From Eubacterium sp. (GTDB lineage: Bacteria > Bacillota > Clostridia > Lachnospirales > Lachnospiraceae): DNA of 64,000 bases. Position 1 is the stretch's first letter. Each line of letters opens with the position of its first letter. A program made the position numbers and the translations under genes. The stretch covers positions 1-64,000 of the forward strand of contig JAFOIV010000090.1 in NCBI GenBank assembly GCA_017420535.1, in the 5' to 3' direction. Shown here piece after piece: positions 1 to 64,000 of the stretch. Under the pieces are notes generated by a model. It searched no databases and had not been told where the DNA came from. It saw only the letters and a list, made by a program, of their open reading frames with translations.

Positions 1-2
1 CA

Positions 3-770
3 GAGGATATTCATAATACAAAAGCGGAAGTAAACTATGATTCTCTTACTGGAACATTTTCAGTTCCAAGCAGAAGAGATATATGTGGAGATGATTATCA
101 ATATGCCTTTGCTCTGGATGAAAGAGGCATGGTTTTTATTGATTCCACGGGAGTTGTGGCTAGAATCTTAAGGAAGATAGCTCGTACCAAAAAGTGGAGA
201 ATGCCAAGTCTTGAAAGATTTATCTATGATTTCCTTGAAACAATAATTAATCGAGACCTTCATATTCTGGAAAGTTATGAAACAGAGCTGGCTGATATAG
301 AGGAAGATATTCTGGATCCTTCTACTGAGACAGACTTAACAAGAGTAAATGAAATAAGAAATGATCTGAGAAATCTTAGGATACATTATGAACAGCTGGT
401 GGATTTAGGCCAGGAATTCCAGGAAAATGAAAATAACTTCTTTAAGCATGAGAATACAAGATATTTCAGACTTTTTACTGATAGGGTGACCAGACTTCAC
501 GATTTTGCGGCATCACTTCGAGATTATACCATGCAGCTTCGTGATATGTACCGTACTCAGATTGAAGTAAAGCAGAACAGGATAATGACTATCCTTACAA
601 TAGTTACAACTATTTTTATGCCACTTACACTTATAGTAGGCTGGTATGGAATGAATTTCAAATATATGCCTGAACTTGATACAAGATGGGGATATCCGAT
701 AGTAATAGGAGTTAGTGCCTTTATCATATTTTCAGGATTATTATTTTTCAAAAAGAAAAAATTATTATAG
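3..770 (+). CDS. CorA-family divalent cation transporter, 5' end outside window
   Basis: C-terminal part of a CorA-type magnesium/cobalt channel subunit of the cytoplasmic membrane. The reading frame is open back to the first bases of the window, so the true start lies upstream; about 255 residues are visible. The end of the cytoplasmic alpha-helical stalk (a long charged helix region, roughly visible residues 80-180) leads into the first membrane helix, the family signature YGMNF, a short acidic loop and a second membrane helix ending in a Lys-rich tail. GMN is the selectivity signature of CorA, so cation transport is well supported; the exact ion (Mg, Co, Ni or Zn export) is not shown. No terminator is obvious behind it. 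Confidence 0.9.
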   Translation, partial: EDIHNTKAEVNYDSLTGTFSVPSRRDICGDDYQYAFALDERGMVFIDSTGVVARILRKIARTKKWRMPSLERFIYDFLETIINRDLHILESYETELADIEEDILDPSTETDLTRVNEIRNDLRNLRIHYEQLVDLGQEFQENENNFFKHENTRYFRLFTDRVTRLHDFAASLRDYTMQLRDMYRTQIEVKQNRIMTILTIVTTIFMPLTLIVGWYGMNFKYMPELDTRWGYPIVIGVSAFIIFSGLLFFKKKKLL

Positions 771-817
771 GTATTTTTTTGTCATAAAATTATCACACTG
801 AGTTTACATAAGATTGA

Positions 818-845
818 TTGACATGCGTAATGCATATAATATAAT
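818..845 (+). promoter_or_regulatory. sigma-A promoter for the prepilin pair
   Basis: TTGACA at 818-823, a 16-base spacer, then TATAAT at 840-845. It would give a leader of about 100 nt before the first prepilin. The spacer contains the near-palindrome ATGCGTAATGCAT. Confidence 0.6.
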
Positions 846-918
846 TATTATAAGAATTATATACTTTTGGCGGTTATAATTAGTGGAAAGAAATGATGGT
901 TGTACTTAGAAAGGGATA

Positions 919-939
919 ATGCGTGTGGGGTTAACGCAT
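919..939 (+). promoter_or_regulatory. leader hairpin upstream of prepilin 1
   Basis: ATGCGT (919-924) and ACGCAT (934-939) form a perfect 6-bp stem with a 9-base G-rich loop. It lies between an AAAGGG ribosome-site-like sequence (911-915) and the prepilin start at 950. The ATG in the left arm opens a 19-codon frame overlapping the pilin start in another frame. The same arrangement occurs before the second pilin (1682-1701), which argues for function. Confidence 0.45.
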
Positions 940-949
940 AGGCTTAATT

Positions 950-1663
950 ATGAAGAAAGGAAAAAGAAAAAGCTTTAATAAAGGTTTTACATTAGTAGAA
1001 TTAATAGTCGTTTTAGTTATTCTTGCGGTACTTGCGGCTGTTCTAGTTCCTGCACTTTTGGGGTATATCGAAAAGGCTAAGACAAAGAAAAGTCTGATGC
1101 ATGCAAAACAGGCATTAGAAGCTGTGCAGGCAGAATTAGTTGAGATATATGGAAGTACAACAGCAGTTCCACCAGAAGGGACGCCTGTAGTTTCAGGGGC
1201 AAGATGGAATACAGATAATTCTGGAAAGAAGAATGGGGACCAGGACATGATTGGAAGCCAGTTTGTAAAGGATGTGTTTAGTAATCTTGGTATTTCAGAA
1301 GATGAAGAACCATATTTTTTTATGGTAGTTCTTGGTAGTAATGCCTCATCGGAAAAGGCTAGTAATGATAAAGTTACTATTCATGATAAATATACTGTTT
1401 TCTATGCGATGTATAAGGAAAAGAAAGATTCGAAAATGTTATATTTTTATGAGGGAGATTGGTCAACAGTAAATCCTAGATATAAAGAAGGTTCTAATCA
1501 TTCCAAGGAAACTTTTTTTAATGGGTATAATGTGGTCCAGTCTGGCACCAATAAAGGTAAGAGAATGCAATATTATTTACTATCATATAAAGGTAACGCG
1601 TATAAAAATGATACGGTAAAAAGCAGTCAATTTTGGTATGATGTTTGGGATGGTAAAATTTAA
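950..1663 (+). CDS. type IV-like prepilin (pseudopilin)
   Basis: Secreted 237-residue pilin subunit of type IV pilus or pseudopilus type. A short basic leader (about 12 residues) ends in Gly before FTLVELIVVLVILAVLAAV, the class III signal cleaved and N-methylated at Phe by prepilin peptidase; the +5 Glu needed for assembly is present. A hydrophobic helix and amphipathic alpha-1 region (to about residue 65) precede a Gly/Ser/Lys-rich globular domain rich in Tyr. There is no Cys, so no disulfide D-loop. It is followed 48 bases later by a paralogue with a near-identical N-terminus. No pilB, pilC, pilT or pilD is in the window, so assembly machinery must be elsewhere. Function as fibre subunit, minor pilin or adhesin is not decidable. 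Confidence 0.85.
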   Translation: MKKGKRKSFNKGFTLVELIVVLVILAVLAAVLVPALLGYIEKAKTKKSLMHAKQALEAVQAELVEIYGSTTAVPPEGTPVVSGARWNTDNSGKKNGDQDMIGSQFVKDVFSNLGISEDEEPYFFMVVLGSNASSEKASNDKVTIHDKYTVFYAMYKEKKDSKMLYFYEGDWSTVNPRYKEGSNHSKETFFNGYNVVQSGTNKGKRMQYYLLSYKGNAYKNDTVKSSQFWYDVWDGKI

Positions 1664-1681
1664 TGCACATAGAAAGGAATA

Positions 1682-1701
1682 ATGCGTGAGGGGCGGCGCA
1701 T
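1682..1701 (+). promoter_or_regulatory. leader hairpin upstream of prepilin 2
   Basis: ATGCG (1682-1686) and CGCAT (1697-1701) pair around a G-rich loop, matching the hairpin before prepilin 1. The block AGAAAGG, ATAATGCGTG, GGGG, CGCATAGG, ATGAAGAAAGGAAA is shared by both genes. Here the upstream ATG is in frame with the pilin, and an AGGGGA ribosome site (1702-1707) just after the hairpin supports the start at 1712. Confidence 0.45.
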
Positions 1702-1711
1702 AGGGGAATAT

Positions 1712-2428
1712 ATGAAGAAAGGAAATAGAAAAAGCTTTAATAAAGGTTTTACTTTGGTGGAGTTAATCTGTGTATTGGTTGTCCTTGCGGTTATTGCGGC
1801 TGTTCTTGTTCCTTCACTTCTTGGATATATTCTTAAGGTAAATCAGAAAAAAGAGATTAACAATGCCCGTACATTACTTGAAGCAACTCAGGCACAGTTA
1901 GTTGAGTTATATGCTGCGCAAGGGGGACTTCCTGAAGGAACACCGGTTATTTCCGGTGGTCGTCGTGGCGTAGACAATGGTAAACCTAATGATGATTGTG
2001 ATATTAAGGAAACACAATTTGCTAGTCAGGTACTAGATCTTGTAAGTATGGATGGAATAGATGTAACAAGTAAAAATGGAAAACCATATTTATTCATGTT
2101 TGCTGTTGGAAGTAATGCAAGTAAAACGGCTTCTAAAACCAAAAATAAAGTATCTGTTCATGATAAATATACAGTATATTATGCAGTATATATGGAGACA
2201 GAAAAATCATGTCCTTTATATTATTATAATGGGGAATGGAGAAATGATAATCCGAGACCAGACAAAGGAACTAAAATATTTGATGGTGATAATGTTGTTT
2301 TGTCAGGACCATTAAAAGGGATGAGACTTCAGTATTATCTTTTGGCCAATAGATCTGGAATTGATTTTTATTCGAATGGTAACAATGGATTCTGGAAAGT
2401 ATTAAAAGATAAATCTTTATATAATTAA
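1712..2428 (+). CDS. type IV-like prepilin (pseudopilin), paralogue
   Basis: 238-residue second prepilin. Leader MKKGNRKSFNKG and FTLVELICVLVVLAVIAAV give the prepilin peptidase cleavage site, methylated Phe and +5 Glu. I start at 1712, not at the upstream in-frame ATG 1682, because the N-terminus then matches the neighbour and AGGGGA stands 4 bases before the ATG. The globular domain shares blocks with the first pilin (EGTPVxSG, GSNAS, VHDKYTVYYA, YYYNGEW, NVVxSG, GxRxQYYLL), so the pair arose by tandem duplication and then diverged. It is the last gene before a strong terminator, so both pilins probably share one transcript. The role is structural or adhesive; assembly partners are not in view. 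Confidence 0.85.
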   Translation: MKKGNRKSFNKGFTLVELICVLVVLAVIAAVLVPSLLGYILKVNQKKEINNARTLLEATQAQLVELYAAQGGLPEGTPVISGGRRGVDNGKPNDDCDIKETQFASQVLDLVSMDGIDVTSKNGKPYLFMFAVGSNASKTASKTKNKVSVHDKYTVYYAVYMETEKSCPLYYYNGEWRNDNPRPDKGTKIFDGDNVVLSGPLKGMRLQYYLLANRSGIDFYSNGNNGFWKVLKDKSLYN

Positions 2429-2468
2429 CAGCTATCTAAAAATGTGAGGATTTATATATAATCCATAA

Positions 2469-2503
2469 AAGAACCCGGGTGCATTGTCACCCGGGTTCTT
2501 TTT
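2469..2503 (+). terminator. intrinsic terminator between converging genes
   Basis: AAGAACCCGGGTG and CACCCGGGTTCTT form a 13-bp stem with a 6-base loop, with T runs on both sides in effect, so it can serve both the pilins (+) and the LacI-type gene (-), whose stop codon lies in its tail. Confidence 0.9.
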
Positions 2504-3311
2504 ACATAAGTACGTTGTAATTTTCTTTGTGAGCTTTCTTTATTGCTGTATCAATACACTGAACTAACTTCTCCAGCTTCTCTTCTGAAAGAGATGGAAC
2601 ATAGCATACATTATTTTTATCCTTTAAGAGATCATAAAGAACTTTCTCATAAACCAGGATGTTTTGATCCTCGTAGGATAAGATATCTCTGACATCAGAT
2701 GTAAAATGCATATTTGGAAGAGAAGATGTGTAAAAATGTTTCTTCTCTTTATTTTCTGTATCCAGCATTAATGAAATATATTTCTTTCTTCCGAACTGCT
2801 TTCTTGCATTTTCAACAAGTACTTCAGGAGAAGCGTTGATCTGGAAGAAGATTGGATCATTTATCATGCAATCAAGTGCGATGAGAGGGATAAAATTATT
2901 ATCACCAAGTTTCATAAAGTCCTCGCGACTTATATTGTAGCAGATGATGGTATCTGCCTGATCACATCTCTCGTAAGTCTCATTATTTAAAAGGACAGTC
3001 TCAAATCCTTTCTTATGAAAATAATTTGAAATACACTGAAAAATTAGAAAACTTTCAGCACTGTTAAGTGAAGAAAGAATTGAAGCATTATAAAATGCCA
3101 ACTGACTTTTCTTGTTTGACTGATTGGCAGCAAGTGCTTTAGCTGCCGCGTTTGGAGTATAGTCAAGTAGATTAATAACCTGAAGTACCTTCTTCCTTGT
3201 TTCATTTGAAATTTTTACATCAGTACGATTGTTGATTACATAGGAAACAGTAGCGATAGACACGCCGGCAGCGTTTGCTACTTCCCTGATTGTTACTTTA
3301 TCTCTTGCCAT
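2502..3311 (-). CDS. LacI-family transcriptional regulator, short form
   Basis: 269-residue DNA-binding regulator. The N-terminal HTH VTIREVANAAGVSIATVSYV and the hinge region ending in TPNAAAKALA are typical LacI family. I start at 3311 (MARDKVTI) because a GAGGGG ribosome site stands 9 bases upstream; the longer frame to 3353 adds an unlikely 14-residue tail. LacI proteins are usually 330-340 residues, so the sugar-binding part is about 60 residues short and ends soon after a conserved-looking acidic helix. It may use a reduced effector domain. No sugar gene adjoins it, so targets are unknown; autoregulation is suggested by the palindrome in its promoter. Confidence 0.85.
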   Translation of the reverse strand: MARDKVTIREVANAAGVSIATVSYVINNRTDVKISNETRKKVLQVINLLDYTPNAAAKALAANQSNKKSQLAFYNASILSSLNSAESFLIFQCISNYFHKKGFETVLLNNETYERCDQADTIICYNISREDFMKLGDNNFIPLIALDCMINDPIFFQINASPEVLVENARKQFGRKKYISLMLDTENKEKKHFYTSSLPNMHFTSDVRDILSYEDQNILVYEKVLYDLLKDKNNVCYVPSLSEEKLEKLVQCIDTAIKKAHKENYNVLM

Positions 3312-3342
3312 AATATATACCCCTCGACTCATAAAACAATTT

Positions 3343-3392
3343 AAACGTTTCACTCGTCTGTTATTATAAATTATTTTTTTATCTTATGTCAA
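3343..3392 (-). promoter_or_regulatory. promoter and possible autoregulatory operator of the LacI-type gene
   Basis: On the - strand: TTGACA (3392-3387), 18-base spacer, TATAAT (3368-3363), then the palindrome AAACGTTT at 3350-3343, about at the transcription start. LacI-family operators are CG-centred palindromes of this kind, so self-repression is plausible. Confidence 0.6.
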
Positions 3393-3437
3393 TATAACAC
3401 AAAAGAAAGAAGAATGTAAATAAATGAAACTACTTCC

Positions 3438-3466
3438 TTGACGATTATTTATTAAAAAACTAAAAT
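3438..3466 (+). promoter_or_regulatory. candidate sigma-A promoter for M18 aminopeptidase
   Basis: TTGACG at 3438-3443, 17-base spacer, TAAAAT at 3461-3466, about 65 bases before the start codon. Confidence 0.45.
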
Positions 3467-3530
3467 TATAACATAGAGGGATTAAAAAGTATTTAGGGAA
3501 ATCTAAATTAGTTCTAAAGGAAAGACCATT

Positions 3531-4877
3531 ATGAAAGAATATAATTTTGATGAAGTAAATAACGGACTTATGAATTTTCTTGATAAGAGTCCAAATGCCT
3601 TTTTTGCTGTTGATAATGCAGCAAAAATGCTTGAAGAAGCTGGGGCTAGAGAACTTTTTGAAAGAGACGACTGGAATATAATCCCAGGCAGAAAATATTT
3701 TGTTAAGAGAAATGATTCAGCTATCATTGCTTTTGAGATTCCAAAGAAGGATTTTGCCGGGTTTATGATTATGGCCAGCCATTCGGATTCTCCTGTATTT
3801 AAGATTAAAGCTAATGAAGAAATCGTAGTAGAAAATAAGTATGTTAAGCTTAATATAGAAAAATATGGCGGAATGCTTATTAACCCATGGTTTGACAGAC
3901 CTTTATCTCTCGCAGGAAGAGTAATAATAAAGACTGATGAAGGAATCAGAACACGACTGGTTGATATTGATAGAGATTTACTTATCATACCAAGTCTTGC
4001 TATTCATATGGATAGAGATGCAAATCAGGGACATAAGATAAATGCCCAGAAGGAACTGCTTCCTTTATTTACAGACGTTTCTACAGAGGATAAGGAAGAA
4101 GATAAGGATAAGATTAAGTCACGACTTCTTAATATCATTGCTGCAGAACTTGAGATAAAAGCAGAGGATATAATCGATACAGATTTATATTTATATAACA
4201 GAATGAAGGCAGCGAAGGTTGGACTTAATGGAGAATATATCGCAAGTAAAGGATTAGATGATCTTTCATCTGCCTACGCTTCACTTAAGGGATTTATAGA
4301 TGCCACTCCAGAAAGCAGTGCTGCAGTATGCGCAATATTTGACAATGAAGAAGTTGGAAGTGGATCAAAACAGGGAGCTGCGGGAACATTTCTTAAGGAT
4401 GTGATCGACAGGATCAATGAGGTGTTTAGTGAGGTTTCATCTAAGAGAAGAATTGATAGAAGTTACATGATATCAGCAGATAATGCTCATGCAGTACATC
4501 CTAATTTTTCTGAGAAATCAGATCCAACCAACAGACCATTCCTTAATCAGGGAATTGTTATCAAGTACAGCGCAAATCAGAAATACACAACAGATGCAGT
4601 TTCATCAGCAATCTTTAAGACTATACTTGAGAGAAATGATATTCCTTACCAGACATTCTTCAACAGATCAGATATGCTGGGAGGTTCAACATTAGGAAAT
4701 ATAGCTCAGAGTCAGATCTCTGTTAAGTCAGTGGATATCGGTCTTCCACAGCTTGCAATGCATTCACCATATGAGACTCAGGGGGCAAAGGATACAGCAT
4801 ACCTTTGTTTTGCAGCAAAATGCGCGTTTGAAAGTGGAATTGACTACAATAATGAGGGCGACATTGTAATAAAATAA
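3531..4877 (+). CDS. M18-family aminopeptidase
   Basis: 448-residue cytoplasmic metalloaminopeptidase of family M18 (aspartyl aminopeptidase type), releasing N-terminal, usually acidic, residues from peptides as dodecamers in known members. Zinc-site segments are visible: ASHSDSP (first His and Asp), DNEEVGS (catalytic Glu pair region) and a C-terminal region with MHSPYE. The HAVHPNFSEKSDPTN block is also typical. Length fits the family (430-480). Ribosome site AAAGGAAAG precedes the ATG. The gene is 34 bases before the metallophosphoesterase gene and may be co-transcribed, but no functional link is evident. Substrate preference cannot be read from sequence. Confidence 0.9.
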   Translation: MKEYNFDEVNNGLMNFLDKSPNAFFAVDNAAKMLEEAGARELFERDDWNIIPGRKYFVKRNDSAIIAFEIPKKDFAGFMIMASHSDSPVFKIKANEEIVVENKYVKLNIEKYGGMLINPWFDRPLSLAGRVIIKTDEGIRTRLVDIDRDLLIIPSLAIHMDRDANQGHKINAQKELLPLFTDVSTEDKEEDKDKIKSRLLNIIAAELEIKAEDIIDTDLYLYNRMKAAKVGLNGEYIASKGLDDLSSAYASLKGFIDATPESSAAVCAIFDNEEVGSGSKQGAAGTFLKDVIDRINEVFSEVSSKRRIDRSYMISADNAHAVHPNFSEKSDPTNRPFLNQGIVIKYSANQKYTTDAVSSAIFKTILERNDIPYQTFFNRSDMLGGSTLGNIAQSQISVKSVDIGLPQLAMHSPYETQGAKDTAYLCFAAKCAFESGIDYNNEGDIVIK

Positions 4878-4911
4878 TATGAAGGTTTTATAGTTTTTCG
4901 GGGGGATTACT

Positions 4912-6759
4912 ATGGAAAAGAATATATATGAAACAAAGAAGGAAATAAGTAAACAAAGGGGCAAGATTTATCTTGCCTCCTTGTTCTTTATGTTTGGTGG
5001 GTTTTATTTTGTAAATGTATTTATCATGCATATAAGTATCCCTATTATACTGATAAATCTCGTTATCAGCTTATTATCTTTTGGTATAGCGATAGTTATA
5101 TATAATATGATAATCATTAAAGAAAAAACTTATCTTCAGGTAAAAAAATATGATGAAGAAGCAATCATCTATCTTCATAGATTATCAGATAAATATATAA
5201 AGAGAACCTTTAATTCTCTGGCGGTAATATTTGTTGTTATTTTTGGATTATTTATAAACAATGTTTCCATGGTGCTTGGTGGAAGAATTCAGTATAGAGA
5301 AATCTGGATGTCTTTTGCTTCTATTTTTGTTGTGGTGGAAATACCGGTTTTCCTTCATATCAAGGATGTTTTATGTTCAAGACTAATACAGGCAAGGATA
5401 GATATTCCTGATCATAAAACAGTTATACATCATTTAAAGATTTATTGGTTCGGTTCGGCCGCATATTGGCTGTCTAATTATTCTTTCATTATCATTTTTC
5501 AAAGAAAAGTAAGATCACTTGTCGTTGTCTACATAATTCTAACCGTTATATATTGTATATTGGCTACCGTCTATAATAATACCCTTAGAAAAAAGATAAC
5601 CTATATCAATCTGGTAATAAATATACCAAGAATTTTGATGTATATCAGTTTGGGTATTATTGTTGGACTGGCATTATATATGCAGAAGGATACCTGGTTT
5701 ACTCTGGATTATATAACAAAGACGCCTAAAGTAGCTCATGTTGAAGATAAGATAACTTATAACGATGAGACGGGGGTTTATACTATAACCGCAAAGGAAG
5801 AGGACTTTAAGATACTTCAGCTTACAGACATTCATCTTGGAGGAAGTCTCTATTCTTATAAAGAAGATATGCTGGCCTTACAGGCTGTGTATAAGGAGAT
5901 TGAATATACAAAGCCGGATCTGGTCATTGTAACCGGTGATCTTACATTTCCGGTGGGAGTAATGTCCATGTCCTTTAATAACACGGCGCCGGTAAGTCAG
6001 TTTGCTCAGTTCATGAGGAATATGGGAATACCGTGGGCCTTCACCTATGGTAACCATGATACTGAAAACCTGGCTACTGGAAGCAAACATGATCTGGATT
6101 CATTGTATAGATCCTTATCTTTCTATACTTCGGAAACACTTTTATATCCATATGATCAGCCAAATATAACCGGCAGAAGCAATCAGCTGATAGAATTAAG
6201 AAATGCCGATGGTAGTCTTAATCAGGCAATATTCTTAATAGATTCTAACGCTTATAATGGGGACAGTCTGAGTGAGTATGATTATATTCATGATGACCAG
6301 GTGTTATGGTATAAATCTCAGATTGAAAGATTAAATGATGCAGAGGGGTATACTGTTTCGTCACTTTGCTTTTTCCATATTCCTCTCCAGGAATATAAAA
6401 CAGCATATGAGCTTTACGAAGAGGGAAGTGATGAGGTTACGTATTATTTTGGAGAAAATAATGAAAAGGTAAAAGGTAAGGTGTGCTGTTCAAAAATTCC
6501 TAGTAAATTATTTGACACCATGGTTGAATTAGGAAGTACCAAAGCAACATTTTGTGGCCATGACCATTATAATAATGCCTGCATTGAATATAAGGGAATT
6601 AAGCTGACCTATGGAATGAGCATTGATTATCTTGCTATGCCGGGAATTAAATATGATACCGCCCAGAGAGGCGGAACCCTTATCACTATACATAAGGATT
6701 CAAGTTTTGATATAGAGCAGATACCACTTTCCAGAATAGAAAGTGAAAAGAAAGATTAA
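4912..6759 (+). CDS. membrane-anchored metallophosphoesterase
   Basis: 615-residue membrane protein with a calcineurin-like phosphoesterase domain. The first ~260 residues carry about eight hydrophobic segments. The soluble C-terminal domain has the two-metal motifs: TDIHLGG (residues ~305), VTGDLTF (~341), YGNHDTE (~380), a His in FFHIPL, and GHDHYN (~549). Such enzymes cleave phosphomono- or diesters; substrate is unknown. Because the last membrane helix (LGIIVGLALYM) directly precedes the catalytic domain, the active site probably faces outside, but topology needs prediction software. It follows the M18 gene with a GGGGGG ribosome site. Confidence 0.85.
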   Translation: MEKNIYETKKEISKQRGKIYLASLFFMFGGFYFVNVFIMHISIPIILINLVISLLSFGIAIVIYNMIIIKEKTYLQVKKYDEEAIIYLHRLSDKYIKRTFNSLAVIFVVIFGLFINNVSMVLGGRIQYREIWMSFASIFVVVEIPVFLHIKDVLCSRLIQARIDIPDHKTVIHHLKIYWFGSAAYWLSNYSFIIIFQRKVRSLVVVYIILTVIYCILATVYNNTLRKKITYINLVINIPRILMYISLGIIVGLALYMQKDTWFTLDYITKTPKVAHVEDKITYNDETGVYTITAKEEDFKILQLTDIHLGGSLYSYKEDMLALQAVYKEIEYTKPDLVIVTGDLTFPVGVMSMSFNNTAPVSQFAQFMRNMGIPWAFTYGNHDTENLATGSKHDLDSLYRSLSFYTSETLLYPYDQPNITGRSNQLIELRNADGSLNQAIFLIDSNAYNGDSLSEYDYIHDDQVLWYKSQIERLNDAEGYTVSSLCFFHIPLQEYKTAYELYEEGSDEVTYYFGENNEKVKGKVCCSKIPSKLFDTMVELGSTKATFCGHDHYNNACIEYKGIKLTYGMSIDYLAMPGIKYDTAQRGGTLITIHKDSSFDIEQIPLSRIESEKKD

Positions 6760-6858
6760 TAAAAGGTTAAGGTTTATAGAGTTTTAATATCTGTATTATT
6801 TTGGTATAATCACACATGGATTAAAAGTATATTACTGAAAAGGAAGGACTAAAAGGAA

Positions 6859-7533
6859 ATGAAAAAAGGAAAAATCATGTCAGCAGTTATCTGCACAATC
6901 CTTTTTGCAGTACTTATAGTATTGGTAAAAACGGTTGATGTTCAGCAGATCGGGCCAGAAGGAACCAGCATTGGCTTTGCAGGGATCAATAAGGCAATGA
7001 ATGAAGCAACAGGTCTTAACATGACACTTTATAAGATTACAGAGGTTCTTGGACTTCTTGCTCTTGCAGTTGCTGGATGTTTTGCTTTACTTGGACTTGT
7101 TCAGTTGATCAAGAGAAAGAGTTTTGCAAAGGTAGATCCAGAGATTTATGCTCTTGCAGGCCTTTATGTTGTAGTACTTATGTTATATGTGATATTTGAA
7201 AAGGTGATCATTAATTACAGACCGGTTATAATGCCGGATGAGGAACATGTTGAAGCATCATTTCCTTCATCACATACAATGCTTGGTTTTGTGATAATGG
7301 GAAGTACCTTTATCGTAATTGATAAATACATTAAAAATGAATCAATATGCAGATTGATAAGGATTGTATCAATCCTTATCCTTATAGCTATCGTTTTTGG
7401 AAGACTTTTCTCAGGGGTTCATTGGCTTACTGATATTCTTGGAGGCGTACTGATCAGTTCTGCATTACTTTTTATTTTTTCAGCTGTCATTGGAGCGTTG
7501 AACAAGAATAAGGGTTCAGGATCAGATGAATAG
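6859..7533 (+). CDS. PAP2-superfamily membrane phosphatase
   Basis: 224-residue integral membrane phosphatase with five to six hydrophobic helices. The three PAP2 signature parts are present: KVIINYRP (residues 115-122), PSSHT (136-140, usually PSGH) and R...HWLTD (H188). Family members dephosphorylate undecaprenyl pyrophosphate or phosphatidic acid/phosphatidylglycerophosphate outside the membrane; which applies here is unclear. A candidate TATAAT at 6805-6810 suggests its own promoter, and a terminator follows at 7577. It may act in envelope lipid recycling with the neighbouring phosphoesterase, but that is only proximity. Confidence 0.85.
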   Translation: MKKGKIMSAVICTILFAVLIVLVKTVDVQQIGPEGTSIGFAGINKAMNEATGLNMTLYKITEVLGLLALAVAGCFALLGLVQLIKRKSFAKVDPEIYALAGLYVVVLMLYVIFEKVIINYRPVIMPDEEHVEASFPSSHTMLGFVIMGSTFIVIDKYIKNESICRLIRIVSILILIAIVFGRLFSGVHWLTDILGGVLISSALLFIFSAVIGALNKNKGSGSDE

Positions 7534-7576
7534 AAAAATGCAGTTATAAGATAAATATAGAAAAATCAAGGCTTTA

Positions 7577-7618
7577 ATGGTCGGTTATAGGTTTTACCTA
7601 TGTCCGGCCATATTTTTT
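7577..7618 (+). terminator. intrinsic terminator after PAP2 gene
   Basis: ATGGTCGGTTATAGG pairs with CCTATGTCCGGCCAT (15-bp stem with a few mismatches or G-U pairs) around TTTTA, followed by ATTTTTT. Confidence 0.75.
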
Positions 7619-7709
7619 ATATATTTGTTTTATTACTGGTGGGAATGTTTTATTAGTGACATCAAAGAGAACAAAGCTTAAAAATGTAAGCTTTTGGAAG
7701 AAAATTAAA

Positions 7710-8281
7710 ATGGCGATAATAGAGACTAAAAATTTGTATAAGACATTTGATATTAAGGGTAATACAGTAAATGCCTTAATTTTCTGGAAAGACCTACTAA
7801 AGGCAGTGTTATCGTTGATAAAGAGGATCTGGGAACCCTTAGTGATAAAGACTTACGAAAAAAGAGAAGTAATATTGGAATGATATTTCAAAGCTTCAAC
7901 CTCCTGCAGCAAAAATCAGTAATTGATAATGTAAGTTTTCCACTGATCTTAAAAGGGGTTAAAAAGAAAGATGCAAGAGAGAGAGCACTTTCAACAAGTC
8001 CGAAGATCCTGTTATTAGATGAAGCTACCAGTGCACTTGATCCAAAGACCACTACACAGATATTAGAACTTCTTAAAGAGATCAATAAAGATATGGGAAT
8101 AACCATGGTGGTTATAACTCATTCAATGGATGTGGTTAAAGCAATCTGCAATAAGGTAGCGATCATTGATGAAGGAAATCTAGTTGAAGATGGCTATGTA
8201 AATGCCATTTTTGCTAATCCAAGCTCAAAAGCAGCTAAGAATCTTATCAGTAATGTCATTTCCCTAGACCAGGCAAAGGAG
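7710..8281 (+). pseudogene. metN: metN remnant (methionine ABC transporter ATPase) with two internal deletions
   Basis: Broken gene for the ATPase of the D/L-methionine importer. Pieces are well preserved: N-terminus MAIIETKNLYKTFDIKGNT; then, in another frame from about 7784, ERPTKGSVIVDKEDLGTL and Q-loop region IGMIFQSFNLLQQ; then LLLDEATSALDP (Walker B, D-loop) and VVITHSMDVV (H-loop). Missing are the Walker A loop (lost near 7778-7784 with a frame change) and the whole LSGGQ signature region (lost in frame near 7982-7994, where both flanks read ...RAL). The C-terminal NIL domain is also gone; the sequence runs straight into metI. Without Walker A and LSGGQ it cannot hydrolyse ATP. Confidence 0.85.
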
Positions 8282-8745
8282 GTGAGGAGTGTACCATTTT
8301 TAATACTCCTTATCCTACTGATCCCTCTTACCAGAGCAATCGTTGGAAAGAGTTATGGACCTACAGCAGTTATAGTTCCACTTACTATATGCGCGGCTCC
8401 TTATATAGGAAGAATGGTGGAATCCTCTCTAAAGGAAGTGGATAAAGGTGTTATAGAAGCCGCAAGATCCATGGGAGCATCCAATCTACAGATAATACTT
8501 AAGGTACTTATTCCGGAAGCAAAGCCTTCTTTAATAGTCGGAGCTACAATCTGTACAGGAACAATTCTTGGTTATTCAGCTATGGCAGGAACCGTTGGCG
8601 GCGGGGGTCTTGGAGATATAGCGGTTAGATATGGTTATTACAGATGGCAGACAGGAATAATGGTGATTACCGTGGCACTTATCGTTGTCTTATTCCAGAT
8701 TTTCCAGAATGCAGGAATGAAGATAGCAAAGGTGACTGATAAGTT
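8282..8745 (+). pseudogene. metI: metI remnant (methionine ABC permease), N-terminus lost
   Basis: In-frame continuation of the metN remnant but from a different gene: RSVPFLILLILLIPLTRAIV, the EAA-type loop (EAARSMGASNLQIILKVLIPEA) and YSAMAGTVGGGGLGD to the C-terminal helix identify MetI. The first part of the permease, including its first membrane helices, is missing, so the fused frame 7880-8869 has no intact protein. The retained region is almost free of point damage, which points to recent loss by deletion rather than slow decay. After KVTDK the frame runs into unrelated residues because the next piece (metQ) is in another frame. Confidence 0.8.
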
Positions 8746-8923
8746 AGCTTTGTGGTACTTAACGGTAACTATGCTCTTGAGGCGGGGCTTTCAGCAGCAA
8801 AGGATGCTATCGCTTATGAAACTTCTGATTCAGATGCAGCTAAGACATACGTTAACCTTATCGCTGTAAAAGAGGGAAACGTGTGAGATTCAAATTCTGG
8901 CGCGATTCAAAAATAATCTAATG
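8743..8923 (+). pseudogene. metQ: metQ remnant (methionine-binding lipoprotein fragment)
   Basis: In the frame starting 8743, VVLNGNYALEAGLSAAKDA and YVNLIAVKEGNV match the C-terminal third of MetQ-type NlpA lipoproteins. The frame stops at 8884-8886; the following bases in another frame (EIQILARFKNNL) resemble the next MetQ helix, so there is a small frameshift too. The signal peptide and most of the binding domain are absent. Identification is from family memory of this motif and the metN-metI-metQ order. Confidence 0.65.
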
Positions 8924-8980
8924 ACAAAAATGTTTTATGTGTTAGAATTAATCCCAAAGGCTATGCAGGGAAAGGAAAGT

Positions 8981-10081
8981 ATGACGATGGATATTGTTTG
9001 GACAGCTTTGGCAATTTTTTTAGGACCATTTTCAGGTTTTTTTATTTCTTTTATTGTACTTGATCTGGTCAGTCTTATCAGGGGAAAATTACATGGTTAT
9101 TATGTGCGTGGTTTTTCATTTTTAGGGATTAATTATACTCGTGTAATCCAGGAGGAAGAATTTGCAAAAAGAAAGGTAGAATTTTCATTAATCCCTAAAA
9201 TTTTCATGACTCAAAAACTTCCGATGGATACAAAGAAGGATGGGATACATGAGAAGATAAATGCTTTCTTTTTACTGGGGATTAATCTTTTGATTTCTGC
9301 ATTAATCTTTTACTACGTTATTATTCCGGTGATGGGGGGGAAAACAGAGTTTGGGATAGAAAGAGATGAATATGTAAATGTGGTTTTATATCCTGCTATA
9401 ATCATTGGTATGCTGGTTATATTTAGCATTTTTTATCTTTCTACAGTTTTTCATGTAACGAGTGGAGAGAATTCATTACTTAGTAGAGAATATTGCGACG
9501 AAATGAAAAAACTTCGCAACGGGTTTAGCTTTGACTATCTTAGTGTTGCACCTGAAAGAGTTTGTGGGGTGGAGGCAATCGATGGTATAAAAATAGCATA
9601 TCTAACTATGTGTTTTTGTAAGGCTTTGTATATAAAAGATACAAATCAGATGGATGGAACAGTAAGATTTCTTGAGTATCTCCTGTCAAAAAATACTAGT
9701 GATGTAACAAAGATGAGCTGTAATGAAAGTTATATAGGGGCTTATTACGCTGTCCTGCTTTATTATTCATATATTTGTCCCGAAGAAAAAGCAACTCGAT
9801 ATTATGATGATATTAAAGAATCAATCGAGGCTGATACTGATTATAATGCAAGGGTTATTTTGGCTTTTTATAATCGAAATATTCTTGGGCGTTCGGACGT
9901 GGCAGCAAGGTTTATAAATCAGGCAAAAGAGCACCTTATGGTTGCAGATGAAAGAAAGTTTGTTCACGCACATCAGGAATTATACAGGGAGCTTATAAAT
10001 GAGTTTGAAAACTACTCAGATACTGTTGATCAGATGTCACAATCTGTAATAAAAGAGGTGTTCTCGGAGAAATATAGATAA
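8981..10081 (+). CDS. membrane protein, possibly degenerate M50-like peptidase relative
   Basis: About 366 residues, unknown function. Hydrophobic segments at the N-terminus, near residues 95-120 and 130-160; the C-terminal ~190 residues are soluble, helical and TPR-like. I favour the start at 8981 (or 8987) because AAAGGAAAG stands just before it; the frame also opens at 8921. The layout (first helix, GYYVRGFSFLGINY, basic strand, then FSL) recalls M50-type membrane proteases of clostridia, where HExxH would sit in the first helix, but here that position reads LDLVS, so it would be inactive. That relation is inference. Starts right behind the met remnants and precedes a DUF5984-like gene. 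Confidence 0.55.
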   Translation: MTMDIVWTALAIFLGPFSGFFISFIVLDLVSLIRGKLHGYYVRGFSFLGINYTRVIQEEEFAKRKVEFSLIPKIFMTQKLPMDTKKDGIHEKINAFFLLGINLLISALIFYYVIIPVMGGKTEFGIERDEYVNVVLYPAIIIGMLVIFSIFYLSTVFHVTSGENSLLSREYCDEMKKLRNGFSFDYLSVAPERVCGVEAIDGIKIAYLTMCFCKALYIKDTNQMDGTVRFLEYLLSKNTSDVTKMSCNESYIGAYYAVLLYYSYICPEEKATRYYDDIKESIEADTDYNARVILAFYNRNILGRSDVAARFINQAKEHLMVADERKFVHAHQELYRELINEFENYSDTVDQMSQSVIKEVFSEKYR

Positions 10082-10121
10082 TACGCGGAGTTTTAATATG
10101 TAAAGGAGTTAAGAAAAATAT

Positions 10122-10925
10122 ATGTTTAGGATAAATCATATTTTAAAGAAGCCGGATGAAATAGTTCCCTGGGGCGGTGAGAATAAATCTTTGCATTGGT
10201 ATGGGCTTACGGATGGGCTCCTGTGGATAGAAGTCGGAGACAGCGTAATATATGAATACACCGAAACACATGATGATGAAATGGGTAAGCCTATTATTTA
10301 TAACGATTATCAGCTTAGTAGATTTATGGAAGATTTTTTTGGTATATTACCATTTGTTGCTGAGTCGGTTCCTGATTATCTATACAAGGATATTGAATTG
10401 TTTTATGAGAGAATGAATAAGTGGGATTTGCTCCATTATGATCTCAGTGATGAAGAATATAATGAGTTTTATTTTGGTATATATGGAGAGTTGGATAATC
10501 CGATTTTTCTTAGAAAATTTGATTCAGGCCACTTAATTGGTGGACCGGATATTGGATGCGTAAGGCATGAGGATAAGATTAAAATATACTGGAGAAGTTG
10601 TGAAGATGAAAACAAAAAAAGCTTATGGACATCTCCTCAAGGCGTATATGAGATGGATTATGAGGAATTTGTAAATGAAGTTTTCCGCTTCTATAATGCT
10701 TTTTTTAAAGATATGGATAAGCAGGTCGAGAATGTAAAGAATAATGGAATCCCGGGAGTTTATGTAGATATAGAAGCTTTATGTCGTGAAAATGAAACAA
10801 GGAAAGATTCATTTAAACAAAAAATTGATATGCTAAAATCAGAACAAAAAGGTGAGACGGATTGGGACAAGAATAGAAAGCTATATAAAAAAATGCTTGA
10901 TGAAAATGCTGACGAAAAAATATAA
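10122..10925 (+). CDS. DUF5984-like protein of unknown function
   Basis: 267-residue soluble acidic protein. Its N-terminus (PDEIVPWG, LHWYGLTDGLLWIEVGD, EYTE) resembles the DUF5984 family as I remember it, a group of unknown function often seen singly in accessory regions. The middle has many aromatic and acidic residues (FYERMNKWDLLHYDLSDEEY), and the last 60 residues are charged and helical. Ribosome site AAAGGAG precedes ATG at 10122. Forty bases separate it from the membrane protein upstream, and a terminator follows, so the two may form one unit. No catalytic motif is recognisable. Confidence 0.6.
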   Translation: MFRINHILKKPDEIVPWGGENKSLHWYGLTDGLLWIEVGDSVIYEYTETHDDEMGKPIIYNDYQLSRFMEDFFGILPFVAESVPDYLYKDIELFYERMNKWDLLHYDLSDEEYNEFYFGIYGELDNPIFLRKFDSGHLIGGPDIGCVRHEDKIKIYWRSCEDENKKSLWTSPQGVYEMDYEEFVNEVFRFYNAFFKDMDKQVENVKNNGIPGVYVDIEALCRENETRKDSFKQKIDMLKSEQKGETDWDKNRKLYKKMLDENADEKI

Positions 10926-11274
10926 TTCATATAAATTCAGCTCAGGATCAGTGCAACTGGGGAATATGTAATAATAGGGACAAAGTCAGGGAAATCCCAT
11001 AAATAGTGGCTTCATGACCTTTGTCCCTTTGTTTTTTAGCGCGTTTTTTAGGTTATTGGGAGTGTTTTTTTCTACAATCAATTGTTTTGGTTATAGGCCG
11101 TGATCAAAGCAAAATCTAGGGGAGGATAATAACTATTCCTACTTCCGGAGTATGTACTTAGGTTGATGTGGTATAAGGCAGCTATTGAGAAGAAAATATC
11201 AGTGTCAGATGAACAATAGACTTTTTTTGTATGAAAGCATTAACGTTGATGTTTGTAGAAGGAGAAACGAATAA
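10926..11274 (+). other. non-coding stretch with one terminator
   Basis: No convincing ORF. It contains the terminator at 10976-11037 and then about 230 bases without recognised signals except a GAAGGAG at 11258-11264, which may once have served the truncated gene at 11275. Confidence 0.5.
10976..11037 (+). terminator. intrinsic terminator after DUF5984-like gene
   Basis: AGGGACAAAGTCA pairs with TGACCTTTGTCCCT (one bulge), a 30-base loop, then TTTGTTTTTT. Confidence 0.7.
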
Positions 11275-11658
11275 TTGAATGATATATTTGATGTATGGAA
11301 AACAGAGGGGTTACCAGAACCGACTATCGAAGAGCAATTTGGAGCGGATGTGCCGGATAGAACTACACTTATTCTACCGTTGTTGATAGATAATCAAGAC
11401 GACCTGATAAAGGGTCCTGAAAAAGGTCCTAAAAAAGGTCCTGAAAATAAGACTGACGAAATCAAAAAAAGAAGAACAGATGTATTTGATTTGTTAAAAT
11501 CAGATTTGAAACTTTCTAAACCGAAGATTGCTAAAACTTTGGATCTTACTGAAAGACAGGTTAAAGATGTTTTTGATTATCTAGTAAATAATGGTTATAT
11601 ACATCATGAAGGACCTGCAAAGGGTGGAAAATGGGTTATAGATCGGGATTTTGAATAA
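11275..11658 (+). pseudogene. C-terminal remnant of an AlbA_2/AAA_4-type ATP-binding regulator
   Basis: 127-codon frame opening on TTG with a stop codon directly before it. Its first residues (DIFDVWKTEGLPEPTIEEQF, then TLILPLL) match the C-terminal end of AlbA_2 (Schlafen-like, AAA_4) putative transcriptional regulators, where this segment follows a large ATP-binding region missing here. Next come a 12-base tandem repeat encoding KGPE-KGPK-KGPE and a winged-helix domain (LKLSKPKIAKTLDLTERQVKD, GYIHHEGPAKGGKW). It could still be expressed as a small DNA-binding protein, since GAAGGAG stands 10 bases before the TTG, but a 5'-truncated gene is simpler. Confidence 0.6.
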
Positions 11659-11685
11659 TATCCCAATAAGAATAGAAAAGTACCT

Positions 11686-11740
11686 ATTACTCACGACTTA
11701 CTCACGATTAAAAGTTAGTCGTGAGTAAGTCGTGAGTGAT
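11686..11740. repeat. 22-bp inverted repeat, strong hairpin
   Basis: Arms 11686-11707 and 11719-11740 match at 21 of 22 positions around an 11-base loop. Each arm itself contains ACTCACGA twice. No T run follows, so it is not an ordinary terminator. Confidence 0.75.
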
Positions 11741-11781
11741 GCCTGATCTTCGACTAAGATCGGTTTGGAAAATAATATAAG

Positions 11782-11823
11782 AGCTCCTTAATAGATAAAT
11801 ATATAGAGTTAAGTTAAGGAGCT
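11782..11823. repeat. 10-bp inverted repeat
   Basis: AGCTCCTTAA (11782-11791) and TTAAGGAGCT (11814-11823), 22 bases apart. No T run after it. Confidence 0.5.
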
Positions 11824-11910
11824 TCAATATTCGAATTAATATGTTTTATATTGTATATTTATTGTAGATAATCAGCCCCAAAGGTATTCTGGATAAGGAT
11901 TGGGGCTGGA

Positions 11911-12078
11911 TATAAGCCTTCCTTCATTTCAAATAACCATACAAACGGAGTGAAGGTGATGACAACAATAGAGGACGAGCTTAGAAAATGTGAGTCCTTT
12001 GTTTTTAGTGTTGCATTTTTTACTCTTGGTGGTATTACTCCGCTTCTTCAGACACTTAAGGAACTTGAAGAAAAAAAG
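11911..12078 (+). pseudogene. diverged duplicate of the helicase gene's 5' end
   Basis: 168 bases align without gaps to 12461-12628, inside the helicase gene: YKPSFISN, HTNGVKVMTTIEDELRKCES, FVFSVAF, TLGGITPLLQTLKELEEK. About 20 differences, mainly at third codon positions, show that the copies evolved as coding sequence before this one was cut. It breaks at 12078, where the frame continues with unrelated residues to 12264, and nothing before 11911 matches the helicase N-terminus. Likely the leftover of a second helicase gene of the same family. Confidence 0.85.
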
Positions 12079-12288
12079 ATGACCAATGATATAATTAGAG
12101 AAATTGTTACTTTATTATATACACATAAAGAATTAGTAAGTAGTGAAGGAGTTCATAAAGGTTTCCAGAAGGGTAGTATAAATGAACACGAAAAAACGGA
12201 AACGTTTCGCAAGAGCGATGTGTGGTTTACCATACATGGCTCTATTTGTTTGATGTTATTATGATTATATATAGAACTATAGGTGCAT

Positions 12289-12322
12289 AAGAGCAGTCTG
12301 AAAAGGCTGTTCTTTCTTTTTT
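12289..12322 (+). terminator. intrinsic terminator upstream of helicase operon
   Basis: AAGAGCAG and CTGTTCTT form the stem (with GU extension), followed by TCTTTTTT. Confidence 0.65.
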
Positions 12323-12362
12323 GATATCGCTTTTTATGTTATATTGAAATCATATCAAAAAA
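12317..12362. promoter_or_regulatory. inverted repeat in the helicase promoter region
   Basis: TTTTTTGATAT (12317-12327) and ATATCAAAAAA (12352-12362), perfect 11-bp arms 24 bases apart, enclosing a TATATT (12340-12345) that may be the -10 box. A possible operator just ahead of the start at 12383. Confidence 0.35.
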
Positions 12363-12382
12363 GAATGAGGTAATCATCTTAT

Positions 12383-15300
12383 ATGAACAACTGTATTGAT
12401 AAAATAAAATCTGGTGCAACGACTGCTTTTATAGATTCGACATATAAATCCAATGCAGCATATAAGCCTTCCTTCATTTCAAATGACCATACAAACGGAG
12501 TGAAGGTGATGACTACGATAGAGGATGAACTACGTAAATGTGAGTCCTTTGTTTTTAGTGTTGCATTTATCACTCTTGGTGGAATAACTCCACTTCTTCA
12601 GACACTGAAAGAACTTGAAGAGAAAGGGATTCCAGGCAGGGTTCTTACTACAGATTACAATAATTTTACAGATCCTAAGGCTTTGGATAAGCTGGCGGAA
12701 CTTAAGAATATAGAACTCCGGATGTATAGAGAAGAAGCTGTGCCATTTGAAGCATATGAAACTGCTGATGGTGAAAAGACAGCAGTAGATACTGAGAGAA
12801 TAGGCTTTCATACAAAGGGTTATATATTCAAAAATGATGGCACATTTACAATTCTTATTGGTTCTTCAAATATGACTCAGAAGGCCCTTTCAGTTAATAA
12901 GGAATGGAATACAAAAGTTATTTCAACTGCTGAAGGAGAAATGTACCAAACTGTAAGTGGTGCATTTGATAAGCTTTGGAATGATAGAAGTCATACTAGG
13001 ACCTATGAGGAATTTATAGATGAATATAGGACAAAATATGAAACTATAAAGAGACAGAGAAAGATAGCTCTTGAAGCTGCTAAAAATGCAGTAGAAGTGG
13101 ATGCAAATAGTAGCGAGGGAAATAGCCAAAATAAAGGGGTTATATCTCTTGAGCAATATAGGTTAAAACCAAACTCCATGCAGGTAGACTTTATCAACAA
13201 CCTGAGCAAGCTGATTGATGATGGTGAGGACAAAGCTTTACTAATCAGTGCAACTGGGACGGGAAAAACTTATGCTTCTGCCTTCGGTGTACGTGATGCT
13301 CTTAATAAAATAGGAGCAAATGAACGTGTTCTTTTTGTTGTGCATAGAGAGCAGATCGCAAAACAGGCTATGAAGTCTTACAAAATGGTATTTGGAAATA
13401 CAAGAAAGTTTGGACTTCTCTCTGGAAATAATAAGGATATGGAAGCTGATTTCCTTTTTGCAACTATGCAAATGATGGCAAAAGAGGAAGTAATGCAGCA
13501 GTATGAAAAGAATCATTTTCAAACGATCATAATTGATGAGGCACATAGATCCGGTGCGAACAGCTATCAGAAAATAATGGATTACTTCAAACCAATGTTC
13601 TGGCTGGGAATGACTGCATCTCCGGAAAGAACCGATGATTTTGATGTTTTTGCAACATTTGATCATAACATAGCATTGGAAATCAGGCTTCAGCAGGCAA
13701 TGGAGGAGGACCTGTTATGTCCATTCCATTACTTTGGAATAACTGATTTTACGATAGATGGGGAAGCTATTGATGAAAAAACCATGTTTAATAAGCTGGT
13801 TTCAGATACAAGAGTTGACTACATAATAAAGCAGATAAAATACTACGGCTATTCGGGAGATAGAGTAAAGGGGTTAGTATTCTGTAGTTCCAAAAATGAG
13901 GCTATAAAGCTTAGCGAAATTTTTAATACTAGAGGATATAGAACTACAGCTTTAACTGGTGATGATAGTCAGGAAAAGAGAGAACGTGCAATTGAACAAC
14001 TGACAAAAGATGATGGGGATGATTATCTTGATTACATCTTTACGGTAGATATTTTTAACGAAGGTGTTGATATTCCTGAGATCAATCAGGTAATTATGCT
14101 TCGTCCTACGGAGTCACCTATAGTATTTGTACAACAGCTGGGTCGAGGACTCAGAAATTCAACAGACAAGGAGTTTGTTGTTATCCTGGATTTTATCGGT
14201 AATTACAAGAATAACTTTATGATCCCGATCGCACTTTCAGGAGATCGTACCTACAACAAAGATAATATTCGTCGTTATGTAGCAGAAGGAGAGAAAGTTA
14301 TTCCGGGAGCTTCAACAATACACTTTGATGAAATCTCAAAGAAGAAAATATATGCAGCAATTGATTCTGCCAACTTCAGCGATGTAAAACTTATCAAAGA
14401 GAACTATAAAAACCTGAAGAACAAGTTGGGAAGAATTCCTAAGCTGATGGACTTTGACAGGTATGGCGAGATGGATGTATTCCGGATCTTTGATAATAAT
14501 ACTCTTGGCTCATATTATAAGTTCCTTGTAAAATATGAGAATGATTATAAGATCAGACTTTCGGAAGATGAAGAGAAAGCGGTTGAGTTTATTTCAAAGA
14601 AGCTTGCGAATGGAAAACGAATTCATGAGTTAGAGCTTTTATCTCGAATGCTGGAATACAAAACAGGCTTGATAAGCGGACTTAAATCAGTGTTGAAGAA
14701 TAGATACTCGAAGGAGTGTACAACGAAGGAAATAAAGAGTGTTATTAACGTTATGACAAATGAATTTCCATCTGGTTCAGGAAAGAAGACATATGATATG
14801 TGTGTGTTTATTGAGAAAGATAATGATGGTGACTATAAGATAAGTCAAAGATATCAGTCTATGCTGAACCACAAGGAGTTTTATGACATAGTTAAAGAAT
14901 TAGTTGAGTTTGGCAGATACAGATATCAGAGAGATTATAGTAAGAATTACAGAGATACAGAATTAGTTCTGTATCAGAAATACACTTATGAGGATGCCTG
15001 CAGATTGCTTAACTGGGAGCATAATGAAGTGCCTCTCAATATCGGTGGCTACAAATTTGATAAGGAAACTAACACTTTTCCGGTATTTATAAATTATGAT
15101 AAAGCCGAAGATATACAGGATACAATAAAGTATGAGGATCATTTTGTTTCAAGAGATTCTCTTATAGCTATTTCAAAACAGAGTAGAACTGTAGAATCTG
15201 AAGATGTACAGAATTTTATTCACGCAGTTGAACGTGGAATTTCGGTTGAGCTCTTTGTACGTAAGAATAAAGATGATAAGGCATCGAAAGAATTCTATTA

Positions 15301-15436
15301 TCTTGGCAGAATGAAAGCAACAGGAGATACAACTGAATTTGTTATGGCAAATACAGATAAAACTGCTGTTGAAATAGGATGGAAGCTGGATACGCCGGTC
15401 AGGGAAGATATATACGAATATATTGTTAATGGATAG
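12383..15436 (+). CDS. PLD-nuclease / SF2 helicase / DUF3427 protein
   Basis: 1017-residue three-part DNA enzyme. The N-terminal ~220 residues are a phospholipase-D-type nuclease domain with one HxK site (HTKGYIF, His ~143, followed by IGSSNMT). Residues ~265-650 are a superfamily II helicase: SATGTGKT (288-295), DEAHR (385), TASPERTD, and motif VI QLGRGLR (585). The rest matches the DUF3427 C-terminal region. PLD-helicase-DUF3427 proteins are known in many bacteria and are suspected to act in restriction-like defence or repair; none of this is shown here. Start at 12383 gives a full PLD domain, though only a weak GAGG stands before it. It heads a unit with a 69-aa protein and a NUDIX enzyme. 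Confidence 0.9.
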   Translation: MNNCIDKIKSGATTAFIDSTYKSNAAYKPSFISNDHTNGVKVMTTIEDELRKCESFVFSVAFITLGGITPLLQTLKELEEKGIPGRVLTTDYNNFTDPKALDKLAELKNIELRMYREEAVPFEAYETADGEKTAVDTERIGFHTKGYIFKNDGTFTILIGSSNMTQKALSVNKEWNTKVISTAEGEMYQTVSGAFDKLWNDRSHTRTYEEFIDEYRTKYETIKRQRKIALEAAKNAVEVDANSSEGNSQNKGVISLEQYRLKPNSMQVDFINNLSKLIDDGEDKALLISATGTGKTYASAFGVRDALNKIGANERVLFVVHREQIAKQAMKSYKMVFGNTRKFGLLSGNNKDMEADFLFATMQMMAKEEVMQQYEKNHFQTIIIDEAHRSGANSYQKIMDYFKPMFWLGMTASPERTDDFDVFATFDHNIALEIRLQQAMEEDLLCPFHYFGITDFTIDGEAIDEKTMFNKLVSDTRVDYIIKQIKYYGYSGDRVKGLVFCSSKNEAIKLSEIFNTRGYRTTALTGDDSQEKRERAIEQLTKDDGDDYLDYIFTVDIFNEGVDIPEINQVIMLRPTESPIVFVQQLGRGLRNSTDKEFVVILDFIGNYKNNFMIPIALSGDRTYNKDNIRRYVAEGEKVIPGASTIHFDEISKKKIYAAIDSANFSDVKLIKENYKNLKNKLGRIPKLMDFDRYGEMDVFRIFDNNTLGSYYKFLVKYENDYKIRLSEDEEKAVEFISKKLANGKRIHELELLSRMLEYKTGLISGLKSVLKNRYSKECTTKEIKSVINVMTNEFPSGSGKKTYDMCVFIEKDNDGDYKISQRYQSMLNHKEFYDIVKELVEFGRYRYQRDYSKNYRDTELVLYQKYTYEDACRLLNWEHNEVPLNIGGYKFDKETNTFPVFINYDKAEDIQDTIKYEDHFVSRDSLIAISKQSRTVESEDVQNFIHAVERGISVELFVRKNKDDKASKEFYYLGRMKATGDTTEFVMANTDKTAVEIGWKLDTPVREDIYEYIVNG

Positions 15437-15454
15437 TTTTGTTGGAGGGACAAT

Positions 15455-15664
15455 TTGGCTGTTTCACCAAAAGGAAAAAGAAAACATATTTACAAAAACA
15501 AAACCTATTATTGGTCAGTTAGAAAAAACAGTGAGGGAATCCTTCGGATCCACATCATTTCCGATGATAAGAAAACCAATCTGGAAAGGTCGATGTTTGA
15601 TACGGAGCTTCCTGTGACGGGAGCTTATATTAATAAGCTATTAGATGGGGATTGTAAAAAGTGA
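15455..15664 (+). CDS. small conserved-looking protein of the helicase operon
   Basis: 69-residue basic protein starting on TTG with GGAGGG 5 bases before it. It lies 18 bases after the helicase stop and 12 bases before the NUDIX gene, so translation in series is likely. It has a beta-rich pattern (HIYKNKTYYWSVRKN, LRIHIISDDKKT) and ends in GDCKK. I do not recognise a family. An overlapping frame (15423-15617) has no ribosome site and is rejected. A small partner or regulator of the helicase is possible but unproven. Confidence 0.6.
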   Translation: MAVSPKGKRKHIYKNKTYYWSVRKNSEGILRIHIISDDKKTNLERSMFDTELPVTGAYINKLLDGDCKK

Positions 15665-15676
15665 AAGGAATATAAC

Positions 15677-16261
15677 ATGGGACGTTTTAAGATCATTGAC
15701 ATAACAGAAGCTGATTTTGGCTGCGAGGAACATTTGGATGGACCTCATGCAGTTCTTTTATTAGAAGATGGAAGAAGGTTTGAAGTAACAGAAGACTGGA
15801 TTGCGGCAAACAAGCTTGAAGAAGGAAAAGCAGTCTGGGTCAGTGAAGATGGGCATGTCAGCAAGGCTATTGAAGTTGTGGCGGCGGTAATAAGACATGG
15901 CGATAAAATTTTTGCTACCCAGCGCGGATACGGGGAATTTAAGGATATGTGGGAATTTCCCGGTGGCAAGATGGAAGCAGATGAAGAGCCTCAGTCGGCA
16001 CTTGTCAGAGAGATAAAGGAAGAGCTTGATACTGATATTAAGGTGGGAGAACTGATAAAAACAGTAGATACTGATTATCCGAATTTTCATATTACCATGC
16101 ATGTTTACTGGTGTAGTGTGTTAAGTGGTGAACTTACTCTTCTTGAACATGAAGCTGCCAAGTGGCTTAATATTGATGAAGGACTTGGAAAGGCGGTGGA
16201 TTGGCTTCCGGCAGATCTTGAAGTTGTTGATATGATATCTGGTGAAACTGAGGATATTTAA
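15677..16261 (+). CDS. NUDIX (deoxy)nucleotide pyrophosphohydrolase with N-terminal extension
   Basis: 194 residues. The C-terminal part (residues ~66-190) is a MutT/NudG-type NUDIX domain; the box starts at GGKMEADEE (residue 96) and continues to REIKEELD, with all metal-binding Glu in place. Family members hydrolyse damaged or non-standard (d)NTPs. The first ~62 residues (DITEADFGCEE, GPHAVLLLEDG, EEGKAVWV) form a small beta domain like DUF3006. Ribosome site AAAGGAA precedes ATG. Its place behind the helicase gene suggests a nucleotide-processing partner in the same pathway. Confidence 0.85.
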   Translation: MGRFKIIDITEADFGCEEHLDGPHAVLLLEDGRRFEVTEDWIAANKLEEGKAVWVSEDGHVSKAIEVVAAVIRHGDKIFATQRGYGEFKDMWEFPGGKMEADEEPQSALVREIKEELDTDIKVGELIKTVDTDYPNFHITMHVYWCSVLSGELTLLEHEAAKWLNIDEGLGKAVDWLPADLEVVDMISGETEDI

Positions 16262-16269
16262 AATGTGAT

Positions 16270-16350
16270 GGAACTTTGATCAGGCATTTGGCTGAGTTAT
16301 TAATAATGTGCTGGAGCTTTGAGCAGGCATTTAACTGTTGGAGCTTTAAG
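16270..16350 (+). repeat. imperfect 25-bp direct repeats between NUDIX and GNAT genes
   Basis: Copies at 16270-16294 and 16313-16337 share 20 or more of 25 positions (GGARCTTTGAKCAGGCATTTRRCTG); a partial third, GGAGCTTTAAG, is at 16340-16350. Confidence 0.6.
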
Positions 16351-16397
16351 AAACGATGCAGTCTGATAAGATACATTTGACATTAAGAGGAAATGAC

Positions 16398-16910
16398 ATG
16401 GGATTTACAATTAGAGAAGCAAGACTTGAAGATGCAAAAAGACTGGTGGAAATATATTCATATTATGTGGAAAATACAGCGGTATCATTTGAATATAAAG
16501 TTCCAACAGTAGAAGAATTTGAAAGACGTATTGAGACTATAAAAAAGAAATATCCATATCTTGTCTGTGAAGACGAAGGAAAAGTTGTGGGATATGCCTA
16601 CGCGGATATGTATGGAGTGAGAGAGGCGTTTAACTGGTCCGCAACCACATCCATTTATATTGATAAGGATTACCGTAGAAAGGGGATTGGCTCTTTACTT
16701 TATGACGCCCTTGAAAAGGCGGCAAAAGAAAGAGGGATCGTTAATCTTTTTGCGGTGGTTGCATATGCTGATAAAGAGGATGAGAATCTTTCCAAGGATA
16801 GCAGTAAATTTCATACCCAGTATGGCTATGAAGAAGTTGGAAGGATGAAGTCCATAGGAAAGAAATTTGATAAGTGGTATGATCTTATTTATTATCAGAA
16901 GAGACTTTAA
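16398..16910 (+). CDS. GNAT acetyltransferase, phosphinothricin-acetyltransferase-like
   Basis: 170-residue GNAT-fold N-acetyltransferase. Start at 16398 (MGFTIREARLEDAKRLVEIY) chosen because AGAGGAAA stands before it; the longer frame adds 14 unlikely residues. The acetyl-CoA loop region is IDKDYRRKGIGSLLYDALEKA. TAVSFEYKVPTVEEFERRI and the late HTQYGYEEVGRM with KFDKWYDLIYYQK match the Pat/Bar-like group, which acetylates amino-acid-like substrates such as methionine sulfoximine or phosphinothricin. The true substrate is unknown. Standalone gene with repeat-like DNA on both sides. Confidence 0.85.
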   Translation: MGFTIREARLEDAKRLVEIYSYYVENTAVSFEYKVPTVEEFERRIETIKKKYPYLVCEDEGKVVGYAYADMYGVREAFNWSATTSIYIDKDYRRKGIGSLLYDALEKAAKERGIVNLFAVVAYADKEDENLSKDSSKFHTQYGYEEVGRMKSIGKKFDKWYDLIYYQKRL

Positions 16911-16960
16911 GTTTACATAAAAGTGGACCATGGAGCCAGGGACTATGGCTCATTTTTGGA
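16911..16960. repeat. dispersed intergenic repeat, copy 1
   Basis: Matches 62432-62480 at about 32 of the first 41 positions, beginning GTTKACATAAAAGTG. Here GAGCCA (16933-16938) and TGGCTC (16946-16951) form a stem followed by ATTTTT, so this copy may terminate transcription. Confidence 0.5.
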
Positions 16961-16990
16961 CTATGGTTTATTTTTGAAAGGAGACGAACT

Positions 16991-17374
16991 ATGAATATTG
17001 AAGAGATTGCTAATAAGGCTGTTGAATTAAAGAGAAGTGGATATAACTGTGCACAGGCGGTGTCAGTAGCGCTGGCTGAGGAGACGGATCTGAGTCCGGA
17101 AAAATTAGCAAGCATTACGGCAGGTTTTGGAGCCGGAATGGGAACTATGGAAGCTACCTGTGGGGCTCTTGTGGGAGCAAATATTGTTGCAGGTCTTAAG
17201 ACTGAAGGCAAAGGGACTATGGCTCATTCAAGAAAGCTGCTTCTTAACTTTGCCGAGAGATGCGGCGCAGTTACATGTAAAGACCTTAAAGGAATAGAAA
17301 CAGGTAAGGTTCTCTGCCCATGTGACGAATGTGTAAGAAATGCAGTTCTTGCATATGCAGACGAGATAAATTAA
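16991..17374 (+). CDS. C_GCxxG_C_C-family redox protein
   Basis: 127-residue Cys-rich protein of the C_GCAxxG_C_C family. Conserved spots: YNCAQAV, GAGMG, ATCGALVGA, CGAVTCKDL and CPCDECV; seven Cys in all. The family is thought to bind a metal or act in redox chemistry and is common in anaerobes; no reaction is established. AAAGGAGACG precedes the ATG. It stands alone, 80 bases after the GNAT gene and 140 before the sigma factor. Confidence 0.85.
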   Translation: MNIEEIANKAVELKRSGYNCAQAVSVALAEETDLSPEKLASITAGFGAGMGTMEATCGALVGANIVAGLKTEGKGTMAHSRKLLLNFAERCGAVTCKDLKGIETGKVLCPCDECVRNAVLAYADEIN

Positions 17375-17514
17375 GTGCTGTAAAATAATAGACTTACAAT
17401 CAAAAAAATCTATCGGACAAAAAAATAAAAAAATATTAAAAACAAATGCAACAGATTGCGGATTATTTGCCACTATATAGTAAAGACATTTGAAAAGGGG
17501 AGTAACAAAACATT

Positions 17515-18090
17515 ATGGATAATAATATTTTGAAAGAAGAGATAAGTTTTCTTGTGCAAAGAGCAAAAAACAAAGATACTGATGCTTTTGCGAAGTTGTA
17601 CGAGATCATTTATAAAGACCTCTACAGAATGGCTTTATATACTTTGGGAAATTCGCAAGATGCAGAAAATGCAGTGAGTGATGCGGTAGTAGATGCATTT
17701 CTTGGTATCGAAAAGCTTCAGGATCCGAAGGCTTTTCGTACATGGATGTTCCGCATTCTGACTGCTAAATGTGCCCGTCAGATTTCAGAGAATGTAAAGT
17801 CCAGAAATCTCATAGGAGATATTACTGTAGAGAGAGTAACCGAAACCTTGATTTCATCAAATGATGAAATAGGCCAGGTGTTAGACAGAAGTATAGTTGA
17901 AATGGCTTTTCTAGCTCTTAATGATGAGGAAAAGCAGATTGTTACTATGACTGTATATGGCCAGATGGATTCGGGAGAGATTGCAGAATGCTTAAATATG
18001 AATAGAAATACGGTTCGTAGCATATATCATAGAGCGTTAGCAAAGATGAAGAAAAAACTTGAAGCAGGAGGGATTTCCTATGGAAGATAG
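17515..18090 (+). CDS. ECF-type sigma-70 family RNA polymerase sigma factor
   Basis: 191 residues. Region 2 spans about residues 20-85 (FAKLYEIIYKDLYRMALYTL, DAENAVSDAVVDAF, FRTWMFRI) and region 4 about 125-185 (LNDEEKQIVTMTVYG, SGEIAECLNMNRNTVRSIYHRALAKMKKKL). Regions 1 and 3 are absent, as in ECF sigma factors. AAAAGGGGAG precedes ATG. Its stop overlaps the start of the membrane beta-propeller gene by 11 bases, the usual sign of a sigma/anti-sigma pair. Regulon unknown; self-activation is likely but no matching promoter was picked out. Confidence 0.9.
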   Translation: MDNNILKEEISFLVQRAKNKDTDAFAKLYEIIYKDLYRMALYTLGNSQDAENAVSDAVVDAFLGIEKLQDPKAFRTWMFRILTAKCARQISENVKSRNLIGDITVERVTETLISSNDEIGQVLDRSIVEMAFLALNDEEKQIVTMTVYGQMDSGEIAECLNMNRNTVRSIYHRALAKMKKKLEAGGISYGR

Positions 18091-20119
18091 AGAACTTGAA
18101 AAAAGATTAAAAGATGAAAATGTAGATATTCCTGAGTCATTAAAGCCAGAGAATATGAAAACAAAACTTGATGAAGTAAAGATGAAGGCTATGGCAGGTA
18201 ACATTTCCCCATCAGAAGATGTACCTGTAATAAGTAAGAATGAGCCAAAGAAACATGGCTCTGCAAAGAAAATCTTATATACTCTTGGTTTGGCAGCTTC
18301 ATTTGCCTTGGTATTTGGCCTTGGTTATTTTGCTAATAGCAAGAAACCTACCAATGATAAGAAGAGTCCGGAACAGACTGAAACAGTTGATAAAACCGGT
18401 GAAGATGATACTAAAGAGGAGGGAATACCTCATATTTCAAATGGCTATGAGAAGAGCTATAAGGCTTTATCACGTATCAAGGATTATTACTATGGAAGAT
18501 ATGATAAAAACATCGTATTTGAAGAGACTGCAGATGAAGCAAAGAATTCTACAACAGGAGCTCTTAATAAGGGAGGCACAGATAAACTGACACCTGGTGT
18601 AACTCCTTCTTTCACAGATACAAATGAAAGAACTGAGGGAGTTCATGAGGATGATGTTATAAAGACAGATGGTAATTACATTTATGTATATAATTCCTCA
18701 AGAGAAAAGGTTGAAATCTATTCAGCAAAGAATGGAAAGACTGAACTTCAGTCAAAGATAAATCTTGTATCATTAGATAGTTATGATTCAAATATCTATG
18801 TTGCAGGGGACAGACTTATCACTATTGGCTACAGAGAAAAAGATAGTGTTTCTTCAACTGCATGGGTAGATAATAATGAAACAGTTGTAATGATCTATAA
18901 CATTAAAGACAGGACAGAGCCAAAGCTTATTGAGTCTGTTTCTCAGGACGGTTCATATTCTGAATCACGACTGGTAGATGGATATTTATATGTATTCTCC
19001 AATTATTATGTTAATACAAATGACATGGACGAAAATGATCCGGAAACATATATTCCAACTGCAGACGGCAGCCTTATTCCAGATGATGACATTTATGTAA
19101 TTGATAACTGCATCAGCCAAAGTTATACAGTTATCAAAGCTATTGATATAGAGGATGCAACAGTAGTAAGTAGGAAGGCTTTCCTTGGAGGTTCAGATCT
19201 TTGCTATGTTAGCCAGGACAATATTTATCTTATAGATTCATATTATAATTCTTCTTCATTTTCTCTTATTGATAAGTCAGGTATCGTAAGAGTAAGCTAT
19301 AAGGATGGAAAACTTAAGACAGAAGCTAAAGGAACATTTGCAGGATATGTTAAGGATCATTATTCAATAGACGAAGCAGATGGTTATGTAAGAGTTTGCT
19401 CAACATATTACAGCAATGCACAGAAAAATGCAGTTTATGTGCTTAATATGGATCTTGAAAAGGTAGGAGTATTAAAGGGAATTGCTAAAAATGAAACTAT
19501 CAAGTCCGTCAGATTTATGGGGGACACAGCCTATATGGTAACATTTAGACGTACAGACCCACTCTTTGCTGTAGATCTTTCAGATCCAGAAAATCCTGAG
19601 ATCATTGGTTATATAAAGCTTCCTGGATTCTCTGATTACTTACAGCCATACGGCGATAATCTTCTTTTAGGAGTTGGATTCTCGGCTGATGAAACAACAG
19701 GAAGAACAAGCTGCATAAAGTTATCAATGTTTGATATTTCTGATCCAACAGATATAAAAGAATTAGCAACCAAGGAACTTCTTGATTATAATCATTCAGG
19801 AGTAATCGATAATACAAAGAATTTCATGTTTGATAAGGAATCAGGACTTTTCGGAACAACCTTCTATTCAAATTATTACTACAATGAAGATGAGAAGGAT
19901 TATACCAATTATGGTATATATACTTACGATGAGAAGAAAGGATTTGAATTAAAATTAGAGGCAAAGCTTGGAGAATCGTCATCTTATGGTTATGATAATT
20001 CACCTTACTATACAAGCGTTGCTACAAGAGGCATGATAATAGGCGATTACGTTTATGTAGTAACAGCAGACGGAGCAATCCAGACTTTCGACAAAACAAC
20101 ATTTAAGCAGGTTCAGTAA
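18080..20119 (+). CDS. membrane-anchored beta-propeller protein, probable anti-sigma partner
   Basis: 679 residues from 18080, chosen because GGAGGGATTTCC stands before that ATG; it overlaps the sigma gene's end. Residues 1-70 are cytoplasmic and charged, followed by one membrane helix (LYTLGLAASFALVFGLGYFA). After a charged linker, the extracellular part begins with ERTEGVHEDDVIKTDGNYIY, the hallmark of the secreted C-terminal beta-propeller family, and continues with YLYVFSNYYV- and AYMVTFRRTDPLFAVDLSDP-type blades to the end. Position and topology fit a sensor that holds the sigma factor; the N-terminus does not show a clear zinc anti-sigma motif, so this role is inference. Confidence 0.8.
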   Translation: MEDRELEKRLKDENVDIPESLKPENMKTKLDEVKMKAMAGNISPSEDVPVISKNEPKKHGSAKKILYTLGLAASFALVFGLGYFANSKKPTNDKKSPEQTETVDKTGEDDTKEEGIPHISNGYEKSYKALSRIKDYYYGRYDKNIVFEETADEAKNSTTGALNKGGTDKLTPGVTPSFTDTNERTEGVHEDDVIKTDGNYIYVYNSSREKVEIYSAKNGKTELQSKINLVSLDSYDSNIYVAGDRLITIGYREKDSVSSTAWVDNNETVVMIYNIKDRTEPKLIESVSQDGSYSESRLVDGYLYVFSNYYVNTNDMDENDPETYIPTADGSLIPDDDIYVIDNCISQSYTVIKAIDIEDATVVSRKAFLGGSDLCYVSQDNIYLIDSYYNSSSFSLIDKSGIVRVSYKDGKLKTEAKGTFAGYVKDHYSIDEADGYVRVCSTYYSNAQKNAVYVLNMDLEKVGVLKGIAKNETIKSVRFMGDTAYMVTFRRTDPLFAVDLSDPENPEIIGYIKLPGFSDYLQPYGDNLLLGVGFSADETTGRTSCIKLSMFDISDPTDIKELATKELLDYNHSGVIDNTKNFMFDKESGLFGTTFYSNYYYNEDEKDYTNYGIYTYDEKKGFELKLEAKLGESSSYGYDNSPYYTSVATRGMIIGDYVYVVTADGAIQTFDKTTFKQVQ

Positions 20120-20130
20120 CCTTAAAGATC

Positions 20131-20175
20131 ACTCTCCCAAAGGGCTAAAATCAGAGCCCTTAGGGGGAGTTTTTT
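20131..20175 (+). terminator. intrinsic terminator of the sigma/propeller operon
   Basis: ACTCTCCCAAAGGGCT pairs with AGCCCTTAGGGGGAGT, followed by TTTTTTAG. Confidence 0.85.
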
Positions 20176-20241
20176 AGTGCATTTTTACCAATAAAATGAT
20201 AAGATACATGTATCAGGAATGAAAATTTGAGGAGGGTTATT

Positions 20242-21735
20242 ATGGATAAGGATATTGCCGGAATTAAGCCGGGTTATGGCCTGGGGAGACAGATGATGTA
20301 TGGCATGGCCGAGTTTTTTAATGGCGGTGCATTTGTTATCATTGGAACCTATTTTACAGTGTTTCTTTCTAATGCTTTTGGTATGCCTACTGCACTAGCT
20401 GGAAGTATTCCACTGGTAGGAAAAATATGGGATGCCATAACTGATCCTATCATGGGAAATATCACCGACAGGACAAGATCAAAATTCGGTCCGAAGAGAT
20501 TCTATATGCTGATCGGAGCCATCCTTTCGGCTATCACCTTTGTCCTTCTTTGGACAGCAATACCAACTAAGAATATGACAGCACTTTATATCTACTACTT
20601 ATTTATGTTCTGCCTTTTTTCGACAGGATTTACTGTGCTGGTGGTGCCATATAACGGACTTCTGCCTGATATGATGGACGATTATAAATTAAGATCAAAA
20701 TTCTCAAATGTAAGAATGATCTGGTCTACACTGGGTTCTATGGCAGCGGGCATTGTTCCGACTCTTTGCATTAAAGAAACCAATAATAAAATGCAGTATT
20801 TTGAAGTTGCAATTCTTTTTGGATTTTTATTCTTTATAACTTCTATTGTTACTTTCCTTGGAACCTGGGAAAAGCAGAAAGAACCGGTAAATTCCAGCAC
20901 AAGAGATGCTTTTGAACAGGCAATAAGTGTGTTTAAGAACCGAACCTTTAGACTTTTTATAGGAATCTATCTTACAGGCCAGTGTGCTACTGATTTTGTA
21001 TCAGGTATGGCAGTTTATTATGTAACAGAAGTTTTAAATGGATATCAGAACAATTATTTTGTTTACCTTATGGGGGTTCTTCTTATTACTCAGCTGGTGG
21101 GTATGCTTATATGGGGACCTGTTATGGCCCGTACTTCTAAGAGAACTACCATCCTCATTGGTGCACCTGTAAGACTTATTGGTACTTTGGGACTTTTATT
21201 CTTTTCTTATGAAGGGGCAAGCATTGTCATAGTCCTTATTCTTACAGGACTTATAGGAATAGGAAATGCTGCCACACTTACCAGTATTTTTGCTATAATG
21301 GCAGATATGGCGGATGTGGATCTGCTTATTACATCTATATCAAGACCGGGAACAGTATCCGGAATGGCAACATTTGCAAGAAAGGTATCTGCGGGAGTAT
21401 CTGTTGGTGTAATAGGAATCCTCCTGGGAGCTGTAGGTTATGATTCAGGTCTTGCCAATGCGGGCGTAAGACAGTCATTAGCAACAGCTAAGGGAATAGG
21501 ACTGATATATGTTATAGCGCCGGCGGTACTGATAGTGGTATTATTTTTCCTGGGATATATATTCCCACTCACAGCCAAGGAATTTGCAGTGATAAAGACT
21601 GAGATCCTTAGAAGACAAGGGGAAGAGACTTCTGTAGCAACAGATGAAGAAAAACATATATGTGAGAAGGTAACCGGATTTAGTTATGATAAACTTTGGA
21701 ATAAAGACAATGCCAAAGTTTTTGGAAATAAATAG
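20242..21735 (+). CDS. GPH-family sugar:cation symporter (MFS)
   Basis: 497-residue 12-helix transporter of the glycoside-pentoside-hexuronide:cation symporter family (MelB/XylP type), importing a glycoside or pentoside with Na+ or H+. Typical N-terminal blocks: YGMAEFFNGGAFVIIGTYFT, VGKIWDAITDPIMGNITDRTRSKFGPKR, and the 10/11 region with DMADVDLLITSISRPGTVSGM. Start at 20242 because GAGGAGGG stands before it. The C-terminus is a 45-residue charged tail. It sits directly before a GDPD and a lipase-like gene with tight spacing, so lipid-head-group glycosides are as plausible as plant sugars; substrate unresolved. Confidence 0.85.
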   Translation: MDKDIAGIKPGYGLGRQMMYGMAEFFNGGAFVIIGTYFTVFLSNAFGMPTALAGSIPLVGKIWDAITDPIMGNITDRTRSKFGPKRFYMLIGAILSAITFVLLWTAIPTKNMTALYIYYLFMFCLFSTGFTVLVVPYNGLLPDMMDDYKLRSKFSNVRMIWSTLGSMAAGIVPTLCIKETNNKMQYFEVAILFGFLFFITSIVTFLGTWEKQKEPVNSSTRDAFEQAISVFKNRTFRLFIGIYLTGQCATDFVSGMAVYYVTEVLNGYQNNYFVYLMGVLLITQLVGMLIWGPVMARTSKRTTILIGAPVRLIGTLGLLFFSYEGASIVIVLILTGLIGIGNAATLTSIFAIMADMADVDLLITSISRPGTVSGMATFARKVSAGVSVGVIGILLGAVGYDSGLANAGVRQSLATAKGIGLIYVIAPAVLIVVLFFLGYIFPLTAKEFAVIKTEILRRQGEETSVATDEEKHICEKVTGFSYDKLWNKDNAKVFGNK

Positions 21736-21751
21736 AAAGAAGGATATTGAT

Positions 21752-22483
21752 ATGAAAAAGCCTTTAGTTTGGGCACACAGAGGTGCCAGTGGATATGCAC
21801 CGGAGAATACACTTCCGGCTTTTAAGATGGCGGCGGATATGAAGGCGGATGGAGTTGAGCTGGATGTTCAGCTTACTAAAGATGGCGAGATCGTTGTATG
21901 TCACGATGAAACCATTGATAGAACAAGTAATAACAAGGGACTTATTATGAATTATACCCTTGAGGAATTAAAAAAGATGGATTTTTCCTATGGAAATGAA
22001 GCTTACGAGGACACTAAAATTCCTCTTATGAGTGAAGTTTTCGAACTCCTTAAGGATACTGGACTTACTATAAATATAGAGTTAAAGACAGGAATCATTT
22101 TCTATGATATTGAAGAAAAGATTGTGGAGATGACTCATAAATATGGCTTTAATGACAGAGTTATCTATTCTTCTTTTAACCATAGTTCGGTTTTAAAGAT
22201 CAAAGAGATAGATTCCACTGCCCGTACAGGATTTCTCTATGCAGACGGTCCTATAGATATGCCGGGATATGGAGCGCGTTACAAGGTTGATGCTCTTCAT
22301 CCAGCAGGATATAATCTTAGATTCCCTAATTTTATGGAGGAATGCAGGGAGAAAAATCTTGATGTAAATGTTTGGACTATCAATAAAGAATGTGATATAA
22401 AGGAGTGCATTACAAGGGGAGTAAATGCTATTATCACTAATTATCCAGAGAAGGCGAGAAAGATCATAGATGGAACAGTTTAA
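21752..22483 (+). CDS. glycerophosphodiester phosphodiesterase
   Basis: 243-residue GDPD. Cleaves glycerophosphodiesters into glycerol-3-phosphate and an alcohol. Motifs: HRGASGYAPENTLPAF, ELDVQLTKDGEIVVCHDETIDRT (both catalytic His and the metal-binding Glu/Asp), and NIELKT. No signal peptide, so cytoplasmic. I start at 21752 because GAAAGAAGGA lies just before it and the HRG motif then falls at residue ~9; the longer frame overlaps the transporter. Overlaps the next gene by 14 bases: translational coupling with the lysophospholipase-like gene suggests a lipid-breakdown unit (deacylation, then diester cleavage). Confidence 0.9.
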   Translation: MKKPLVWAHRGASGYAPENTLPAFKMAADMKADGVELDVQLTKDGEIVVCHDETIDRTSNNKGLIMNYTLEELKKMDFSYGNEAYEDTKIPLMSEVFELLKDTGLTINIELKTGIIFYDIEEKIVEMTHKYGFNDRVIYSSFNHSSVLKIKEIDSTARTGFLYADGPIDMPGYGARYKVDALHPAGYNLRFPNFMEECREKNLDVNVWTINKECDIKECITRGVNAIITNYPEKARKIIDGTV

Positions 22484-23486
22484 GGTTATAAAGGAAAATG
22501 ATTTAGAATTAAAGGAATACCTGCCAAATGGTATCAAGATCTACTCTGAAAGCGAATTCCTTGACAGAATGGCTACAGAGAATAAGTTCTGGAGAGATAC
22601 CTTTGTAAAAGGGGGATATTTTAACAGCTTTAATAAAGCAAAGATAAGATTTTATTATGCTATCCCAAAGGAAGCAAAGAAGGTAGTCGTAATAGTACAT
22701 GGCTTCTGTGAATTCTGGGGGAAATATCATGAACTTGCGGAATATCTTTATAAGGGAGGATATGGCTTCTTCTTTTTAGAACAAAGAGGTCATGGACTTT
22801 CTGAAAGAGAAGTTAAAGATATAGATACGGTCCATATTAATAATTTCCTGGATTATGTAAGGGACTTAAAGAGATTTATGGACAAGGTAGTTATTCCTAA
22901 ATCAGAGGGAAGGGAAGCGGTGCTTTTCGCTCATTCCATGGGTGGCGCAGTAAGTACCCTGTTTATGGAGAAGTATCCGGATTATTTTAAGAAGGCAATC
23001 CTTTCTTCGCCGATGATGAAACTTAGAACAGGAAAGATACCGAAAGCTGCAATTGATGCTCTCAGTGTTTATGTTAAAGTTACAAAGAAGCAGGAAGAGT
23101 TAGCTTTCAATCAGTCTCATTTTGACCCTACTCCTATATTTGAAAAGAGTTCTACTTTATCAAGGCCGAGATATGATTATCTCTTTGATCAAAGACTTCT
23201 CGATGATCATTATAAGACCTATGGCGGAACATATAAGTGGGAGATCGAAAGTATCAAGGCTGGCAGGATGCTTCTTAAATATCTGCCAAGGATAAAGACT
23301 GAGGTTGTTATATTTCAGGCGGGAAAAGATCACCTGGTTGATGTGGAAGGATATACAGACACGGTTTTAAAGAATCTAAAGGGAGTAAGGATATATAGAT
23401 ATGAAGACTCAAAACATGAAGTCTTTAATTCAACTCCTAAGATAATATATGACTTCTATAAGAGATTCTTTGAGGAACTTAACTAA
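22470..23486 (+). CDS. alpha/beta hydrolase, lysophospholipase / monoacylglycerol lipase type
   Basis: 338-residue cytoplasmic serine hydrolase. VIVHGFCEFWGKYHELAEYL, LEQRGHGLS, nucleophile motif AHSMGGAVS, Asp in FQAGKDHLVD and His in DSKHEVFN give the full triad and match the Hydrolase_4 (PldB-like) group. It has a charged, lid-like insert between the nucleophile and Asp. Its start overlaps the GDPD gene end by 14 bases. Together they could turn lysophospholipids into glycerol-3-phosphate, though substrate range is untested. Confidence 0.85.
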   Translation: MEQFKVIKENDLELKEYLPNGIKIYSESEFLDRMATENKFWRDTFVKGGYFNSFNKAKIRFYYAIPKEAKKVVVIVHGFCEFWGKYHELAEYLYKGGYGFFFLEQRGHGLSEREVKDIDTVHINNFLDYVRDLKRFMDKVVIPKSEGREAVLFAHSMGGAVSTLFMEKYPDYFKKAILSSPMMKLRTGKIPKAAIDALSVYVKVTKKQEELAFNQSHFDPTPIFEKSSTLSRPRYDYLFDQRLLDDHYKTYGGTYKWEIESIKAGRMLLKYLPRIKTEVVIFQAGKDHLVDVEGYTDTVLKNLKGVRIYRYEDSKHEVFNSTPKIIYDFYKRFFEELN

Positions 23487-23552
23487 AAATATTGCTTTAA
23501 ATACGTTTTTAGGATAAACTTAAACGTGAATGTATCCAGGGAGGATTTTAAA

Positions 23553-24539
23553 ATGAATTTTAAAAGATGGTGGAATAGACTTCATCATATTTATAAAATA
23601 GTTTTCGTTGTTGCATGTGTATGCGTATTTTCAATTTTCATGCTTTTAATAATAAATGCTACCGGCCATGGGGCATCTAAAGATGATAAGGTTAAGGCTT
23701 CGGCAACGGAAGAAAAGACAGAAGAAGCTTCTGTTACAGAGGAAGTTACTACTGAAAAGCCAGCCACTGTAGATGTATTACTTGCCAGCAGTACAGATTC
23801 AGAGCTGATCAAGAAAGTAAATTCTCGTTCAAGTGAACTTGAATGGATCAAGAATAATAGCAGTATGTTCCCAGAAGGCACTTATGAAAGAGCTTCCAAT
23901 AATCCTGAGTTTATAGCATTTTTATATGAATATGGAACAACTAATAATCCTGGAACTTCAGACACAACTCTTAGGGAAGATGATTATGATCCATATAATA
24001 ATATAAGACTTTATCAGTGGGATAAGAGATGGGGATATAAGCCATATGGCGATCCTAATAATAAAACAGATATTATCGGAATAAAGGGAAGTGCTCCAAC
24101 AGCTCTTTCTATGGCGATAATCGATCTTTCAGCTGACACTTCAGTTACACCTGATGTTATAGCCAAGTATATAGTCAGTGAGAAGGGTTACAATCAGTTC
24201 CTTGGAACAGACATTACAATGATCGAAGGGGTTTCTCTTAATTATGGACTTTCCTGCGAAACATTAGAAGTATCAGACAAGGTGTTTAAAGAAGCTCTTG
24301 GTGCTGGAAAGGACATCATCCTTAGACTTGGAGATGGAAATAATACAGATGGCGGTCATTTCGTCATCATTACAAGTGTAAATGAAGAAAATAATGAGAA
24401 TTATTATACTATCCATGATCCATATAGTCAGGCTAACAGCATGAAACAATGGAAGTTTAAGGAATTTTCACAGAGTATAACAGGCAGCTGGGCTATATCT
24501 AAAACTCAAGGAAACTCTGAGAGTAGTACAGAGGAGTAA
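23553..24539 (+). CDS. membrane-anchored C39-like protein with Ser at the Cys position
   Basis: 328 residues; start at 23553 with AGGGAGGA before it. One N-terminal membrane helix (about residues 13-37), a Thr/Glu/Val-rich linker, then a C39_2-like domain from ~residue 145: LYQWDKRWGYKPYG, the nucleophile region GSAPTALSMAI, and the His region GGHFVIITSVN with YTIHDPYSQ. In active members the nucleophile segment reads GCGPT; here residue 180 is Ser and the next Gly is Ala. So the His and Asp are kept but the Cys is lost. It is extracellular by topology. It may be a binding protein or an unusual Ser enzyme. Confidence 0.75.
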   Translation: MNFKRWWNRLHHIYKIVFVVACVCVFSIFMLLIINATGHGASKDDKVKASATEEKTEEASVTEEVTTEKPATVDVLLASSTDSELIKKVNSRSSELEWIKNNSSMFPEGTYERASNNPEFIAFLYEYGTTNNPGTSDTTLREDDYDPYNNIRLYQWDKRWGYKPYGDPNNKTDIIGIKGSAPTALSMAIIDLSADTSVTPDVIAKYIVSEKGYNQFLGTDITMIEGVSLNYGLSCETLEVSDKVFKEALGAGKDIILRLGDGNNTDGGHFVIITSVNEENNENYYTIHDPYSQANSMKQWKFKEFSQSITGSWAISKTQGNSESSTEE

Positions 24540-24667
24540 AAATGATGTATAACACAGTATTACGAAGAAAATCTTTGTTAATATTGTGCAAAATGATTCC
24601 TAAATACATTCAAATTCGATCTTTTATAGTGAAAAAAAGAGAAAATTATTGATTTTCTTGAAAAAAG

Positions 24668-24696
24668 TTGAAATTACGTTTAGAATCTGATACATA
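24668..24696 (+). promoter_or_regulatory. candidate promoter for the Lys/Ala/Pro-rich protein
   Basis: TTGAAA, 17-base spacer, TACATA. The 215-base gap 24540-24754 holds nothing else recognised. Confidence 0.4.
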
Positions 24697-24754
24697 AAAG
24701 ACTATTTAATTTTTACAGCGTGGGTAACAGTATTTTTTTTGGAGGAATGGTAAA

Positions 24755-25252
24755 ATGGCAGTTAAAAAGACTAGTGTAGACGATCTTGCTAAGAAGGTTG
24801 CAGCAGCAACAGCACCTAAGGCTGAAGCTAAGAAGCTTGCTGATCCAAAGGTAGAGAAAAAGGTGGAAGTTAAGGCAGAGGCTCCAAAGGCTGAAGTAAA
24901 GAAAGCTCCAGCAAAGAAAGAAGCTCCAGCAAAGAAGGAAACAGCTAAGGCTGAGAAGAAGCCAGCAGCAAAGAAGGCAGCTCCAGCAAAGAAGGAAGCA
25001 GCTAAGGCTGAGAAGAAGCCAGCAGCTAAGAAGGCAGCTCCAGCAAAGAAAGCAGCAGCTAAGAAGGCTGAGCCAAAGGTTGAATTACACATTCAGTATC
25101 AGGGTGGAGATGTTAACATGAGCGATATCGAGGCAAGAGTAATTGAAGACCTCGGTGGAAAGAAGCCAACTCAGCTTAATATTTATTATCAGCCAGAAAA
25201 TGGTATGGTATATTACACAGCAAATGATGTTAAGGGAGAAATCCATTATTAA
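24755..25252 (+). CDS. Lys/Ala/Pro-rich protein with C-terminal DUF6465-like domain
   Basis: 165 residues. The first ~110 are low-complexity AAPAKK/AEKKPAAKKA repeats, resembling histone H1-like tails, and would bind nucleic acid or other polyanions. The last ~58 residues (ELHIQYQGGDVNMSDIEARV, PTQLNIYYQPENGMVYYT) form a small beta domain that I associate with DUF6465, a clostridial family of unknown function. GGAGGAATGG precedes ATG, and a strong terminator follows, so it is a single-gene unit, likely well expressed. A nucleoid-associated role is possible but not shown. Confidence 0.75.
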   Translation: MAVKKTSVDDLAKKVAAATAPKAEAKKLADPKVEKKVEVKAEAPKAEVKKAPAKKEAPAKKETAKAEKKPAAKKAAPAKKEAAKAEKKPAAKKAAPAKKAAAKKAEPKVELHIQYQGGDVNMSDIEARVIEDLGGKKPTQLNIYYQPENGMVYYTANDVKGEIHY

Positions 25253-25264
25253 TTAATAAAAATA

Positions 25265-25294
25265 AACCCAGGTGCATGACACCTGGGTTTTTTT
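25265..25294 (+). terminator. intrinsic terminator
   Basis: AACCCAGGTG and CACCTGGGTT around CATGA, then six T. Confidence 0.9.
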
Positions 25295-25335
25295 ATGGGT
25301 GCGCCCTGAGGCGCTGATCTATATTGGCTTTAGTT

Positions 25336-26736
25336 TTATTCTTCAGTTGCTCCACGGAATTCAATTATAGGAGAACCTTTGCCGTTGATATAGTCTCCTG
25401 TAATAGTTACTCTTCCGATATTGTCATCTTTAGGTATCTGATACATGATATCTAACATGAATTTTTCTATTATAGATCTGAGAGCTCTGGCTCCGGTCTT
25501 TCTCTTTGCAGCTTCTTCTGCGATAACTTCGTAAGCTGAATCATCAAATAAAAGTTCAACTTCATCCATGCGAAGAAGTTTCTGATACTGCTTTATTATT
25601 GAATTCTGAGGCTCTTTTAAGATCCTGATATACATATCCTTATCTAAGGCGTCCAGAGAGAAGAGTACAGGAAGTCTTCCGATAAATTCAGGTATCATAC
25701 CAAATTCACGTAAATCTTCAGTAGTAACTTTAGAAAGGATATGTGGATCATTATCATATTCATCTTTAAGTGGTGCGCCGAATCCGATAGATGATTCATG
25801 AGTAAGACGCTGCTTTATGATACCTTCTAAGTCTGGGAATGCACCACCACAGATAAATAAAATACCTGAGGTATCCATCATGGTTGTTGGAGTCATGGCA
25901 TTTTTAGAACCAGAACCAATAGGTACTTCAACCTCACTTCCTTCTAATATCTTAAGAAGACCCTGCTGAACTGATTCGCCGCTTACGTCACGGGAACGCT
26001 GTTCCTGCTTCTTAGCCAGCTTATCGATCTCATCTATAAATACGATTCCTTTTTCAGCCTTTTCCACATCATTTCCTGCAGCTGAAAGAAGTTTTGATAA
26101 TACGCTTTCAACGTCATCACCGATGTAACCGGCTTCTGTAAGAGAAGTAGCGTCTGTTATGGCAAGAGGCACCTTAAGTAATTTAGCTATAGTCTTTACG
26201 ATATATGTCTTACCTGAACCTGTAGGTCCCACCATGAGCATGTTTGACTTCTCAATCTCTACTCCATCTTCAACCGCGCCTTTTTCCTTTTCAGAAAGGA
26301 CTCTCTTATAATGGTTATAAACTGCAACAGAGATAACTTTCTTTGCATATTCCTGGCCTACTACATGTTTGTCTAATTCGGCTTTTATCTTATGAGGAGC
26401 TGGAATATCCTTTAAAGTAAGTTCCTTCTCTTCTTTTCCTTCTTTCTCATCCTTCGGCTTTTTCTTTTTTACTTTATGCTTATCGGAAATGTCATTTGCC
26501 TGGAACATATTTCCAAAATCGAAATTTGAAAGGCTGTTAAGGTCGAACATCTTAAATGGATGATTCTGGAATGAATTGAGAGTCTTCTGAAGACAGTCAT
26601 TACATACATATAAGCCTTTTGAAAATTCAATCAAAGGTCCTGTTTCTGATTCAGGACGGCGACACATATAGCAATATTTTTCATATTCATCTTTGTCGTT
26701 GGATGAATCATTTATCTTATCATTTATATCAGACAT
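25336..26736 (-). CDS. second ClpX-like AAA+ unfoldase (paralogue)
   Basis: 466 residues. N-terminal Zn finger YCYMCRRPE and VCNDC, a charged linker with KVKKKKPKDEKEGKEEKE (residues ~95-115), then the AAA+ module: GPTGSGKT (~170-177), pore loop GYIG (canonical GYVG), Walker B IVFIDEID, sensor region and a ClpB-D2-type C-domain. The IGF loop (SSIGFGAP) used to dock on ClpP is kept. Canonical clpX with clpP and tig lies at 57.4 kb, so this is an extra copy. Own start with GGAGGA before ATG; it is transcribed away from a GDPD gene. Probably a ClpP-dependent unfoldase with different substrates. Confidence 0.9.
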   Translation of the reverse strand: MSDINDKINDSSNDKDEYEKYCYMCRRPESETGPLIEFSKGLYVCNDCLQKTLNSFQNHPFKMFDLNSLSNFDFGNMFQANDISDKHKVKKKKPKDEKEGKEEKELTLKDIPAPHKIKAELDKHVVGQEYAKKVISVAVYNHYKRVLSEKEKGAVEDGVEIEKSNMLMVGPTGSGKTYIVKTIAKLLKVPLAITDATSLTEAGYIGDDVESVLSKLLSAAGNDVEKAEKGIVFIDEIDKLAKKQEQRSRDVSGESVQQGLLKILEGSEVEVPIGSGSKNAMTPTTMMDTSGILFICGGAFPDLEGIIKQRLTHESSIGFGAPLKDEYDNDPHILSKVTTEDLREFGMIPEFIGRLPVLFSLDALDKDMYIRILKEPQNSIIKQYQKLLRMDEVELLFDDSAYEVIAEEAAKRKTGARALRSIIEKFMLDIMYQIPKDDNIGRVTITGDYINGKGSPIIEFRGATEE

Positions 26737-26822
26737 AAAATCCTCCGTATCAATCGGCTGGTGCCGACATTAAATCCCTAAGTTTTTTAAACCTAAGGTA
26801 AATTCTGTAAAAACACCTAGAT

Positions 26823-26852
26823 ATTATAACAGAAGCTTATACTTTTGTTCAA
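26823..26852 (-). promoter_or_regulatory. promoter of the ClpX paralogue
   Basis: On the - strand: TTGAAC (26852-26847), 18-base spacer, TATAAT (26828-26823). Confidence 0.55.
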
Positions 26853-26867
26853 TATGGTGGTTTGATT

Positions 26868-26896
26868 TTGACAGGATAAGTGTTAATCTTTATATA
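26868..26896 (+). promoter_or_regulatory. promoter of the second GDPD gene
   Basis: TTGACA, 17-base spacer, TATATA; divergent from the ClpX paralogue promoter. Confidence 0.6.
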
Positions 26897-26914
26897 ACTA
26901 GGAGGCATTGATTT

Positions 26915-27622
26915 ATGGTAGAGATTATTGCCCATAGAGGGGCAAGTGCGATAACTCAGTTTGAAAATTCCATAGAAGCATTTGAAGTTGCTATAAAACT
27001 TAATGCGGATATGGTGGAATTTGATGTAAGACAGACAAGAGATAATGAGCTGATAGTATTTCATGACAGCATTTTTAATGATGCGCCCATCGAGTATCAG
27101 ACTCTTAAAGAAATAGAGGATGCGGCAGAAACCATCGGTTTTCATATCCCTCTTTTTGAAGAAGTTATTTTGCTTTGTCATGGAAAAATAAGGATGGATA
27201 TTGAATTTAAGGAGACAGGATTTGAAAAGAAGGCTGTTGAAATACTTCAGAAGTATTGCAGTTATGAAGAATACAGCATCAAGTCTTTTTTTGATAAAGT
27301 TCCTTATAAAATAAAAAAACTGGACCCTAATATTACAACGGGGCTTTTGGTAGGAAGAAGACATTTAAAGATAAGAGATAAGGTCCTTGATTATTTTCCG
27401 GGAAGAAGACTTAAAAAATGTAAGGCAGATTTTATCTCGCCTCATTATTCATTTCTTACTCCGGGTTTCAGGATGAGAATGAAAAAAGAAGGTTATAAGA
27501 TCTACGCCTGGACTGTCAATGGTGAAAAGCTGATGAAGAAATTAGCCGGTAAAGTTGACGGTATCATAACAGACAGACCGGATCTTGGAGTTTATGTGAG
27601 AAATCGTTACAGCATTTTATAG
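26915..27622 (+). CDS. glycerophosphodiester phosphodiesterase (second)
   Basis: 235-residue cytoplasmic GDPD. HRGASAITQFENSIEAF, EFDVRQTRDNELIVFHDS and DIEFKE give the catalytic His pair and metal ligands. It is only distantly similar to the enzyme at 21.7 kb (different C-terminal half), so not a recent duplicate. AGGAGG lies 10 bases before ATG. A small membrane protein gene follows after 24 bases. Substrate within the diester class unknown. Confidence 0.9.
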   Translation: MVEIIAHRGASAITQFENSIEAFEVAIKLNADMVEFDVRQTRDNELIVFHDSIFNDAPIEYQTLKEIEDAAETIGFHIPLFEEVILLCHGKIRMDIEFKETGFEKKAVEILQKYCSYEEYSIKSFFDKVPYKIKKLDPNITTGLLVGRRHLKIRDKVLDYFPGRRLKKCKADFISPHYSFLTPGFRMRMKKEGYKIYAWTVNGEKLMKKLAGKVDGIITDRPDLGVYVRNRYSIL

Positions 27623-27646
27623 GTGAATTTCACGAAAGGGGTTATT

Positions 27647-28000
27647 ATGAAAAAACGTATAATATCTTATGTAAACTATATAGATAATATGCTGGAAGAG
27701 GATGAAGAAAGGGACTGGGACCTGGAGATTAAGAGGCATCTGGACCAGATTGCCTTCTTTAGCCATGAGAGACTGGTACATCTTCTGGTTTTTATGCTTG
27801 TAGCAATCTGCACAGTTTTATCAATTCTTGCATTTGTGATCTGCAATGAGATTATGCTGCTACCTCTTATAGTACTCCTGTTTGTACTGCTGGTTCCTTA
27901 TTGCATGCACTATTATCTGCTGGAAAATAGTGTCCAGAAAATGTATAGTCAATATGACAAAATGTACAATAAAAAGGGCAAATATTTTATAGTCCCATAA
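27647..28000 (+). CDS. small two-helix membrane protein
   Basis: 117 residues, function unknown. Start at 27647 with GAAAGGGG before it. The N-terminal 50 residues are acidic and soluble (DNMLEEDEERDWDLEIKRHL), then two membrane helices at about 55-75 and 80-100 and a short basic, Tyr-rich tail (SQYDKMYNKKGKYF). Likely in one transcript with the GDPD gene. I do not recognise the family. Confidence 0.65.
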   Translation: MKKRIISYVNYIDNMLEEDEERDWDLEIKRHLDQIAFFSHERLVHLLVFMLVAICTVLSILAFVICNEIMLLPLIVLLFVLLVPYCMHYYLLENSVQKMYSQYDKMYNKKGKYFIVP

Positions 28001-28002
28001 CC

Positions 28003-28032
28003 TTGACAGTAAACTTGAAAGTGATTTATAAT
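28003..28032 (+). promoter_or_regulatory. promoter of the polysaccharide deacetylase gene
   Basis: TTGACA, 18-base spacer, TATAAT. It implies an untranslated leader of about 110 nt. Confidence 0.65.
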
Positions 28033-28038
28033 TCATCC

Positions 28039-28106
28039 GCGCTCTGGTAACAGGGCGCATTTCTTAGTTATAGGGCATGTTGTGGTTGGGGATGCTTCGA
28101 CCACAA
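28039..28106 (+). promoter_or_regulatory. structured leader of the deacetylase gene
   Basis: Two hairpins: GCGCTCTG/CAGGGCGC (28039-28058) closed by GTAA, and TTGTGGT/ACCACAA (28080-28106) with a 13-base loop. No known riboswitch class recognised. Confidence 0.35.
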
Positions 28107-28150
28107 GATGGTGTGAAATAGAAAATTACTTGATTTAGGAGACAGGAAAA

Positions 28151-29131
28151 ATGGATGAAGATTACAATAGAAATAATGTAAATAAAATAAAAAAGATGAT
28201 AATTGCTGTTTTTTTTATCATGTTTTTAATTCCGACAGCACTTTGTATCATTCTTCTTTTTAAGATAAATAAACTTGAGTCAAAATTAGATGAGAAGTTA
28301 AAGGAAAATGATATTAAGATAGAAGAGCTTAAGAAGGATTCAAATAAAGCTTCTGCTTCAGATGCGAAGGCAGGTATCAAAGAAGAAGATATGAAGGCAA
28401 CGGATCATATCGAAAAGGATACAACAGCTAAAAATCTACTTACTGTTCATGACGTAACTCCAACAGATGCAGAGAAGACTTCAAAGGAAAGTAATGTAAA
28501 ATTAAACGGCAAGAAGGTTTATCTTACATTTGATGATGGCCCATCAGCTTATACTGATGAGATCCTGGATATATTAAAAGAGGAAGATGTGAAGGCAACA
28601 TTTTTCGTTGTGGTTAATGATGACAGCCGTAAGGATCAGTTAAGAAGGATCACAAATGAAGGGCATACTATAGCTATTCACTCGGCTTCTCATGATTATA
28701 AAAAGATTTATAAAGACATCAGAGCTTTTATGAATGATGTGGAAACTGCCGGCAGGTGGATCTATGATATTACAGGAGTAAAGACAAAGTATTATAGGTT
28801 CCCGGGAGGATCCAGCAATACTGTATCACAGGTTCCTATAAAGGACTGCATTGATTATCTAACTAAACAGGGTTATACTTACTATGACTGGAACGCGATG
28901 AATGATGATGCGGAAACTACGTATCATACGGCAGAGGAATTAAAAGATACAGCCTTGGGTTATGTTAGAAACAATGGAGGAGACTCGGTTGTTCTTATGC
29001 ATGACTTAGAAGGACATCATGAAACTGTAGAAGCTCTTAAGGGGCTTATTGAAACTCTGAAGAGTGAGGGATATACTATTCTTCCTATCACTGATGAGAC
29101 TACACCTGTACAACACGTTTCAGCGGACTAA
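28151..29131 (+). CDS. membrane-anchored polysaccharide deacetylase (NodB domain)
   Basis: 326 residues. Signal-anchor helix at about 15-35, a charged coiled linker (EEDMKATDHIEKD), then a CE4 deacetylase domain from ~117: YLTFDDGPSAYTDEI (catalytic Asp and metal Asp), IAIHSASHDY (metal His pair), YYRFPGGSSN and a C-terminal VLMHDL with catalytic His. Such enzymes N-deacetylate peptidoglycan GlcNAc, giving lysozyme resistance, or other wall polymers. Extracellular by topology. It has its own promoter and precedes the folate genes without obvious link. Confidence 0.9.
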   Translation: MDEDYNRNNVNKIKKMIIAVFFIMFLIPTALCIILLFKINKLESKLDEKLKENDIKIEELKKDSNKASASDAKAGIKEEDMKATDHIEKDTTAKNLLTVHDVTPTDAEKTSKESNVKLNGKKVYLTFDDGPSAYTDEILDILKEEDVKATFFVVVNDDSRKDQLRRITNEGHTIAIHSASHDYKKIYKDIRAFMNDVETAGRWIYDITGVKTKYYRFPGGSSNTVSQVPIKDCIDYLTKQGYTYYDWNAMNDDAETTYHTAEELKDTALGYVRNNGGDSVVLMHDLEGHHETVEALKGLIETLKSEGYTILPITDETTPVQHVSAD

Positions 29132-29152
29132 ATAATATCGTCCGGAGGAAAT

Positions 29153-30454
29153 ATGAATTACGGGGAAACATTAAAAATATTAGAAGAAAAAACTAAGAAT
29201 CTCGGCATCACACCGGGGCTTGATAATATCAGGGAACTTTTAAGGAGGTTAGGTGATCCTCAGGATAAAGTTCCCGCGATACATATCGCTGGCACCAATG
29301 GTAAAGGCAGTATCATGGCCTATGTGGAAGAGGTTCTTATTCTTTCTGGACTTAAAGTAGGCAGGTATATTTCACCTGCCATTTTTGATTATAGGGAAAG
29401 ATGGAAGATAAATAAAATAGAGGTTACTGAAGAGGATGTGGCAGAAACATTAACAGTGATCCTTAAGGCGATAGATGAAATGATAAAGGATGGATTTACT
29501 AGTCCTTCGGCATTTGAGATTGAGACTGCGGCAGCATTTTATATGTTTGAAAAAAACAACTGCGATGTCATGCTGATAGAGTGTGGTATGGGAGGAAGAC
29601 AGGATGCCACAAATGTAATGAAGAATAAGATCGTGGATGTTCTTGCTTCGGTAAGTTTCGATCATATGGAATATCTTGGAGATACCATTGAAAAGATCAC
29701 AACGGAGAAACTGGGAATCATAAATGATGGAGACACTCTTGTAACTTATCCTACAACAGAAGAGGTAAATAATGCGGTTTCACATTATATAATAGATCAT
29801 GATTTTCGCTGGAGAAAAACTGAATTAAATGCGCTGGATGTGATCAAATCCACTATAGATGGCAGTGAATTCTACTATAGAGGTACTAGATTTTCAATAT
29901 CTATGGCGGGAGAGTATCAGATCTATAATGCAATTTGTGCAGTTGAAGTTATACATACTTATAACAGATATGCAATTAAGAATGGAAAAGATGCGGTACA
30001 ATATGATATCATTCGAAAGGGACTCAGTCAGGCTTTCTGGCCGGGAAGATTCAGTCTGATAAACAGGGGACCTTATATAATAGCAGATGGAGCACATAAT
30101 CCGGATGCCTGGAAGGTTCTTAGTGAAAGTATCAGGAATTATTTTCCATCTAAGAAAGTGGTTTTTATCCTTGGAGTTTTTAAGGATAAGCAATATGCTG
30201 AGATGATAAATATCCTTTCACCATTGATGAAGTGCTGTTTTACAGTTACTCCTCCCGGACCAAGAGGACTTGGAGCTGAGTATCTTGCAGCTAAAGCGTG
30301 TTATGATGGCTGCAAGGCCGTTTCCTGTAAGACTATAAGGGAGGCGTTAGCTAAGGCTAAAGAGGCTGCAGGGAAGAATGGTGTTATAGTTGCAACTGGA
30401 TCCTTGTCTTATATAGGCAGGCTGATGGAGATCAACTATGGGATTGATAAGTAA
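29153..30454 (+). CDS. folC: folylpolyglutamate synthase / dihydrofolate synthase
   Basis: 433 residues of the Mur-ligase-like FolC family: adds Glu to dihydropteroate and/or extends folate polyglutamates using ATP. IAGTNGKGSIMAYVEEVL is the ATP-binding P-loop; VLASVSFDHMEYLGDTIEKITTEKLGII and GPYIIADGAHNPDAW are typical. GGAGG precedes ATG. It heads a folate run: HD-domain gene, folP, and the FolB-FolK fusion. It is 22 bases after the deacetylase stop, so read-through is possible. Confidence 0.95.
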   Translation: MNYGETLKILEEKTKNLGITPGLDNIRELLRRLGDPQDKVPAIHIAGTNGKGSIMAYVEEVLILSGLKVGRYISPAIFDYRERWKINKIEVTEEDVAETLTVILKAIDEMIKDGFTSPSAFEIETAAAFYMFEKNNCDVMLIECGMGGRQDATNVMKNKIVDVLASVSFDHMEYLGDTIEKITTEKLGIINDGDTLVTYPTTEEVNNAVSHYIIDHDFRWRKTELNALDVIKSTIDGSEFYYRGTRFSISMAGEYQIYNAICAVEVIHTYNRYAIKNGKDAVQYDIIRKGLSQAFWPGRFSLINRGPYIIADGAHNPDAWKVLSESIRNYFPSKKVVFILGVFKDKQYAEMINILSPLMKCCFTVTPPGPRGLGAEYLAAKACYDGCKAVSCKTIREALAKAKEAAGKNGVIVATGSLSYIGRLMEINYGIDK

Positions 30455-30492
30455 CAAAGAGATGAAAAAATAAGATGATGGGATGACAGAAG

Positions 30493-30978
30493 ATGGACAA
30501 GATAGATAATATCCTAAATGATAAGGAATATCAGAGCAGGATGAAAACAATCATTACTTCAGAGTATATGAGAAAGTTCTGCAGACATGGACTTGGACAT
30601 GCACTTTCTGTGGCACGTATTGCATATATCATAGCCTTAGAAGAGCATATAGAACTTGATAAAGAGATAATATATGGAGCAGCCCTCCTTCATGATATAG
30701 GAAGATATACTGATCTTGAGAAGGAAGAAAAAATGTCTCATCACCTGGCTGGAGCTATTACTGCAGAGCCAATACTTATAAGATGCGGTTATGCTAAGGA
30801 TGATGTAGATCTTATATGTGCTGCTATCAGTAAGCATAAGGAAAAGACAAAAGAAGTAAATACTCTTGCAGATATTTTATTCAGAGCTGATAAGCTTTCA
30901 CGTAACTGCTTTATGTGTGATGCTAAAGATGAATGTTACTGGGATGAGAGCTTAAAAAATAAATCCATATTCAGATAG
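30493..30978 (+). CDS. HD-domain phosphohydrolase in the folate cluster
   Basis: 161 residues. HD motif set: FCRHGLGHALSVARIAYII (first His), AALLHDIGR (HD), SHHLAGA and a final Asp in FRADKLSR. Such HD proteins hydrolyse phosphate esters, often of nucleotides. In many Firmicutes an HD gene stands among folate genes next to folE; here folE is absent and the HD gene lies between folC and folP. It could act on a pterin phosphate, which is inference from place only. Two CxxC-like Cys pairs near the C-terminus (CFMCDAKDEC) are unusual. Confidence 0.85.
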   Translation: MDKIDNILNDKEYQSRMKTIITSEYMRKFCRHGLGHALSVARIAYIIALEEHIELDKEIIYGAALLHDIGRYTDLEKEEKMSHHLAGAITAEPILIRCGYAKDDVDLICAAISKHKEKTKEVNTLADILFRADKLSRNCFMCDAKDECYWDESLKNKSIFR

Positions 30979-31001
30979 ACTAAAAAAGAAAGGCATAAGA
31001 A

Positions 31002-31859
31002 ATGAAGATAGGAAATAAGGAATTCGAACTCGAGAAGCTTAAGAAACCGGTTATCATGGGTATTTTAAATGTTACACCTGATTCATTTTCTGATGGTGGA
31101 AAATTTAATGATCTGGACAAAGCATTAAAGCATACGGAAGAAATGCTTAGCCAGGGGGCAGATATCATCGATATCGGTGGAGAATCCACTCGTCCGGGAG
31201 CAATAAAGGTAACTGCTGAAGAAGAGATAGAAAGAGTATGTCCTATCATTGAAAAGATAAAGGAAAGATTTGATACTGTCATTTCCCTTGATACATATAA
31301 GCCATCAACTGCAAAAGCAGGCATTGAAGCTGGCGCAGATGTGATAAATGATATTATGGGCTTAAGATATGACAGCGATACTGATGGATTCCTTCCTGCT
31401 GGTAAGGCGTCTTTGATGGCAAAGGTTGCTGCTGAGAAGAATGCGCCGGTTATCATTATGCATAACAGACCTGATATATTAGAAAATGTTACAGAAGAGG
31501 AATATTTAAAGGCTATTGAAGATGATCTTTCATTATCTATTGCTTTAGCAAAAGAGGCTGGTGTTAAGGATGAGAATATAATCCTCGATCCAGGTGTAGG
31601 CTTTTCAAAAACTGTAAAGCAGAATCTCATTTCCATAAGAGAAGTTGAGAGACTTGATAGATTTGGATATCCTATCCTTTTAGGAATTTCAAGAAAGTCT
31701 TATATTGGTAAGACTTTCAATCTTACTGAAGATGACAGACTGGAGGGAACAATCGCATCTAATATCTATGGATATATGCATGGATGCTCTATCTTAAGGG
31801 TGCACGATGTTAAAGAGAACAAGAGAGCTCTTGATATGATTTATAAGATTATGGAGTAG
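31002..31859 (+). CDS. folP: dihydropteroate synthase
   Basis: 285 residues. Joins 6-hydroxymethyl-dihydropterin pyrophosphate with p-aminobenzoate. MGILNVTPDSFSDGGKF, GADIIDIGGESTRPGA, ISLDTYKPSTAKA and LDPGVGFSKT are the family's substrate loops and TIM-barrel sites. AAAGGCATAAG precedes ATG. Only 4 bases separate it from the FolB-FolK fusion, the partner that makes its pterin substrate. Confidence 0.95.
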   Translation: MKIGNKEFELEKLKKPVIMGILNVTPDSFSDGGKFNDLDKALKHTEEMLSQGADIIDIGGESTRPGAIKVTAEEEIERVCPIIEKIKERFDTVISLDTYKPSTAKAGIEAGADVINDIMGLRYDSDTDGFLPAGKASLMAKVAAEKNAPVIIMHNRPDILENVTEEEYLKAIEDDLSLSIALAKEAGVKDENIILDPGVGFSKTVKQNLISIREVERLDRFGYPILLGISRKSYIGKTFNLTEDDRLEGTIASNIYGYMHGCSILRVHDVKENKRALDMIYKIME

Positions 31860-31863
31860 TATT

Positions 31864-33555
31864 ATGGATAAGATTAGAATTGATGACCTTAAGATATACG
31901 CTTATCACGGCGTTTTTGATGAAGAAAAAGAGAAGGGGCAGATCTTTAAAGTGTCTTGTGAGCTTCTTCTTGATCTTTATGAGGCGGAATCAGGGGATGA
32001 TCTTGATAAGACAGTAAGTTATGATGAAGTGGCTCATCTTATTTATGATACAGTAACAAAGGAAAAGTGCGATCTTATAGAAGCTGTTGCTGCAAATGTA
32101 GCAAATGAGATACTTGTTAATTTTAAAAAAGTAAATACTGTCACGGTTAAAGTAAGTAAGCCGGATGCCCCTATCCAGCTGGATTTTAAAAATGTATCTG
32201 TTTCTGTTACAAAGAAAAAACATAGAGTATATCTTGGCATAGGTTCTAATTTAGGTGATAGGGAAGCTAATTTGAATTTTGCCATTGAGCAATTAGGAAA
32301 AGATGATTTTATAAATGTAAAGAAAGTCTCTGGCTTTATAAATACAGAACCTTATGGGCCGGTAGAACAGCCGGATTTCCTCAATGGGGTTTTGGAAATA
32401 GAAACCATTTACAGTCCTGAAGAACTGCTTCATGTCATAAATGATATTGAAAAAGAAGCTAAAAGAGAGAGGCTTGTTCATTGGGGACCTAGAACCTTGG
32501 ATATAGATATTCTTATATTTGATGAGGAGATCATTAGAAGTAAAAATCTGATAATCCCTCATAGAGAAATGCATAAGAGGATGTTTGTATTAGAGCCGTT
32601 TAAAGAGATAGCTCCAGATCAGATCCATCCTGTTTATAGAAAAACTATTGAAGATCTCTATGATGAGCTGGTGAAGAATACGGAGAATCCAAAGGAAGAA
32701 CTGCCGTTTATCCTGCCGGAGATTGTGGATGATCTATGGATAAATGAAAAGAAGATAGTTTATGCCGGAGTTCCCGGGGCTTATGCAGAGGCAGCGGCCA
32801 TCAAATACTTCGGAGAAAAGGCTGACATCCATAATGTTAAATCCTTTGATAAGGTGGTAAGAGAGGTTTCAGAAGGAATCTCAGATTATGGTGTTATTCC
32901 TATTGAAAATAGCTCAGCCGGCTTTGTAAGCGGCAATTACGATATCATTAAAAATGGAAATGTACATATCGTAGATGAAGTAGTTATTGATATTGAACAT
33001 GCGCTTCTTGGAATTCCGGGAGCAACTATAGATGATATAAAGAAAGTCATTTCTCATGACCAGGGCCTTATGCAGTGTAAGGATTTTATTGAGGATTATG
33101 ATCTAAAGAAGGAAGCGGTAAGTAATACTGCAGTGGCTGCAAAGCGTGTAATGGAAATGCAGGACAAGACTCTTGGAGCTATAGCCAGTGAAAGAGCGGC
33201 AGAACTTTACGGACTTACTGTTCTTAAGAAAAAGGTGAATTTCTCAAGGGAAAATGCAACAAAGTTTGTTATCCTTACTCATAAGAATATAGCTCTTTCT
33301 AAATCCAACAGGATCAGTATCTGCTTTAATGCGGCCCATAGAGTTGGTGCCCTTTATAGGATCATGGGAATCTTTAACGAGAATATGATCAATATGACAA
33401 GTATTGAATCAAGACCATCTCTTCTTAGAAAATGGGAATATACTTTCTATGTAAGCTTTGAAGGGAAATTCTCAGATAAGAATGTTATAAAGACTCTAGA
33501 AGAGATATATGCAGATTGCGATGAACTTTGCTTCCTTGGAACATTTTCATCTTAA
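31864..33555 (+). CDS. trifunctional FolB-FolK-prephenate dehydratase fusion
   Basis: 563 residues with three enzymes in a row. Residues ~1-118: dihydroneopterin aldolase (LKIYAYHGVFDEEK, LIEAVAANVA, VKVSKPDAPI). ~123-280: pterin pyrophosphokinase (YLGIGSNLGDREANL, GPRTLDIDILIF, IPHREMHKRMFVLEP). ~298-475: prephenate dehydratase (YAGVPGAYAEAAAIKYF, YGVIPIENSSAGFV), then an ACT domain (VGALYRIMGIF, IESRPSLLRKWEYTFYV) for phenylalanine feedback. In the dehydratase, the usual TRF motif reads TKF (ENATKFVI): Thr kept, Arg to Lys. FolB-FolK fusions are known; the added PheA part is unusual. The frame is continuous with no internal ribosome site noted. Confidence 0.9.
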   Translation: MDKIRIDDLKIYAYHGVFDEEKEKGQIFKVSCELLLDLYEAESGDDLDKTVSYDEVAHLIYDTVTKEKCDLIEAVAANVANEILVNFKKVNTVTVKVSKPDAPIQLDFKNVSVSVTKKKHRVYLGIGSNLGDREANLNFAIEQLGKDDFINVKKVSGFINTEPYGPVEQPDFLNGVLEIETIYSPEELLHVINDIEKEAKRERLVHWGPRTLDIDILIFDEEIIRSKNLIIPHREMHKRMFVLEPFKEIAPDQIHPVYRKTIEDLYDELVKNTENPKEELPFILPEIVDDLWINEKKIVYAGVPGAYAEAAAIKYFGEKADIHNVKSFDKVVREVSEGISDYGVIPIENSSAGFVSGNYDIIKNGNVHIVDEVVIDIEHALLGIPGATIDDIKKVISHDQGLMQCKDFIEDYDLKKEAVSNTAVAAKRVMEMQDKTLGAIASERAAELYGLTVLKKKVNFSRENATKFVILTHKNIALSKSNRISICFNAAHRVGALYRIMGIFNENMINMTSIESRPSLLRKWEYTFYVSFEGKFSDKNVIKTLEEIYADCDELCFLGTFSS

Positions 33556-33643
33556 ATATTGCTTTGCAATGATAATGGTAAAGTTGAATATTGCTGTGTA
33601 TTTAACTTTACGTTATATATTTATGATATATAAGAAAATATGC

Positions 33644-33673
33644 TTGACAGGGGACCGTGTCTTGTGGTATCCT
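33644..33673 (+). promoter_or_regulatory. promoter of infC-rpmI-rplT
   Basis: TTGACA, 18-base spacer, TATCCT; leader of about 165 nt follows. Confidence 0.6.
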
Positions 33674-33699
33674 TGTCTGCGTGTAAAAAGAAAGAAGAG

Positions 33700-33831
33700 T
33701 ATCCACTCTCACCTTGAGAGCTCTAGATTTGCAGCTCCGGGTATGATAAAGATTGTATAAGGACCTTTAAACAGCGTCCTTTGTAACTTTTTATTGTAAG
33801 TGGATATCCTAGGGTTTCCACTTATTTTTTT
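33700..33831 (+). promoter_or_regulatory. infC leader with attenuator (L20-leader-like)
   Basis: AAGTGGA (33798-33804) and TCCACTT (33817-33823) with a following ATTTTTTT form a terminator right before the infC ribosome site. TATCCACT at 33700-33707 is a perfect complement of AGTGGATA (33799-33806), so an alternative antiterminator fold exists. AAGGAC/GTCCTT (33759-33781) forms a further stem. L20 control of this operon by premature termination is known in Bacillus. Confidence 0.65.
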
Positions 33832-33844
33832 GGAGGTAAGAACA

Positions 33845-34348
33845 ATAGACTACTTAATTAACGAACAGATCAGAGACAAAGAGGTTCGCGTTATCGGAGC
33901 AGAAGGCAATCAGCTCGGTGTTATGACTGCTAAGGAAGCTCAGCATCTTGCGGACGAGGCAGGGCTTGATCTGGTTAGGGTATCACCTAATGCACAACCA
34001 CCTGTATGCAGAATTATTGATTACAGTAAATTCCGCTATGAGCAGACTCGTAAGGAAAAAGCAGCAAAAAAGAAACAGAATATTGTAGAGATCAAGGAAG
34101 TGAGACTTTCACCTAATATAGAGGAAAATGATCTTAATACCAAGATTTCACAGGCACGTAAGTTCCTTACAAAGGGAAATCGCGTTAAAGTTACTCTTCG
34201 TTTTAGAGGAAGAGAGCTTGCATATGTAAATCAGAGCAAGGTAATTCTTGACAGTTTTGCAGAAAAGCTTTCAGACATTTCAGTAGTTGATAAGCCTGCA
34301 AAATTTGAGGGAAGAAGCATGATAATGTTTCTTGCGGTTAAACGTTAG
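33845..34348 (+). CDS. infC: translation initiation factor IF-3
   Basis: 167 residues. [32 protein letters not shown] and [15 protein letters not shown] are IF-3. The start appears to be ATA at 33845: GGAGGT at 33832-33837 is 7 bases upstream, the N-terminus then fits the family, and no ATG, GTG or TTG lies at the right place (the upstream in-frame TTG at 33800 is inside the attenuator). Rare AUN starts are a hallmark of infC, by which IF-3 limits its own translation. First gene of the L35/L20 operon. Confidence 0.9.
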
Positions 34349-34374
34349 TAAGAGCATTTAAGGAGGATAAAAAA

Positions 34375-34572
34375 ATGCCAAAGTTAAAGACAAAGAGAGC
34401 AGCAGCAAAGCGCTTCACAAAGACAGGTACAGGAAAATTAAAGAGAAATAAAGCTTATAAGCGTCACATCCTTACAAAGAAGTCAACAAAGAGAAAGAGA
34501 AACTTAAGAAAAGCAGCAATGACAGATAAGACAAACTCAAAGGTAATGAGCAAGATCTTACCTTACATGTAA
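34375..34572 (+). CDS. rpmI: 50S ribosomal protein L35
   Basis: 65 residues, very basic: [29 protein letters not shown]. Full family length; AAGGAGG before ATG. Between infC and rplT. Confidence 0.97.
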
Positions 34573-34606
34573 GATTTGGAAAGTAAGGATCAGGAGGATT
34601 AAATAA

Positions 34607-34963
34607 ATGGCAAGAATTAAAGGTGGCGTTGGTGCCAAGAAGAGACATAACAAAGTTTTAAAAGCAGCTAAGGGATATGTAGGTGCTAGATCAAAACAGT
34701 ATAGAGTTGCTAAGCAGTCAGTTATGAGAGCTGAAGCTACAGCTTTTGCTGGCAGACGTGAGAAGAAGAGAGATTTCCGTTCACTTTGGATCGCTCGTAT
34801 CAATGCAGCAGCTAGACAGAATGATATTTCATACAGCGTTCTTATGCATGGTCTTAAGGCAGCTAATGTTGATATCAACCGTAAGATGCTTGCTGAACTT
34901 GCAGTAAACGATGCTGAAGCTTTCGCTAAGCTTGTTGAAGTTGCTAAGTCAGCTCTTAACTAA
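34607..34963 (+). CDS. rplT: 50S ribosomal protein L20
   Basis: 118 residues: [49 protein letters not shown]. Binds 23S rRNA early in 50S assembly and, in Bacillus, its own operon leader. CAGGAGG before ATG; terminator follows. Confidence 0.97.
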
Positions 34964-35002
34964 TTTATAATAGACTGATTTTAAGTCTTATATGAAAAAT
35001 AG

Positions 35003-35031
35003 GGACAAACCATTAAGGTTTGTCCTTTTTT
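35003..35031 (+). terminator. intrinsic terminator of infC-rpmI-rplT
   Basis: GGACAAACC and GGTTTGTCC around ATTAA, then T6. Confidence 0.9.
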
Positions 35032-35312
35032 GTTGAGCCTTCTGAGGGAACCTTACAACAACTGTAAGTAGTGTTTGCTAAGATCTAAAGAAAAATTCAA
35101 AAAAATTTTTTTAGAAAAAAATATAAAAAAAGATATGAATAATATCAGCGAGGGGATTTTTTATCCTTTAAAAACCCAGGAAATACGCCACTTTTTTAAA
35201 GATGAAAAATTTTTTTAAAAAAGTGTTGACACTAAGGGTGTACCGTGATAATATAATACCTGCGCTGAGGGAAACGGCAAACACGAAGAACACAGCGAAC
35301 ACAAGTAAATAT
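35032..35312 (+). other. very AT-rich tRNA promoter region
   Basis: No gene. A- and T-tracts over about 150 bases, then a perfect 12-bp inverted repeat CACTTTTTTAAA / TTTAAAAAAGTG (35189-35200, 35214-35225) abutting the tRNA promoter. The tracts could act as an UP element. Confidence 0.5.
35226..35254 (+). promoter_or_regulatory. promoter of tRNA-Leu
   Basis: TTGACA (35226-35231), 17-base spacer, TAATAT (35249-35254; TATAAT also at 35252-35257). Confidence 0.65.
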
Positions 35313-35396
35313 GCGGGAATGCTGGAATTGGCAGACAGGCTAGACTAAGGATCTAGTGATGGTTTCGTCGTGAGGGTTCAAGTCCCTTTTCCCGCA
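35313..35396 (+). tRNA. tRNA-Leu (anticodon AAG)
   Basis: 84-nt class II tRNA. Acceptor GCGGGAA/TTCCCGC with discriminator A; anticodon stem CTAGA/TCTAG with loop CTAAGGA, anticodon AAG (reads CUU); a variable arm (GATGGTTTCGTC); T arm GAGGGTTCAAGTCCCTT. CCA is not encoded (CTA follows). It stands alone between its promoter and a terminator. Confidence 0.93.
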
Positions 35397-35406
35397 CTAT
35401 ACTTTG

Positions 35407-35445
35407 AAAGGGATTGCATCAATGATGTGATCCCTTTATTTTTTT
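35407..35445 (+). terminator. intrinsic terminator after tRNA-Leu
   Basis: AAAGGGAT and ATCCCTTT with an inner CATC/GATG stem, then ATTTTTTT. Confidence 0.8.
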
Positions 35446-35462
35446 ATAAAAAAGGAGTAGAC

Positions 35463-37034
35463 ATGAGTAATAAACATAAGGTGTTTTATAATCCGTTTAA
35501 TGAGCCGGAGAGTTATGCGGACATTGCTGCTGCAGTTGGTTTTGCAGCGTGCTCTTTTATCTTTGCAAATAAATATTTTGATATTACAGCCACCAGAGCT
35601 ACCTGGTTCCGCAACATTTTTCTTATAGTAATTGTATTAAAAGTGGTGCAGACTGTAATAAATGTTGGTTCATTTAGACATTTCGAAGTAGAAAGACCCT
35701 GGCTTTATAAAGAAAAGTTTACTCTGGATTGGCCTGACTTTTGGGCAGCGCTGTTCCTTATAGCGAATCTTATATCCTGTGTTCTTTGTATAAGTCCTAA
35801 ACTGGCTTTTTCAGGAGAGCTGGGCAGAGGCATGGGCGCTGGCTTTATGGTGGTTCTTTGTCTTGGAGTTATAGTCATTGGCAGACTATGTGAAGTAGAT
35901 GAGATAAATTTTGGGGCTGTTACGATTTTGTCATTGGTTTCCGTTTTGATGGCTATACTTCAGCATTTTAAGTTTGACATTTTTTATCTTAGACGAGATA
36001 TAGCGAAAGGTCAGGGGGAAAAATTCATTTCCTTATTTGGAAATATGAATAGCTATGGATCTTTTCTGGCCCTTTCCATTCCGATATTCTTTGCTGTATA
36101 TATTTTTGCAAAGAAAAAAAAGAATAAGATTATTTCGGGGATAATGATCTTTATTATGAGTCTTGGTGTTATTCCTGCAAAGAGTGATAATGTTTACCTG
36201 GGGGCTGGACTTGCGCTTGTAGTGCTTTTTTATATTGCAGTTTACTATAAGAAAATTATTGATTTCTTTTTTAGTGTTACGATCTTTACAGTTGGACTGT
36301 TTGTGATGGCGGTTCTAAGTCGTGCCTTTGGAGGAAGTAAGAAGGCTATCAATGGTATTGCAGGTTTTGTTGAAAATCCGAAAATGATGCTTATCCTTCC
36401 AGTGGTAATGATCATTTTAACAGTGATTCTGGTGGCTTTTAAAAAGCTTAATGATCCGCTGTTTGAAAGACTTCAGTGTAAGAAGACACTTTGGGTAATA
36501 ACATTTTTAGGTATAGCATTTGTGATCCTTGTAATCTTTATTGGTTCAAAGGGAAGTCATACTCAGATATTCAAATTTGATGATAACTGGGGAACTTATA
36601 GAGGCTTTATCTGGAAGAGAAGCTGGAGAGCATTTTTAGCAGGAACTCCTCTTCAGAAGATTTTTGGATATGGAAATGAAATGCTTCTTCCTGTTATGAA
36701 AGATATGTTCTATGATGAGATGATAGCTCTTACAGGAAAGGTTTATGATAATGCTCATAATGAGATACTTCAGTATCTTGTAACTCTTGGAGTGTTCGGA
36801 GCTTTAACCTATATCGGACTTTGCCTTTCAACAGTTATTTATGTTATAAGAAGACTTGAGGAAGATCCGATCATCATTGCTTTACTTGTGGGAATCGTTG
36901 GATATTTAGGTGCTGGACTTGTTTATCTTAATCAGCCTATCACAACTCCGTATTTATTTGTGATGATTGCCGAAGTTGTGGGATACATAAGGTATAAAAA
37001 CTGGAAAAAAGAATATGATGAAACTTTTATCTAA
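35463..37034 (+). CDS. O-antigen ligase / Wzy-like membrane protein
   Basis: 523 residues, start at 35463 with AAAAAGGAG before it (the longer frame runs into the tRNA). About 11-12 membrane helices. The O-antigen ligase (Wzy_C) signature region is near residues 385-470: NWGTYRGFIWKRSWRAFL, then VYDNAHNEILQYLVTLGVFG. In a Gram-positive background this family joins or polymerises surface polysaccharide or teichoic chains; the exact glycan is unknown. It stands alone between the tRNA terminator and tyrS, with no glycosyltransferases near. Confidence 0.75.
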   Translation: MSNKHKVFYNPFNEPESYADIAAAVGFAACSFIFANKYFDITATRATWFRNIFLIVIVLKVVQTVINVGSFRHFEVERPWLYKEKFTLDWPDFWAALFLIANLISCVLCISPKLAFSGELGRGMGAGFMVVLCLGVIVIGRLCEVDEINFGAVTILSLVSVLMAILQHFKFDIFYLRRDIAKGQGEKFISLFGNMNSYGSFLALSIPIFFAVYIFAKKKKNKIISGIMIFIMSLGVIPAKSDNVYLGAGLALVVLFYIAVYYKKIIDFFFSVTIFTVGLFVMAVLSRAFGGSKKAINGIAGFVENPKMMLILPVVMIILTVILVAFKKLNDPLFERLQCKKTLWVITFLGIAFVILVIFIGSKGSHTQIFKFDDNWGTYRGFIWKRSWRAFLAGTPLQKIFGYGNEMLLPVMKDMFYDEMIALTGKVYDNAHNEILQYLVTLGVFGALTYIGLCLSTVIYVIRRLEEDPIIIALLVGIVGYLGAGLVYLNQPITTPYLFVMIAEVVGYIRYKNWKKEYDETFI

Positions 37035-37106
37035 AAAATGACTATTAAAATTAAAAAGTCAATGTTATAATGACCACTGAACTAAAAATATTAAAGGAGA
37101 AATAAT

Positions 37107-38333
37107 ATGGGAGTATATGAAGAGTTAGTCGAGAGAGGACTTATAGCTCAGACAACTGATGAAGATGATATCAGAAATTTAATTAATTCAGGAAATGCAA
37201 CATTTTATATAGGCTTTGATCCTACTGCAGATTCTCTTCATGTTGGACATTTTATGGCACTCTGCCTTATGAAGAGACTTCAGATGGCAGGTAACAAGCC
37301 AATCGCTCTTGTTGGCGGTGGAACAGGCATGATAGGAGATCCATCAGGTAGAACTGATTTAAGATCAATGATGACTATCGAACAGATTGACCATAACTGC
37401 GAATGCTTCAAGAAGCAGATGAGTCGCTTTATCGAGTTTGGTGAAGGCGAAGGCAAGGCAATGATGGTTAACAATGCTGACTGGCTTCGTGACCTTAATT
37501 TCCTTGATTTCATGAGAGATATCGGATCATGCTTCTCTGTTAATGATATGCTTCGTGCAAGAGCTTACGTTAACAGAATGGAGAGAGGACTTACTTTCCT
37601 TGAGTTTTCATACATGCTTATGCAGGGCTATGATTTCTACATGCTCTATAATAAATATGGCTGTAATATGGAATTTGGTGGTGATGATCAGTGGTCAAAT
37701 ATGCTTGCTGGTACAGAACTTATCAGAAAGAAACTTGGTAAGGATGCATACGCCATGACGATCACACTTCTTACTAACTCAGAAGGTAAGAAGATGGGTA
37801 AGACAGCTAAGGGTGCTGTATGGCTTGACGCAGAGAAGACATCACCATTTGAATTCTACCAGTACTGGAGAAATGTTAGTGATGCAGATGTAATCAAGTT
37901 TATCAAACTCCTTACATTTATTCCTCTTGATGAGATAAAGAAGATGGAAGAGTGGAAGGACGAACAGCTCAACCGTGCCAAGGAAATTCTTGCATTTGAA
38001 CTTACAAAGATGGTTCATGGTGAGGAAGAAGCTAAGAAGGCAGAAGCAGGAGCTAAGGCATTCTTCGGAGCAGGTAGCGCTGAGAATATGCCGATATTTG
38101 AGCTTTCAGCTGATCTCTTCACAGATGATAAGATTGACTGCATCTCAGTTCTTACAGCTTCAAATCTTGTAAAGACAAGAAGTGAAGGAAGAAGAGCTAT
38201 CGAGCAGGGCGGCGTATCTGTAAATGGCAATAAGATCACAGATGTAAAAGCTGAATTTACAAAAGCTGATTTTGCTGAAGAGTTCCTTATCCAGAGAGGT
38301 AAGAAGAACTTCCGTAAGATCGTTGTTAAATAA
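37107..38333 (+). CDS. tyrS: tyrosyl-tRNA synthetase
   Basis: 408-residue class I synthetase charging tRNA-Tyr. Nucleotide motif GFDPTADSLHVGHF (HIGH type), YDFYMLYNKYGCNMEFGGDDQW (Tyr binding), KMGKT (KMSKS type) and a C-terminal S4 RNA-binding domain (VKTRSEGRRAIEQGGVSVNG). TATAAT near 37067 and AAAGGAG before ATG. No T-box leader fits in the 72-base gap. Terminator follows. Confidence 0.97.
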   Translation: MGVYEELVERGLIAQTTDEDDIRNLINSGNATFYIGFDPTADSLHVGHFMALCLMKRLQMAGNKPIALVGGGTGMIGDPSGRTDLRSMMTIEQIDHNCECFKKQMSRFIEFGEGEGKAMMVNNADWLRDLNFLDFMRDIGSCFSVNDMLRARAYVNRMERGLTFLEFSYMLMQGYDFYMLYNKYGCNMEFGGDDQWSNMLAGTELIRKKLGKDAYAMTITLLTNSEGKKMGKTAKGAVWLDAEKTSPFEFYQYWRNVSDADVIKFIKLLTFIPLDEIKKMEEWKDEQLNRAKEILAFELTKMVHGEEEAKKAEAGAKAFFGAGSAENMPIFELSADLFTDDKIDCISVLTASNLVKTRSEGRRAIEQGGVSVNGNKITDVKAEFTKADFAEEFLIQRGKKNFRKIVVK

Positions 38334-38353
38334 GTTAATGAATTATATGAAAA

Positions 38354-38385
38354 ATGTCCGGTGTGCACTGCCCGGACATTTTTTT
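38354..38385 (+). terminator. intrinsic terminator of tyrS
   Basis: ATGTCCGG and CCGGACAT stem, then T6. It also lies at the end of the converging XRE gene. Confidence 0.9.
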
Positions 38386-38394
38386 GTAGCTGAA

Positions 38395-38730
38395 TTATCG
38401 TTTCCATTGATAGAAGAAGACGGTGGTCTTATTCTTGGTTAAGAAACAGCCGGATTTTTTTCTGGCTTTTGATCTCATCTTCTTTTTAAATGAAAGCTGC
38501 TCATCTTTATAATTTTTAGGTATACATTGTTCTATATAATCCATCAGGTTTATATCATAGATATTAGAAAATGCATGGACCAATTCTGGAGTTGGATGTT
38601 TTCTTCCTCTTTCCAGATTACTTATTTCCTGTCTGGAGGTGTGGAGAAGGTCGGCTAGTTCTCTTTGTGATAAATCATTTGACTCACGGAGAGCCTTAAA
38701 GAGAGCACCCCAGAATATTTTAGGGTACAT
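38395..38730 (-). CDS. XRE-family HTH regulator
   Basis: 111 residues. HTH at about 8-62: FKALRESNDLSQRELADLLHTSRQEISNLERGRKHPTPE; then a basic tail (FKKKMRSKARKKSG). Close in type to short one-domain XRE repressors. AAGGAAAA precedes ATG on the - strand. It is divergent from thyA, with two GTTCGAAM motifs (38765 and 38838) in the shared gap that could be its operators. Targets unknown; control of thyA-folA is possible. Confidence 0.85.
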   Translation of the reverse strand: MYPKIFWGALFKALRESNDLSQRELADLLHTSRQEISNLERGRKHPTPELVHAFSNIYDINLMDYIEQCIPKNYKDEQLSFKKKMRSKARKKSGCFLTKNKTTVFFYQWKR

Positions 38731-38877
38731 ATTTGTTTTCCTTATCCTTTCTCTTTTGTATTTCGTTCGAACAGTATTTATGATATCATATTATTATTCT
38801 AAAAAAGGGTTTTTGCGTCTATCTCGTGTCTGATAGCGTTCGAAAAGTTATTCTTTAGATTTAAGGAGGAAGAAAAT

Positions 38878-39708
38878 TTGAGTCTCGCGGATAATCTTTT
38901 TATCTCAATGTGCCAGGATATAATTGAAAATGGCGTTAGTACTGAGGGTGAAAAAGTACGCCCTAAATGGGAAGATGGCACATATGCATATACCATTAAA
39001 AAATTTGGAGTTGTAAACAGATATGATCTTTCGAAGGAATTTCCTGCTATAACTCTTAGAAAAACATATATTAAATCTGCGGTTGATGAACTTCTGTGGA
39101 TCTGGCAGAAGAAGTCTAATAATATACATGATCTTAAGAGTCATGTATGGGATGAGTGGGCTGATGAAAATGGATCTATAGGCAAAGCTTATGGATACCA
39201 GATGGGTAAGAAGCACATTTATAAAGAGGGTGAATTTGATCAGGTAGACAGAGTTCTCTTTGATCTTAAGAATAATCCTTATTCAAGAAGGATCATGACT
39301 AATATGTATGTGCATGAGGATCTTCATGAGATGAATCTTTATCCATGTGCTTATGGTGTTACATTTAATGTAACAGGCGACAGACTTAATGCTATATTAA
39401 ATCAGCGCTCACAGGATGTACTGGCAGCAAATAACTGGAATGTAGTTCAATATGCAGCTCTTGTTATGATGATCGCTCAGGTTACAGGATTTAAGCCGGG
39501 AGAACTTGTGCATGTCATTGCAGATGCACATATCTATGACAGACATGTGGATATTATTAAAGAGCTTATTCAGAGACCAACTTATCCGGCTCCAAAGGTT
39601 ACACTTAATCCTGAAATAAAGGATTTCTATCAGTTCACTCCGGATGATTTTGTTGTAGAAGATTATGTAACAGGGCCACAGGTTAAGAATATACCAATTG
39701 CGGTTTAA
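38878..39708 (+). CDS. thyA: thymidylate synthase ThyA
   Basis: 276 residues starting on TTG with AAGGAGGAA before it. Makes dTMP from dUMP with methylene-tetrahydrofolate. Blocks: SRRIMTNMY (phosphate Arg pair), active-site Cys in NLYPCAYGVTF, LNQRSQDVLAANNWNVVQYA (RxxD and Asn for dUMP), HVIADAHIYDRHVD. The PCAY site resembles the Bacillus ThyA type rather than PCHA. It is 12 bases before folA, which regenerates its folate. Confidence 0.95.
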   Translation: MSLADNLFISMCQDIIENGVSTEGEKVRPKWEDGTYAYTIKKFGVVNRYDLSKEFPAITLRKTYIKSAVDELLWIWQKKSNNIHDLKSHVWDEWADENGSIGKAYGYQMGKKHIYKEGEFDQVDRVLFDLKNNPYSRRIMTNMYVHEDLHEMNLYPCAYGVTFNVTGDRLNAILNQRSQDVLAANNWNVVQYAALVMMIAQVTGFKPGELVHVIADAHIYDRHVDIIKELIQRPTYPAPKVTLNPEIKDFYQFTPDDFVVEDYVTGPQVKNIPIAV

Positions 39709-39720
39709 GGAGGAAAAGAC

Positions 39721-40230
39721 ATGATACTTATTGCATCAGCAGATAATAATTGGGGTATTGGAAATAAGGGGAGTCTCCTGGTAAGGATCTCCAATGACAT
39801 GAAGAATTTCAGAAGATTAACCACTGGAAATGTAATTGTTCTTGGAAGAAAAACTCTTGAAACATTTCCAAATGGACTTCCTCTGGCGCAGCGTACAAAT
39901 ATTATCTTAACTCACAATGAGGATTTTAAGGCTAAGGACGCGGTGATAGTTCATGATCTGAAAGAGCTTTTTAAACAGCTTAGTTATTACAAGAAGGATG
40001 AGATATTTGTTGTTGGTGGAGAATCAGTTTATAATCTTCTTGCTCCATATTGCGATAAAGCAATAATCACAAAGATCGATTATAAATATCAGGCAGATGC
40101 TCATATTCCTAATTTCGATCAGCTTCCAAACTGGGAAATGGTTGAAGAATCTGAAGAAGAGACCTGTTTCGATATCATTTACACTTATAGAACTTACATA
40201 AATCATGCACCTCTTCCTATGGAGGTTTAG
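39721..40230 (+). CDS. folA: dihydrofolate reductase
   Basis: 169 residues. NNWGIGNKGSLLVRISNDMKNF, TTGNVIVLGRKTLETFP and IFVVGGESVYNLL are DHFR. Reduces dihydrofolate made by ThyA. AAGGAGG before ATG; operon with thyA. Confidence 0.95.
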   Translation: MILIASADNNWGIGNKGSLLVRISNDMKNFRRLTTGNVIVLGRKTLETFPNGLPLAQRTNIILTHNEDFKAKDAVIVHDLKELFKQLSYYKKDEIFVVGGESVYNLLAPYCDKAIITKIDYKYQADAHIPNFDQLPNWEMVEESEEETCFDIIYTYRTYINHAPLPMEV

Positions 40231-40314
40231 TATGAAAAATGAAAATGCGATCGGAAACTGAATAATAATGCACAATTTCCCTTTGATAAATGCGCTAGAA
40301 TGCACAAAAACAGT

Positions 40315-40342
40315 TTGATTTATAGCGACGATATGCTATAAT
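40315..40342 (+). promoter_or_regulatory. promoter of the YbjQ-TPR-coiled-coil cluster
   Basis: TTGATT, 16-base spacer, TATAAT, 60 bases before the start of the first gene. Confidence 0.6.
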
Positions 40343-40401
40343 TTTAATTAGTATGTTATTTTTGTGTGCATACTGTGCAGGTTTTGGAGGGGGTTTTATC
40401 A

Positions 40402-41496
40402 ATGGCAAAAAATATTTTAGTAACTACCGGTTCAACTTTTCAGGATTACGAGATCAAGGAATATCTCGGGGTTATAACAGGACAGGGCGTTTTGGGAAGC
40501 AATTTTATCAAGAGTCTTACAGCTAGTGTTTCTGATGCTTCAGAGCGTGAGAATGCAAAGCTTGAGAAGTGCAGAGAAGATGCTTCTGAAAAGATTGAGG
40601 CAGCAGCTGAGAAACTTGGAGCTAATGCTATTATCGGTATGAGACTGACATACGCATCCTGCGAAGGTGGTTCTTATGGAATCATTATTTCAGGAACAGC
40701 GGTAAAGATTGAGAAGAAGGCATGTCTTGAGAAGACAAGACATAAGGAACTTGTGGTTACAAATTATTATCTTAGGGTTGTTCCAAAACCGGTTAAGGTA
40801 ATACTTGATGGAAATGTCAGAGAAGTTTTGATGAAGGTACAGTTCTTTAATTATAATTTAGAGAATATACTGGCCATCAGAGCAAGTTTGGAATTTACAA
40901 ATCTCTATGATGAGAGATTAGTTATCAGAGATATTGATTTTGCATTTGAAAAGGGAAATGTATCTCTTATTGAAGCGGAAGCAACCGATGCGAAGATTTC
41001 AATGAATGATATGCTTCTTCTTAAGGATGCAAAATTAACAATAAATAAATATGCTACTCCTAATGGAGTATTTGCAGTAAATGACACTCCTGTAGATGTT
41101 ACAATGTCTGCTAAGAGACTTATGGCATTTAAGGAGAGACATGGAATAGATGCAGTTGAAAAATATAAGAACGATGGAATGATCTGGACATGTATGTGCG
41201 GACATATAAATGAAGGCGGTTCTGAGGAATGCCAGATATGTGGACGTAAGCAGTCAGAGATGAGAACTGAGGTTTCATTTAATTATGATGATATGATCAG
41301 AAGAATGAAAGGCAGAAAATCAGTTACAGAGATCAAAGACGTTCTTATGGATTATATTAAAGAGATTGATTCAAAATATAGACTTGAACTCCTTGAAATC
41401 ATGGAGTCAGGTATACAATATGAAAAGACCAGAGGAAATATGAAAGATACAGTTATCGAAAAGGTTGAGAAAGTCCTTGAAGATTGTCTTGCATAG
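40402..41496 (+). CDS. YbjQ (UPF0145)-domain protein with zinc ribbon
   Basis: 364 residues; start at 40402 with GGAGGGGG before it. Residues 1-105 are the YbjQ/heavy-metal-binding fold, which oligomerises in solved relatives (ILVTTGSTFQDYEIKEYLGV, KLGANAIIGMRLTY). The middle (~110-255) is beta-rich and unassigned (VVPKPVKVILDG). A zinc ribbon CxC...CxxC follows (WTCMCGHINEGGSEECQICG), then a helical tail. Function unknown. It heads four consecutive + strand genes that end in an MreB homologue; the next gene starts 28 bases later, so they probably share a transcript. Confidence 0.8.
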   Translation: MAKNILVTTGSTFQDYEIKEYLGVITGQGVLGSNFIKSLTASVSDASERENAKLEKCREDASEKIEAAAEKLGANAIIGMRLTYASCEGGSYGIIISGTAVKIEKKACLEKTRHKELVVTNYYLRVVPKPVKVILDGNVREVLMKVQFFNYNLENILAIRASLEFTNLYDERLVIRDIDFAFEKGNVSLIEAEATDAKISMNDMLLLKDAKLTINKYATPNGVFAVNDTPVDVTMSAKRLMAFKERHGIDAVEKYKNDGMIWTCMCGHINEGGSEECQICGRKQSEMRTEVSFNYDDMIRRMKGRKSVTEIKDVLMDYIKEIDSKYRLELLEIMESGIQYEKTRGNMKDTVIEKVEKVLEDCLA

Positions 41497-41523
41497 TAAT
41501 CTGGAGATGAATGAAATGTAAAG

Positions 41524-43752
41524 GTGGATAAGGTTTTGAGTGCTGGACTTAGTATGGCAAGCGTAAACAAAATAAAAGAACTGGCTTCAAGACATGAATA
41601 TAATGTCGCAGTTGATATCTTGGATTCACAGGAATTAGAGAAGTCTCTCAATCCACAGTTTTTACGTGTATGTGCAGAGGTGTACGAAAACGTAGGAAGG
41701 ATGAGAGAAGCCAGAGATCTTTATGTTAGGGCTCATTCCATAGCACCAGAAGCTAATATGATCATTCTCAGTCTTATAAACTTTCATTTAAAGAGAGGAT
41801 TTTATAATCTGGCTGAGAATTATAAAGAACAGTTTATTGCCACATCACCATCAGAACGTGGTCAGATCAATGGACAATATATCTTCGATAAGGCAAATGG
41901 CGCTGATTTAAAGGATCTTTATAATATGCTTTTCCCATATTACAGAGACAATATGGACGAAAAATATAGTTTTGAGCTTTACCTTGTTGCGAAATTAGCC
42001 GGGGAAAAGGAAACAGAAGATATAGTTTATAGTGATTACCTTGCTACATTTAAAAGAGGGGAATTCACTGACACTATAAGGAACATTAAAGAAGGTAAGG
42101 AAAAAGCTGAGGATTATTTTTATATCTATGCTACAGAGAGAAGGATTGATGATGATCCTTCGGAAGAAAATATCCGTCTTCTTGAAAAAGAACAGCTTGA
42201 GAAGGATTACCTTAGAATGTATCCGCCTGAAGAAGAAGCTATAATTCTTGAGGATGTGGTGGAAGAGAAGAAACCAAAGACTACAAGAAAGAAAAAGAAG
42301 AATAACCAAAGTGGCCAGAATCCTTCTGATGAAGCTGAAGGAGATGGCAGTGAAACGGATGAAGACGCTGAATCTACGGATAATGGCGTTGAGAATAAAT
42401 TAAAATCATTTATCAAAGATAAATTTAAGAAGAAGACCAGCGATGAGGGTGGTTCTGATGAGGAAGCCGGCTTAGAAGAACTTGAAGAGGGACAGCCAGT
42501 AAATCAGCCGGATTCATCAGATGACAGTCTTGTTGCCAGCATGGAAGAAAGCATTAAGATGGGTCAGGCTAAGGATACTAAGGAACCTGGTGATAGTGGT
42601 TCCATCCTTGATGCCATCCTTGGAGACAGAAGCAAGAAAGCTGAATCTCAAACTGCAACCTTTGGAGCGGAAGCCGGTAGGGGCAGACAGGAGATGCGCG
42701 AACTTAAACCGGAATTCTCTCAGGATGATGTGCTTTCATTTGATTTTGATAATGGTTTTGCTCCTGAATCAGAAAGTATTTCTGAGATGAGAGAAAGAGA
42801 TTCAGAGGATTATACAAATCCTTTTGATATCATAAATGCATATAAGATTGATGAGCAGGAAAGAAGAGAATCTGCTGAAGCTCTGGGAAGAAAGACACCT
42901 GAGGATATCAGAATAGAGCTTGAGATAAACAATGTAGATGATCAGTCTACTCCGGATGAAAATACTGCAGATCAGTCATACTCAGATCCTAGCGACATCG
43001 CTGAACAGACTCAGAGAGAACTTGATGAGAAGAAGGATGAGCAGGATATTAAGAATGCAGCAGACAGGATCAGCGGAGAAACATCAGCTGAAGATATGTA
43101 TCCAGATGACTTAAGGGTTGAACAGATGGAAACATATTTTAGACCTGAGGCTGAAGAGAATGCAGCAGAGCCAGTAGAGGATTCATATGAATCTGAAGCT
43201 GAGGCGCCTCGCTATGAAGAAACTGCAGAAACACCTGCAGAAGAATTTGTAGCAGAAGAAAATACAGAAGCTGCGGTTGAAGAAGCTGTAGCAGAAGAAA
43301 ATACAGAAGCTGCGGTTGAAGAGGCTGTAGCAAAGGAATATACAGAGGCTGCAGTTGAAGAAACTTTACATGAAGAAGAATCAGTAACTGCCCAGGAGGC
43401 AGTTGATGATAGATATGAAGAACAGCCTGTTGAGGAACATAGAGAAGTTCCTTATGCAGAGGAAATTCCGGATGCAGTTGAAGAAGCACTCAATAAGGCT
43501 AAAGAATCATTTTCCGCCAGTCTTGAAGAAGAAATCAGATCTGAAAGAGCTTATGAAGAAGAGCATTTTGGAAATATTACTTTCCCAGAATTTAAGACGG
43601 ATCTTTTCAATATCACAAGACATGAGAAAATTGAAAATAAGTTTGATGATATAGCCGAAGTTAAGAAGGAAGCTCTTGCCGAGAAATTGGAAGAGGAAGA
43701 AAGACTTCAAAGAGAAGCTGAAGAACTGCTTAGATCACTTGGAATTAAGTAG
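41524..43752 (+). CDS. large acidic protein with TPR-like N-terminus
   Basis: 742 residues from GTG at 41524; TTG 41536 (with AAGGTGG 8 bases before it) or ATG 41554 are alternative starts. Residues 1-200 look like tetratricopeptide helices (RVCAEVYENVGRMREARDLYVRAHSI, INFHLKRGFYNLAENYKEQF). From ~240 on it is very acidic and disordered, with a KTTRKKKKNNQSG basic patch and a 13-residue tandem repeat. It ends in a charged helix (EKLEEEERLQREAEELLRSLGIK). No catalytic motif or signal peptide: a cytoplasmic scaffold or adaptor seems likely. It sits directly before the coiled-coil AAA-like gene. Confidence 0.7.
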   Translation: MDKVLSAGLSMASVNKIKELASRHEYNVAVDILDSQELEKSLNPQFLRVCAEVYENVGRMREARDLYVRAHSIAPEANMIILSLINFHLKRGFYNLAENYKEQFIATSPSERGQINGQYIFDKANGADLKDLYNMLFPYYRDNMDEKYSFELYLVAKLAGEKETEDIVYSDYLATFKRGEFTDTIRNIKEGKEKAEDYFYIYATERRIDDDPSEENIRLLEKEQLEKDYLRMYPPEEEAIILEDVVEEKKPKTTRKKKKNNQSGQNPSDEAEGDGSETDEDAESTDNGVENKLKSFIKDKFKKKTSDEGGSDEEAGLEELEEGQPVNQPDSSDDSLVASMEESIKMGQAKDTKEPGDSGSILDAILGDRSKKAESQTATFGAEAGRGRQEMRELKPEFSQDDVLSFDFDNGFAPESESISEMRERDSEDYTNPFDIINAYKIDEQERRESAEALGRKTPEDIRIELEINNVDDQSTPDENTADQSYSDPSDIAEQTQRELDEKKDEQDIKNAADRISGETSAEDMYPDDLRVEQMETYFRPEAEENAAEPVEDSYESEAEAPRYEETAETPAEEFVAEENTEAAVEEAVAEENTEAAVEEAVAKEYTEAAVEETLHEEESVTAQEAVDDRYEEQPVEEHREVPYAEEIPDAVEEALNKAKESFSASLEEEIRSERAYEEEHFGNITFPEFKTDLFNITRHEKIENKFDDIAEVKKEALAEKLEEEERLQREAEELLRSLGIK
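43249..43365 (+). repeat. 39-bp tandem repeat, three copies, in coding DNA
   Basis: 43249-43287, 43288-43326, 43327-43365. Each encodes about VAEENTEAAVEEA. Copies 1 and 2 differ at one base; copy 3 is diverged. Confidence 0.9.
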
Positions 43753-43815
43753 AGTATTCAATTGGGGGATCCTTATTATAATTGGCACGCATAGAAGGAG
43801 GTACTAGAGAGAGTT

Positions 43816-46638
43816 ATGGACCAGAGAGAAGCACTTATCGCCGCTGTTAGAGCACAGGTAGAGAAGGAGCGTCAGGAGAAAGAGGAAAAGCTAAAAAAAC
43901 AAAAAGAGGCTGAAATTCTTGCAGGCAAGGGAAAGGCTGAGGCAAAAGTAGAAGATGATAAGCCAAAATACAAAACACTTTCAGCTGAAGAACTTGCAGA
44001 AATTGAGAAGAAGAAGCGTCAGAAGAGAGCAGAGGAGCTTGGTGTATCACTTGAGGAACTTGAAGGTGGCTTAAGTGGAGCAAGCAGCACTGGAGGTGGA
44101 CTTGGAAGTACAACTTCAGGAGGCGGACTTGGATCTGTTCCTTCAGGTGGACTTGGAAGCACAAGTTCAGAAGGCGGACTTGGACTTAATCTTGATGATA
44201 AGGTTAAGGTTGTAGATGGAAGCACTTCTAAGTGGGAGTCAGGCGGAAAGGTTGATGTTGCCAAGAAGACAGCAGATGATCTTGATAGCATACTTCCAGA
44301 ACATAAAGAGGGCGAGGCAAATATGTATGACCTTGAAGATGAGGCTAATACATCATTTGATGCTCAGTTAGGTAAGTTAGCAGATGAGACTCCTATCGAA
44401 GCTGCACCAGAAGAAAATAAGGAAGAAGCTACTGATAACAAGAAGAAAGAAAATGGCGTAGACAGAGCAGATGAAGAGCGTCGCAGAATTGAAGCTGCAC
44501 GTGAAAAGGCTGCTGCTAAGAAGCGCGAAGAAGAAGAAGCTCATAAGAAGGCTGAAAATGATGCCAAGGCTAAGGCAGAAGCTGAAAAGAAGAAGAAAGA
44601 AGAAGAAGCTAAGGCTAAGGCATTAGAAGAAGAGAGAAAGAAACGTGAAGCTGCAAATGCTAAGCGTGAAGCTGCAGCTGCTAAACGTAAAGCTCACAAT
44701 GATGAGAGAAGAAAAGCATCAGCTGGAACTAAGAAGAAAGTAGATAAAGAAGCTACAAAGAAGGCTAAAGAGGCTGCATTAAAGGCTGTTGAAGAAGCGC
44801 ATAAGAAGGTTGTTGAAGCAGAAGAGAAGTTAAACAAAGCTGGATCAGGCAAGATTGACTTTAATGCTTTACTTATGCAGCAGGCTAAGGAAGCGGCTGA
44901 AGGACAGGCTGCTCTTCAGCAGGCAAAAGCTGATATAGCTAAGAGAGAAGAAGATGCTAAGGCTTCAGGTGCTGCAGCAAAGACAAAGATTGAAGAAGCT
45001 GCTGCAACAAGAAAGAAAGCTGAAGAAGAAAAGATGGCAGGTCTCCTTAAGAAACATCAGGATAATGCTGCTGCAAGAAAAGAAAAGGCAACAGAAGCTG
45101 CTGCTGCTGCAAAGGCAGAGGCTGAAAAGCAGGTTGCTATAGTTGATAAGGCTAAAGAGGAGCTTGTTGCAAGACGTGCTGAAGAAGATAAGGCTTCAGA
45201 AGCTGCAAAGGCATCTCAGCAGCAGGTTATCGCAACTGCAGAGCAGGGTGTAAAGAAGGAAGAATTAAATGTTGTAGCTGCTAATGAAAACGTTAAGACA
45301 GCTGAAGACAAAGTAAAAGAACTTCAGGCTCTTGTTGAAGAGGCTAAGAAGAAAGTAGAAGCTGCTAAGGGTGTTGCTCTTGATGCTGTTAAGGGTAAGG
45401 ACGCAGCAGTTAAAGTTGTTGAAGATGAAAAGAAGAAGTTAGCTGATCTTGAGAAGAAGGATCAGGAAGTTGCTTCAAAGCGTAAGACTGAAGATGACAG
45501 CCTTGCTAAGAAGAGAGATGAGGCTGTAAAGAATATTCCTCTTGCTGTAGCTAAGTCAGAACAGGATGCAAAGGCAATCGAGATGGAAGCACTTAAGGCA
45601 GAAGAAGAAGAGAAGAAGGCACTTAATGCTGAATTTGATAAGGCTGCTCTTAAGGATGCTGAGGATATCAAGAAGGTTGAAGCTGATACAAGAGCGAGTC
45701 TTGATGCACTTAAGGCTGAGCTTGTAAAGGCAGAAGAAGACGAAAAGAAGGCAACTGAGGCTAGAGAAGAAAAGGCTAAGGCAGTTCTCTTAGGTGCTAA
45801 CTCAGCTCAGTCAGATGATGAGGTTCGTAAAGAAATTGAAGAAGCTCGTAAGGCTGAAGAAGAAGCTCGTAAGAAAGCAGATTCAATTGAAGTTGGTGGA
45901 GAAGAAGAAGTTCCGGTTATTGAAGAAGGAAAGCTTCCTCTTGCTGCTTATTACCTTGAGAAATACCTTGGATTCTCAGATGCAGCAGATGATGTGATCA
46001 CAGCATTTAATGATATAGCATCATTCCCAGAACTTCCAAAGAATGTAGTTGTCCTTGGACTTCATGGATTTGGTTCTGTTGCAGTTGGTGAAGATTTTGC
46101 AAGATCATTCTTTGATATGGGACTTATCAAATCAAAGACTATTGCAAAGATCAAAGCTCAGGGACTTAATAAGGTTTCAGATGAGAAACTTGAAGAGAGC
46201 ATGAAGAAACTTTCAGGTGGATGCCTTGTAGTTGAAAATGCTGGTCTTCTTACAGAGGATAGATTAAAGAAAGTTGTTGCACTTTCAAAGAAAGATAAAG
46301 ATGGATTCGGTATCATACTTACAGGTGAGAAGGAAAGACTTGTTGATCTTCTTATCAGTAAGCCAGAAATTGATGAAGCATTCCAGTATCATGTAGACTT
46401 CTCAACAATGACGGATGACGATATGAAGACTATCGGTCTTGCATATGTAATGCAGAGAGGATTCACATGGGATGAATCAGTTGATAAGAATCTCCGTAAC
46501 ATGCTTCTTGCAATGGAAACAGGTAACGTTGATCGTATGATCGCAGACCTTGATACTGTTATTGATAAGGCAGAGGCTAGAGAAAAAGCAGCTGGTAAAG
46601 AAGATGTTAGAAAGATTATGGGAGATGACTTTAAGTAA
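43816..46638 (+). CDS. coiled-coil protein with degenerate CbxX-like AAA+ domain
   Basis: 940 residues. 1-75: charged helix (MDQREALIAAVRAQVEKE). ~80-125: Gly/Ser repeats (GGGLGS). ~150-690: very long Lys/Glu/Ala coiled coil, with AAAAKAEAEK tracts. ~705-900: a domain laid out like CbxX/CfqX AAA+ ATPases, GLHGFGSVAVGEDFARSFF in place of GxxGxGKT (residue 751 on), CLVVENAGLLT in place of Walker B LFIDEA (803 on), then GIILTGEKERLVDLLI and FQYHVDFSTMTDDDMKTI. Both ATP-binding Lys and the catalytic Asp-Glu pair are lost, so it should not hydrolyse ATP. GAAGGAGG lies before ATG at a distance. Probably structural; neighbours include an MreB homologue. Confidence 0.8.
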   Translation: MDQREALIAAVRAQVEKERQEKEEKLKKQKEAEILAGKGKAEAKVEDDKPKYKTLSAEELAEIEKKKRQKRAEELGVSLEELEGGLSGASSTGGGLGSTTSGGGLGSVPSGGLGSTSSEGGLGLNLDDKVKVVDGSTSKWESGGKVDVAKKTADDLDSILPEHKEGEANMYDLEDEANTSFDAQLGKLADETPIEAAPEENKEEATDNKKKENGVDRADEERRRIEAAREKAAAKKREEEEAHKKAENDAKAKAEAEKKKKEEEAKAKALEEERKKREAANAKREAAAAKRKAHNDERRKASAGTKKKVDKEATKKAKEAALKAVEEAHKKVVEAEEKLNKAGSGKIDFNALLMQQAKEAAEGQAALQQAKADIAKREEDAKASGAAAKTKIEEAAATRKKAEEEKMAGLLKKHQDNAAARKEKATEAAAAAKAEAEKQVAIVDKAKEELVARRAEEDKASEAAKASQQQVIATAEQGVKKEELNVVAANENVKTAEDKVKELQALVEEAKKKVEAAKGVALDAVKGKDAAVKVVEDEKKKLADLEKKDQEVASKRKTEDDSLAKKRDEAVKNIPLAVAKSEQDAKAIEMEALKAEEEEKKALNAEFDKAALKDAEDIKKVEADTRASLDALKAELVKAEEDEKKATEAREEKAKAVLLGANSAQSDDEVRKEIEEARKAEEEARKKADSIEVGGEEEVPVIEEGKLPLAAYYLEKYLGFSDAADDVITAFNDIASFPELPKNVVVLGLHGFGSVAVGEDFARSFFDMGLIKSKTIAKIKAQGLNKVSDEKLEESMKKLSGGCLVVENAGLLTEDRLKKVVALSKKDKDGFGIILTGEKERLVDLLISKPEIDEAFQYHVDFSTMTDDDMKTIGLAYVMQRGFTWDESVDKNLRNMLLAMETGNVDRMIADLDTVIDKAEAREKAAGKEDVRKIMGDDFK

Positions 46639-46676
46639 GATATAGGATACTTAATTAAATCTTTAGTTTACAAATT

Positions 46677-46715
46677 ACCCCCTAGTACATATAATTTATG
46701 TGCTAGGGGTTTTTT
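46677..46715 (+). terminator. intrinsic terminator after the coiled-coil gene
   Basis: CCCCTAGTACATA and TATGTGCTAGGGG stem, then T6. It splits the mreB-like gene into a separate or read-through unit. Confidence 0.85.
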
Positions 46716-46770
46716 ATTAAGGCCCATCCCCTTACCCGGGGTACGAAATGTATTTAAAGGAGTTTAAACT

Positions 46771-47784
46771 ATGTATCGCATAGATATGGGTATAGATCTT
46801 GGCACATCAAATGTGTGTATATATATGAGAGATAAAGGTATTGTAATAAGCCAGCCGGCGGTGGTTGCTTATCAGACAAAGGAAAAGAATATCCTGGCGG
46901 TTGGAACAAAAGCAAAGAAAATGTTAGGAAAAACCCCGGAAGGTATTACAGTTGAAAAGCCTTTAACTCATGGTGTAATTTCAAGTTATACATTAACAGA
47001 AAGAATGATAAAAGCATTTGTAAAGAATGCTTTGAAGAAAAGAAAGATCTGGGGCAGACCAAATGTATGTGTCTGTGTGCCATCAGGAATAACTGAAGTT
47101 GAAAAACAGGCAGTGGAAGATGCAGTAGTAAGAACCGGGGCAGGACAGGTTTTCGTATTAGAAGCTCCTATTGCTGCAGCTATCGGAACTGGAGTAGATA
47201 TAATGGAAACTGTTGGCCATATGGTAGTTGATATCGGAGGCGGAACAACGGATATAGCTATCCTTTCTGCGGGAAATATTGCCGCTGGGACTACAATAAA
47301 AACTGCAGGAAATGAATTTACAGAAGCGCTTCAGAAGTATGTAAGAAGAACATATAACATAGAACTTGGTGAACTTACAGCAGAAGATGCAAAGATGGAA
47401 GTTGGATCAGTTTATAAGAGAAAGACCGATGTATCTTACCAGATAAAGGGTAAGAATCTGCTTAATGGACTGCCGGTACGTCTTGATCTTACTGCAAATG
47501 AGACAGTGGAAGCTTTTGCGGAAGAATCTGCAAAGATAGTGGAAGCTATAACATCTGTTCTTGAAACTGCTCCTCCTGAACTGGTTTCAGATGTGGCTAA
47601 AGAAGGGATTTTCCTTTCGGGTGGAGGCAGCGAGATTTATGGAATGGATAAGCTTATCGCTGAAAAAACAGGCCTCAGAGTAACAAAATCCGATGAACCA
47701 GAAAATGTAGTAGCTGCAGGAGCCGGAATGGCAGGTGAATACATTATGGTAGTGGATGAAGATAAAAGAGAAAAAAATCTGTAA
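46771..47784 (+). CDS. MreB/Mbl-family bacterial actin
   Basis: 337-residue actin-fold ATPase. Phosphate 1 GIDLGTSNVCIY, connect 1 region (VCVCVPSGITEVEKQAVEDA), phosphate 2 VVDIGGGTTDIAIL, adenosine GIFLSGGGSEIYGMDKLI, and the typical EAPIAAAIGTG. MreB filaments guide lateral wall synthesis in rods. mreC and mreD, normally next to mreB, are absent, so this is more likely an Mbl/MreBH-like paralogue. AAAGGAG before ATG. It follows the coiled-coil/AAA-like gene after a terminator. Confidence 0.9.
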   Translation: MYRIDMGIDLGTSNVCIYMRDKGIVISQPAVVAYQTKEKNILAVGTKAKKMLGKTPEGITVEKPLTHGVISSYTLTERMIKAFVKNALKKRKIWGRPNVCVCVPSGITEVEKQAVEDAVVRTGAGQVFVLEAPIAAAIGTGVDIMETVGHMVVDIGGGTTDIAILSAGNIAAGTTIKTAGNEFTEALQKYVRRTYNIELGELTAEDAKMEVGSVYKRKTDVSYQIKGKNLLNGLPVRLDLTANETVEAFAEESAKIVEAITSVLETAPPELVSDVAKEGIFLSGGGSEIYGMDKLIAEKTGLRVTKSDEPENVVAAGAGMAGEYIMVVDEDKREKNL

Positions 47785-47803
47785 CATTTCACATCAAAAC
47801 CAT

Positions 47804-47843
47804 AAGCCCGTAGCTCGGTTTTTATTGCTATGGGCTTTATTTT
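47804..47843 (+). terminator. intrinsic terminator after mreB-like gene
   Basis: AAGCCC..TAGC and GCTA..GGGCTT stem, then TTATTTTAT. Confidence 0.7.
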
Positions 47844-47932
47844 ATGGTATTATTTTAACGATATTGTGGCCTGTTGGCCAAGATTAAAAAATAATAAAAT
47901 TTTATTTTTATAAATGAATGGAGGATTATTTC

Positions 47933-49114
47933 ATGGCAAACAAGAAAGTTGTTTTAGCTGGCGCTTGCCGTACAGCAATCGGAACTATGGGAGGCGGACT
48001 TAGCACAACTCCAGCTCCAGTACTTGGATCAATCGTAATTAAGGAAGCTCTTAAGAGAGCAGGTGTTCCTGCAGATCAGGTTGACCACGTATATATGGGT
48101 TGCGTTATCCAGGCTGGTCAGGGACAGAACGTAGCACGTCAGGCTTCACTCAAAGCCGGACTTCCTGTTGAGACACCTGCAGTTACTGTTAACGTTGTTT
48201 GCGGATCTGGTCTTAACTGCGTAAATATGGCAGCTCAGATGATCATGGCTGGCGATGCTGATATCGTAGTTGCCGGTGGTATGGAAAACATGTCAATGGC
48301 TCCATATGCTATGATGCAGGGACGTTATGGATATAGAATGGGTAACTCAAAACTCGTTGATACAATGGTAAATGATGCACTTTGGGATGCATTTAACGAT
48401 TATCATATGATCAAGACTGCTGATAACATCGCAGAGCAGTGGGGACTTACAAGAGAAGAGCTTGATCAGTTCGCACTCAGATCACAGCAGAAGGCTGAAG
48501 CTGCTCAGAACGCTGGGGCATTCAAAGATGAGATCGTTCCAGTTGAAGTTAAGCAGAAGAAGAACACAGTAGTTATCGATACAGATGAAGGACCACGTCA
48601 TGGTTCAACAATCGAAGCACTTGCTAAGCTTAGAACAATCAACCCAGATGGTTTTGTTACAGCTGGTAACGCTTCAGGTATCAATGATGGTGCTGCTGCA
48701 ATCGTTGTTATGTCAGAAGAAAAGGCTAAGGAACTTGGTGTTAAGCCTATGGCTACATTCGTAGCTGGTGCTCTTGGTGGATGCGATCCTTCAATCATGG
48801 GTATCGGACCTGTTCCAGCAACAAAGAAGGCTATGGCTAAGGCTGGTTACAAGATTGAAGACTTCGATATCATCGAAGCTAACGAAGCTTTCGCTGCACA
48901 GTCAGTTGCTGTTCAGAAGGAACTTGGCTTTAAGGATGAAGTTCTTAATCCAAACGGTGGCGCTATCGCTCTTGGACACCCAGTTGGAGCATCAGGCGCT
49001 CGTATCTTAGTTACACTTCTTCACGAGATGGAAAAGAAGGACGCTAAGAAGGGTCTTGCAACACTTTGTATCGGTGGCGGTATGGGATGCGCTACTATCG
49101 TAGAGAGAGACTAA
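47933..49114 (+). CDS. thl: acetyl-CoA acetyltransferase (thiolase)
   Basis: 393 residues from ATG 47933 (GGAGGATTATTTC before it; the ATG at 47918 is inside that site). Condenses two acetyl-CoA to acetoacetyl-CoA, first step to butyryl-CoA. Active Cys in [34 protein letters not shown], and second Cys in CIGGGMGCA. First gene of thl-crt-hbd-bcd-etfB-etfA. No clear promoter stood out in the 47844-47932 gap; codon use (GCT, CTT-rich) suggests high expression. Confidence 0.96.
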
Positions 49115-49128
49115 TAGGAGATTAAAGA

Positions 49129-49923
49129 ATGGAATTCATTACATATGAGCAGGAAGGTTATGTAGGTGTTATCACTATTAACCGTCCAAAGGCTTTAAAT
49201 GCACTTAACTCACAGGTTCTTGATGAACTTAAACAGGCATTTGAAGCAGTAGATCTTGATACAACAAGAGCACTTGTACTTACAGGTGCTGGAGATAAGT
49301 CATTTGTAGCAGGTGCTGATATTGCTGAAATGTCAACACTTTCAAAGGCTGAGGGTGAAGCTTTCGGTAAGAAGGGAAATGATGTTTTCCGTATGATCGA
49401 AACATTCCCTATCCCTGTTATCGCTGCAATCAACGGATTCGCCCTTGGTGGTGGATGCGAGATCTCAATGAGCTGTGATATCAGAATCTGTTCTGATAAT
49501 GCAGTATTTGGTCAGCCAGAAGTTGGTCTTGGTATCACACCTGGATTTGGTGGAACACAGAGACTTGCTAGAACAGTTGGCGTTGGTATGGCTAAACAGC
49601 TTATTTATTCAGCAAGAAATATCATGGCTGACGAAGCTCTTCGTATCGGTCTTGTAAATGCTGTATATACACAGGAAGAACTTCTTCCAGCAGCTAAGAA
49701 GCTTGCAGCAACAATCGCCAGCAATGCTCCTATCGCTGTACGTGCTTGTAAGAAAGCAATCAATGAGGGCATCGAAACAGATATCGATAATGCTATCGTT
49801 ATCGAAGAGAAGCTCTTTGGAAGCTGCTTTGAATCTTATGATCAGAGAGAAGGAATGGCAAACTTCCTTCGTAAGAAAGATGATCCAGCAAAGGTTAAGA
49901 AAGTAGATTTTCAAAATAAGTAA
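49129..49923 (+). CDS. crt: crotonase (3-hydroxybutyryl-CoA dehydratase)
   Basis: 264 residues of the enoyl-CoA hydratase family. Dehydrates 3-hydroxybutyryl-CoA to crotonyl-CoA. GADIAEMSTL, FALGGGCEISMSCDIRI (oxyanion hole) and PEVGLGITPGFGGTQRL with the catalytic Glu are present. AGGAG before ATG; 14 bases after thl. Confidence 0.95.
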   Translation: MEFITYEQEGYVGVITINRPKALNALNSQVLDELKQAFEAVDLDTTRALVLTGAGDKSFVAGADIAEMSTLSKAEGEAFGKKGNDVFRMIETFPIPVIAAINGFALGGGCEISMSCDIRICSDNAVFGQPEVGLGITPGFGGTQRLARTVGVGMAKQLIYSARNIMADEALRIGLVNAVYTQEELLPAAKKLAATIASNAPIAVRACKKAINEGIETDIDNAIVIEEKLFGSCFESYDQREGMANFLRKKDDPAKVKKVDFQNK

Positions 49924-49937
49924 TTAATCTGACTAAA

Positions 49938-49964
49938 GGCAGGACGTGATTTTCACGGCCTGCC
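49938..49964 (+). promoter_or_regulatory. intercistronic hairpin crt-hbd
   Basis: GGCAGGACGTG pairs with CACGGCCTGCC around ATTTT. No T run follows, so it is not a classic terminator; it may stabilise or process mRNA. Confidence 0.5.
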
Positions 49965-50010
49965 CGCTGTCGGTTATATATAATAAAATGTTTTCTAGGA
50001 GGAATTTAAT

Positions 50011-50850
50011 ATGATAGTTGGCGTTATCGGTGCCGGAACAATGGGTTCAGGTATTGCACAGGCTTTCGCTATGACAGATGGTTACGAAGTTCGTCTTTGT
50101 GATATCAAAGAAGAGTTCGCTGAAGGCGGAAAGAAGAAAATCGAGAAGAACATCAACTTCCTTGTAAGCAAGGAAAAGATCTCAGCAGATAAGGGTGCTG
50201 AAATCCTTGGTAAGATCAAGACTGGTCTTAAGGAAATCTGCACAGATTGTGATCTTGTTGTTGAAGTTTGCCCAGAAGTTATGGCTATCAAGAAGCAGAC
50301 ATTTAAGGAATTAATGGAGATCGTTCCAAAGGATTGTATCTTCGCTTCAAATACATCATCACTTTCAATCACAGAGATCGGTGCTGGCCTTGACAGACCA
50401 CTTATCGGTATGCACTTCTTTAACCCAGCTGATAGAATGAAGCTTATCGAAGTTATCGCTGGTGGTGCTACACCTGATTCTCTTGTTGAGAAGATTAAAG
50501 AGATCTCAGTTGAGATCGGTAAGGTTCCTGTACAGGTTAACGAAGCTGCAGGTTTCGCTGTAAACAGACTCCTTATCACAATGATCAACGAAGCTTGCTA
50601 TGAAGTTATGGAAGGTGTTGCTTCAGTTGAAGATATCGACACAGCTATGAAGCTTGGATGTAACCACCCAATGGGACCACTTGAGCTCGGCGATTACATC
50701 GGTCTTGATATCTGCCTTGCAATCATGGACGTTCTTTACAACGAGTTCGAAGATTCTAAGTATCGTGCATGCCCACTTCTCCGTAAGATGGTTCGTGCTG
50801 GTAAGCTTGGACGTAAGACAGGTGAAGGATTCTATAACTACAATAAATAA
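50011..50850 (+). CDS. hbd: 3-hydroxybutyryl-CoA dehydrogenase
   Basis: 279 residues. Reduces acetoacetyl-CoA. Rossmann motif IGAGTMGSGIAQAFA at the N-terminus, ASNTSSLSITEIGA, GMHFFNPADRMKLIEVI (catalytic His-Glu pair), VNEAAGFAVNRLL, and MGPLELGDYIGLDI. AGGAGG before ATG. Confidence 0.96.
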   Translation: MIVGVIGAGTMGSGIAQAFAMTDGYEVRLCDIKEEFAEGGKKKIEKNINFLVSKEKISADKGAEILGKIKTGLKEICTDCDLVVEVCPEVMAIKKQTFKELMEIVPKDCIFASNTSSLSITEIGAGLDRPLIGMHFFNPADRMKLIEVIAGGATPDSLVEKIKEISVEIGKVPVQVNEAAGFAVNRLLITMINEACYEVMEGVASVEDIDTAMKLGCNHPMGPLELGDYIGLDICLAIMDVLYNEFEDSKYRACPLLRKMVRAGKLGRKTGEGFYNYNK

Positions 50851-50861
50851 GTTAAAGAATA

Positions 50862-50886
50862 GCAGCGCCGTATTTGCGGCGCCTGC
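50862..50886 (+). promoter_or_regulatory. intercistronic hairpin hbd-bcd
   Basis: GCAGCGCCG pairs with CGGCGCCTGC (one bulge) around TATTTG; no T run. Confidence 0.5.
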
Positions 50887-50914
50887 ATTATAAAATAAAT
50901 GGAGGATCAAATTC

Positions 50915-52093
50915 ATGGATTTCACTTTAAGCAAAGAACATGAGATGGCTAGAGGCCTTTTCAAAGAGTTCGCTGAAAATGAAGCAAAGCCTCTCGCACA
51001 GGAAATTGACGAAACAGAAAGATTCCCAAGAGAGACAGTTGACAAGATGGCTAAGTATGGTTTCCTCGGAATTCCAGTACCAAAGGAATACGGTGGACAG
51101 GGATGTGACATCCTTACTTATGCTATGTGTGTAGAAGAACTTTCAAAGGTTTGTGGTACAACAGGTGTTATCGTATCAGCTCATACATCACTCTGTGTTG
51201 ACCCAATTCTTACATATGGTACAGAAGAGCAGAAGCAGAAGTATCTTCCTGACCTTGCTTCAGGACGTAAGTTAGGTGCTTTCGGTCTTACAGAGCCAGG
51301 TGCTGGTACAGATGCTCAGGGACAGCAGACAAAGGCTGTTTTCGATGAAGCTACTCAGGAATGGGTACTTAACGGATCAAAGTGCTTCATTACAAATGGT
51401 AAAGAAGCTGATGTATATATCGTAATCGCTGTTACTGGTAAGGTAGAGAAGCGTGGTAAGACAATGAAAGAGATCTCAGCTTTCATCGTTGATAAGGGTA
51501 CACCTGGTTTCACATTCGGAACAAAGGAAAACAAGATGGGTATCCGTGGTTCATCAACATATGAACTTATCTTCTCTGACTGCCGTATTCCTAAGGATGC
51601 ACTTCTTGGCGCTAAGGGTAAGGGATTCAACATCGCTATGCACACTCTTGATGGTGGACGTATCGGAATCGCTGCTCAGGCTCTTGGTATTGCAGAAGGT
51701 GCTCTTGAGAGAACAGTAGAATATGTTAAGGAAAGAAAGCAGTTCGGACGTGCAATCGGAGCATTCCAGAATACACAGTTCCAGCTTGCTAACATGAAGA
51801 CAAAGGTTGATGCTGCCAGAGCTCTCGTTTACAGAGCTGCTCTTAAGAAGGATGAGTACAATAAGGATCCTAAGCATCAGGTTTCTTATAGCATGGAAGC
51901 TGCAGAAGCTAAGCTTTTCGCTGCAGAAGTTGCTATGGATGTTACAACTAAGGCAGTACAGCTTCACGGTGGATATGGTTACATCAGAGAGTATGATGTT
52001 GAGCGTATGATGCGTGATGCTAAGATCACAGAGATCTATGAGGGAACTAGCGAAGTAATGCGCATGGTTATCTCAGCTAACTTATTAAACTAA
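50915..52093 (+). CDS. bcd: butyryl-CoA dehydrogenase
   Basis: 392-residue FAD acyl-CoA dehydrogenase. Reduces crotonyl-CoA to butyryl-CoA with Etf. FGLTEPGAGTDAQGQQT, RKQFGRAIGAFQNTQFQLANM, QLHGGYGYIREYDVERMMRDAKITEIYEGTSEV (catalytic Glu). Full family length. GGAGG before ATG. The etfB-etfA pair directly downstream fits the electron-bifurcating Bcd-Etf complex of butyrate formers, which couples to ferredoxin. Confidence 0.95.
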   Translation: MDFTLSKEHEMARGLFKEFAENEAKPLAQEIDETERFPRETVDKMAKYGFLGIPVPKEYGGQGCDILTYAMCVEELSKVCGTTGVIVSAHTSLCVDPILTYGTEEQKQKYLPDLASGRKLGAFGLTEPGAGTDAQGQQTKAVFDEATQEWVLNGSKCFITNGKEADVYIVIAVTGKVEKRGKTMKEISAFIVDKGTPGFTFGTKENKMGIRGSSTYELIFSDCRIPKDALLGAKGKGFNIAMHTLDGGRIGIAAQALGIAEGALERTVEYVKERKQFGRAIGAFQNTQFQLANMKTKVDAARALVYRAALKKDEYNKDPKHQVSYSMEAAEAKLFAAEVAMDVTTKAVQLHGGYGYIREYDVERMMRDAKITEIYEGTSEVMRMVISANLLN

Positions 52094-52106
52094 GGAGGGT
52101 ACATTC

Positions 52107-52892
52107 GTGAAAATAGTTGTTTGTGTAAAGCAGGTACCTGATACAAAAGGTGGAGTTAAGTTCAAACCAGACGGAACTCTTGATAGAGGAGCAATGCTCA
52201 CAATCATGAATCCAGATGATAAGGCAGGTCTTGAAGCTGCCCTTCGTATTAAGGATGAAATTGGTGCAGAAGTAACAGTAGTAACAATGGGTCTTCCAAA
52301 GGCAGAGGAAGTTCTTCGTGAAGCAATCGCAATGGGCGCTGACAAGGGTATCCTTGTAACAGACCGTGTTCTTGGTGGAGCTGATACATGGGCTACATCT
52401 CAGACACTTGCAGGTGCTATCAGAAATCTTGACTATGATCTTATCATCACAGGTCGTCAGGCTATCGATGGTGATACAGCTCAGGTTGGACCTCAGCTTT
52501 CAGAGCACCTTAACATTCCTGTTATTTCATATGCAGAAGATATTAAGATCGATGGCGATTCAGTAATCGTAAAGCGTCAGTTCGATGACAGATACATGAA
52601 TTTAAAGGCTAAGATGCCTTGCCTTATTACAGCTCTTTCAGAATTAAATGTTCCACGTTACATGACACCAGGTGGAATATTCGATGCTTATGCAGCTGAT
52701 ATTACAGTTTGGGGCAGAAATGACTTAAAGGATACACTTGATTCTAACCTTGGTCTTAAGGGATCACCTACTCAGATCGCTAAGGCATCAGATAAGGTAA
52801 GAAAAGGTGCTGGAGAAAAGGTTACACTTGATAGCCCTGAAGAGTCTGCAAATTACATCGTTTCTAAATTACAGGAAAAGTTCGTAATATAA
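52107..52892 (+). CDS. etfB: electron transfer flavoprotein beta subunit
   Basis: 261 residues starting on GTG with AAGGAGG 9 bases before it. KIVVCVKQVPDT, MNPDDKAGLEAAL, and LIITGRQAIDGDTAQVGPQLSE are EtfB. In bifurcating Etfs this subunit holds the bifurcating FAD and NADH site. Next to bcd and etfA in the standard order. Confidence 0.95.
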   Translation: MKIVVCVKQVPDTKGGVKFKPDGTLDRGAMLTIMNPDDKAGLEAALRIKDEIGAEVTVVTMGLPKAEEVLREAIAMGADKGILVTDRVLGGADTWATSQTLAGAIRNLDYDLIITGRQAIDGDTAQVGPQLSEHLNIPVISYAEDIKIDGDSVIVKRQFDDRYMNLKAKMPCLITALSELNVPRYMTPGGIFDAYAADITVWGRNDLKDTLDSNLGLKGSPTQIAKASDKVRKGAGEKVTLDSPEESANYIVSKLQEKFVI

Positions 52893-52913
52893 TTTGAAGG
52901 AGGGTAACTTAAA

Positions 52914-53966
52914 ATGGCATTAGAAGATTACAAGGGCGTTTATATATTTGCCCAGCAGGTTGATAATGAAATTAGTAATATAGCATTCGAGTTACTTGGC
53001 AAAGGTAAAGACCTTGCAGAAGCTCTTAACACAGAACTTACAGCAGTATTAGTTGGTTCAAACGTTAAGGATCTTGCAGACAGCCTTGCTGAGTACGGTG
53101 CAGATAAGGTAATCGTTGTTGATGATCCAGAACTTAAGGATTACAGAACAGAGCCTTATACACATGCACTTGCATCAGTTATTGAGAAGTATAAGCCAGA
53201 TGTATTCCTTATCGGAGCTACAGCAATCGGTCGTGACCTTGGTCCTCGTGTTTGCGCTCGTATCCATACAGGTCTTACAGCTGACTGTACATCACTTGAG
53301 ATCGGTGATTTCCCACTCGTTGCAATCCCAGGCAGAGAGCAGAAGCACAATCAGCTTCTTATGACTCGTCCTGCATTCGGTGGTAACACAATCGCTACAA
53401 TCGCTTGTCCTGATTTCCGCCCACAGATGGCAACAGTTCGTCCAGGCGTTATGCAGAAGAAGGCAAAGGTTGCTGGTGCTAAGGCAGTTGTTGAAGAGTT
53501 CAATCCAGGATTTACACCTGATAACAAGTACGTTGAGATCCTTGACATCGTTAAGGAAGTTTCAGACGTAGTTGATATCCAGGATGCTAAGGTTCTTGTA
53601 GCTGGTGGACGTGGTGTTGGATCAGCTGAGAACTTCGCTATCCTTGAGGAGCTTGCAAAGGCTCTTGACGGTGAAGTAGCTTGCTCACGTGCAGTTGTTG
53701 ATTCAGGCTGGAAGCCAAAGGAACTTCAGGTTGGTCAGACAGGTAAGACTGTTCGTCCTCACCTCTATTTCGCAATTGGTATTTCAGGTGCTATCCAGCA
53801 CGTAGCTGGTATGGAAGAGTCTGATATCATCATTGCGATCAACAAGGATGAGACAGCTCCAATCTTCGACGTAGCTGATTACGGTATCGTTGGTGATTTA
53901 AATAAGATTGTTCCAGAACTTACAAAGCAGATTATCGCTGCTAAGGCTGCTAAGTCAGAGAACTAA
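52914..53966 (+). CDS. etfA: electron transfer flavoprotein alpha subunit
   Basis: 350 residues. FAD domain near the C-terminus: VAGGRGVGSAENF, SRAVVDSGW, QVGQTGKTVRPHLYFAIGISGAIQH, INKDETAPIFDVADYGIVGD. Forms a heterodimer with EtfB. GAAGGAGGG before ATG; last gene of the operon. Confidence 0.96.
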   Translation: MALEDYKGVYIFAQQVDNEISNIAFELLGKGKDLAEALNTELTAVLVGSNVKDLADSLAEYGADKVIVVDDPELKDYRTEPYTHALASVIEKYKPDVFLIGATAIGRDLGPRVCARIHTGLTADCTSLEIGDFPLVAIPGREQKHNQLLMTRPAFGGNTIATIACPDFRPQMATVRPGVMQKKAKVAGAKAVVEEFNPGFTPDNKYVEILDIVKEVSDVVDIQDAKVLVAGGRGVGSAENFAILEELAKALDGEVACSRAVVDSGWKPKELQVGQTGKTVRPHLYFAIGISGAIQHVAGMEESDIIIAINKDETAPIFDVADYGIVGDLNKIVPELTKQIIAAKAAKSEN

Positions 53967-53988
53967 TCTTTAAATAAGAGATTATTTA

Positions 53989-54019
53989 GACCCGGGTTTA
54001 ATTGCCCGGGTCTTTTTTT
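53989..54019 (+). terminator. intrinsic terminator of the butyryl-CoA operon
   Basis: GACCCGGG and CCCGGGTC around TTTAATTG, then T7. Confidence 0.95.
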
Positions 54020-54048
54020 GCTGTATTTTGGTTATATAGTCAAATATC

Positions 54049-54077
54049 TTGATAGGTTAAATTTAATGATATATAAT
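54049..54077 (+). promoter_or_regulatory. promoter of mtnN-luxS
   Basis: TTGATA, 17-base spacer, TATAAT. Downstream a TATGCC/GGCATA hairpin (54088-54105) lies in the leader. Confidence 0.65.
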
Positions 54078-54130
54078 ATCCTCAGTATGCCTAAAAAGGC
54101 ATAGAAATAGTAGATTTAGGAGAAATTGTT

Positions 54131-54823
54131 ATGATAGGTATCATTGGTGCCATGGATAAAGAAGTTGAAGAACTTAAAGCTTCAATGGATGCAGTAAGTG
54201 TTTTTGATAAGGCTGGCATGGAATTTTACAATGGGATACTGGAAGGTAAAGGAGTTGTAGTAGTAAGATCAGGAGTTGGTAAAGTAAATGCCGCAGCCTG
54301 CACTCAGCTTCTTATTGATAAATATGATCCGGATGTAATCATAAATACAGGAATCGCTGGAAGTCTTGATGCAAAGATAAATATCGGAGATATAGTTCTT
54401 TCAACAGACGCTTTGGAACATGATATGGATGTAACAGGACTTGGATATAAGAAGGGCGTTATACCTGATCAGGATGTATCAATCTTTGTTGCAGACGAAA
54501 AAACAAGAAAGATCGCAAAGGAGTCCTGCGAAAAAGTTAATAAGGATATTTCTGTATTTGAAGGAAGAGTAGTAAGCGGGGACCAGTTCATTTCCGGAAG
54601 AGAAAAGAAGGATATGATAAAGGAAGAATTCGATGGCCTTTGTACAGAGATGGAAGGGGCTTCAATAGCACATGTATCATATCTGAACAATGTACCTTTC
54701 CTTATTATAAGAGCCATATCCGATAAGGCCGATGATTCTGCAAATGAGGATTACCCATCATTCCAGAAAAAGGCCATCAGACACAGTGTGGATCTTGTAA
54801 AAGAAATGATAAAGAATATGTAA
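54131..54823 (+). CDS. mtnN: 5'-methylthioadenosine/S-adenosylhomocysteine nucleosidase
   Basis: 230 residues. MIGIIGAMDKEVEELK, VVRSGVGKVNAAACTQLLID, VINTGIAGSLD and CTEMEGASIAHVSY (catalytic Glu region) with ISDKAD (catalytic Asp). Splits SAH into adenine and S-ribosylhomocysteine, the LuxS substrate. TAGGAGAAA before ATG; luxS is 28 bases on. Confidence 0.95.
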   Translation: MIGIIGAMDKEVEELKASMDAVSVFDKAGMEFYNGILEGKGVVVVRSGVGKVNAAACTQLLIDKYDPDVIINTGIAGSLDAKINIGDIVLSTDALEHDMDVTGLGYKKGVIPDQDVSIFVADEKTRKIAKESCEKVNKDISVFEGRVVSGDQFISGREKKDMIKEEFDGLCTEMEGASIAHVSYLNNVPFLIIRAISDKADDSANEDYPSFQKKAIRHSVDLVKEMIKNM

Positions 54824-54851
54824 CTTTAAATTGAATTTAAAGGAGTATCCA

Positions 54852-55328
54852 ATGGAAAAGATAGCAAGTTTTACTGTTGACCATCTTAAGTTAAAGACAG
54901 GTCTTTATGTTTCAAGAAAAGATAAGGTTGGACAAGAAACAATAACTACATTTGATCTTAGAATGACAAGACCAAATTTTGAACCTGTTATGAATACAGC
55001 TGAGATCCATACATTGGAACATTTAGGGGCAACATTTCTTAGAAATGATCCTGAATGGAAAGACAGAGTGATCTACTTTGGACCTATGGGATGCAGAACC
55101 GGTTTTTACATGGTTTTAGCTGGAGACCTTACTTCAAGAGATGTGTTGGATCTTACTATAAGACTCTTCAGATTCGCCGCTGAATTTGAGGGAAAGGTGC
55201 CAGGACAGGCCGCTAAGGATTGTGGTAATTATCTTGATATGAATCTTGATATGGCTAAATACAGGGCGTCTCATTATCTGGATGTTTTATTAAATATTAC
55301 AGATGACAGACTTGAATACCAGAATTAA
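54852..55328 (+). CDS. luxS: S-ribosylhomocysteine lyase LuxS
   Basis: 158 residues from 54852 (AAAGGAGTATCC before it). Makes homocysteine and the AI-2 precursor DPD. Metal site HTLEH (HxxEH) in AEIHTLEHLGATFLRN, active region GCRTGFYM, and final CGNYLDMNLDMAKY. Next to mtnN, the step before. Confidence 0.95.
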   Translation: MEKIASFTVDHLKLKTGLYVSRKDKVGQETITTFDLRMTRPNFEPVMNTAEIHTLEHLGATFLRNDPEWKDRVIYFGPMGCRTGFYMVLAGDLTSRDVLDLTIRLFRFAAEFEGKVPGQAAKDCGNYLDMNLDMAKYRASHYLDVLLNITDDRLEYQN

Positions 55329-55431
55329 AATAAGTCTTTATTTTTCAAAGAAAAAATGATATACTAGACAAACTAGTGCGTAAATGTTCATTGCACCTAA
55401 GTAGGCAATGTTTTAAGGAGGAAATAATAAA

Positions 55432-56748
55432 ATGAGTTTTACAGTTGAGAAGTTAGAAGGCAGCATGGCTGAACTTACAATCACAGTTCCTGCAGCAGAT
55501 TTTGATGCAGCAATCAAGGAAGCTTACCAGAAGAATAAGGGAAGATTCCAGCTTAACGGATTCCGTAAGGGAAAAGTTCCTATGGCTGTAGTTGAAAAAG
55601 TATACGGAACAGAAGTATTCTTTGAAGACGCTGCTAATGACCTTATCAACAAGACTTATCCTGAAGAGTCAGAGAATTGTGAACTTGATATCACATCAAG
55701 ACCTGAAATTTCAGTAGAACAGATTGGCAAGGGTAAGGATTTTATCTACAAAGCTAAGGTTGCTGTTAAGCCAGAATTCACACTTGGTGAATATAAGGGA
55801 ATTGAAGTAGAGAAGCAGGATGTAACTGTAACTGATGAAGAAGTTGATGCTGAGATCAAGAAAGCTCAGAAGGAAAACGGACGTAAGGTTGAAGTTACAG
55901 ATAGAGCTGCTAAGCTTGATGATGAAGTTAAGATTGACTTCGAAGGTTTCGTAGACGCTGAAGCTTTTGATGGTGGTAAGGGCAAGGATTACAGCCTTAC
56001 ACTTGGATCACATTCATTCATTGATACATTTGAAGATCAGATCGTTGGAAAGAATGTTGGTGATGAGTTTGACGTTAATGTTACATTCCCAGAAGATTAT
56101 CAGGCAGAAAATCTTAAGGGTAAGCCAGCTGTATTTAAGGTTAAGCTTAATAAGATCACAGAGACAGTTCTTCCTGAATTAAATGATGAATTCGCATCTG
56201 ATGTTTCAGCATTTGATACATTTGAAGAGTACAAGCTTGATACAAGAAAGACTCTTGAATTAAGAAAGAAAGATGCAGCTGAGAGAGCTAAAGAAGCAGC
56301 TGTTCTTAATAAACTTATTGAAGTAACAGAAATTGATATACCTGAACCAATGATCGAGTTACAGCAGGAGAGAATCCTTGATGATTTCGATCAGAGACTT
56401 CGTTACCAGGGTGTAACTCTTGACCAGTACTTAAAGATGGCTAAGATGGATAAGAATGTTATGATGGAGCAGGTTAAGCCTGAAGCTATCCAGAGAATTA
56501 AGTCAGCTCTTATCATCGAAGCTGTTGCTAAGGCAGAAGGTGTAGATGCATCTGATGAAGAAGTTGATGCAGAAGTTAAGAAGATAGCTGATCAGTATCA
56601 GCTCGAGCTTGATAAGTTCAAGGAACTTGCAGGCGAGAAGGAAGTTGAAGCTATCAAGGAGCAGGTAAAGAATCAGAAGGCTATTAAAATCCTTGCAGAG
56701 AATGCTAAAGAAGTAGAAGCTGCAAAGAAGGAAGAGTCTGATAAATAA
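55432..56748 (+). CDS. tig: trigger factor
   Basis: 438-residue ribosome-bound chaperone. N-terminal ribosome signature GFRKGKVPMAVVEKVYG, central FKBP-type domain (DFEGFVDAEAFDGGKGKDYSLTLG, FIDTFEDQIVG), long helical C-terminal domain. AGGAGG before ATG. Ahead of clpP-clpX, as in many Firmicutes. Confidence 0.95.
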   Translation: MSFTVEKLEGSMAELTITVPAADFDAAIKEAYQKNKGRFQLNGFRKGKVPMAVVEKVYGTEVFFEDAANDLINKTYPEESENCELDITSRPEISVEQIGKGKDFIYKAKVAVKPEFTLGEYKGIEVEKQDVTVTDEEVDAEIKKAQKENGRKVEVTDRAAKLDDEVKIDFEGFVDAEAFDGGKGKDYSLTLGSHSFIDTFEDQIVGKNVGDEFDVNVTFPEDYQAENLKGKPAVFKVKLNKITETVLPELNDEFASDVSAFDTFEEYKLDTRKTLELRKKDAAERAKEAAVLNKLIEVTEIDIPEPMIELQQERILDDFDQRLRYQGVTLDQYLKMAKMDKNVMMEQVKPEAIQRIKSALIIEAVAKAEGVDASDEEVDAEVKKIADQYQLELDKFKELAGEKEVEAIKEQVKNQKAIKILAENAKEVEAAKKEESDK

Positions 56749-56781
56749 TCAGTCTCTAAATCGAAAGAGAGGTTTTTTGAT

Positions 56782-57366
56782 ATGGCATTAGTGCCTACAG
56801 TCATTGAAACAAGCAGTAGGGGTGAAAGAGCATACGATATATACTCAAGACTCCTTAAAGAAAGAATTATATTCCTGGGGGATGAAGTAAATGATGTTAC
56901 AGCAAGTCTTGTTGTAGCACAGCTTCTTTTCCTTGAATCAGAAGATTCAACAAAGGACATTAACCTTTATATTAACAGTCCTGGAGGATCAGTTACTGCA
57001 GGAATGGCCATCTACGACACAATGAATTACATTAAGTGTGATGTTTCAACAATTTGTGTTGGTATGGCAGCTAGTATGGGAGCATTTCTTCTTAGCGGTG
57101 GTGCTAAGGGAAAGAGATTTGCTCTTCCAAATGCAGAGATCATGATTCATCAGCCACTTGGCGGTATGCAGGGACAGGCAACTGATATGCAGATTGCTGC
57201 TGAACATATTCAGCGTACAAAGCATACTCTTTATCAGATCATGGCAGACAACTGCGGCAAGTCATATGAAGAGATCGCTGCTGACTGTGAACGTGATAAC
57301 TGGAAGTCAGCTGCTGAGGCTATGGAATATGGGCTTATTGATAAGGTTGTAACAAATAGAAAATAA
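56782..57366 (+). CDS. clpP: ATP-dependent Clp protease proteolytic subunit
   Basis: 194 residues. Catalytic Ser in [13 protein letters not shown], His in [11 protein letters not shown], Asp in [31 protein letters not shown] is the usual N-terminus. CGAAAGAGAGG before ATG. Partner of ClpX downstream and possibly of the paralogue at 25.3 kb. Confidence 0.96.
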
Positions 57367-57379
57367 TTATTATTTGAGG

Positions 57380-57408
57380 CCCGCAAATTCTATTTTTGCG
57401 GGTTTCTC
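57380..57408 (+). terminator. weak hairpin between clpP and clpX
   Basis: CCCGCAAA and TTTGCGGG, then TTTCT. It may reduce transcription of clpX relative to clpP. Confidence 0.4.
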
Positions 57409-57433
57409 TATATAAAGAAGACGAGGGTTTATT

Positions 57434-58765
57434 ATGGCAGAACATACACAGGACAAGGGCAAACAGTTAAAATGCTCTTTCTGCGGTAGAGCACAAGATG
57501 AGGTCCATAAGCTTATTCAGGGACCAAATGTATATATTTGCGATGAATGTATAAGACTTTGTGCGGATATAGTTGATCAGGAATTATCAAGGGAAGAACT
57601 TGAGACAGAGATCAATCTTCTTAAACCAAAGGAGATTAAGGCGTTTTTAGATGAATATGTTATAGGGCAGGACGAAGCAAAGAAAGTGCTTTCGGTTGCT
57701 GTATATAATCATTACAAGAGAATACTTGCAAATAGAACTCTTGATGATGTTGAACTTCAGAAGTCAAATATCATCATGGCTGGACCGACAGGTTCAGGTA
57801 AGACTTATCTTGCGCAGACACTGGCAAAGCTTCTTAATGTACCATTTGCAATAGCAGATGCTACTACACTTACAGAAGCAGGTTACGTAGGTGAAGATGT
57901 TGAGAACATTCTTCTTAAACTTCTTCAGGCAGCTGATTTTGATGTAGAACGCGCTGAAAAAGGTATTATTTATATTGATGAGATAGATAAGATCACAAAG
58001 AAATCAGAAAATGTTTCTATTACAAGGGACGTTTCTGGTGAAGGGGTGCAGCAGGCACTTCTTAAGATTATTGAAGGTACCATCGCATCAGTTCCTCCTC
58101 AGGGAGGACGTAAGCATCCACAGCAGGAGTTTATCCCGGTGGATACAACAAATATCCTGTTTATCTGCGGAGGTGCATTTGAAGGTCTTGATAAGATTAT
58201 TGAAAACCGTGTCGGTAAGAAGTCAATCGGATTTAATGCGGACATTGAAGATAAGAAGATTGGCGATAACCAGGGCGAAGTATTAAAGCATATTGAGCCA
58301 CAGGATTTCGTTAAGTTCGGTATCATACCTGAATTTGTAGGACGTGTTCCTGTTGTTGTAACACTTGACCAGCTGGATGAGAATACTCTTGTTAATATTC
58401 TTACAAAGCCTAAGAATTCAATTGTTAAGCAGTATGAGAAGATGCTTGATCTTGATGGAGTTAAGCTTGAATTTACAGAGGATGCCCTTAAGGCTGTAGC
58501 TCATCTTGCAACTGTTAGAAATACAGGAGCCAGAGGACTTCGTGCTATCATGGAAAAGACAATGCTTAACATTATGTACGAGATCCCATCTGATGAAACG
58601 ATTGATAAATGTCTCGTAACAGAGGATACAGTTTTAAATGGTTCTGATCCTGAAGTAACACGTTTTGACGAGGATCCACAGGAACCACCAAAGAAGCAGA
58701 AGTTAAAGAAGACACAGAAGATGCCGGAAATGGTTGAAGCTGATGAAGAGGACGTGACAGCGTAA
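57434..58765 (+). CDS. clpX: ATP-dependent Clp protease ATP-binding subunit ClpX
   Basis: 443 residues. Zinc finger CSFCGRAQ and CDECIRLC, Walker A GPTGSGKT (~117), pore loop [16 protein letters not shown] (IGF loop for ClpP). Canonical clpX next to clpP and tig. Last base of its stop is the A of the engB start. Confidence 0.97.
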
Positions 58766-59346
58766 TGATTATAAAGAATTCTGAATTAGAGACAGTGTGT
58801 GGTATCACAAGTAAGTTCCCTATCCATGATGAGGTGGAGATAGCATTTGCGGGTAAATCCAATGTAGGTAAATCTTCTCTTATCAATGGACTTATGAATA
58901 GAAAAAATCTGGCCAGAACATCTGCTCAGCCAGGTAAGACACAGACTGTAAATTTTTATAAGATAAATAATGAATTCTATTTTGTTGATCTTCCAGGTTA
59001 TGGATATGCAAAGGTATCTGAGGAGGAGAAAGTTAAGTGGGGAAAGATGATCGAGAACTATCTCAAAACATCGGAAACACTTAAACAGGTATTCCTTCTT
59101 ATAGATATCCGACATGAGCCGGGAGAAAATGATGTTCTTATGTATGACTGGATCAAATCCAATGGTTTTGAGCCGGTTATAATAGCTACAAAGCTTGATA
59201 AAATAAAGAGAAGCCAGATACAGAAATGTATATCTGTTATAAAAAAGAAACTTAAGCTTTCAGCTGATAGTATCATAATCCCTTATTCTGCTGTTACAAA
59301 GCAGGGTAGAGATGAAATCTTGGATCTTATTGAAAAAACATTATAA
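58765..59346 (+). CDS. engB: ribosome biogenesis GTP-binding protein YsxC/EngB
   Basis: 193 residues. G1 GKSNVGKSSLINGL, G3 DLPGYGYAKV, G4 TKLDKI. Needed for 50S assembly. Overlaps clpX by 1 base (TAATG). lon, often between them, is absent. Confidence 0.95.
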   Translation: MIIKNSELETVCGITSKFPIHDEVEIAFAGKSNVGKSSLINGLMNRKNLARTSAQPGKTQTVNFYKINNEFYFVDLPGYGYAKVSEEEKVKWGKMIENYLKTSETLKQVFLLIDIRHEPGENDVLMYDWIKSNGFEPVIIATKLDKIKRSQIQKCISVIKKKLKLSADSIIIPYSAVTKQGRDEILDLIEKTL

Positions 59347-59354
59347 TCTGCAAA

Positions 59355-59397
59355 TAAAAAAATACTTCTGATGATATGATATCAGAAGTATTTTTTT
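59355..59397. terminator. bidirectional terminator
   Basis: AATACTTCTGAT and ATCAGAAGTATT with A and T runs; serves engB (+) and the DUF4364 gene (-). Confidence 0.85.
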
Positions 59398-59408
59398 ATT
59401 AGAGATAT

Positions 59409-59972
59409 TTATTTTTCAGGTGATGAAGAACTGCTTTCTTCGTGGTTATCAGCACATAATTTCTGAGTGATAAAAGCATAAATACTTGAGCTTGCACCTC
59501 TCCAGTTATCGCAGGCTTTCTTAGCTGTCTGCTCGTCTAAAACCGCAATCTTAACATTGAATAAGGTATCTTTGTTTTCCTTAACAAAACCCTCTACAAT
59601 ATATTCTCCAGGAATTGAACTTGGATAATAATCGGCATAGGTCTGAGCCTCGTATTTAAGCTTGATCTTTTCTGTCTTAAAATAATCCAGTACGTCTTTT
59701 TTTATAAGATCAGGAATCCTGTTTTCAAAGAAGAGAAGCGCCTCTTCCCCGGTATTAGTTATTTTATAATGAGGGATATTTCTTATAGTATCAACAGATA
59801 TAAAGTCTTTTGCAAGCAATTCATCAAGCGTATCGTAAACTGTGATATAACCAGTATATCCCTTTTCTATAATGAAATTCGCGATCTGCTCATTAGTGAG
59901 CATATATTCATTTACGCGATCAAGCATATATAAAATAATTAGTTTATATAAAAACTGACTTTGACTTTCCAT
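59409..59972 (-). CDS. DUF4364-family winged-helix-like protein
   Basis: 187 residues. FLYKLIILYMLDRVNEYMLTNEQI begins a PadR/winged-helix-type fold; TVYDTLDELLAKDFIS and ITNTGEEALLFFENRIP complete it. DUF4364 is common in clostridia and thought to be a transcription factor family. Divergent from rho, with a 190-base gap holding the rho promoter. Targets unknown. Confidence 0.8.
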   Translation of the reverse strand: MESQSQFLYKLIILYMLDRVNEYMLTNEQIANFIIEKGYTGYITVYDTLDELLAKDFISVDTIRNIPHYKITNTGEEALLFFENRIPDLIKKDVLDYFKTEKIKLKYEAQTYADYYPSSIPGEYIVEGFVKENKDTLFNVKIAVLDEQTAKKACDNWRGASSSIYAFITQKLCADNHEESSSSSPEK

Positions 59973-60047
59973 GGGGCCTCCAATTCAAAATTACCATGAA
60001 ATAGAATAAAACAAAATGTGAAAAAAATCAATAAATGCGATATTTTT

Positions 60048-60076
60048 TTGACAAGAAAAATAATTGATGATATAGT
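60048..60076 (+). promoter_or_regulatory. promoter of rho
   Basis: TTGACA, 17-base spacer, TATAGT; leader of about 90 nt. Confidence 0.65.
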
Positions 60077-60169
60077 AAAAATATCTAAGAAAAATGAAAA
60101 AGATTTCGATTCTATTTATTCAAATATTTTTTCCAAAAGATAAACAGAAATATTATTAAAGGAGTGTTT

Positions 60170-62023
60170 ATGGATTATAGCAAGCTTAAAATAGCTGAGC
60201 TTAGAGTAATCGCTAAGGAAAAAGGATTAAGAAATATCGCAGGAACAAAGAAAAAAGAGCTTGTCGAATTGTTATCTAATGTAGATAAGATGCTTAATAG
60301 GGATGTTCAGTCTGCTCCTTCACCGGTTGCTAATGTAAGTGAAAATGCTAAAGAGGTAGAGAAGCCTCGTAAGAGAGGCAGAAAGCCAAAGAATCAGACT
60401 GTTGAAGCAGTAAAAGAAGCAGCAAATGAAACAGCTACTGTATCAAAAGAATCTACAGAAGCGGCAACAGAACCTGTTAAGAGAAAAAGAGGAAGACCTC
60501 GTAAAAATCCTATACAAGAGACAGCTGTTAATACTGAGAGCGTAAAGACTGTAGAAACAATGGTTCAGGAACAGCCTGAAAGAGTTGAACGTGAAGAGAA
60601 ATCTTCAGATAGAAATGATGGAAGATTTGATCAGACAAGAAATAACCGCTCAAATGGACATGATATTCAGATCAGAAAACAGCAGCCTCCTATGAAACAG
60701 GGCTCAAAGCTCCCTCAGAGACAGCAGTCTGGAAAGACACAGGTTTCAGTAAGACAGAATAATCAGCCATTGGTTAAGACTAAACAGCAGGCACCTGCAG
60801 TTCAGGATAATAATACTCAGTTAGTTGATACTGGGGCAGAAGAAGTTAAGCTTAAGGTATTTGATGGTCAGGAATACAATCCTGCCTTAATGTCAGATGA
60901 GAGAGCTTATGGTATCTTAGAGGTTATGCCGGATGGATATGGCTTCCTTAGATGCGACAATTATATGCCTGGTGACAAAGACATTTATATGGCACCTGGA
61001 CTTATTAGAAAATTCGGACTTAAGACTGGAGATATGATCCGCGGTCCTATTAAGATGAAGTCTGGAAATAATGAGAAATTTGGTGCTCTTCTTTATATTG
61101 AATCAGTAAATGGAATGTTCCCTTCACAGCTTGGTTCAAGAAAGAATTTTGAAGAACTTACACCAATTTTCCCTAATGAGAGAATCAAACTTGATTATGA
61201 CAATGCACCTGCATCTCTTCGTATGGTAGATTTCTTCTCACCAATTGGTAAGGGACAGAGAGGTATGATCGTATCACCTCCTAAGGCTGGTAAGACAACT
61301 CTCTTAAAGCAGATTGCAAAGAGAATCAGTGTTGCTTATCCTGATACAAATCTTTTAGTCCTTCTTATTGATGAAAGACCGGAAGAAGTAACAGATATCA
61401 AGGAATCAATAGAAGGTCCAAATGTAGAAGTTATCTATTCTACATTTGATGAGCTCCCGGAACATCATAAGAGAGTATCTGAGATGGTAATCGAAAGAGC
61501 TAAGAGACTGGTTGAAAGTTCAAAGGATGTAGTTATCCTTATTGATAGTATTACACGTCTTTCACGTGCATATAACTTAACTGTACCACCAAGTGGACGT
61601 ACTCTTTCAGGCGGTCTTGATCCGGCTGCTCTTCATATGCCAAAACGTTTCTTTGGTGCAGCCAGAAATATGCGTGAAGGCGGAAGTCTTACAATCCTTG
61701 CTACAGCTCTTATTGAGACTGGAAGCCGTATGGATGATGTTGTATTTGAAGAATTCAAGGGTACAGGTAATATGGAATTAGTTCTTGATAGAGAACTTTC
61801 TAATAAGAGAGTATTCCCTGCTATTGATATTGTTAAGTCAGGTACAAGAAAAGATGATCTTTTACTTGATTATGACGAGCAGGAAGCCCTTAATATGATT
61901 CATCAGCAATTAGGAGGACCTAAGAGCGATGATATTACAGAAGAAATTATAAAATTATTCGGTAAGACAAAGAATAATAAAGAATTCATTTATTATGTAA
62001 CCAAGCTTTTTGGTAAGAGATAA
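60170..62023 (+). CDS. rho: transcription termination factor Rho with disordered insert
   Basis: 617 residues; start at ATG 60170 (AAAGGAG before it). 1-40: Rho N-terminal helix bundle ([17 protein letters not shown]). ~60-225: disordered insert with AT-hook-like KRGRKPKN and [10 protein letters not shown], then a Q/N-rich part ([31 protein letters not shown]). ~230-300: RNA-binding cold-shock-like domain ([19 protein letters not shown]). ~330 on: hexameric RecA-type ATPase, [15 protein letters not shown] (~370), [31 protein letters not shown]. coli Rho has 419 residues, so the insert adds about 170. Confidence 0.95.
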
Positions 62024-62031
62024 AAATCTGC

Positions 62032-62108
62032 TTGCACTTATATAAATGCTATGCTAAAATCTTTAACGTTACTGGTATGAGATCGAGATATACAGACTCG
62101 CTGTATAT
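62032..62108 (+). promoter_or_regulatory. promoter and leader hairpin of rpmE
   Basis: TTGCAC, 17-base spacer, TAAAAT (62055-62060); then ATATACAG/CTGTATAT hairpin (62088-62108). L31 leaders that bind the protein are known in Firmicutes; match is not tested. Confidence 0.5.
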
Positions 62109-62144
62109 GGTGTCTTATATACGTTATTTAAAGGAGAATCAATT

Positions 62145-62345
62145 ATGAAGTCAGGAATTCATCCAGAGTACTTTGAGACAAAGGTAGTTTGCAACTGCGG
62201 TAATGAGTTCGTTACAGGTTCAACAAAGAAGGAAATCCACGTAGAAATCTGCTCTAAGTGCCATTCTTTCTATACAGGCCAGCAGAAGGCTGCTAAGGCT
62301 CGTGGACGTATCGAGCAGTTCAACAAGAAATACGGAACACAGTAG
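62145..62345 (+). CDS. rpmE: 50S ribosomal protein L31
   Basis: 66 residues: [36 protein letters not shown]. Four Cys show the zinc-binding (C+) form. AAAGGAG before ATG. Confidence 0.97.
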
Positions 62346-62357
62346 TAAGTATTTAAA

Positions 62358-62391
62358 AAACAGGTTGGGACAAGTCTCGACCTGTTTTTTT
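62358..62391 (+). terminator. intrinsic terminator of rpmE
   Basis: AAACAGGTTGGGAC pairs with GTCTCGACCTGTTT (G-U pairs), then T-rich tail. Confidence 0.85.
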
Positions 62392-62431
62392 ATTCGAACC
62401 GATGGATGAGGTCAGTGAGGTTCATTTATCA

Positions 62432-62480
62432 GTTGACATAAAAGTGAGCCATAGTGCCAGACACTATGGTCCAAAATTGG
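62432..62480. repeat. dispersed intergenic repeat, copy 2
   Basis: Counterpart of 16911-16960. Here the core is a perfect hairpin: CCATAGTG (62449-62456), loop CCAGA, CACTATGG (62462-62469). Confidence 0.5.
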
Positions 62481-62493
62481 TGGAGTAAAAAAG

Positions 62494-63456
62494 ATGAAGA
62501 AAATAAGTATAGGCGGGCAGGCCGTATTAGAAGGCATAATGATGAAGGGGAAAGACAGTTATTCTCTTTCTGTAAGAAAACCGGATGGCGATATAGAAGT
62601 AGAAGTGACAGATTATGTTTCATTTAATGAAAGATGTCATACTTCTAAAATTCCAATCGTTAGAGGAGTTTTAGCTTTTATAGAGTCTCTTTATATTGGA
62701 CTTGGAACTCTTATGAAATCTTCGGAATATATGGAAGATGAAGAAGAAACCGATAAAAAAGCTGACTCAAAAACTGAGATGGATGAGAAGATGCTGGATA
62801 AAAAAGAAAAAGAAGAAGGGGACAAGGCTTATATTATTGGAACCTTGGTGCTTTCTCTTATTTTTGCAATTGGATTATTTATGCTGCTTCCAGCTTTCAT
62901 TTCAAACCTTCTATATAAGGTTACTGACAGACATTGGATAGTTAATCTATCAGAAGGACTTATACGTATGGGGATTTTTCTCTTATATGTAATAGTGATT
63001 TCCAAAATGCCTGATATCAAAAGGACATTTATGTATCATGGAGCAGAGCATAAAGCCATAAACTGCATGGAAGCAGGGGATGACCTTACACCTGAAAATG
63101 TATTAAAGCATACGAGATTCCATAGAAGATGTGGAACAAGCTTTTTATTCATAGTTATGTTTGTGAGCATCATAGTATTCATGTTTGTGAAGACAGATGT
63201 TATCTGGCTCAGACTCCTTTCAAGAATACTGCTTATCCCTGTGATAGGTGGAATTTCATATGAATTCATCAGATATGCAGGTGCCCATGACAATGCGATT
63301 TCAAGAATTTTAAGTGCTCCAGGACTTTGGATCCAGAGACTTACAACAAAGGAGCCGGATCTTGCAATGGCTGAAGTAGCTATAAAAGCTGTTGAGGCAG
63401 TTATTGACTGGAGAGAATATGTAAAATGTGTCCGGGAGGATTCATTTGAAGATTAA
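62494..63456 (+). CDS. DUF1385 membrane protein (YqhQ-like)
   Basis: 320 residues. IGGQAVLEGIMMKGKDSYSLSVR, HTSKIPIVRGVLAFIESLYIG, YHGAEHKAINCMEAG and HRRCGTSFLF are the DUF1385 family pattern, with conserved His/Glu that may bind metal. About five membrane helices. Family function unknown; in many Firmicutes it stands between rpmE and prmC/prfA, as here. GGTGGAG before ATG. Confidence 0.9.
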   Translation: MKKISIGGQAVLEGIMMKGKDSYSLSVRKPDGDIEVEVTDYVSFNERCHTSKIPIVRGVLAFIESLYIGLGTLMKSSEYMEDEEETDKKADSKTEMDEKMLDKKEKEEGDKAYIIGTLVLSLIFAIGLFMLLPAFISNLLYKVTDRHWIVNLSEGLIRMGIFLLYVIVISKMPDIKRTFMYHGAEHKAINCMEAGDDLTPENVLKHTRFHRRCGTSFLFIVMFVSIIVFMFVKTDVIWLRLLSRILLIPVIGGISYEFIRYAGAHDNAISRILSAPGLWIQRLTTKEPDLAMAEVAIKAVEAVIDWREYVKCVREDSFED

Positions 63457-63481
63457 GTTTTTTCTTTAAGAGGATTGATAA

Positions 63482-64000
63482 ATGACATTTAGAGAGAAGT
63501 TAATAAAAGCAACTAAAGAATTAGAACAGGCAGGGATTTACTGCCCGGAAAATGATGCAAAAATATTAATGGAATACGTGACTAAAATGTCATCAACAGA
63601 ACTGATACTTAATGCCTTGGATCAGTTCCCTTCTCAGTTTGAAGAACAATATGATTCTTTGATAGAGAAAAGAAAAGGTAATTACCCTCTTCAATATATT
63701 ACAAATGAAGCTCCATTTATGGATTACATTTTTACTGCCAGAGAAAACGTGCTAATACCAAGGTTTGATACAGAAATCCTTGTTATTGAAGCGTTAAAAA
63801 AGGCAAGAGAAAAGGGTAATGCACTTAAGGTGCTGGATATGTGCTGTGGCAGCGGCTGTATTGGGATCAGCTATTATCTTGAAAGAAAAAAAGAGGGAGT
63901 AGAAGATGCAGTCAGTCTGGTGGACATTTCTGAGTATGCCATTGCTCTTTCTAATGAGAATAAAAACAAACTGAATGCAGATGTGAAAATTATTAAATCA
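63482..64000 (+). CDS. prmC: release factor glutamine methyltransferase, cut by window end
   Basis: First 173 residues, open at the edge. Methylates the GGQ glutamine of release factors. N-terminal helical domain, then PLQYITNEAPFMDYIFTAREN, LIPRFDTEILV and SAM motif LDMCCGSGCIGIS. The catalytic NPPY lies beyond the window. TAAGAGG before ATG. Confidence 0.93.
   Translation, partial: MTFREKLIKATKELEQAGIYCPENDAKILMEYVTKMSSTELILNALDQFPSQFEEQYDSLIEKRKGNYPLQYITNEAPFMDYIFTARENVLIPRFDTEILVIEALKKAREKGNALKVLDMCCGSGCIGISYYLERKKEGVEDAVSLVDISEYAIALSNENKNKLNADVKIIKS

Follow-up and report, generated by a model that had tools for sequence, protein, structure and literature searches.

The window (the whole 64,000-nucleotide stretch of DNA analysed here) corresponds to contig C79 in a draft genome of 2.67 Mb. 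It carries four consecutive plus-strand genes, flanked upstream by thymidylate synthase and dihydrofolate reductase-like genes and downstream by thiolase/crotonase/hydroxybutyryl-CoA dehydrogenase genes. A sequence-only reading had set these four genes between folate and butyrate genes and proposed them as a candidate system; all four open reading frames are real, and they and their flanks lie where that reading placed them. The genes and their features are listed here, with genes numbered in the order of transcription.

40402..41496, + strand: gene 1, YbjQ / beta-sandwich / zinc-ribbon / helical protein, 364 aa (open reading frame; domain layout from a moderate-confidence model)
40414..40710, + strand: YbjQ domain, residues 5-103 (Pfam PF01906, E 1.5e-20; the model matches 1y2i and 1vr4)
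41185..41253, + strand: zinc ribbon W-x-C-x-C-x3-N-x6-C-x2-C (Cys invariant in 23 rows; low confidence in the model)
41524..43752, + strand: gene 2, TPR-acidic linker protein, 742 aa from GTG, the N-terminal half of fused relatives
41554..42228, + strand: TPR domain of gene 2 (profile against PDB TPR chains; its HMM matches the N-terminus of 15 fused proteins)
42229..43563, + strand: variable acidic linker of gene 2 (low conservation per 20-residue block; charge)
43684..43749, + strand: conserved C-terminal helix of gene 2, beside the break point (conservation 0.81 in block 721-740, 23 crown rows)
43816..46638, + strand: gene 3, rod-pseudo-AAA protein, 940 aa, the C-terminal half of fused relatives
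43819..43869, + strand: N-terminal peptide of gene 3, DQREALIAAVRAQVEKE (the protein's most conserved block, 0.94)
44458..45900, + strand: charged helical rod, about 480 residues (composition, periodicity and salt-bridge analysis)
45934..46635, + strand: CbbX/CbxX-type AAA domain lacking both the Walker A Lys and the Walker B acidic pair
46667..46715, + strand: intrinsic terminator, hairpin 46679-46709, enclosing a -10 box at 46690-46695, with a -35 box at 46667-46672 (promoter-like site for mreB)
46771..47784, + strand: gene 4, MreB paralogue of a lineage-specific clade, 337 aa

Domain composition of the four proteins

Gene 1 had been described as a YbjQ domain coupled to a zinc ribbon, and both parts are recovered: PF01906 scores 74.1 bits against a gathering cut-off of 23, and the four ribbon cysteines show no variation across the 23 aligned rows. 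We take the ribbon to be RanBP2-like. The predicted model of the protein, of moderate confidence (pTM 0.38), consists of YbjQ, a beta-sandwich, the ribbon and a helical tail. Foldseek returned confident PDB matches for YbjQ only (1vr4 and 1y2i) and none for the beta-sandwich, zinc ribbon or helical tail; at this pTM, the absent matches are no evidence of a new fold.

Gene 2 has a net charge of -106, and its homologues suggest a TTG start at 41536 rather than the GTG at 41524. Its earlier description as an acidic TPR-like protein of about 740 residues is borne out. The single sequence gives a weak TPR match (E 0.017), whereas a 12-row profile matches engineered TPR chains in the PDB clearly (E 6.9e-9 and 1.7e-8) and the natural protein PA4667 at 9.4e-4. 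The TPR_14 model is matched by 11 of the 12 members at E <= 0.1 (best 6.9e-6), placing the protein among TPR proteins.

The long central part of gene 3 had been read as about 540 residues of coiled coil, a description that may hold for parts of it. Residues 215-695 contain 24% Ala, 18% Glu, 19% Lys and 14.6% ILVMF. Their ILVMF heptad power is weak overall: 52 of 500 shuffles equal it when the period is 3.5, and 19 of 500 do so when it is 7. The strongest window at period 3.5 is 455-554 (2/500 shuffles), window 395-494 reaches a similar level at period 3.6 (3/500), and windows 215-314 and 275-374 are weaker (22/500 and 18/500). Helical salt bridges number 149 against 82.7 +- 6.8, a count that none of 500 shuffles reaches. 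By these measures, a single charged helix fits most of the rod better than a coiled coil does, with coiled-coil stretches possible in parts; the heptad periodicity that coiled-coil filament proteins (IF-like) would show along their rod is weak overall and stands out in windows 455-554 and 395-494. If it were one helix, the rod would by arithmetic be about 70 nm long.

The C-terminal domain of gene 3 is of the CbbX type (E 2.8e-19; model pLDDT 89), with an AAA fold and a CbbX-like order of elements. Its motifs agree with the earlier claim of an AAA+-like C-terminus lacking ATP residues: GLHGFGSV stands where Walker A would read GxxxxGK[ST], and VVENA where Walker B would supply Asp-Glu. The P-loop Lys is present in 0 of 11 clade genomes versus 23 of 28 other relatives, and the Walker B Glu is retained in 4 of 39 genomes. 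Genome G448 also has a second, stand-alone protein of 419 aa away from the locus (L215:9402-10661, minus strand), which combines an AAA domain without the P-loop Lys and a charged N-terminal part.

Neither the TPR protein nor the rod-AAA protein of the window matches a Pfam or NCBIfam model above cut-off, and Rfam finds only a tRNA over the window. A reading as a defence system was dropped, the PADLOC anti-phage defence models yielding a single weak match, to MreB (E 0.0094). None of the titles listed in searches of the literature describes this system. Elsewhere in the window, two successive genes at 950-2428 encode N-termini with GFTLVELI, which we take to be type IV prepilin-like, and the adjacent open reading frames 11950-12264 and 12383-15436 share a stretch near their starts, VKVMTTIEDELRKCESFVFSVAFF, which suggests a partial duplication.

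Genes 2 and 3 as halves of one protein

Sequence comparison establishes that genes 2 and 3 correspond to one Lachnospiraceae protein. The C-terminal 234 residues of gene 3, searched in 150 Lachnospiraceae genera at E <= 1e-3, were matched in 129, and the weakest of these matches may represent other CbxX proteins. Among 291 genomes sampled across the class, only nine have an AAA match at E <= 1e-38, all nine listed as Lachnospiraceae, and the best match elsewhere is 3.4e-23. We took 20 regions, comprising three crown loci, two split loci (G002 and G106) and 15 regions in which one protein of about 530-1320 aa is encoded. In every one of these unsplit divergent regions (15 of 15), the same open reading frame is matched by the TPR HMM of gene 2 at its N-terminus (E 7e-9 to 7e-49) and by the AAA HMM of gene 3 at its C-terminus, so that the two genes belong together, as the sequence-only reading had it. 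When the intact AAA domain of G036 was compared with the source genome, its best match was gene 3 of the window (E 1.6e-14), and its sole other match had E 1.7e-4.

The direction of change was probably fission, not fusion. CbbX and most fused forms keep an intact P-loop, which backs fission, and in a tree of the TPR and AAA parts the fused proteins of G605 and G131, both with a dead P-loop, cluster with the split proteins (G040 and L008 are identical rows). The root was placed on eight other fused rows; with one row on the wrong side, these do not form one side of any branch, and fission is therefore favoured rather than demonstrated. In the same tree the fork that holds G131, G002 and the rest is left open, so the gene may have split once or more than once. 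The break point lies just before DQREALIAAVRAQVEKE, because the fused G131 protein contains this peptide and the fused G605 protein a variant of it; none of the ten further fused proteins checked showed it. The tail of gene 2, conserved at 0.81 in the crown, differs in G002 and G106.

Neighbourhood, MreB paralogue and terminator

A scan of genome contigs provided 31 related loci, in records labelled Lachnospiraceae, Eubacterium or Clostridium, among them the cultured carrier Eubacterium ruminantium ATCC 17233 (L015). Nine of them end before the upstream genes and one (L028) ends before MreB; in L007 gene 3 does not form a single open frame. The order YbjQ/zinc-ribbon, TPR, rod/AAA is found in all 22 loci that reach far enough upstream, with gaps of 11-117 bases, and MreB comes next in all 30 that reach far enough downstream. 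A conserved-neighbourhood analysis had been proposed as a check, and while gene order is indeed kept, its flanks are kept equally: thyA and folA lie upstream in 22/22 loci, and thl, whole or cut, lies downstream in 28/31, the other three (L016, L027 and L028) ending first. Adjacency within the crown is therefore not specific evidence of shared function.

Layouts in some further genomes are more varied. Genomes G668 and G106 have YbjQ, two genes, rhomboid, TPR, AAA, MreB, radical SAM and thl, and thyA/folA were not found in the DNA of them that was examined; G472 has thyA, folA, one gene, YbjQ, rhomboid, TPR, AAA, MreB, radical SAM and thl; G236 is arranged as in the window. All four retain the adjacency of AAA and MreB. 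In G002, rhomboid-TPR-AAA is followed on its contig C45 by a gene that we take to be argG, thyA-YbjQ lies on its C7, and MreB-radical SAM lies mid-contig on its C64. MreB is here truly apart from TPR-AAA. YbjQ ends about 140 bases from the C7 end and the rhomboid gene starts about 200 bases from a C45 end; these two groups may therefore adjoin across an assembly gap. Independent scattering of the genes, which the sequence-only reading had named as evidence against a common system, is thus seen for MreB in G002 only. Judging by these moved lineages, the MreB-radical SAM link is at least as stable as the AAA-MreB link.

The rhomboid gene immediately precedes the TPR gene in four split lineages, as identified by Pfam in L066 (E 6.3e-32) and L068 (2.9e-31) and by BLAST in L217, whose TPR gene contains a run of N, and L218, and no rhomboid gene stands between YbjQ and TPR in the crown loci. 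For the fused protein, a second conserved partner was sought and rejected: only glgB recurs in most regions among the clusters printed, and the 760-785 aa neighbours of the fused genes are similar in size without forming one family. Co-occurrence yields Fisher values of 1.4e-8 and 8.7e-5 with shared ancestry ignored, and these are not independent tests because every MreB/YbjQ link could be one clade's inheritance.

Gene 4 is an MreB (Pfam E 6.8e-114), belonging to the actin-fold family and carrying its phosphate motifs. No mreC or mreD lies beside it, in agreement with the earlier description of an actin homologue without these genes. The source genome encodes a second MreB on its contig C45, 46% identical to the locus MreB, and its mreC lies on contig C53 downstream of radC, not of mreB as in a classical mreBCD operon. 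In the 16 Lachnospiraceae genomes compared, those outside the clade all have mreB ahead of mreC (9 of 9), against 0 of 7 within it (G000, G002, G040, G070, G106, G129 and G131), a count that leaves out a second MreC match of G099 in a larger open reading frame without mreB. The mre-operon mreB of the nine genomes (L159-L165, L170 and L175) is highly divergent with altered phosphate motifs; VDIGADTTEIS occurs in 2 of the 9 proteins, and the Mbl-like copy changes slowly.

A tree that includes outgroups from other families of Clostridia gathers the locus MreBs, with the unlinked G002 copy among them, into one clade (100/100) on a long branch (0.52). This clade joins the Lachnospiraceae Mbl-like MreB (27 rows, 100/99) and stands apart from the mre-operon MreBs. 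Adding the best MreBs of 22 more Lachnospiraceae genera in a quick tree keeps the 14 locus rows together (SH-aLRT 100), and none of 35 other MreBs placed falls inside the clade; that of G067, which like that of G002 is 51% identical to the window's, lies outside. Nucleotide motifs are largely retained within the clade, with a few rows differing at the glutamate position of one motif. An origin by relocation of the mre-operon mreB is not favoured, the outgroup tree joining the locus MreB to the Mbl-like clade, though long branches are present. G131 has only an Mbl-like MreB and no YbjQ/ribbon match, so that loss of the mre-operon mreB seems older than gain of the private MreB; G002 has a locus-type MreB only, at E <= 1e-40. 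The non-YbjQ part of gene 1 (alignment A1) is found in 8 of 150 Lachnospiraceae genera; its ribbon-bearing C-terminus occurs in 6 of 7 genera of the clade versus 2 of 143 others, and the two outside genera (G143 and G027) have distant matches and both retain the mre-operon mreB.

The terminator previously predicted at 46677-46715, between gene 3 and mreB, is upheld, its hairpin being the strongest in the region scanned. This hairpin encloses a TATAAT, which 17 bp separate from a -35 box on its upstream side. Across both strands of the 31 loci, 107 TATAAT sites have a -35-like partner; 17 of these are enclosed by a hairpin, all at this junction and with a 17-bp spacer, while none of the remaining 90 is enclosed by a terminator-like hairpin. 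Within the window, 1 of 16 promoter-like sites is enclosed. When minimum free energy (MFE) folds are counted together with five spacers of 16 bp recognised by eye (L020, L021 and L023-L025), the nested site is present in 25 of 36 junction rows, or 24 of 35 distinct ones, taking L063, L064, L065 and L214 as the same contigs as L007, L008, L014 and L022, respectively. The eleven rows without it are L004-L006, L009-L011, L032, L068, L216, L217 and L218, and L216 has TATCAT in the hairpin. Between loci the hairpin arms vary, and the TATAAT and its spacing stay. Transcription from the nested site would start inside the 3' arm of the hairpin, and therefore only transcripts arriving from upstream would form it. 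Polymerases from upstream could occlude mreB transcription.

A probable scaffold and its possible link to MreB

A scaffold built from the TPR and pseudo-AAA proteins is well supported. The Lachnospiraceae protein joins a TPR adaptor, a long acidic or charged linker and a CbbX-type AAA module; in the clade, the AAA has lost its ATPase residues, the linker has become a long charged helical rod, and the gene has probably been split. Binding between the two products has probably persisted, and together they would form a cytoplasmic scaffold, in which the pseudo-AAA may serve as an oligomerising hub, the rod as a spacer and the TPR as a client-binding arm. The sequence-only reading had proposed a cytoplasmic scaffold or cytoskeletal apparatus of all four genes. 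The pairing of genes 2 and 3 and the dead AAA make a scaffold the best reading, whereas placing YbjQ/ribbon and MreB in the same pathway goes beyond what is established; a shape pathway shared by the scaffold, MreB and YbjQ is plausible.

The locus MreB is a private paralogue akin to the Mbl-like MreB, and the seven clade genomes compared have no mreBCD-operon mreB. The likeliest role of the scaffold may be to position this MreB and, via it, the MreC, MreD and PBP2 encoded elsewhere, and the YbjQ/zinc-ribbon protein could perhaps be an accessory sensor or adaptor. That the halves of the split scaffold bind each other and position the private MreB as an accessory elongasome module may well be true, although we stop just short of expecting it. 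Through the nested promoter-like site, mreB is linked to the 3' end of gene 3. Against the link, the terminator parts the two genes, the G002 MreB is unlinked, and the fused relatives do not lie beside shape genes; the gene 2 tail, lost from G002 and G106, also speaks against the wider reading. The earlier caution that the actin may be only a neighbour thus keeps part of its force, and is weakened by the dedicated paralogue, the missing mre-operon mreB and the promoter-like site nested in the terminator. A fuller version is unlikely when taken as a whole: a previously undescribed, lineage-specific elongasome module with a dead-AAA scaffold, a rod of about 70 nm, a split gene, a joined YbjQ/ribbon protein and a private MreB promoter inside the scaffold terminator, through which transcription of the scaffold could occlude the actin.

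Alternatively, the TPR/pseudo-AAA pair may be a scaffold or protein-remodelling relic unrelated to MreB, with MreB and YbjQ as mere neighbours in a conserved block. This alternative carries real weight, though we doubt it more readily than we accept it. It would account for thyA-folA and thl being as conserved as the four genes, for the terminator before mreB, for the unlinked G002 MreB that retains its radical SAM neighbour instead, and for the fused relatives adjoining glgB. It would leave unexplained why none of the 35 other MreBs placed falls among the locus-type MreBs, why the same lineages have no mre-operon mreB, and why AAA-MreB persists in G106 and G668, with extra genes between YbjQ and TPR and thyA/folA not found in the DNA examined.

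The position of glgB also admits a scaffold for glycogen or carbohydrate storage, in which the fused form would organise GlgB and the split form would keep that role at a new place. In 9 of the 15 fused regions (L072-L080) the fused gene immediately precedes glgB, and glgB adjoins it in G477 and is nearby in G605; the other 6 of 15 regions lack glgB beside the gene, and none was recognised at the four split loci searched (L214 and L216-L218), making this role rather improbable. A type VII secretion-like ATPase, resembling EccA with its TPR and CbxX-type AAA, is less probable by far. The AAA of EccA1 ranks second among the PDB proteins matched by sequence (E 6.3e-11), and EccA of ESX systems joins TPR and a CbxX-type AAA in the same layout, but gene 3 has lost the ATP residues, and no secretion gene stands among the named neighbours; EccA did not come up in the TPR-profile search of the PDB, which has no clear bearing on this reading. 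Should the preferred reading hold, with a private MreB organised by the split form, the locus would show how wall elongation proceeds without the classical mre-operon mreB; it would also be a clear example of an enzyme that became a scaffold and whose intermediates are still alive.

Several known systems come close to parts of the locus. Compared with EccA of ESX (type VII) secretion, whose AAA resembles that of gene 3, the proteins here have a long acidic or charged linker, a split gene and lost ATP residues, and no secretion gene is among the named neighbours. Compared with CbbX, the red-type Rubisco activase of the CbxX/CfqX AAA+ family, gene 3 lacks the Walker A Lys and Walker B Asp-Glu, TPR and a long rod have been added, and no Rubisco gene is among the named neighbours. 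Gene 1 shares with YbjQ (PF01906) proteins an N-terminal domain that matches the solved 1vr4 and 1y2i, and differs from them by its extra beta-sandwich, zinc ribbon and helical tail. The locus MreB is of the same family as MreB/Mbl of the Rod system and largely retains its nucleotide motifs, but it forms its own paralogue clade on a long branch and is encoded away from mreC and mreD.
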